Shown here: one piece after another, positions 1 through 21,587 of the stretch | How the letters are laid out: every line of letters starts with the position of its first letter | Position numbering within the stretch: the first letter of the stretch is position 1 | IMG/VR virus record: IMGVR_UViG_3300032278_000135 | Location: 1-21,587 of that record | Source: a virus | Strand: one strand, 5' to 3' | DNA length: 21,587 bases | Position numbers and translations under genes: made by a program | The notes under the pieces: model-generated | Seen by the model: only the letters and a program-made list of their open reading frames with translations | Databases searched by the model: none | Told to the model about the DNA's origin: nothing

Positions 1-188
1 GCCTTCATGCCCACGGACACCCAGAATTCAGCAGGAGCATCCGCCAGGGAATAATCGTTCTCCTTGGCTATATGCTCGGCTATGTTCTCGAACGTCCACG
101 ACGAGATCCCAGGTTCGGTGGGATCTTCAGCAACTTCCGGTGCTGTTTCCGGTTTGGCCTTTGTATCGACCTTCGGTAGTTTTGCCAT
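1..188 (-). CDS. Unknown protein, N-terminal part only
   Basis: Leftward gene cut by the window edge; about 62 residues are visible. The ATG is the reverse complement of CAT at 186-188, and a GGAAGGAG ribosome binding site lies a few bases upstream. The protein begins MAKLPKVDTKAKPETAPEVA and stays rich in Pro, Glu and Ala for some 30 residues, which suggests a flexible N-terminal tail, before a more ordered part with Trp and Phe. Because its first codons diverge from the small-gene array to the right, the 189-341 gap may hold promoters for both directions. I do not recognise the family; a virion protein is possible but unsupported. Confidence 0.7.
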   Translation of the reverse strand, partial: MAKLPKVDTKAKPETAPEVAEDPTEPGISSWTFENIAEHIAKENDYSLADAPAEFWVSVGMK

Positions 189-249
189 TGGATAAACTCC
201 TTCCTTCGGCAACCAATGAAATAAAACGAACAGCCCAGAACTTAACCCC

Positions 250-278
250 TTGACGCACTAGGCTCAAATCATTATCCT
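250..278 (+). promoter_or_regulatory. Sigma70-like promoter (TTGACG-17-TATCCT)
   Basis: The -35 box TTGACG is at 250-255 and the -10 box TATCCT at 273-278, 17 bases apart. It would drive the genes at 342 and 554. The leader that follows holds a C5/G8 hairpin (291-310) and a T-rich tract just before the ribosome binding site. Confidence 0.5.
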
Positions 279-341
279 CGTTTTTTCTCGCCCCCTATGT
301 ATGGGGGGGGAAGTCGTTTCTTTTTTTTAAGGAGGTCTGCC

Positions 342-554
342 ATGGCAGGCAAAAATCAAGGCGATGCGATGAGTATCGACATTGTTAAGGGCAAGCTGAC
401 AATCGAGGCCGATATTGTCCAGGGGCGCAGATCGAAGTCGGGCAAGTCCGAGTTGCTGCTGACCACCAGTGGCAACCAGGAACTTGAAACGCTGGTCTTG
501 AACGGCAAGCCCGTCACGGTGTCCATCAACGTCTATCAGAAAGTTGGTGGATAA
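342..554 (+). CDS. Small unknown phage protein (70 aa)
   Basis: The start at 342 is chosen because AAGGAGG lies at 329-335 with good spacing; an in-frame extension to 297 would read through the G8 tract and has no ribosome binding site. After about ten polar residues the protein looks like a small all-beta fold: alternating hydrophobic stretches such as KLTIEADIV, ELLLTT and PVTVSINVYQ separated by a basic loop (GRRSKSGK). No enzyme motif is visible. It overlaps the next gene by one base (TAATG), so the two are probably translationally coupled. Its place as first gene of the small-gene array suggests an early accessory role, which is inference only. Confidence 0.7.
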   Translation: MAGKNQGDAMSIDIVKGKLTIEADIVQGRRSKSGKSELLLTTSGNQELETLVLNGKPVTVSINVYQKVGG

Positions 555-799
555 TGGCCGGGAGAGCAAAGCAGATCAACAGCACTGGTACGAAGCTGTC
601 AATCGTATGTGGCCCCGTGGTAATCGACCTGCGTATCAGCGGAGAGATTACCATTGTTCATCGTGAGGGCGAGGATGCCCCGGCGATCTCCGTCAGTAGG
701 CCCAGGAATCTCGCAAAGAAACGTTCCAAGTCCAAGAAGGCTGTCACGGTTGACGCTTTCCAGGTGGATCAGGGCGTGGTTGAGATCCTTGACGAATAG
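554..799 (+). CDS. Small basic unknown protein (81 aa)
   Basis: Starts on the A of the upstream stop (TAATG), so it probably depends on coupled translation. Residues about 12-50 alternate hydrophobic and polar residues like short beta strands (TKLSIVCGPVVIDLRISGEI). They are followed by a basic segment (NLAKKRSKSKK, about residues 52-62) and an acidic C-terminus ending EILDE. The basic patch could bind nucleic acid, but no known DNA-binding motif is present. An intrinsic terminator follows 30 bases after the stop, closing a two-gene unit with the gene at 342. Family not recognised. Confidence 0.7.
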   Translation: MAGRAKQINSTGTKLSIVCGPVVIDLRISGEITIVHREGEDAPAISVSRPRNLAKKRSKSKKAVTVDAFQVDQGVVEILDE

Positions 800-821
800 T
801 CCGAACTGAGTTGGTAGGTGG

Positions 822-850
822 TTGACCTGAGACTTCCCATTCCGTAAGGT
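822..850 (+). promoter_or_regulatory. Possible promoter overlapping a terminator
   Basis: TTGACC at 822-827 and TAAGGT at 845-850 are 17 bases apart. The spacer and -10 lie inside the terminator hairpin at 830-861. The -10 match is weak (T, A and final T only). It would serve the gene at 896, which has no other visible promoter. Confidence 0.25.
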
Positions 851-866
851 TTGGGGAGTCTTTTTT
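830..866 (+). terminator. Intrinsic terminator
   Basis: The left arm AGACTTCCC (830-838) pairs with GGGGAGTCT (853-861), nine pairs including one G-T. T residues run to 866. It ends the 342-799 unit. Confidence 0.75.
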
Positions 867-895
867 ATTCACTGCTTTTTGAAAGGAGCAACGTC

Positions 896-1315
896 ATGGA
901 ACTATCCGAAGAAGATAAGGCGAAAGCCGAAGCTGTCCTTGAGAATCAGGAACTGAGGGACAAGTACGATGCGGATCTCAAGCGGTTTGAAACCTGTATA
1001 GCCCAGGACAAGCTGAGGACAACAGGCGACACGGTTAAGATGCTGGCAGAATATGAATGTCCAGCGCATACGGCCTTGGGCCTGTCGGTTGCAATCGCAG
1101 CCTTCGATATATTCCAGGGGGCTGGATGTGCCGCTGATTTTTGTTTCCAGGACGTTACTGACAGCCCGTCATTCTGCTCGATATTCGGGGGCTTCAATCG
1201 GCTCCGGTTCTCGTCGCAGCCCCGTGATGGTGGCGGTTGTTGGGATTACTCGGAATCCCATTGTACTGATGACTTTATCGCCCATTGTCGAACCCTGGGC
1301 ATACCCGCAAGCTGA
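896..1315 (+). CDS. Cys-rich unknown protein (139 aa)
   Basis: ATG 896 follows GAAAGGAG at 881-888; the open frame continues back to 851 but only through the terminator. The first 60 residues are acidic and helical (MELSEEDKAKAEAVLENQEL). The second half is rich in Cys, Phe and Gly, with about eight Cys between residues 35 and 132, but they are not spaced as a clear zinc finger. The change of character near residue 65 could mean two domains, or that the second half is under weak constraint: a second open frame (1053-1325) overlaps it. Family not recognised. Confidence 0.6.
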   Translation: MELSEEDKAKAEAVLENQELRDKYDADLKRFETCIAQDKLRTTGDTVKMLAEYECPAHTALGLSVAIAAFDIFQGAGCAADFCFQDVTDSPSFCSIFGGFNRLRFSSQPRDGGGCWDYSESHCTDDFIAHCRTLGIPAS

Positions 1316-1328
1316 AAGGAACTGAATC

Positions 1329-1577
1329 ATGCGAAACCCAAGAGGACTATTAAAGCCCGTACCGGAAAACGGGATGCAGGAGGTGGTTAACGCCTTCACC
1401 GACCAGGAGGATGCTGACGCTGACGGATACGGCGATGCTTATCGGGCTTGCCGTGAGTACCTGGAGGACCACGGCCAGCTAGAGCTCCCCGACAGCGAGT
1501 GTAAGACTTGCGGGATGGTGCTGGACCACGGCCTTTACATCTGTTCAGACTGTCATGTTGATGTGGGAGGGGCTTGA
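1329..1577 (+). CDS. Small zinc-ribbon-like protein (82 aa)
   Basis: ATG 1329 is preceded by AAAGGAA. The C-terminal quarter carries two CxxC knuckles (C58-x2-C61 and C72-x2-C75) separated by ten residues, the pattern of a zinc ribbon. The N-terminal part is polar and acidic (around residues 26-33 it reads DQEDADADGYGD). Small zinc-ribbon proteins are common in phage accessory regions and may bind nucleic acid or host proteins; the target cannot be read here. Its stop codon overlaps a TTGACA box that may be the -35 of a downstream promoter. Function unknown; the metal-binding call is from spacing only. Confidence 0.7.
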   Translation: MRNPRGLLKPVPENGMQEVVNAFTDQEDADADGYGDAYRACREYLEDHGQLELPDSECKTCGMVLDHGLYICSDCHVDVGGA

Positions 1578-1602
1578 CAACCGTTTCCCAGGTCGGTAAT
1601 GT
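1574..1602 (+). promoter_or_regulatory. Possible promoter for a small RNA
   Basis: A consensus -35 (TTGACA, 1574-1579) overlaps the stop codon of the zinc-ribbon gene. After 17 bases comes TAATGT (1597-1602), a weak -10. No gene follows before the terminator at 1709-1750, so any transcript from here would be a short RNA. Confidence 0.35.
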
Positions 1603-1607
1603 GCTGA

Positions 1608-1750
1608 TCTTAATTCGGCTGGTGTGCGCCACCCAACCCAAGCGTCCAGATCGTAACCGTCACAACAATCCTTTCAACGGTTACGAAAGCCCACCAGCCA
1701 CACAGCCCGAAACCCTCTCCAGGTGCAACGCTTGGAGGGGGTTTCTTTTT
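1608..1750 (+). ncRNA. Candidate small structured RNA
   Basis: A 280-base gap without a convincing gene lies between the genes at 1329 and 1858. It can form a nested structure: outer arms GGCTGGTG (1617-1624) and CACCAGCC (1692-1699), inner perfect 10-base arms TCGTAACCGT (1651-1660) and ACGGTTACGA (1677-1686) with a 16-base loop, then a 13-pair terminator stem. A possible promoter sits just upstream at 1574-1602. It does not look like a tRNA. The alternative is an untranslated leader or operator sites. Confidence 0.3.
1709..1750 (+). terminator. Strong intrinsic terminator
   Basis: A 13-pair stem joins 1709-1721 (GAAACCCTCTCCA) and 1733-1745, with one G-T pair and an 11-base loop, followed by five T (1746-1750). 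Confidence 0.85.
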
Positions 1751-1785
1751 GTGGCCTTGCTCGGCTCAGCTCCTCTTTTTCCCCG

Positions 1786-1815
1786 TTGACCTCCAGCCCC
1801 GCCAGGGCGTATTAT
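1786..1815 (+). promoter_or_regulatory. Sigma70-like promoter (TTGACC-18-TATTAT)
   Basis: TTGACC at 1786-1791 and TATTAT at 1810-1815 are 18 bases apart. It lies just after a strong terminator and before the gene at 1858. The 13 bases at 1820-1832 (GCTGGATTGTTTC) recur at the same offset after the promoter at 3059. Confidence 0.6.
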
Positions 1816-1857
1816 TCCCGCTGGATTGTTTCACGTTTTCTTAACCAGGAGGAAGTC

Positions 1858-2028
1858 ATGCTTGCCAATTGTGCAGTATGCGGAGAGTCGTTGTTTTTCC
1901 ATACCATGTGCCAGGAGCCTATCGCAAAGGGTCCATTTTGTTGCAGTGTGGAATGCAGGGACAAGTACGAGCCGAAAGCGTCCACGGATATGAATGATCA
2001 GGTATTTGTTGAAGAAGGGAAAGAATGA
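1858..2028 (+). CDS. Short Cys/His metal-binding protein (56 aa)
   Basis: ATG 1858 follows AGGAGG and fits the promoter at 1786; the longer open frame back to 1723 would cross the terminator. The first 33 residues hold C5, C8, H15, C18, C28, C29 and C33, spaced like a single treble-clef or MYM/HIT-type zinc knuckle. The remainder is an acidic tail (about residues 42-56). No catalytic residues are apparent, so a binding or adaptor role is likelier than an enzyme. It heads a four-gene unit (1858-3012) in which every junction is an ATGA overlap. Confidence 0.65.
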   Translation: MLANCAVCGESLFFHTMCQEPIAKGPFCCSVECRDKYEPKASTDMNDQVFVEEGKE

Positions 2029-2360
2029 GCATGGATCAGAATCTATACGACGATTGCGAGAGTGAACACGCCATCGCCATGAGCGGCGACAAGTTGCCCG
2101 ATGGACTGCTGGCTGATGTTGCGAGTGATCGAGTGGCGATCAGTGGCGAGAAGGTGATGACCCTTGGAGAATTGGAGAGCCTCATCAAGCGGATACGAGA
2201 GAGAAGCGGGCATTATGAAAAGTCGGTTTGCGATCTACAAATCCAGCGGATGAACCTCAAGCGGGAAATCAAAGACCTGGGACAGATGGCATCTGCGATG
2301 GCGATCCATTGCAACGCCGTGATGAAGAAGATCACCGATGAATATGAGGTGGAAGCATGA
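2025..2360 (+). CDS. Coiled-coil unknown protein (111 aa)
   Basis: Starts inside the upstream stop (ATGA at 2025-2028), which indicates coupled translation. The first 40 residues are acidic. From about residue 42 onward the sequence is a long amphipathic helix with heptad-like hydrophobics (LGELESLIKRIRERS, then QIQRMNLKREIKDLGQMASA), so dimerisation through a coiled coil is likely. No catalytic or DNA-binding motif is visible. Family not recognised. Confidence 0.65.
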   Translation: MSMDQNLYDDCESEHAIAMSGDKLPDGLLADVASDRVAISGEKVMTLGELESLIKRIRERSGHYEKSVCDLQIQRMNLKREIKDLGQMASAMAIHCNAVMKKITDEYEVEA

Positions 2361-2509
2361 GCGATGCAGAAGGTTGGAGGGTTGAATTGTGGTCGCCCGA
2401 TGATGTCCTGGTGATTGTCTCAAACTATCACGAAGGAGCCACCATCCCCGACGACCTGGGGGAAGATTTGAGAGAAGCCGTTGACGAGTACAAGAAAGGG
2501 AAAGCATGA
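2357..2509 (+). CDS. Very small acidic protein (50 aa)
   Basis: A 50-residue reading frame fills the gap between its neighbours exactly: ATGA overlap with the gene before it (2357-2360) and with the one after it (2506-2509). This junction style matches the rest of the unit and is the main reason to accept so short a gene; GGTGGAAG just upstream can serve as ribosome binding site. The protein begins MSDAEGWRVELWSPDDVLVI, then turns acidic and ends in a short basic helix (EYKKGKA). Family not recognised. Confidence 0.6.
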   Translation: MSDAEGWRVELWSPDDVLVIVSNYHEGATIPDDLGEDLREAVDEYKKGKA

Positions 2510-3012
2510 GAATCAAAAACATGATCACGATACGCCAGGGACTCACTGAGGGGCAGGCTGAGTTCTGGCTGATGAGGCGAGGCGATGCGAGGGTGTGCGG
2601 TAGGCCGATGAATCTGGAGGATTTCACGGATCCATGGGACAACCCCCGGCCAGACTATGCCCAATATCACTGGGGTGTCAATCTGCTGGAGTCCTGCCCG
2701 TTTGATGTCCAGGGGGTTTGGTATCACCTCCAGGCACTCTGGGCGATGCAACGGTTTGCCCGGTTTGCTCATGGGTCGCTGAACCTCAACAACATCACCA
2801 AGCGGGACATCCTCGACCGTCACATCTTCACCGAATCGGTGAGGGTGCAACTCCCCCCCAGGAGAACCATCCTCGATGGTCGTTCGTACTGGCTCGAACC
2901 GGACGGCTCCATCGGTTTTGAGTCGGAACCAGTCATCATCGACGGGAGAACAGCAGCAGCCTTACGCAAGGCCAGCGACGACCTGGAGGACATTCTACAC
3001 GATGTAGACTGA
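2506..3012 (+). CDS. Unknown protein (168 aa)
   Basis: Last gene of the four-gene unit. The ATG overlaps the upstream stop, and GAAAGGGAAAG precedes it. The product is a mixed globular protein rich in aromatic residues in its first half (around residues 53-86: YAQYHWGVNLLES and VQGVWYHLQALWAMQRFARF). It later has short hydrophobic segments and an acidic C-terminus (LEDILHDVD). No nuclease, methyltransferase or protease motif is seen. A terminator-promoter composite begins 36 bases after the stop. Family not recognised. Confidence 0.65.
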   Translation: MRIKNMITIRQGLTEGQAEFWLMRRGDARVCGRPMNLEDFTDPWDNPRPDYAQYHWGVNLLESCPFDVQGVWYHLQALWAMQRFARFAHGSLNLNNITKRDILDRHIFTESVRVQLPPRRTILDGRSYWLEPDGSIGFESEPVIIDGRTAAALRKASDDLEDILHDVD

Positions 3013-3047
3013 CAGGACGTTACAAGCGATTCTCGCAAGCCTCAACA

Positions 3048-3079
3048 CCCCTCCAGCCTTGACAGGCCGGGGGGGTTTT
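3048..3079 (+). terminator. Intrinsic terminator with TTGACA loop
   Basis: The left arm 3048-3058 (CCCCTCCAGCC) pairs with 3065-3075 with one A-C mismatch and one G-T pair; T residues follow at 3076-3079. The six loop bases, 3059-3064, are exactly TTGACA, the -35 box of the overlapping promoter. Confidence 0.75.
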
Positions 3080-3087
3080 CTTATGAT
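3059..3087 (+). promoter_or_regulatory. Promoter embedded in terminator (TTGACA-17-TATGAT)
   Basis: The -35 (TTGACA, 3059-3064) is the loop of the terminator hairpin. The 17-base spacer is the right stem arm plus the T tract, and the -10 (TATGAT, 3082-3087) follows at once. This is the best sigma70 match in the window. It drives the genes at 3128 and 3457. Confidence 0.7.
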
Positions 3088-3127
3088 TCTGGCTGGATTG
3101 TTTCTATTCTTTTACAGGAGGTTCACC

Positions 3128-3457
3128 ATGAGTGAATTTTTCAAACTGCTGGAGGCTGTGTTCAAACTTGAACGAGTTCTGCACTGTGATCGGGATCAGG
3201 CCAAGCGTTTCGTCACGGCCTGTTATGCCGGGACTGCCTACGATGGCAAGTGTCCCGGCCCCAAGCTGGATCTATTCATGAAGGGCGGTATCTTTGACCT
3301 GTTCGCCTGTGCTGATGACGGTGGCCGAAGGATTGCGAGGGCGGTTCACGAAGCTCTGGAGGCTGACGGTTTCTTCGATCATGCAGGAGGAGCCATCAGA
3401 TGCTTCAAGGATGTAGAGTTCGACAACCCCATCGACTACGACAAGGGAGGTGAATAA
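3128..3457 (+). CDS. Unknown protein (109 aa)
   Basis: ATG 3128 has ACAGGAGG upstream at ideal spacing; the open frame back to 3059 lies in the promoter. The first 35 residues look helical (MSEFFKLLEAVFKLERVL, then RDQAKRFVTACYAG), followed by Gly- and Asp-containing turns and a further helix (about residues 68-81). Scattered Cys residues do not make a clear metal site. The stop overlaps the next start (TAATG). Family not recognised. Confidence 0.65.
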   Translation: MSEFFKLLEAVFKLERVLHCDRDQAKRFVTACYAGTAYDGKCPGPKLDLFMKGGIFDLFACADDGGRRIARAVHEALEADGFFDHAGGAIRCFKDVEFDNPIDYDKGGE

Positions 3458-3750
3458 TGGGACACGTCAAAGCCCCGATGTATCTCGTCTGCTCCTGCAA
3501 ACGTGAGAAGGCACTTTTTCCCGATGGGACAAGACCAATTGTTGAAGGTAGCGACCACTGGGAAACGTTCGATCTGTTCAGTGAGGCTCAGGCCGAGGTG
3601 GATAGGCTGCTGTCTCTCGATGATACCTACACCGCACAGTTGACCGTGGTCCTTGATGGTGATGGGAGCTACGATCAACCGCCACGGCCTATCAAGTTCA
3701 CGGACCGTTTCTGGCAGATCCTCAAGCACCAGATGACCCCGGCCAGCTAG
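3457..3750 (+). CDS. Unknown protein (97 aa)
   Basis: Coupled to the preceding gene by TAATG at 3455-3459, with AAGGGAGG just upstream. A mixed alpha/beta protein: an N-terminal strand with CSC (residues about 12-14), a helix around residues 42-53 (SEAQAEVDRLLS), a strand (AQLTVVLDGDG) and a C-terminal helix. No catalytic motif is seen. A near-perfect terminator begins 20 bases after the stop. Family not recognised. Confidence 0.65.
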   Translation: MGHVKAPMYLVCSCKREKALFPDGTRPIVEGSDHWETFDLFSEAQAEVDRLLSLDDTYTAQLTVVLDGDGSYDQPPRPIKFTDRFWQILKHQMTPAS

Positions 3751-3770
3751 CGCCTGGTCATTTCTTTCTC

Positions 3771-3803
3771 GCCCTCTGGCCTACTGGCCGGGGGGCTTTT
3801 TTT
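3771..3803 (+). terminator. Strong intrinsic terminator
   Basis: An 11-pair stem with two G-T pairs joins 3771-3781 (GCCCTCTGGCC) and 3786-3796, closed by the four-base loop TACT and followed by seven T (3797-3803). Confidence 0.9.
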
Positions 3804-3818
3804 ATGCTCTCAGGGTGG

Positions 3819-3848
3819 TTGACATTCAGGCCCACAGGCCCAGAATAT
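3819..3848 (+). promoter_or_regulatory. Sigma70-like promoter (TTGACA-18-GAATAT)
   Basis: TTGACA at 3819-3824 and GAATAT at 3843-3848 are 18 bases apart. Two overlapping 8-base palindromes (ATGTACAT 3847-3854 and TACATGTA 3850-3857) sit right after the -10 and could be an operator. A short stem, CTTTC/GAAAG (3878-3890), covers part of the ribosome binding site of the next gene. Confidence 0.45.
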
Positions 3849-3898
3849 GTACATGTAAGTTTTATTCTGTTGTGTCGCTTTCAATGAAAGGATGAGCG

Positions 3899-4120
3899 AT
3901 GAAAGTATTTGAACTGCGGATAACGTGTGTGACCTGTCCCGAGTGTGGGGAGGATCTACGGTATGAGGGCTGCGAGGATGGAGGCCATGAGATAACTGCT
4001 ATTGAAGAGATGGAGCAGTACACCCTTGAGTTTGAAGGTGGCCACGCCTTAGCTGAAAGCCTCCTGAATCATGCACGCTCTGAGCTTGAGAGTAACGGGC
4101 TGATTGGAGGGCTTGTCTAA
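3899..4120 (+). CDS. Small Cys-rich protein (73 aa)
   Basis: ATG 3899 is preceded by GAAAGGA at 3886-3892. The N-terminus holds C10, C13, C16, C25 and H30, consistent with one zinc-knuckle (the tripeptide between Cys pairs reads PE and VT). The rest is an acidic amphipathic helix (EMEQYTLEF, then HALAESLLNHARSELES). It may be an adaptor or regulator; nothing indicates catalysis. The stop overlaps the next start (TAATG at 4118-4122). Family not recognised. Confidence 0.65.
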   Translation: MKVFELRITCVTCPECGEDLRYEGCEDGGHEITAIEEMEQYTLEFEGGHALAESLLNHARSELESNGLIGGLV

Positions 4121-4506
4121 TGTGGGTACGAATATCACTCCACGCTGCCGAAGGCCCACGCACTGATGATATGCCACAGCCAAGCGGTGAGGCAGCCCAT
4201 GAGTATGAGCTTGATCGTTTCATTGAATTTGAAGTTGTAACGAGTGTAGGCAATCGGATACACGCCGAGGGCGAGTTCTGGGAGTCTCAGCGCATCAATA
4301 TCCTGCAAGCCATAGCGGAGCAGGTATACGATAACAAGGTGGTGAACATGGCTTTACCTCTCCAGACTGAACTATTCAAGTGGAACCCCCACGGGCAGGA
4401 GCTAACGCTTGACTATATCCATCGGTGTAGTGAGTGCGACGAAGGCATGAGCGAGGCAGGCATTAAGGGGCTGTGTCACTCCTGTCATGAGCTTCCCCCG
4501 CTGTAA
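4120..4506 (+). CDS. Unknown protein with C-terminal zinc ribbon (128 aa)
   Basis: Begins on the last base of the upstream stop. The main body (residues 1-95) is mixed and mildly acidic, with an ELDRFIEFEVVTSVG strand-like segment near the middle. The C-terminus carries C103-x2-C106 and C119-x2-C122 with flanking His (H101, H120, H123), a compact zinc-ribbon pattern. It is at least the third CxxC-type product in this array. An intrinsic terminator follows within 20 bases. Family not recognised. Confidence 0.65.
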   Translation: MWVRISLHAAEGPRTDDMPQPSGEAAHEYELDRFIEFEVVTSVGNRIHAEGEFWESQRINILQAIAEQVYDNKVVNMALPLQTELFKWNPHGQELTLDYIHRCSECDEGMSEAGIKGLCHSCHELPPL

Positions 4507-4871
4507 TACTCTCTCTTTTCCTTTGGCCTCTTGGCGTTTCCCCGCTGAGAGGCCTTTTTTCGTTTCTAACGGTAGAGATGCCCATGCTCACACCTGTTGA
4601 GCTTCCCCCTCACTGTTTCCCCCGCCTTTGAGTGTCCCCTGATCACTCAAGCCCCCAGAAAAAAGACAACGTTTTCACGTCATATAGTTTCGGATTGGTC
4701 GTTTTATCGGAACATGGCCAACATCGGATGGACCGCTGGAGCCTCCCCCCCCCCGTGGGGGGGCAAATTCACCCACATTTTTTCAACTTTTTCAACAAGA
4801 CCCTTGCTTTGCTTGCATACGCCCTGTAGGGTTCGGTTTCACACGTTTCTTTTTTTTAGTAGGAGGTTGTC
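4507..4871. promoter_or_regulatory. Non-coding control region before the replication block
   Basis: No convincing gene lies in these 365 bases; two short open frames cross homopolymer runs and have no ribosome binding site. Visible elements are the terminator at 4525-4560; a 7-base inverted repeat TTGAGTG/CACTCAA (4628-4634 and 4644-4650); a C10-GT-G7 hairpin (4745-4763); two tandem copies of TTTTTCAAC (4779-4787, 4788-4796); a weak promoter-like pair TTGCTT-17-TAGGGT near 4805-4833; and a T-rich leader like that at 315-330 before the ribosome binding site of the next gene. Confidence 0.5.
4525..4560 (+). terminator. Intrinsic terminator
   Basis: GGCCTCT (4525-4531) pairs with AGAGGCC (4548-4554), followed by six T (4555-4560). 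It ends the 3899-4506 unit. Confidence 0.8.
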
Positions 4872-5081
4872 ATGAGGCAACGCACGAAGATCACGGTCTC
4901 CACGCAGTTACCGGTGGAGTTGGTAGACAAGGTTGACGCGGTCAGGGAGAAACACCCGATCAAGTTGACCAGGTTATTTGAATTGGCGTTAAACAGCTAT
5001 ATAGAGGATGAGTACCCGGATATAGATGCAATCCAGGAGGATGAAGAGTTGGATAAGGCTAATAAAGAGGGAGTTATCTAA
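4872..5081 (+). CDS. Ribbon-helix-helix DNA-binding protein (69 aa)
   Basis: ATG 4872 follows TAGGAGG. Residues 5-45 fit the ribbon-helix-helix fold: a short strand (TKITVSTQLP), a first helix (VELVDKVDAVREK), a turn, and a second helix (KLTRLFELALNSYIED). The remainder is an acidic tail. Proteins of this fold bind DNA as dimers and commonly repress their own promoters; the repeats at 4628-4650 and 4779-4796 just upstream are candidate sites. It directly precedes the DUF1376 replication gene (3 bases between), so it may control replication genes. It resembles antitoxin-type RHH proteins, but no toxin gene is adjacent. Confidence 0.75.
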   Translation: MRQRTKITVSTQLPVELVDKVDAVREKHPIKLTRLFELALNSYIEDEYPDIDAIQEDEELDKANKEGVI

Positions 5082-5084
5082 GAT

Positions 5085-5921
5085 ATGGCAAAGCGCAAAT
5101 TGCCCTATATGAAGATGTGGGTAGGAGACTGGCTGAGTTCACAGAAGGTGATGGAGCTGAGTCCCATGGAGGAGTTTTGTTACTTCAGGTTAATCATGTG
5201 GGCGTGGCAAGCAAATGCTTCCGGTTTGCTTAACAAGGACGCCAACCTGGCTCAGCTGTGCCGGGTAGACCTGGACACATGGCTGTCGGTCAAGGACAGC
5301 GTGCTCAAGCTGTTTGAGGTGCGCGGTGACCGGCTGTTCCATCATAAGGTAGATGAGCAAGTCCAGCAGCAGAAGGAGATTAGCGAAAAAAGAGCTGCTG
5401 CTGGACGCATGGGTGGTAAAGCCAAAAAGCCCACAAATGATAAACAAGTGTTAAGCACTTGCTTAGCAAATGATACAATTATGCTTAAGCAAACACCCAA
5501 GCAAACCCCTTATGACTATGGCTCTAGCTCTAGCTGTGATTCTAGGCATGACGATATGTTTAAAGAAGTAGATTATGACAAGGGCCCCCGCGAGGCCTCA
5601 ACCATTATCAGAGATTACTATCTTGAGACGATCAACGGATCAGATCAGACAAGGACACAAGCAATGTCCCACATTAACAATGTTGTTATGGAACAACTCT
5701 ATACACCTGGACAAATTGTCCAGTCTATTGAACGTTATGGAGAGGAGGTCAAAGCGTCAGGTGCCAAGATGACAAAGTCTTGTGCCCGCTTCTTCTCAGA
5801 GAGACTATACATGGAGTTCCTCAGAGATGGGTGGACCCCACCAGAGAGAGGAGAGACATTTGAGGAGCTGTCAGAAGTAGACCCATTAGAAGCATTGAAG
5901 AAAAGGGCTTCAGGAGCCTGA
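5085..5921 (+). CDS. DUF1376-type phage replication protein (278 aa)
   Basis: The N-terminal 100 residues match the DUF1376 pattern: YMKMWVGDWLSSQKVMELSP, a helix with YFRLIMWAW, then GLLNKDANLAQLCRVD. A basic tail follows (EKRAAAGRMGGKAKK, about residues 100-114), which is typical of the family. Family members occur in phage replication modules in place of lambda O-like initiators. Residues about 115-165 are a low-complexity, Ser- and Lys-rich linker. A helical C-terminal domain (about 170-255) lacks recognisable motifs. The linker DNA (5446-5506) is AT-rich and holds several related palindromes, a possible origin inside the initiator gene as in lambda O. A second DUF1376-like gene lies at 8032. 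Confidence 0.8.
   Translation: MAKRKLPYMKMWVGDWLSSQKVMELSPMEEFCYFRLIMWAWQANASGLLNKDANLAQLCRVDLDTWLSVKDSVLKLFEVRGDRLFHHKVDEQVQQQKEISEKRAAAGRMGGKAKKPTNDKQVLSTCLANDTIMLKQTPKQTPYDYGSSSSCDSRHDDMFKEVDYDKGPREASTIIRDYYLETINGSDQTRTQAMSHINNVVMEQLYTPGQIVQSIERYGEEVKASGAKMTKSCARFFSERLYMEFLRDGWTPPERGETFEELSEVDPLEALKKRASGA
5446..5506. repeat. Cluster of related palindromes in the replication gene
   Basis: The elements are AAGTG-TTAAG-CACTT (5446-5460), TTGCT-T-AGCAA (5459-5469), the perfect palindrome TGCTTAAGCA (5482-5491), and two copies of AAGCAAAC (5487-5494, 5499-5506). All share a CTTA/TAAG or AGCAA core. The stretch is AT-richer than its surroundings and encodes the protein's disordered linker. It is a candidate replication origin or iteron set. 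Confidence 0.45.
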
Positions 5922-6012
5922 GAATCGTTTGTGCGCGTTTTTTATCCACCAACAGGTGGCAGACGTCGCAAAATCACTTAAATCGCTTAGAAGCTAATAC
6001 AGGAGTTCTGAA
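5922..6012. other. Short gap with a small hairpin
   Basis: The gap holds a perfect 5-base stem CCACC/GGTGG with an AACA loop (5946-5959), preceded rather than followed by a T run, so it is not a rightward terminator as read. The gene at 6013 has AGGAG at 6001-6005. Confidence 0.3.
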
Positions 6013-6375
6013 ATGGAATGGACCAAAGAGGATCGGAAAGTAGTGGCTGAAACGTACAGGGAGCTGTGGCCTGGTGAGGTGACTGACCTGGAGATGGCAA
6101 TGTTCTGCAAGGCTCTCAGTTGGTATAAGCCGAAGCATGTCATTGAGGGTATGTATTTGATATTCTCAAGCCAGGCCAACAGGTTGCGTCCGGCAGCTGG
6201 CAGGGTCAGGGAGATGTCAATGGAAGCCAAGAGGGGCGACCCATCTGAGAGAGCCGAGAAGCCCAAGCAGCCTGAGGAGACACCGTGCACCCCTGAGGAG
6301 CGCCGTAAAATGCTCAAGGCATTCTACGATACGATAAATCGCTCATATCCGACTGTTGACGACAGCGTTCTTTAA
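6013..6375 (+). CDS. Possible replicative helicase loader-like protein (120 aa)
   Basis: ATG 6013 follows ACAGGAG. Residues 1-70 form a small helical domain: MEWTKEDRKVVAETYRELWP, then a second helix with MFCKALSWYKPKHVIEGMYLIF, then a segment ending RLRPAAGRVREMS. This layout, a domain that scores how many residues remain and ends in a Pro-Ala-x-Arg-like loop, recalls phage helicase-loader or inhibitor proteins of the G39P type that sit next to replication initiators. The second half is a charged, Pro- and Glu-rich linker plus a C-terminal helix (EERRKMLKAFYDTI). The neighbouring DUF1376 gene supports a replication role; the family call itself is tentative. Confidence 0.5.
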   Translation: MEWTKEDRKVVAETYRELWPGEVTDLEMAMFCKALSWYKPKHVIEGMYLIFSSQANRLRPAAGRVREMSMEAKRGDPSERAEKPKQPEETPCTPEERRKMLKAFYDTINRSYPTVDDSVL

Positions 6376-6416
6376 TGTATTATAAGGCTATCAACTTGCC
6401 TCCTTATTTTTGCGCT

Positions 6417-6454
6417 ACCTCACCGGGCATTGCATTGACCCGGTGGGGTTTTTT
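6417..6454 (+). terminator. Strong intrinsic terminator
   Basis: Ten to eleven pairs join 6417-6427 (ACCTCACCGGG) and 6439-6449 with an 11-base loop, followed by T to 6454. TTGACC lies at the loop and right arm (6435-6440), but no -10 follows at proper spacing. Confidence 0.85.
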
Positions 6455-6468
6455 AATTGGAGAAAACT

Positions 6469-6720
6469 ATGCCCCGCAAACGTATCAAGCGTATCCACAT
6501 CAACATGCACATAATCAAAGCCAACGCCAAGAACGGCACCAGCGACCCCGCGATAACTATCAAGGTGGGGAAGGAGAATATAAAATGTATGGAGGTGACT
6601 ATTTTAGGAAATTCTAAACTTGTGTATTCACCCCACAAACCTATACTGTCCTGTGGCGCGAGGCTCGTCCTCCAGACCAAGTCTCCAGTTATAACTGATA
6701 CCTTAGAAAGAATAGAATAA
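6469..6720 (+). CDS. Conserved small phage protein, unknown function (83 aa)
   Basis: ATG 6469 has TTGGAG at 6457-6462 just after the terminator. The sequence opens with a basic stretch (MPRKRIKRIHINMHIIKANA), then NGTSDPAITIKVGK, CMEVTI, LVYSPHKPILSCGARLVLQT. I have a recollection of this order (RIHxNxHxIxxNxKxGT, then YSPxKPLSCGAR) from small uncharacterised proteins in marine phage genomes, but cannot verify it here. Alternating hydrophobics suggest a small beta fold. The stop overlaps the next start (TAATG). Another open frame over the same DNA (6375-6617) is judged a shadow because it reads through the terminator. Confidence 0.7.
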   Translation: MPRKRIKRIHINMHIIKANAKNGTSDPAITIKVGKENIKCMEVTILGNSKLVYSPHKPILSCGARLVLQTKSPVITDTLERIE

Positions 6721-7157
6721 TGCCCGATAATATCCCCAAGCAACGACATGGGACAAGAGACCCGATCCAGCGTGCAGGCTGGATCTCCACCTGGCAGGAA
6801 CAAAGTTCTGGGGGCGAGGGAGCCGATGTAACGCTCACTAAGGCCGCCGAATCAGGTAAGACCCATTTTGTAACGTATATCACCGCGAGCACTGACCACG
6901 AACAATCAGAAATTGGGACCACAATCCCTGGCGCTGCTATCCAGATTCAGCTTAAGGACCATACAACAGTTGTATGGGAGGCCTGGTTCAATGATATTGG
7001 CGGAAATAATCCGGCACATTTCTCATTCCCAGCACCGATACAGTTGACAGAGGGTAATGCAATTCATGTGTTTTGCGATATGACAGACTCCGTTGTAGAC
7101 GCCTCACGGGTATCTGTGTCTTTTGGCGGATTCACCGATGATGGTAGAGTTGACTAA
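6720..7157 (+). CDS. Beta-sandwich-like protein A, paralogue of the next gene (145 aa)
   Basis: Starts on the last base of the upstream stop. After a polar N-terminus of about 37 residues, the protein is a series of strand-like segments: ADVTLTKAAESGKTHFVTYI, AAIQIQLKD, TVVWEAWF, HFSFPAPIQLTEGNAIHVF, then RVSVSFGGFTDDG. The same order of motifs (SGxTHFV, PxQxxEGxxxxxxxx, FxGFT) recurs in the gene at 7170, so the two arose by duplication. Such small all-beta proteins in phages are often head decoration, fibre or receptor-binding parts, but the position next to replication genes does not establish this. No signal peptide or catalytic site. Confidence 0.7.
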   Translation: MPDNIPKQRHGTRDPIQRAGWISTWQEQSSGGEGADVTLTKAAESGKTHFVTYITASTDHEQSEIGTTIPGAAIQIQLKDHTTVVWEAWFNDIGGNNPAHFSFPAPIQLTEGNAIHVFCDMTDSVVDASRVSVSFGGFTDDGRVD

Positions 7158-7169
7158 TAGGAGATAACA

Positions 7170-7559
7170 ATGAAAGTATCAACATGGACTGTAAAGAATG
7201 AAGGCACCTCAGGTACCATATCGGCCACTAAAGCGTTAGTCTCTGGGTCAACCCATTTTGTATCGGGCTTCGCTTGCAGCCTTACTATGACAGGGTACAC
7301 GCCAGAACAAGCAGAAGTGCAAATAAACCACGGCACCGGACCGACGATTATATTCGACATTGATCTTGTTTCGGCAACATCATACGCAGGTGCCACATAT
7401 TCAGCTGACTGGTCAGGGCCCACGGTCGTAACTTTCGCCCATCCCTTGCAGATACCAGAGGGACAGCAGGTTACTGCTTCGATCACGCCTAGCGGCTCAG
7501 GCTGTGTAGCCAAGATCAATTTCTGGGGATTCACCTCAAAGTCTAGAGACGACAGTTAA
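7170..7559 (+). CDS. Beta-sandwich-like protein B, paralogue of the previous gene (129 aa)
   Basis: ATG 7170 follows AATAGGAG. The layout mirrors the gene at 6720: SGSTHFVSGFACSLT, AEVQINHGTG, a strand pair, VTFAHPLQIPEGQQVTASI, then KINFWGFTSK. The N-terminal polar extension of the paralogue is missing here, so the shared part begins near residue 5. A stem-loop follows the stop. Function unknown; a virion-surface or decoration role is a guess from fold type. Confidence 0.7.
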   Translation: MKVSTWTVKNEGTSGTISATKALVSGSTHFVSGFACSLTMTGYTPEQAEVQINHGTGPTIIFDIDLVSATSYAGATYSADWSGPTVVTFAHPLQIPEGQQVTASITPSGSGCVAKINFWGFTSKSRDDS

Positions 7560-7577
7560 TCAATAGCATGGGGCTTT

Positions 7578-7610
7578 GAGGGGCAGCGCCTAATAAACAA
7601 AAGGCCCCTC
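7578..7610 (+). other. Stem-loop without T tract
   Basis: GAGGGGC (7578-7584) pairs with GCCCCTC (7604-7610), 7 pairs with a 19-base loop. No T run follows on either strand, so termination is doubtful; it may stabilise the transcript end or mark a processing site. Confidence 0.35.
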
Positions 7611-7629
7611 CCTAAATAAAGGAAAGAAC

Positions 7630-8028
7630 ATGTCAGACTATAAAGGTTCAGTACCCGAATCCGAAGCTCTTTGGAGAGCCCTGGGCAAAAAGGGACAGAA
7701 GAAGATCACAGATCGTCGGGAGATGCTGAGCAAGAGGGAACGTGACCTCGCTAAAGAGCGTGACTACCGGCTGAAGAAAAAACGCAAGGAGACTCAAGCG
7801 GCCAGGGACAAGGTCAGGAGGCTTGAGGGGGTAGTGCGCTTTAATAAGCGTGAACAGGCACGAAGAAAGAGAAGCACCAGCACCGAGGGCATTCCAGGCC
7901 CACTCCTGCCTGCTGAATTCAGAAAGGCAGTTGAAGAGAGGGAGAAGAAGTGGAAAGCGAAGGAAGATAAAGAGGATTCGAATAGAAGAATATGGGAAGC
8001 CGAAGAGGACGGGAAGCCATACGCATGA
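7630..8028 (+). CDS. Highly basic coiled-coil protein (132 aa)
   Basis: ATG 7630 follows AAAGGAAAG. Lys and Arg make up a large share of the protein, with long charged helices (RREMLSKRERDLAKERDYRL, residues about 29-48, and a second one after residue 94). A Ser/Thr/Pro/Gly break (about residues 83-93: STSTEGIPGPL) divides two helical arms. This is an extended, nucleic-acid-binding or scaffold-like composition with no enzyme motif. It ends four bases from the stop of the convergent gene at 8032, with no terminator between the two opposing operons. Confidence 0.65.
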   Translation: MSDYKGSVPESEALWRALGKKGQKKITDRREMLSKRERDLAKERDYRLKKKRKETQAARDKVRRLEGVVRFNKREQARRKRSTSTEGIPGPLLPAEFRKAVEEREKKWKAKEDKEDSNRRIWEAEEDGKPYA

Positions 8029-8031
8029 ACC

Positions 8032-8430
8032 TCATTCACGCCGATTCTGTGCTGCCCTTTTCCTGGCCGCGTCCGCCATCTTCATCCTGGCGACCAAACC
8101 CTTAACCGCCTTCTTACGCATAGAGTTCGTGAACTCATGGTCAAGGGCCTCACCTACACCCCCAACGGTGTCGTCTACCTCAAAGAACAAATCCGCCACA
8201 TAAGGCCATACCTTGTTCTTCATTACGGTCTGAGAGACACCGCAATAAACCGACAATCCCTCTATATCTGACGCCCCAGGCTGGTCCTCGAACAGCAACG
8301 GCCCGTTCTCCCACAGCTCACATAGCAACAGAACATACGCCTTGAACGCCAAAGGCGGCATGTCGCGCACCTTCCTGTTCAACAAAAAGTCCCTGTGGTC
8401 TATCGGTAATGGTCCCAGGTCACTCTGCAT
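8032..8430 (-). CDS. Second DUF1376-like protein (132 aa)
   Basis: Last gene of the leftward operon, overlapping the gene before it by 11 bases. The sequence has the DUF1376 layout: DHRDFLLNRKVRDMPPLAFK, a helix AYVLLLCELW, GPLLFEDQPGASDIEGLSVY, then a helix and a basic tail rich in Arg, Lys and Ala (about residues 105-132). It corresponds to the N-terminal half of the gene at 5085, without the linker and C-terminal domain. The two are diverged copies: the alignment is visible by pattern, not by identity. It could modulate or assist the main initiator. Co-transcription with a RusA resolvase also points to DNA metabolism. Confidence 0.7.
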   Translation of the reverse strand: MQSDLGPLPIDHRDFLLNRKVRDMPPLAFKAYVLLLCELWENGPLLFEDQPGASDIEGLSVYCGVSQTVMKNKVWPYVADLFFEVDDTVGGVGEALDHEFTNSMRKKAVKGLVARMKMADAARKRAAQNRRE

Positions 8431-8725
8431 CTTTTTTCCCCTTGTTTAGGTGGTACTCTGAATTGTGCAAGTACATATAGACAGGGCTACCCTCACCAAC
8501 GTATGCCCCCAATATGTTGAAATCAAACCACTCCCTGGCCTCTTCATGGTCCCAGTCGTTGTTCTTCATTAACGTGTCTATCACCATGTCTGAGTCATAG
8601 ACAACGCGGTCAGACACGTCAGCTCCGTAAATGATACCCATCATGCACGGCCTGAACGAATCAGCCTCTGCGCCCTCCTTGCCCAAAACAACCAGTTCGT
8701 CAGGCAGTTCTTCAAACGTCTTCAT
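8420..8725 (-). CDS. Small phage protein with NILGAYVGEG motif (101 aa)
   Basis: An acidic protein whose C-terminal half carries DHEEAREWFDFNILGAYVGE followed by GSPVYM. This EE/AxExFDFNxxGAYVGEGTP-like motif is, to my knowledge, seen in uncharacterised small proteins of many tailed phages, often near replication or recombination genes; I could not check this. The start at 8725 overlaps the end of the RusA gene by 14 bases, so translation is coupled. No metal-binding or catalytic pattern is evident. Function unknown. Confidence 0.7.
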   Translation of the reverse strand: MKTFEELPDELVVLGKEGAEADSFRPCMMGIIYGADVSDRVVYDSDMVIDTLMKNNDWDHEEAREWFDFNILGAYVGEGSPVYMYLHNSEYHLNKGKKDAE

Positions 8726-9092
8726 CTATCATCTCCACTGTGAGAACCACCTCGGTCCTCTGGTCCTTGCGGCTGGACTTCTCCTCCTTGACGGTCAAAG
8801 AGAGATCGCTCGTATTATCGTCTTTTATCCACCCCAATTTTGTAAATGTATCTACCAAGGACTTGACACTCCCATATCTGTTGTCCTTGTCCTGTAAACG
8901 ACTTCTGTACATGGTGATGGTCATTTCGGCCTTGCCAGGTTCGAATGATGGCTTACCACATTCGCCCAGGGCGCGAATGTACCAGTTGTCGTTATATTTC
9001 TTCTTTACGGCCCAGTGCATCCGTAAGAATTTGTTAAGTGTTGCGGGGAGGATGTCAAATATCCACTTCTTCGTTGTGCGGGGTGCGGGCAT
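8712..9092 (-). CDS. rusA: RusA-type Holliday junction resolvase (126 aa)
   Basis: RusA is a homodimeric endonuclease that cuts four-way DNA junctions and can resolve replication or recombination intermediates before packaging. The length (126 aa) matches E. coli RusA (120 aa). The core is D68-K-D70-N71, with K77, D81 and the pair D91-D92 (GWIKDD), which parallels the catalytic acidic residues and lysine of RusA (D70, D72, K76, D91). The N-terminus (LPATLNKFLRMHWAVKKK) fits the family's N-rich start. No good ribosome binding site is visible, so it may be coupled to the gene before it (6 bases away). Confidence 0.85.
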   Translation of the reverse strand: MPAPRTTKKWIFDILPATLNKFLRMHWAVKKKYNDNWYIRALGECGKPSFEPGKAEMTITMYRSRLQDKDNRYGSVKSLVDTFTKLGWIKDDNTSDLSLTVKEEKSSRKDQRTEVVLTVEMIDEDV

Positions 9093-9097
9093 GTTTA

Positions 9098-10219
9098 TTA
9101 TTCTAACCCAAATATAGACCTTAGTTGAGGGTTCTGACGCAGTTTTAACATTATTTCGGGGTCCATGCCCCCTAATTCTTCTGCTACTTCTGGCGGTGCC
9201 GCGCCAGTGTACGGGTCAGGCTTTATGTCCTTGGGGTGAGGATCAGGGGGCTGCTTGCCTATCTCCTTAAAGTCTTCTCCTTTCTTGGGTAATGACTTCT
9301 TGGCCAATAATTTATTGTACTCTATTTCGCTCTGCTCCTGGATACTCTTTGCGCCCTTATCGATTATAGGGGTCTCAAAGTATGATGGGCGGCCACCTGG
9401 GTCGGGCGGGCCAGGCTTGAATTTTACGAGTGGGAACTTCTTGCGCGTCGTAGTTTTACTATTATAAAACCTCTCGATAGCTTCCTCTATCTTTCTGATG
9501 TCTTCTATAGAACGATGAATGCGTCCCTCCGGTGGTGTGTCGGGTTCCCAGTCTTTACCGAAGGCTTCCTTGGCCCTACTGATTACTTCTGCCTCTCCCT
9601 CTTCTGTCTTCCAGTCAAATTCGCTGGGCAATTCACCATTGGGCCCCAATCTCGAATCCAACTTTCTCTTAAGTTGGGCTTTAGAGTCAGGGCTCATGCC
9701 TTTCATCATCTCCTCATGCCGCTGTAATTGTCTCCAGTACGCCTTGTAGTCAAACATATGCAGTGGATCATACGCGTCCATGGATAGGCCCTCGGCAATG
9801 GCTCGACTCCTATACCATTCTTGGAACTTATTCTCCTCCGCATCAAAAAACTTTATGGCCTCGACATAGTTCTCATTGCTCATACGGCTGGCGTTTTCCA
9901 GCCTCAATGCGTCGTTCAGGCCAGATGGGTACGCATGGTCGCTGGCTTTTGACCTAAGTCGCCCCATTTCAGTGGGGTTCAATCCCTGCGACCCCCCAAA
10001 ATGCTCCCCCAGGGTGCTCGGCTGTATGTCATGAGGGCGGGGAAGCGCGAAGTCCCCTCGGGCGAGAAGAGGCTCAGCTCTATCGCCTTCCCACATAGAC
10101 AAGCCATCGCTCTCCCTGCTCGCCAAATAATCATGCCAGTCTTGAAGTGTAGCTTCTCTATCCGATACAGCCCCAATGTTCAGCTTCCTTTGTAGATCAT
10201 ATCTATCTTGGGGAGGCAT
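9098..10219 (-). CDS. Putative internal virion or structural protein (373 aa)
   Basis: Starts at 10219 with AAAGGAGAG upstream and overlaps the gene before it by 17 bases. Mostly charged and helical, with Pro-rich stretches late (KPPDPHP-like, about residues 270-350). Residues about 131-163 contain FQEWYRSRAIAEGLSMDAYD followed by PLHMFDYKAYWRQ. A helix followed by (F/Y)DYRxAY or FDYKAYW is a motif I associate with uncharacterised phage virion proteins; its function is unknown. Position between the lysozyme and RusA genes fits a structural role but does not prove it. Confidence 0.55.
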   Translation of the reverse strand: MPPQDRYDLQRKLNIGAVSDREATLQDWHDYLASRESDGLSMWEGDRAEPLLARGDFALPRPHDIQPSTLGEHFGGSQGLNPTEMGRLRSKASDHAYPSGLNDALRLENASRMSNENYVEAIKFFDAEENKFQEWYRSRAIAEGLSMDAYDPLHMFDYKAYWRQLQRHEEMMKGMSPDSKAQLKRKLDSRLGPNGELPSEFDWKTEEGEAEVISRAKEAFGKDWEPDTPPEGRIHRSIEDIRKIEEAIERFYNSKTTTRKKFPLVKFKPGPPDPGGRPSYFETPIIDKGAKSIQEQSEIEYNKLLAKKSLPKKGEDFKEIGKQPPDPHPKDIKPDPYTGAAPPEVAEELGGMDPEIMLKLRQNPQLRSIFGLE

Positions 10220-10403
10220 ATCGGCTCTCCTTTATGGTCTTGGCCATAGCGTGGTTGGCGTCCCTGAGAAGATCAACCTCCATCTGTATGCGCTCAAGCT
10301 CCCCGGTGATTTTCTTGGTTGCTTTGCGGAAATCCCTGATGAGGAGTTCGACCTTTGCGGATGTGACGGTCGCGTCTGAGGTGCTGAATATTGGCTTAGG
10401 CAT
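10203..10403 (-). CDS. Small coiled-coil protein (66 aa)
   Basis: Starts on the last base of the preceding stop (TAATG in the leftward sense). After a short Ser/Thr-rich start, residues about 15-60 form one amphipathic helix (KVELLIRDFRKATKKITGEL, then ERIQMEVDLLRDANHAMAKT), a likely coiled-coil dimer or oligomer. Sandwiched between large structural-type genes, it may be a chaperone or small virion component. Family not recognised. Confidence 0.6.
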   Translation of the reverse strand: MPKPIFSTSDATVTSAKVELLIRDFRKATKKITGELERIQMEVDLLRDANHAMAKTIKESRYASPR

Positions 10404-11521
10404 TAGTTAATTGCCTCTCGGCGTCTCCTCCGGTTTTCTTCTTCCAGTTCTCTGAGCCTCCTCAGCTTATCCTGGTTGTTCTCTTCCCTCCTCTGCCTCT
10501 CAAAGCGCTGTTCTTGGCTCTCTGCTGTGTCCGGTTCAAATCTAAGCGGGGGAGAGTCCATGGTGCGGCCTTCTAATCCTTCAAGCTCCCTGGAGGCTTC
10601 AAGTTCGGACTTACTAAACGCTGATTCCGCGACTGCTTTTCCCTCCATGACGGGAGGGAGGCCTAATCCCGGCATCCTGTATTTTCTGCGTATGCCCATT
10701 TCCTTGCTATCATGTATACGGTTGCTGTTCTGGCCCGGAGGTATGTAAGAAACTAGCCCCTCGTATCTTTCATCCTCTACATTCCGGCGAGCCCTCCCTT
10801 CGATCCTCCCCGCGTCTTTAGTGAACATTTCAGTGACCTTTTTCATCAGGGCCCGGTCCAATTTCATCCCGTCCAGGTAAAATTGAGAATCATTGGGAGT
10901 AAAGTCTCTACGGCGGACGGCTTGTTTTCTGGGGTACTTTTTGCCGTCTCTAATAAAAGGGGGCAATTCGAAAATAAGAGGACGGTCCCTTTCGAGGGCC
11001 TCGCCCTTCATGGGCCAAGGCGCACCTTCTGTTCTTAGTCCTACGTTACGGCGTCTTTCGTAGGGCTTGCCGTATGGATGTGTCCCCTGGTCGCCGGGGA
11101 AGTATTTAGCGTTAAGTACATGCGCTAAATACTCCTTTACATCATGGATGTCCACCTTACCGTCACCACCCGTCAGTTCTTCACCCCAGCCCTTCTCCAA
11201 ATCAATGTCGCGCCAGCTAAACATCCTATACGGAGCCTGGTCAATTCTCCCACCATGCTTGTCGATTTTGTCAAAGTCGTATTTATCTATGATGGCCTGT
11301 CGCAATTTCAGAAACTCTTGTTTTGATGTCGTCTTGCCCACCATTTGCCACAAGTCAACCTTCATCTCGCGGTCAAACTTCTCGTAGTTGGACCGCGTAT
11401 TGGCCATTCGTTCTTCGTAGAGAGCGCTCTCAGAAGCCAACTCAGCTCTGCCCTTCTTCTGGTCCTCCAGCCACTTCTTGGCATCGGGCGATAATATGTC
11501 GAGTTTCTTTTCGTCAGTCAT
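10403..11521 (-). CDS. Large charged protein, probably virion-associated (372 aa)
   Basis: The ATG at 11521 is preferred: it gives an 8-base overlap with the lysozyme gene (ATGACTGA), whereas the open frame reaches back to 11605 only inside that gene. Charged and helical at both ends; the C-terminus is a long Glu/Arg helix (LRRLRELEEENRRRRREAIN). The centre holds a degenerate EF-hand-like segment (GGDGKVDIHDVKEYL, about residues 95-109). It keeps the DG, hydrophobic and acidic positions 5, 6, 8 and 12 but lacks the first two acidic ligands, so calcium binding is doubtful. Family not recognised. Confidence 0.6.
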   Translation of the reverse strand: MTDEKKLDILSPDAKKWLEDQKKGRAELASESALYEERMANTRSNYEKFDREMKVDLWQMVGKTTSKQEFLKLRQAIIDKYDFDKIDKHGGRIDQAPYRMFSWRDIDLEKGWGEELTGGDGKVDIHDVKEYLAHVLNAKYFPGDQGTHPYGKPYERRRNVGLRTEGAPWPMKGEALERDRPLIFELPPFIRDGKKYPRKQAVRRRDFTPNDSQFYLDGMKLDRALMKKVTEMFTKDAGRIEGRARRNVEDERYEGLVSYIPPGQNSNRIHDSKEMGIRRKYRMPGLGLPPVMEGKAVAESAFSKSELEASRELEGLEGRTMDSPPLRFEPDTAESQEQRFERQRREENNQDKLRRLRELEEENRRRRREAIN

Positions 11522-12398
11522 CGGGTCTGTCCCAATTTTGTATGCGCTGAGCCGCCACAGGGTCGGCATCCCAGGCCGGATCACGCCACTCGCCCCCTGA
11601 GTCATAAACTTGCCCCTCCGGAGTCCCAGGAACTCCGTGCTGCGCGTTCCATTCCATCCCTCCCGGCGACGTAGAGGGGACCTTGTTCCACGTGTTCCAA
11701 CTTACCCCCATGTTGCGAAGGGGGTATTGTTGGTTAAATTCGGTGTAGTCGCCTGCGAGTTCTGGGAAGAATTGGTTCCGCCGAGCTACGGTTCTATTCC
11801 TTATACCTTCCGCCTGGGGGCCTTGTGCCCTGAACCACGATTCGACCAGGGCCCTCTCGGTATTGCCCCGCGCGAGCTCTGCGGCCATCCTGGGCATACG
11901 TCCGGTATTGCCAGCCTGGAAATAAGTGTCCGCCAAAAGGTCCTGCTTGTCCTGAGAGAGGCGCTCAAAGAAACCTGCCCCATGAGTTGCATTGTGGTGA
12001 ACCCTCTGGCTCTCTCTGCGGGCCCTGAAGTCTGCTCTGAGGGTAGCCTGGGCCTGAGCCGGGGTCAGCCCATTATCAAACCAAGCATCTCTTACGGCCT
12101 GATTGTATTCGGGGTGGGTGCGGTCAGTGGCTTCCCTGGGAATCACGTGCCCATAACCTATGGTGTACTTTATGGCTCCGTTTCTCCACCTCTCGGTTCC
12201 TTGCTGGTAGGGGCGAAATGTCCCTTCCACGAAAGAGCCAGTCCCGGTCTGCGCCGCCTGGGTGCCCTCGGCAGTCATCATATAATCTACAGTGCCCTGC
12301 CTGATGGGCTGAAGTGTAGGTATGGGAACAGGCTGAGGGGCCGCTTGAGGCTGGGCTCTTATTCCAGCCTGGGGCGTAGGTACTGGTCTTGGTGCCAT
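11514..12398 (-). CDS. Lysozyme (GH24-like), virion-type (294 aa)
   Basis: The GH24/T4-lysozyme core is clear: E58 in FVEGTFRPYQ, T79 in YTIGYGHV (79-84), the helix LTPAQAQATLRADF, then KQDLLADTYFQAGNTGR and the RNRTVARRNQFF ending of the family. The enzyme hydrolyses peptidoglycan. The catalytic Asp that normally follows the Tyr (pattern AYxD) is Gln here (PYQQ, Q66), and about seven residues are inserted before T79, so E69 may replace it or activity may be altered. The first 35 residues are Pro/Gln-rich. There is no signal peptide. With large structural-type neighbours, a virion-borne, ejected lysozyme is likelier than a lysis endolysin. Confidence 0.8.
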   Translation of the reverse strand: MAPRPVPTPQAGIRAQPQAAPQPVPIPTLQPIRQGTVDYMMTAEGTQAAQTGTGSFVEGTFRPYQQGTERWRNGAIKYTIGYGHVIPREATDRTHPEYNQAVRDAWFDNGLTPAQAQATLRADFRARRESQRVHHNATHGAGFFERLSQDKQDLLADTYFQAGNTGRMPRMAAELARGNTERALVESWFRAQGPQAEGIRNRTVARRNQFFPELAGDYTEFNQQYPLRNMGVSWNTWNKVPSTSPGGMEWNAQHGVPGTPEGQVYDSGGEWRDPAWDADPVAAQRIQNWDRPDD

Positions 12399-14404
12399 TA
12401 TAATTCAAAGGGTAGTTCTGGAATAAACTCGGGCCTATAAGGCACTCCTTCAGGTAGAGCCCCTGGCGGAGTGATCGGCGGGGCTGCCTGTTCCGGCGGG
12501 GGGGGTGGCATCAGCCTGTAGTTGTTTTGTGGCCGGATGCCCTGACTCTGAGGCTGACCATACTGTGGGCTAGGTACCCGGCCAGCAGGCTGGAAGCCCG
12601 TTGTCGGAACACCTGGTCTTTGGGCGCTGAGCCTGTCCATTGACGGTACAGCCAGCGAGGTCGGTTCAGGGGGAGGATTCAGCTGGTTGAAAAGTTCCTC
12701 ATTGGTGATCCTGCCTGAAGCCAGAGCCTCTATTTGCTGTTCCGTCGGCTGGGGCCCCCTATAGCCCGCCTTTTCTATTGGGCCGGGCCCCGTTGTAAGC
12801 TCCACATCTCCAGCAGGATTCTGGTTATATCCCTCAGGAATTTTTGCACCTGGGTACAAAATCTGACGCATCGCCGGGTCCTTCTGGTGTCGGGCTGGGT
12901 GGGCCATGTTCTCTCTCCACATCACCCCTGCCGCCCGTCGAGCCTCGTCATAACCGCTGGTGTCAGCTCCAAGCAGGCCAGCTCCGCCCATTACAATGTC
13001 TGGGACACCAAAGAAAGCGCCCTCGACAAAGTCAAGGCCTCCCCCGTATAATCCCTTGCCGACTGCCTCACCGAGCCCCTCCCCCTCTTTCTCCATCCTC
13101 TCTGCGGCGTGAACACCCTGCTCATGTCCAATCAGGACCCCCTCGACGACAGCCAGGCCCTTGAAGATTTTGGGCAGACTCCTCTTCATGAAGTTCTTGG
13201 CGGCCTTCATTTTACCCGTTTTAGGGGGAGGATTATCATACTCTTTGAGTATCCTCCTCTGATCCTTCTTCGAGACGCCTTCATCATTCAAGAACTTCTG
13301 GAGCTGTGGCTTGCTCTTGATGTCATCTATGGCTTTATTGAGTTTATTTGTCCGCTTTGTCTTCCGACCCTTCTCGGCTGCCGCCTTCTTTTTCTTATTA
13401 AGTTCCTTCTGCTCTTTATCAAACGCGTCTTTTTTCTTTTTGTTCTCTTCGCGTAGCTCGGCCTCTTCCCAAGCTTGGTCAATTTCCTCTTGGGAGAGGC
13501 CTTCTTGGCTATCTCCGGTCCTACTGAAAGAGTCTGCCACCTCGTCGTCGAGTTGTGACCCCTGCCTCGCTGAGGGATCGGGGGCGTCAGGGGCGTCAGG
13601 GGCGTCAGGGGCGTTAGTCGAGGTAACCTCGGGGGGCGCTTTGCTCACTATTGACTTTATCTTGTCCAGTATAGCTTTGGGGGCCTTCCTTATGGGATGC
13701 TTGTCCAGCATCTTCAGGTCCGCTTCCTGCTTCTGGAGGAGCTCGCGGTACCTATAGGAGTCCTCTACTTTACCGAGGTTCCTGGTCTTCTTGCCATCAG
13801 GGAACAGGTGCTGCTTGTCCTCGGGGATCTTCTCTATCACACTCTTGCGCCAGCGTGGATTCGTCTTCTTCTTGCCCCTCTTGCCGGTCTTCTCGTCAAA
13901 CTCGAAATCTTCGTTCGCAAGCTCTGTTTTAAGGGCAACCATGTCGGACTTATGGAGCTGCTTCATGGCCTTCCCCTCTGCCCTGCGCGCCCCCCACCGT
14001 GTCCTCCACGGGAAAGTGTTGCCGCCTAAAGCCCTCATCCCCTCTATTGCGCTGCCGCCGCCAGCTTTCCTTAGGGCCCAGTATCCAGCCGCAGCTGTGG
14101 GTGCCGCGCCGATAAACACCAGGTACTCAGCGAAGCCCCAGGCGTCCTCTCTATCGCTCTGATCCAGGTCCTGACCAGGAGCTGTGGCTGGAGCTGTGGC
14201 TGGAGCTGTGGCTGGGGGTGTGGCTGGGGGTGTGGCTGTGGCTGTGGCTGTGGCTGTGGCTGGGGGGGGTTTGAGGTAATAACCCTTGGTCTTATCTTTT
14301 CCTACTACGGGCTTACGTGCTTCCGGGACGGCCCCAAAGGGCAAAGCTTTTTTCTTCAGTTCTTCTTCAGTTAGTTTGCCCCTTGGGTCGTCCCAGCCAG
14401 CCAT
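12398..14404 (-). CDS. Large low-complexity virion-like protein (668 aa)
   Basis: Starts on the last base of the preceding stop. Features in order: Ala-Thr-Pro repeats (about residues 48-77); a hydrophobic Ala/Gly-rich segment (91-111, FAEYLVFIGAAPTAAAGYWA); a highly basic region; an APD repeat (about 263-275); a long Lys/Glu helix; a second Gly/Ala-rich hydrophobic region (about residues 425-490); and a Pro/Gln-rich C-terminus (PPPPPEQAAPP). No enzyme motif is seen. The layout recalls internal virion or pilot proteins that are ejected and form a conduit across the cell envelope, and it is transcribed just before the lysozyme gene. The function is inferred from context and composition. Confidence 0.6.
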   Translation of the reverse strand: MAGWDDPRGKLTEEELKKKALPFGAVPEARKPVVGKDKTKGYYLKPPPATATATATATPPATPPATAPATAPATAPGQDLDQSDREDAWGFAEYLVFIGAAPTAAAGYWALRKAGGGSAIEGMRALGGNTFPWRTRWGARRAEGKAMKQLHKSDMVALKTELANEDFEFDEKTGKRGKKKTNPRWRKSVIEKIPEDKQHLFPDGKKTRNLGKVEDSYRYRELLQKQEADLKMLDKHPIRKAPKAILDKIKSIVSKAPPEVTSTNAPDAPDAPDAPDPSARQGSQLDDEVADSFSRTGDSQEGLSQEEIDQAWEEAELREENKKKKDAFDKEQKELNKKKKAAAEKGRKTKRTNKLNKAIDDIKSKPQLQKFLNDEGVSKKDQRRILKEYDNPPPKTGKMKAAKNFMKRSLPKIFKGLAVVEGVLIGHEQGVHAAERMEKEGEGLGEAVGKGLYGGGLDFVEGAFFGVPDIVMGGAGLLGADTSGYDEARRAAGVMWRENMAHPARHQKDPAMRQILYPGAKIPEGYNQNPAGDVELTTGPGPIEKAGYRGPQPTEQQIEALASGRITNEELFNQLNPPPEPTSLAVPSMDRLSAQRPGVPTTGFQPAGRVPSPQYGQPQSQGIRPQNNYRLMPPPPPEQAAPPITPPGALPEGVPYRPEFIPELPFEL
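13581..13616. repeat. Four tandem 9-base repeats
   Basis: The unit GGGGCGTCA occurs four times (the last is GGGGCGTTA). Read leftward it encodes the Ala-Pro-Asp repeat of the 668-residue protein. Confidence 0.9.
14178..14261. repeat. Tandem 12- and 6-base repeats (GTGGCT family)
   Basis: Three copies of GGAGCTGTGGCT, two of GGGGGTGTGGCT and four of GTGGCT in a row, followed by eight G. Read leftward they encode the Ala-Thr-Pro repeat near the N-terminus of the 668-residue protein. All units are multiples of three, so copy-number change keeps the frame. Confidence 0.9.
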
Positions 14405-14523
14405 TAGTACGCCTTCTTTCCCTTTTTATTAACTACCTTCTTGCCGGTCTTCTTGGCTGCTTTCTTGGCAGCGGCCCGACCCTTTTTATTATATCCGTAC
14501 TCCTTGTTTCCTACAGTAGGCAT
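14404..14523 (-). CDS. Tiny Lys-rich phage protein (39 aa)
   Basis: A 39-residue reading frame joins its neighbours by TAATG overlaps at both ends, which strongly supports it. The sequence begins MPTVGNKEYGYNKKGRAAAK and continues as a run of Lys, Ala and Gly (KKTGKKVVNKKGKKAY). Proteins of the form MPxVGxKxxxYxxKGxAAAKxxAKK are, as I recall, frequent in tailed phages next to virion genes and remain uncharacterised. The very high positive charge suggests DNA or polyanion binding, perhaps a packaged internal protein. Confidence 0.75.
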   Translation of the reverse strand: MPTVGNKEYGYNKKGRAAAKKAAKKTGKKVVNKKGKKAY

Positions 14524-14741
14524 TATTCATCCTCCAAAAATCCCTCCTTAACCAGTCTATCAAACTGGTCAGGAGCTTTGTCCTTAATGTACTCGGCAAT
14601 TTCACTCATGTGCTCAATAGCCAAAATAGCCTTACCAACTCCGAATTTGAACGGCCACTGGTCGTCCGCGTTCTTTGATATGGTAAGAAGCTCATGCGTA
14701 TTCCCTTTCGGGTCCACAAAATCTGTAACAGTCGCGGGCAT
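14523..14741 (-). CDS. Small acidic unknown protein (72 aa)
   Basis: First gene of the leftward operon, with AGGAGG at ideal distance (14748-14753 on the given strand, read in reverse). The first half is strand-like (PATVTDFVDPKGNTHELLTI). A helix follows (KAILAIEHMSEIAEYIKDKA) and an acidic C-terminus ends LEDE. It overlaps the tiny Lys-rich gene by one base. The opposite charges of the two adjacent products might reflect a pair, which is speculation. Family not recognised. Confidence 0.7.
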   Translation of the reverse strand: MPATVTDFVDPKGNTHELLTISKNADDQWPFKFGVGKAILAIEHMSEIAEYIKDKAPDQFDRLVKEGFLEDE

Positions 14742-15008
14742 TACGTCCTCCTGAAAAAATGGGGTGAATTAACAAAAACGGCCCACCGGGGTTCGGGGGT
14801 GTGAGAAAGGACTTCTCTGTATGGGGGGAGTCAACTTTTTTGTCCGTTAAGTTCGTTTCTATTCGTTTGGGTCTGTGATCTATCATAGTCATAGCTAAAA
14901 TCACTTCGAACTCCGGTGGCCGTTGTTGACTAAATGATAATAGCAGAAGAAAAAAAGAATGTCCATAGCACTATATTGAAATATAATCCTCCTGGAGGTG
15001 AAACAAAT
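14742..15008. promoter_or_regulatory. Divergent control region with inverted element
   Basis: The 267-base gap between the leftward and rightward operons has no gene. An imperfect inverted repeat faces outward: 14778-14795, read in reverse as CGAACCCCGGTGGGCCGT, and 14907-14923, CGAACTCCGGTGGCCGT (one substitution, one missing base). Flanks are also similar. TTGACT lies at 14926-14931, but no good -10 follows it. Another TTGACT, read leftward, begins at 14834. The rightward leader ends with CCTCCTGGAGGTG before the ATG at 15009. Confidence 0.5.
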
Positions 15009-15245
15009 ATGGCACGCAAACTCAAGAAAAAGGCGTTTTTAACGCTACAGCTCGTCATCGAATCCCCAGATGAAGTGGTCATGGTGAGGGAGGCCAATTT
15101 GGTGGAGTTCCCGCAGCAGACAGCGCTTGCCGTCCTTCCATTCGTGGACGAGATAAAGGACGTTATCGAGGGGGACTTTATCGACTTCTGTAATTATGCC
15201 AATTCATCTATTGGGGAATGGGTCAAAGAGGGCAATGCAGAATGA
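15009..15245 (+). CDS. Small unknown protein, first of the head operon (78 aa)
   Basis: ATG 15009 has GGAGGTG at 14994-15000; an extension to 14934 would use a weak start in the leader. The first ten residues are basic (MARKLKKKAF), followed by a strand (LTLQLVIESP) and two helices, the second acidic (PFVDEIKDVIEGDFIDFCNY). It lies first in the rightward operon leading to the terminase. Family not recognised. Confidence 0.65.
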   Translation: MARKLKKKAFLTLQLVIESPDEVVMVREANLVEFPQQTALAVLPFVDEIKDVIEGDFIDFCNYANSSIGEWVKEGNAE

Positions 15246-15495
15246 CATGTGGAAGCAGGCGGCAATATGTCTCCTGACAGCAGTTTTAACCGGAGGCGGA
15301 TTTTGGATAGTCTGGGGGGCCGAAGTCCCTAACAGAGAGGAGGTGAATCGCCTTATCTCGACGTCAAGCCCTTATGCTCTCGACCAGAGAGCTATAAATG
15401 AGTCGCTTGACCGGATTCATACGAAGTTAAATTCTATAGAGCAGCAGATAACCTCTCTAATCGAGAGGGTCTCACGCTTGGAGGGTACCAAATGA
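15235..15495 (+). CDS. Membrane-anchored coiled-coil protein, possible holin or spanin-like (86 aa)
   Basis: Two in-frame starts are possible, 15235 and 15247; AGAGGG precedes the first, and both give 11 bases or less overlap with the gene before it. One hydrophobic segment near the N-terminus (AAICLLTAVLTGGGFWIVWG, about residues 9-28) is followed by a polar stretch and a coiled coil (NESLDRIHTKLNSIEQQITS, then LIERVSRLEG). One anchor plus a coiled coil resembles phage lysis accessory proteins of the inner membrane (spanin-like or holin-like), but no lysis gene is adjacent and the topology is unproven. Confidence 0.55.
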   Translation: MQNDMWKQAAICLLTAVLTGGGFWIVWGAEVPNREEVNRLISTSSPYALDQRAINESLDRIHTKLNSIEQQITSLIERVSRLEGTK

Positions 15496-15887
15496 GATTC
15501 GTTAAATTCTTTCACCGCTATGAAGTAAATGGGGGCCATTGCCTCCAGGACCAGGAGGCCATTATAGCCACCGGGTCATATGTCCTTCTCTATTACCCCA
15601 AGACCGGGGAGTTCTTGCAGATAGACGAGAAGGTTAAGACATACCCAGGGGCCGTCAGTATCGTATTGAACGAGTACGTGGCCCGTCTTGGGTTCTTTAG
15701 AGGTCTAAAGTTAATATTAAAGAACTTTATCGGCATAAGTCAGTGCAAGATAAGGACTTGTAAAGCTGATCTCGACGCCGTAGAGGAGGCCGCGACGTTT
15801 GAGGACTTTTTTGAGAAGGCGGAGTGCCTGGACGATGATTTAAGGCCGCCAGTAATCGTTGGAGGGATATACGAAGATGAAGTTTAG
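15492..15887 (+). CDS. Unknown protein (131 aa)
   Basis: The start overlaps the preceding stop (ATGA at 15492-15495). The first 60 residues are mixed strands and loops (ATGSYVLLYYPKTGEFLQID). Residues 70-80 (FRGLKLILKNF) are basic and hydrophobic. The C-terminal third is acidic (DAVEEAATFEDFFEKAECLD) and ends near the start of the next gene, overlapping it by 11 bases. It is not recognised as a known family and has no catalytic motif. Confidence 0.65.
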   Translation: MRFVKFFHRYEVNGGHCLQDQEAIIATGSYVLLYYPKTGEFLQIDEKVKTYPGAVSIVLNEYVARLGFFRGLKLILKNFIGISQCKIRTCKADLDAVEEAATFEDFFEKAECLDDDLRPPVIVGGIYEDEV

Positions 15888-16263
15888 AGACGAACACGTT
15901 GTAAACATGATGAGGGATCTGGCCCCCAAGGCCGAGATTCATCTTTTGCGTTCATACAAAGGGAAAAAGCTCGATTTTGAGAACTATGCGACATATTTGA
16001 TTAACGGTAGATTTGGTTGGTGCAAACTATCGTCCCTCGAAGAGGATCGAGAGCACGCGGGCCCTGGCGCAGTATGGGACAGGCTGGCAAAGCTATTGGA
16101 AAGATCACTTGGATCGAAGGTAAATATTGGCACCCACACTAAACATGAACTGTCAGAACGGATAAAAAGATACAATGGGAAGAGGGCTGAGGTCATGGAA
16201 TGGGCCATGAAAAGTGCCGGTTCAACAAGTAAAGAGATATACGACGAGCTAAAATATGCCTAA
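15877..16263 (+). CDS. Unknown helical protein (128 aa)
   Basis: ATG 15877 is preferred over the in-frame upstream start at 15859 because GGAGGG at 15861-15866 is well placed. Two helical parts: VVNMMRDLAPKAEIHLLRSY and, later, WDRLAKLLERSLGSKVNIGT followed by SERIKRYNGKRAEVMEWAMK. The C-terminus, basic in the centre, ends in an acidic helix (KEIYDELKYA). No enzyme motif is seen. It overlaps the next short gene by eight bases. Function unknown. Confidence 0.65.
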   Translation: MKFRDEHVVNMMRDLAPKAEIHLLRSYKGKKLDFENYATYLINGRFGWCKLSSLEEDREHAGPGAVWDRLAKLLERSLGSKVNIGTHTKHELSERIKRYNGKRAEVMEWAMKSAGSTSKEIYDELKYA

Positions 16264-16459
16264 TCCAATGGAAAAGAGTGTTGAGAAGTCCATAGAGGTT
16301 GTGGATATTTTCTGTGAATTATTGTCTGGATACGCCAAAAGAGAGGCGCATCCCAAGAAAGAGGTTGTAGATGGAACAATCCAAGCGCTCGAAGCCCTCA
16401 GAACGGCGGAAAGCAAGCACCACGAAAAAATCAAATCAATTACGGGCTCCATCCGATAA
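16256..16459 (+). CDS. Short helical protein, overlapping the small terminase gene (67 aa)
   Basis: A small, mostly helical reading frame (MPNPMEKSVEKSIEVVDIFC, then LSGYAKREAHPKKEVVDGTI) with start at 16256, or possibly at 16268. It overlaps the next gene by 89 bases in another frame, an unusually long overlap for this window, so its C-terminal part or the next gene's N-terminal part may be wrong. The Lys-rich N-terminus of the small terminase lies in the overlap. Accepted on composition and position; confidence is limited. Confidence 0.45.
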   Translation: MPNPMEKSVEKSIEVVDIFCELLSGYAKREAHPKKEVVDGTIQALEALRTAESKHHEKIKSITGSIR

Positions 16460-16916
16460 GAAGAAGACACTTGTCGAGAAGGAGGTAGAGCTCGAAAAGC
16501 TGGATGAGGCCGCTACGGGGGAGCAGGTTATTGCCCTTAGAGCTTCCGGCAAGACGGAGGCCGCAATCGGGAAGATCGTCGAATGGGATCAAAAGAAGGT
16601 CCACAAGTTCCTCATGCAGCCCGAGAGCCTTAAGGGGCTCACCAAGGCTAAGAAACTGCTCCTTGAGGCAGTCAACTCCAATCTCGTAAGAGTCGGCACA
16701 CAGGCGGCTGATAAGTTGTCTGAACTTATGCACAATAGTGACCCTTCAATATGTCTCAATGCTGCTAAGGTGACCCTTGACGCCATAGGCAAGCTTGCCA
16801 TGAGAGAGGGGACTGTGGACAGAGTATCGTCCGGGGTCGCACTCCAGGTAAACATTGGTGGCCAAGAGGCCCAGACTATAGTAACAGATGAACTCAGAAA
16901 ACATCACAACCGTTAA
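16371..16916 (+). CDS. terS: Terminase small subunit (181 aa)
   Basis: Small terminase proteins bind phage DNA at the packaging site and load the large subunit. Evidence: it lies directly upstream of terL. Residues about 48-81 look like a helix-turn-helix (GEQVIALRASGKTEAAIGKI followed by VEWDQKKVHKFL), and the second half is a helical oligomerisation-like region (SNLVRVGTQAADKLSELMHN, then ICLNAAKVTLDAIG). The N-terminus is strongly basic (residues 1-32). The start at 16371 has AAAGAGG upstream, but it overlaps the previous gene by 89 bases; a later start would shorten the basic tail. The overlap with terL is 29 bases. Confidence 0.75.
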   Translation: MEQSKRSKPSERRKASTTKKSNQLRAPSDKKKTLVEKEVELEKLDEAATGEQVIALRASGKTEAAIGKIVEWDQKKVHKFLMQPESLKGLTKAKKLLLEAVNSNLVRVGTQAADKLSELMHNSDPSICLNAAKVTLDAIGKLAMREGTVDRVSSGVALQVNIGGQEAQTIVTDELRKHHNR

Positions 16917-18381
16917 GGTCATTGACCGCCCAGACGACCTCAAGAAGCACCTGGGAGATCCTATGGTCCGCCAGGCCTGTATATCAGATGCCTGGTATCG
17001 TGGCGACCTGAGCTATCAGCTGCGCCCTCACGGGCAGTTAGACCTGTATAACTTCATTCATAGGACTCACACTGAGGACCCCACGCCTGAGCTGTTTGTC
17101 GTTGAGACCCATAGGCGGTTCGGAAAGTCATATATATGGACGCTGCTTGCACTTGAGAGGGCCCTCTCAAAGCCCTGGCAGCTGATTAAGTACGCGGCCC
17201 CCACAGCTGTACAGTGCCAGAAAATCGTTAAACCCAACCTGGCACGCATCTTACGTGATTGCCCGGCGGATCTGAAGCCCCATAAGGCCGGTATGACCTG
17301 GACATTCAAGAACCCCAGGCTTAAAGAGGGTGGGGCCACCCCTACCTCTGAGTTTCACCTGATTGGCGTGAACGAGGACCCCGACGCCATTCGTGGTGAG
17401 GCGACAGACTTTGCGGTACTCGATGAGGCGGGCATGATGAAGCGCCTGGGCTATATAATCGAGGACATCCTCAGTTTCCAATTCATTGGTCGTAAAGACC
17501 CCATGATGGCCATGATTTCGACCCCACCGGCCTCTATGGACCATCCATTTATAAAGAAATATATACCCGACGCTATGCTCGCCAAGCGGTACTTTATCAT
17601 GCCCGCGAGCAACAATAAGGACTTCAGCAAGGAAGATGAGGCTGTCGTAATCAGGAATTGCCAGTCTACGGACTCTATCTCATGGCAGAGGGAGGCCGAG
17701 TGCAAACATATCACTGATACGGAGTCCATGATTATCCCCGAGTATAATAAGGTTAAGAAGGACATAGTCCGTAAATGGCCGGACCCAGGCTTTTATTACC
17801 CTGAAATTTGTTTCGATGCTGGGGCAAAAGACTATTGTCATATGTTGTTCGGTTATGTAGACTTTCGGGAACAAGTTTTGGTAATATTGGATGAGATATG
17901 GGTACACTACAAATCCACCGGCCAGATAACTGCGCTTTTACAGGAAAAGCAGTGGGAAGTCTTCGGAAGGAACAAGTACAAGACTCATATCTTTGCGGAC
18001 GCCCCCCTACAGCAACTTATAGATTTCCAGATGGACCACGGCGTAAACGTGGAGCCAGCTCTGAAGCACGACGCAGACGTAACCTTGTCTTCGTTGAGAA
18101 CTTCCGTCCAGGGCGGTAAGATAATTATCGACCCTAAATGTCAGCGTTTACTATATCAGTTAGAAAATGGGATTTGGAATGACAAGCGAACAGACTGGGT
18201 CAGATCGGAAGAATTGGGCCACTGCGACGGAATTTCGGCTTTGGCGTATTTTAATAGATGCGCCAAATGGAGGAAAAACCCCTTCCCAGACGGGTATTAC
18301 GATCCAAGGAGCACTTTTGACCTTGATGCGTCAAAGCATAATGGAACCAGGAACTTGATAAGGAACATATTTAACAGATGA
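16888..18381 (+). CDS. terL: Terminase large subunit (497 aa)
   Basis: The packaging motor: an N-terminal ATPase powers DNA entry and a C-terminal nuclease cuts concatemers. A deviant Walker A (THRRFGKSY, residues 74-82) is followed by FAVLDE (175-180) as Walker B with catalytic E180. ISTPP (210-214) fits the coupling motif. The nuclease domain has D310 (CFDAGAKDY), D371 (IFADAP) and D447 (HCDGIS), the usual metal-binding acidic triad. Length is normal for the family. The start is overlapped by terS for 29 bases with no close ribosome binding site; the stop overlaps the portal start (ATGA). The gene order terS-terL-portal-scaffold supports the call. Confidence 0.92.
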   Translation: MNSENITTVKVIDRPDDLKKHLGDPMVRQACISDAWYRGDLSYQLRPHGQLDLYNFIHRTHTEDPTPELFVVETHRRFGKSYIWTLLALERALSKPWQLIKYAAPTAVQCQKIVKPNLARILRDCPADLKPHKAGMTWTFKNPRLKEGGATPTSEFHLIGVNEDPDAIRGEATDFAVLDEAGMMKRLGYIIEDILSFQFIGRKDPMMAMISTPPASMDHPFIKKYIPDAMLAKRYFIMPASNNKDFSKEDEAVVIRNCQSTDSISWQREAECKHITDTESMIIPEYNKVKKDIVRKWPDPGFYYPEICFDAGAKDYCHMLFGYVDFREQVLVILDEIWVHYKSTGQITALLQEKQWEVFGRNKYKTHIFADAPLQQLIDFQMDHGVNVEPALKHDADVTLSSLRTSVQGGKIIIDPKCQRLLYQLENGIWNDKRTDWVRSEELGHCDGISALAYFNRCAKWRKNPFPDGYYDPRSTFDLDASKHNGTRNLIRNIFNR

Positions 18382-20450
18382 GCCCCATAGAGAAGACTCC
18401 AATAGTTGTTGGCGACCCTCCTGAATATTGGGCCAGCGAAAAAGATCCTGATAAGTTGGCAGAGCACGCCCGAGACAGGGTTGATGATTTCATCGAGACG
18501 ATGAAAAAGGCCAGGTTTTGGAGCAATGCGTCCAGGAACTGGAATTATTATCATGGCCTGTTTACCGGTAAGGGCTTAAGTGCCTCCGATGCCGCTATAG
18601 AGGTTATGGGCCGAGATGGCCAGTTACGCCAAATCTCACTTAATCACTTCCATGAGCTTATTGGCCACATGCTCAATTTGGTCACCCAGAACAGACCGGC
18701 GTTCGAGACTGAAGCGACCAGGACTGACCATGACGCCCTGAAAAGCGCAGAGCTTGGCGATGCCATAGTCAACGATTACCTCAAAGACAAGGGCCTCGAA
18801 AAGCGGTTCAAGAGAGCAGTTGAACACGCTTTAGTTATGCAGATGGGGTTCATATATGCGCCATGGGACTGGAACGTAGGCAAGACGATTGCCATAGACC
18901 AAAATGCAGATGGAGAGCCCAGGCCGTTAAAAGATGGCGACTTTGTCTTCTCGAACCCGTCCATATTTGATGTTTATTGGGACTATACCTGCAATGACTG
19001 GGAAAAGCTTCAGTGGGTCATCATTAGAAGCTATGCGAACAAGTTCGACTTGGCCGCCAGGGCTTCAACGGAGGAGGAGCGCGAGGAAATCCTTAATCTG
19101 GACGAATACGACGTTAAGGAAGAGGACGACGGAAGTCCCCAGAAAGCCGCCGTTAACTATTTCGGCATGGAGGGTGAGTATAGCGATCTTGTCCCCATAT
19201 GGGAGGTTTACCACCTTGACTGCGACGCCATGCCTGGCGGGCTTCACTGCACATTCACAAGCGACGACAAGATTATCGGCCCTGTCGGAGAGATGCCGTA
19301 CAAGCGTCTGCCGTTATTCAGGATAACCCCTGAGGAGTTTCTGTTGACGAGCTTCGGATACTCTCGCGCTAATGACCTCCAGGCCCCGCAGGAAGCTCTC
19401 AACCAAGAGATGAGTACGATCCTCACCAACCATAGCGCCGCTGGCGTCCAAGCCATATGGGTGCCGACTGGGTGTGAGCTGGATGAGCATATGGTGGGAG
19501 AGGGAGTATTGATTGTCGAGGGTGGCCAGATTCCTCCTCAGGGGATCAATTTTGCCAAGACGCCTAAGGAGTTCTTTAACTTCAGGGATGTCTTGTCGCA
19601 GTCCATGGAGCAGCTTAGCGGGGTGAACAGTGTGGCCAGGGGCCAGCCGGAGGCCAGCCTAAGGACTGGAGAGGCCCTAAAGGTCCTCGATTCCAAGGCG
19701 GTTCAGGCTGGAACTTCTTTGCTGCAAAGCTATTATGACTCGATAGAAGAAGTAGGGACCTTCCTACTTAGGCACCTGCCGGTGTTTATGAACGGCCAAG
19801 ATGAACGGGTCGTCAGGATGGTGGGCAGAAATAATCGAGCATACGCCCGAACATTCCAGAAACAAAGCTTAGAGGGTATATCAAATGTTCGAGTCCAAGC
19901 TGGGAATGCTCTTTCTAAAACTGTGTCTGGACGTTTGGCTATTGCTGATAAGCTGCTGGAGCATGGGTTTATAAGAACCCAGGAGCAGTATTTGACAGTC
20001 CTAAACAGTGGCCAGCTCAAGCCCCTGGTCGAATCAGACCAGTCAGAGCTTGACCTTATCAGAGACGAGAACGAGCGCCTTGATATAGGCCAGCCCGCCT
20101 ATGCTGACCCCACCGATAACCATGTTCTCCACATTAGGGAGCACAAGGCTATCATTAACAAGGTCGAGCGCCGGGAAGACCCGGCTATTGTGTCAGCTGT
20201 ATATGCCCATATACTGGAGCATGTTACGATGCTTGACCAGATCCCGATTTCGAGAATACAGATGGCCCTTGGCTATCAGGTTCCGTACCCGCCGTTCGCC
20301 ATGCAGGGGCCCGACGAGGCCACTGGGGGGCAAGGTGGAGGCGGAGCCGCACAAGGGCAAACCCCAGCCGTACCTGGTGAACCTGCTGCGCCAGGACAGA
20401 ACTTCGAACAACAGCAGAGCAACGCCTCTCCGGTACCCGAGGCACAATAG
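18378..20450 (+). CDS. Portal protein (690 aa)
   Basis: The portal forms the dodecameric ring at the head vertex through which DNA enters and leaves. It follows terL with an ATGA overlap. The length (690 aa) suits the large portals of podovirus-like (P22-type) phages. Family-like stretches include HMLNLVTQNRPAFETEATRT followed by the AVEHALVMQMGFIYAPWDWN region, GYSRANDLQAPQEALNQEMS in the stem/clip area, and SVARGQPEASLRTGEALKVL. The C-terminal 70 residues are Gly-, Pro- and Gln-rich (QGGGGAAQGQTPAVPG) and probably disordered. No frameshift is visible. Scaffold follows 11 bases later. Confidence 0.85.
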   Translation: MSPIEKTPIVVGDPPEYWASEKDPDKLAEHARDRVDDFIETMKKARFWSNASRNWNYYHGLFTGKGLSASDAAIEVMGRDGQLRQISLNHFHELIGHMLNLVTQNRPAFETEATRTDHDALKSAELGDAIVNDYLKDKGLEKRFKRAVEHALVMQMGFIYAPWDWNVGKTIAIDQNADGEPRPLKDGDFVFSNPSIFDVYWDYTCNDWEKLQWVIIRSYANKFDLAARASTEEEREEILNLDEYDVKEEDDGSPQKAAVNYFGMEGEYSDLVPIWEVYHLDCDAMPGGLHCTFTSDDKIIGPVGEMPYKRLPLFRITPEEFLLTSFGYSRANDLQAPQEALNQEMSTILTNHSAAGVQAIWVPTGCELDEHMVGEGVLIVEGGQIPPQGINFAKTPKEFFNFRDVLSQSMEQLSGVNSVARGQPEASLRTGEALKVLDSKAVQAGTSLLQSYYDSIEEVGTFLLRHLPVFMNGQDERVVRMVGRNNRAYARTFQKQSLEGISNVRVQAGNALSKTVSGRLAIADKLLEHGFIRTQEQYLTVLNSGQLKPLVESDQSELDLIRDENERLDIGQPAYADPTDNHVLHIREHKAIINKVERREDPAIVSAVYAHILEHVTMLDQIPISRIQMALGYQVPYPPFAMQGPDEATGGQGGGGAAQGQTPAVPGEPAAPGQNFEQQQSNASPVPEAQ

Positions 20451-20461
20451 AAGGAGTCGTC

Positions 20462-21535
20462 ATGACTGAGCCCGTAGAAGAAGATGTGAAAGCCCCATTG
20501 GATGAGCCAGATGAGGATGAGGTTAGAAGTGCCCGCACGCTGGATGATATATCGAGCATAGAGGACCTTGAGACCCTTAGGACGCCCGAAGCCCCCGAGA
20601 CGGTCACCGAAGCTGTCGATGAAGCAATTGAGGCGGACGAGGCAGAACCTGAAGTAGAGGAACCTTTAGTGCGTACTGCGGAGGAGTTCGCAGAGGAGGA
20701 GGCTATGGGTATGGGTGAGGACCCAGAATTCCATAGGGTCAAAATCAATGGCCAGGAGTATGACCTCACAACAGACGACTTGATTTCTGGTTATCAGCAG
20801 GCAGCCGCCTCTCAACAGAGGTTCCAGCAGGCCTCAGATGTAGAGAAGGCCGCCAAGACCGTCATCGACAATGTTCTGACCCCAGACAAAACGGTCGATA
20901 CTATGATTGATCTGTATGCCGACCAAATGGGGGGTGACAGGGGCAAGGCGGTCGAGCTTGTTGATGAGATTATTGGTAAGCGTGTACAGCACCTTATAGA
21001 CCTGGAAGAGATGTCGGACGAGGAGCGCCAGGTCGCTCAGATTACTGAGGAAAAGGAACGTATGGCGGTCGAGCTACAGCAGCACCAGGTGCACCAGCAG
21101 CAGCAGCAAAGGGTGCAGTACGAAGAATATCAAAATAATCAAGCAGTACCCTTGCTTGACAATGCTATAACAGCTTATAATTTGGACGTGGGCTCCCCCG
21201 AAGATAAAGAAGCGAGCCAGATGCTCGCAGAATATATTCGGCAAGGACACACGATTACGCAAGAACTGGCGAACCAAACGGTTGCGGACGTGGTCGGCAG
21301 GAGGCAGAACCTACTCCAGTCAACTTTGAGTGGAATGACTGCCCAGGACCTGGCGGCGGCTAATCCCGACCTCGCGGCTCAAGTTCAAGCGCGGACTGTG
21401 GAGGAAATAAAGGCTTCTCGAACTACCCAAGAAGCGGCGAGCCAAGGCTCTACCTCAAAGCGGCGTCGTAAAGCTAAGAAGACGACTACTGAGTACACGG
21501 ACTCAAACGAGTTCTTTAACGATACCGACTTTTAA
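20462..21535 (+). CDS. Scaffold-like protein of the head (357 aa)
   Basis: ATG 20462 has AAGGAG upstream. The protein has a strongly acidic N-terminus (residues 1-85); a short structured motif HRVKINGQEYDLTTDDLISG (91-110) followed by Gln-rich YQQAAASQQRFQQASDV; long helical segments; a Gln/His tract (about 200-218); and a basic C-terminus (SKRRRKAKK). The NGxEYxLTxDDLxxGYQ motif and this acidic-helical-basic layout are typical of phage scaffold proteins that sit between portal and capsid genes. Scaffolds shape the procapsid and leave before DNA fills it. An alternative is a head-maturation accessory; no protease motif is present. Confidence 0.8.
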   Translation: MTEPVEEDVKAPLDEPDEDEVRSARTLDDISSIEDLETLRTPEAPETVTEAVDEAIEADEAEPEVEEPLVRTAEEFAEEEAMGMGEDPEFHRVKINGQEYDLTTDDLISGYQQAAASQQRFQQASDVEKAAKTVIDNVLTPDKTVDTMIDLYADQMGGDRGKAVELVDEIIGKRVQHLIDLEEMSDEERQVAQITEEKERMAVELQQHQVHQQQQQRVQYEEYQNNQAVPLLDNAITAYNLDVGSPEDKEASQMLAEYIRQGHTITQELANQTVADVVGRRQNLLQSTLSGMTAQDLAAANPDLAAQVQARTVEEIKASRTTQEAASQGSTSKRRRKAKKTTTEYTDSNEFFNDTDF

Positions 21536-21539
21536 TAAC

Positions 21540-21563
21540 GACGCTTAGCCTCCTGGCGGCGTC
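21540..21563 (+). other. Short stem before the next gene
   Basis: GACGC (21540-21544) can pair with GCGTC (21559-21563), and GCC with GGC inside. No T tract follows, so this may be a leader hairpin rather than a terminator. Confidence 0.25.
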
Positions 21564-21578
21564 AGTGAGGTAATTATA

Positions 21579-21587
21579 ATGGCACAT
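21579..21587 (+). CDS. Start of next gene (probably major capsid protein)
   Basis: Only three codons (M-A-H) are inside the window. The position directly after scaffold, with a GTGAGG-like ribosome binding site at 21565-21570, is where the major capsid gene is expected. The identity rests on gene order alone. Confidence 0.4.

Follow-up and report, generated by a model that had tools for sequence, protein, structure and literature searches.

In this study we describe a short unit in the early region of a phage known from environmental DNA, at positions 1574-1750 of the window (the whole 21,587-base stretch of DNA analysed here), which from its sequence and predicted fold is probably a gene for a phage small RNA. 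The unit seems to encode no protein, and its predicted anatomy is common to a second unit, found in the single relative that covers the same region. A promoter and a terminator that bound a stable non-coding fold among different neighbours argue for an RNA that would act by itself. For the fuller statement, a small-RNA gene that would act by base pairing and whose targets we hold loosely, we see somewhat less than an even chance.

Anatomy, coding potential and fold of the unit

Pfam and PHROG searches found phage terminase and portal genes in the window. Its early region is a series of small cassettes, several of which have their own promoter-like site and terminator: the promoter scan placed such a site before each of the genes 342, 1858, 3128 and 3899, the terminator scan gave terminator-like sites 3' of 3012 (weak, 5 pairs), 3750 and 4506, and a further terminator was seen by eye after 799. 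The unit at 1574-1750 is the sole early-region cassette in which no convincing open frame was found. The genes 896, 1329, 1858 and 2025 that flank it in the window matched no Pfam or PHROG family. The top-scoring promoter-like site of window positions 1-6000 lies elsewhere, at 3059-3087 (TTGACA-17-TATGAT), and overlaps a terminator-like hairpin at 3057-3072.

All parts of the unit lie on the plus strand. Sequence inspection and a pattern search place the putative promoter at 1574-1602: TTGACA at 1574-1579 overlaps the TGA stop of gene 1329-1577, a spacer of 17 nt follows at 1580-1596, and the -10-like TAATGT at 1597-1602 is weak, agreeing with the consensus at 3 of 6 positions, which is why the promoter is absent from the list of the consensus scan. 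The predicted transcript of ~140 nt would run from 1608, a start placed from the -10, to 1750, the end of the terminator. Within it the outer arms GGCTGGTG (1617-1624) and CACCAGCC (1692-1699) form a stem of 8 bp in sequence and fold. They enclose the C/A-rich left strand of an internal loop at 1625-1650, mostly unpaired in the fold, and an inner hairpin that was picked up by the fold and the inverted-repeat count alike. The arms of this hairpin, TCGTAACCGT (1651-1660) and ACGGTTACGA (1677-1686), make 10 bp, and its loop of 16 nt at 1661-1676, singled out by the pairing analysis, is without G and contains TCCTTTCA at 1669-1676. An intrinsic terminator at 1709-1750, found by the terminator scan, closes the unit; its loop region AGGTGCAACGC proved in the sequence comparison to be exactly common to the relative. 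The coordinates, promoter elements and nested arms were all confirmed as the initial annotation had given them. The terminator it described is present as well, yet the 13 pairs assigned to it are too few: the hairpin at 1709-1745 has up to 17 pairs when G-U pairs are included and is followed by TTTTTGT.

The earlier view that there is no acceptable gene between 1578 and 1857 was supported for the unit by the listed frames. Among the listed frames, which have at least 60 aa, the only one that starts in and spans the stretch is a 71-aa frame with a TTG start, and it reads through the terminator; by eye, the corresponding frame in the relative has 30 codons before its stop. No open frame with a ribosome-binding site was seen by eye in the unit. 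Rfam gave no match above gathering score in the window, and in 1500-1860 the two matches obtained were far below their gathering scores (E 2.3 and 4.5). A tRNA search of the window found none.

When the fold was compared with shuffled sequence, as had been proposed at the outset, the core (1612-1703) reached a minimum free energy of -29.8 kcal/mol, whereas its shuffles averaged -15.55 (z -4.78), and none of 200 shuffles was as good, a z value that is somewhat overstated because the stretch had been picked for its structured look. For the longer stretch 1578-1710 we obtained z -2.97, again with 0 of 200 shuffles as good, and for the reverse strand of 1603-1710 z -2.10, with 7 of 200 as good. 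The window has five pairs of perfect arms of at least 10 bp within 90 nt, whereas ten random sequences with its dinucleotide composition had 0.8 on average. Inside the DUF1376 gene of the window lies a perfect inverted repeat of 12 bp (5361-5372/5395-5406), and the relative's copy of that gene has a 10-bp inverted repeat at 10279/10311 of its locus.

A counterpart unit in the one covering relative

Close relatives of this phage are very rare in the collections searched. Portal and terminase searches of viral contigs yielded four close records, one of which (L113) represents the same virus across 5,304 bases, while the others are 86-87% identical in portal. Only one, IMGVR_UViG_3300008216_000030 (36,281 bases, portal 86% identical to that of the window), covers the early region; the locus taken from it, L120, comprises 20,840 of its 36,281 bases. 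The portal search of viral contigs gave four loci and the search with the DUF1376 protein one, the relative. A terminase alignment extended this to 26 loci, namely the same four close ones and 22 distant ones at 24-34% identity, and a DUF1376 alignment to the relative and two loci at 38% over 67 residues. The 168-aa protein of the window had no relatives in viral contigs. Against genome contigs the terminase alignment had 13 matches, all distant (23-32%), and pointed to no host, and a terminase search of plasmids gave no match. Among named phages there was no nucleotide match; two matches were obtained with portal (25.5% and 20.9% identity), one with terminase (26.6%) and none with two other proteins. 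Hence no close named relative of this phage group was found.

In the relative, L120 6872-7030 holds a unit with its parts in the same order as window 1574-1750. The first of these parts is GGCTTGACA, and its TGA ends the gene before the unit. Its putative promoter (6872-6900, TTGACA-17-TATCGT) has a better -10 than that of the window and is the highest-scoring promoter-like site that the promoter scan found in L120 5400-10100. Next come a 12-bp stem (6920-6931/6974-6985) with an inner hairpin of 5 bp inside it and, at 6997-7025, a terminator whose loop region AGGTGCAACGC is the same as in the window. The core again folds far better than its shuffles (z -5.01, 0 of 200 as good); the inner part 6918-6975, taken without the closing arm, is no better than shuffles (z +1.26).

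The genes around the two units are different. In three pieces covering the relative's contig, tblastn gave no match at E 1e-3 to window genes 1329 and 1858, and the relative's gene before the unit has no match in the window. For the gene that follows the relative's unit the match is window gene 342-554 (E 1e-6), not 1329 or 1858; in the window that gene sits upstream of the unit, with genes 554, 896 and 1329 in between. These differences in flanking genes mean that the unit, or its neighbours, has moved. The initial interpretation is partly supported: the recurrence of the anatomy among other genes favours an isolated non-coding unit bounded by a promoter and a terminator of its own. The cores of the two units could not be aligned convincingly by sequence or by a core-only model.

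The same comparison bears on an alternative, namely that the stretch is the plain 3' end of the preceding operon (genes 896-1577) and that TTGACA is a chance match. The unit does begin at a stop codon, and its weak -10 (3/6), passed over by the consensus scan, would fit such a view. However, the relative keeps TTGACA, the 17-nt spacer and an improved -10 after an unrelated gene; the pattern TTGACA-N16..18-TAnnnT occurs four times on the two strands of the window together, against 0.38 expected; and for a terminator a further stem of about 80 nt would be superfluous. We consider a mere operon end quite unlikely.

A structured RNA between promoter and terminator in both phages could also be a transcription attenuator or a put-like antitermination leader, acting in cis on polymerase or terminator and thereby setting downstream read-through. 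In the window, CCAAGCGU (1639-1646) could pair by eye with ACGCUUGG in the 3' arm of the terminator, and for gene 7120, downstream of the unit in the relative, the promoter scan listed no site, only a poor TTGCAC-18-TAGGCT being seen by eye. In HK022, putL is found a short way downstream from the early promoter PL (PMC9378689). Against such a role, the downstream genes differ between the two phages, the CCAAGCGU pairing is by eye not kept in the relative, and only 9 nt, with no gene among them, separate the stem from the terminator. Moreover, gene 1858 has its own promoter-like site and leader at 1786-1832 on the plus strand (TTGACC-18-TATTAT, then GCTGGATTGTTTC), and the leader recurs at 3092-3104, after the -10 of gene 3128, so that the unit would be unneeded as a leader of gene 1858. 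An action in cis on transcription thus appears unlikely to us. Window 1810-1832 and 3082-3104 each carry a -10-like hexamer and then GCTGGATTGTTTC, before two different genes, and this combination is a repeated promoter-leader of the window phage.

It might further be supposed that the stretch works as DNA, be it as a single-strand fold, an origin or a recombination junction for the swapping of cassettes, and is no RNA gene. The plus strand folds with DNA parameters too (z -4.55 and -4.66), and a junction would fit conserved ends around a variable middle. However, promoter and terminator are co-directional and delimit the fold in both phages, and no direct repeats of at least 12 bases occur in window 1300-2050 or L120 6600-7400. 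Given the lack of such repeats and of Pfam or PHROG families among the flanking genes, nothing marks an origin or integration site, which is weak evidence. A DNA-level element is in our judgement very unlikely.

How closely the two units are related was assessed in several ways. Promoter and terminator are alike in sequence, the cores are not. In a local alignment of the cores P was 0.21 under strict scoring and 0.028 under loose scoring, each set against 2000 shuffles, and a search of 64,613 bases with a model built from the window core alone missed the relative's unit at a cut-off of E 10. The full-unit model does find it, as the best non-self match in 669,583 bases (32 bits, E 2.3e-6); this score comes in large part from the terminator, a different terminator of L120 reaching 22 bits, and since terminators alone score high and the core-only model fails we do not take the E value as proof of core homology. 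In the distant terminase loci (+/-10 kb as available) the full-unit model found nothing convincing. A shared unpaired motif, ACCCAAC..AGCGTCC, was considered and dropped, because an alignment on CAACAA.CC.TTCA is just as good and the cores resemble each other marginally at most. When the arms are compared, with two members only, both units have strong stems and the cores are not convincingly alignable.

A descriptor written after both units had been seen, which asks for a promoter, a stem of 8 bp closing a loop of 30-80 and a terminator, matched only the window and L120 units when run on 205 loci plus the window, a total of 4,305,500 strand-bases including overlaps; three extra hits were the same two places in overlapping loci. 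Loosening the promoter to TTGAC added five more loci (L074, L101, L181, L190 and L199), three of which look like one sequence. In viral contigs, a DNA pattern for the outer arms returned 111 stretches, one of them with terminase and portal 28-29% identical, and BLAST of window DNA and proteins revealed no close relative among the 111. A pattern of motif and terminator returned 5 stretches and one of promoter and motif 41, each including the relative once; none of the other 40 combined promoter, common terminator loop and T run, one of them (L203) ending short of any terminator. An idea that would go further is that of a movable RNA-only cassette in an uncultivated phage group. Its promoter and terminator would stay fixed, while its stems would be free to change and its loop would be re-aimed in each phage, in the window phage at ribosome-binding sites belonging to three of its early genes. 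We give it a small chance; if true, one short RNA would time the shut-off of several early operons.

Further likenesses between the two phages were noted outside the unit. The 40 bases at window 194-233 are identical to L120 6102-6141 and lie just upstream of the start codon (186-188) of a leftward gene at the left edge of the window, whose protein is only about 35% identical to the relative's over 72 residues; this 5' leader is strongly kept between the two. By eye, the 11-mer GGTAGGTGGTT stands between a gene stop and a terminator both at window 813-823 and at L120 9197-9207, where its copies follow different genes. The terminators at window 830-872 and L120 7569-7611 have GTAAG in the loop and the tail TTTTTTATTCAC in common, whereas their arms differ (by eye); they follow like-placed genes (window 554, L120 7359) of marginal protein similarity (E 0.04).

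Predicted pairing of the loop with ribosome-binding sites

Among the functions first listed for the unit (a regulatory RNA, an antisense or decoy, a packaging-type RNA), a trans-acting base-pairing RNA would be the likeliest; nothing in the comparisons favoured a cis antisense to a neighbouring gene or a packaging RNA. We infer the transcription, stability, pairing and repressing action of this predicted RNA, and picture them as follows. A sigma-70-type promoter would start a ~140-nt transcript that ends at its own strong terminator, and the long stem and the terminator hairpin would provide a stable scaffold that displays the G-free loop. The RNA would then act via base pairing: the loop sequence UCCUUUCA could cover UGAAAGGA of the early genes 896, 1329 and 3899, and the translation of these genes would be lowered once the RNA accumulates.

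The 16-nt loop holds UCCUUUCA, and its complement UGAAAGGA occurs exactly three times on the plus strand of the 21.6 kb, all three copies sitting at ribosome-binding sites. The candidate targets, proposed by complementarity and all on the plus strand, are copies of TGAAAGGA at 880-887 (gene 896-1315), at 1313-1320 (gene 1329-1577) and at 3885-3892 (gene 3899-4120, where 9 bases match the loop). Counting both strands, TGAAAGGA is present three times on the plus and once, in the loop, on the minus strand, four in total against 1.06 expected. Loop complementarity of 8-9 bases was found in 3 of 36 start regions of the window, a number reached by a fraction of 0.0018 of 5000 loop shuffles. At a length of at least 7 bases the pairing is not significant (P 0.053), and for the left strand of the internal loop against the start regions P was 0.12. 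Control 16-mers from outside the start regions reached three start regions in 35 of 19,231 cases on the plus strand, 9 of the 35 overlapping the loop itself, and in 17 of 19,231 on the minus strand.

Duplex energy does not set 896, 1329 and 3899 apart, genes 4120 and 16371 being lower than the best of the three candidates. Full-length cofolding with the three target regions did not form the loop pairing, by a method that cannot represent loop-loop contact. The relative's loop matched none of 20 start regions of L120 by at least 7 bases, 3 of the 20 regions being placed off the start codon. The pairing was noticed post hoc and ribosome-binding sites resemble one another; given this, the P of 0.053, the 0 of 20 in the relative and the duplex energies, we hold only tentatively, and with considerable doubt, that the ribosome-binding sites of genes 896, 1329 and 3899 are the targets of the loop.

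A small RNA that acts on host RNA or via protein binding, and not on the phage's own ribosome-binding sites, is a related possibility. It would agree with the lack of a target for the relative's loop in 20 start regions of L120. It would also agree with two pairing comparisons in which the query did no better than its 8 shuffled versions: the left strand of the window unit against the window, and the loop of the relative against L120 (20,840 of 36,281 bases). Against it, the three matches at ribosome-binding sites would be left as chance. We regard an action on host RNA or through protein as rather improbable.

Comparison with known phage and bacterial RNAs

Genome annotation looks mostly for proteins. 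If the unit is real, it offers a signature by which such units can be recognised (a promoter, a long stem and a terminator without a gene) as well as a concrete target hypothesis, UCCUUUCA against UGAAAGGA. Small RNAs with C-rich loops, such as RNAIII and others of S. aureus, pair with Shine-Dalgarno sequences. Like these, the window unit would present a G-free loop fitting a G-rich ribosome-binding site on a stable stem; in contrast, the RNAIII-type loops are UCCC and bacterial, whereas the loop of the window is UCCUUUCA, from a phage, and its pairing is a prediction. Literature searches, which were not aimed at the window phage, returned no paper on the unit.

HK022 put RNAs are described in the available text of PMC9378689 as about 70 nt long, with two stem-loops, and as acting on distant terminators. 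The window unit resembles them as a structured early phage RNA near a promoter (PMC9378689). However, its predicted stems are nested and a terminator comes at once after them, and as far as put is described there the window unit does not have the architecture of two stem-loops in about 70 nt upstream of the genes served (PMC9378689).

Another likeness is offered by PreS of lambda, VpdS of VP882 and sar of P22, which the available text of PMC12197685 presents as phage-encoded trans-acting small RNAs. Its table lists phage small RNAs under named phages or prophages together with bacterial hosts, and the usual action of such RNAs is base pairing; sar, for instance, pairs with ant mRNA and blocks its translation start (PMC12197685). 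With a predicted ~140 nt the window RNA would be longer than PreS, VpdS and sar (about 50-88 nt), to which no sequence relation is shown (PMC12197685). Like them, it would be a short non-coding RNA from a phage genome (PMC12197685). A phage small RNA gene is as such an ordinary kind of thing, of which the window unit is probably a new example.
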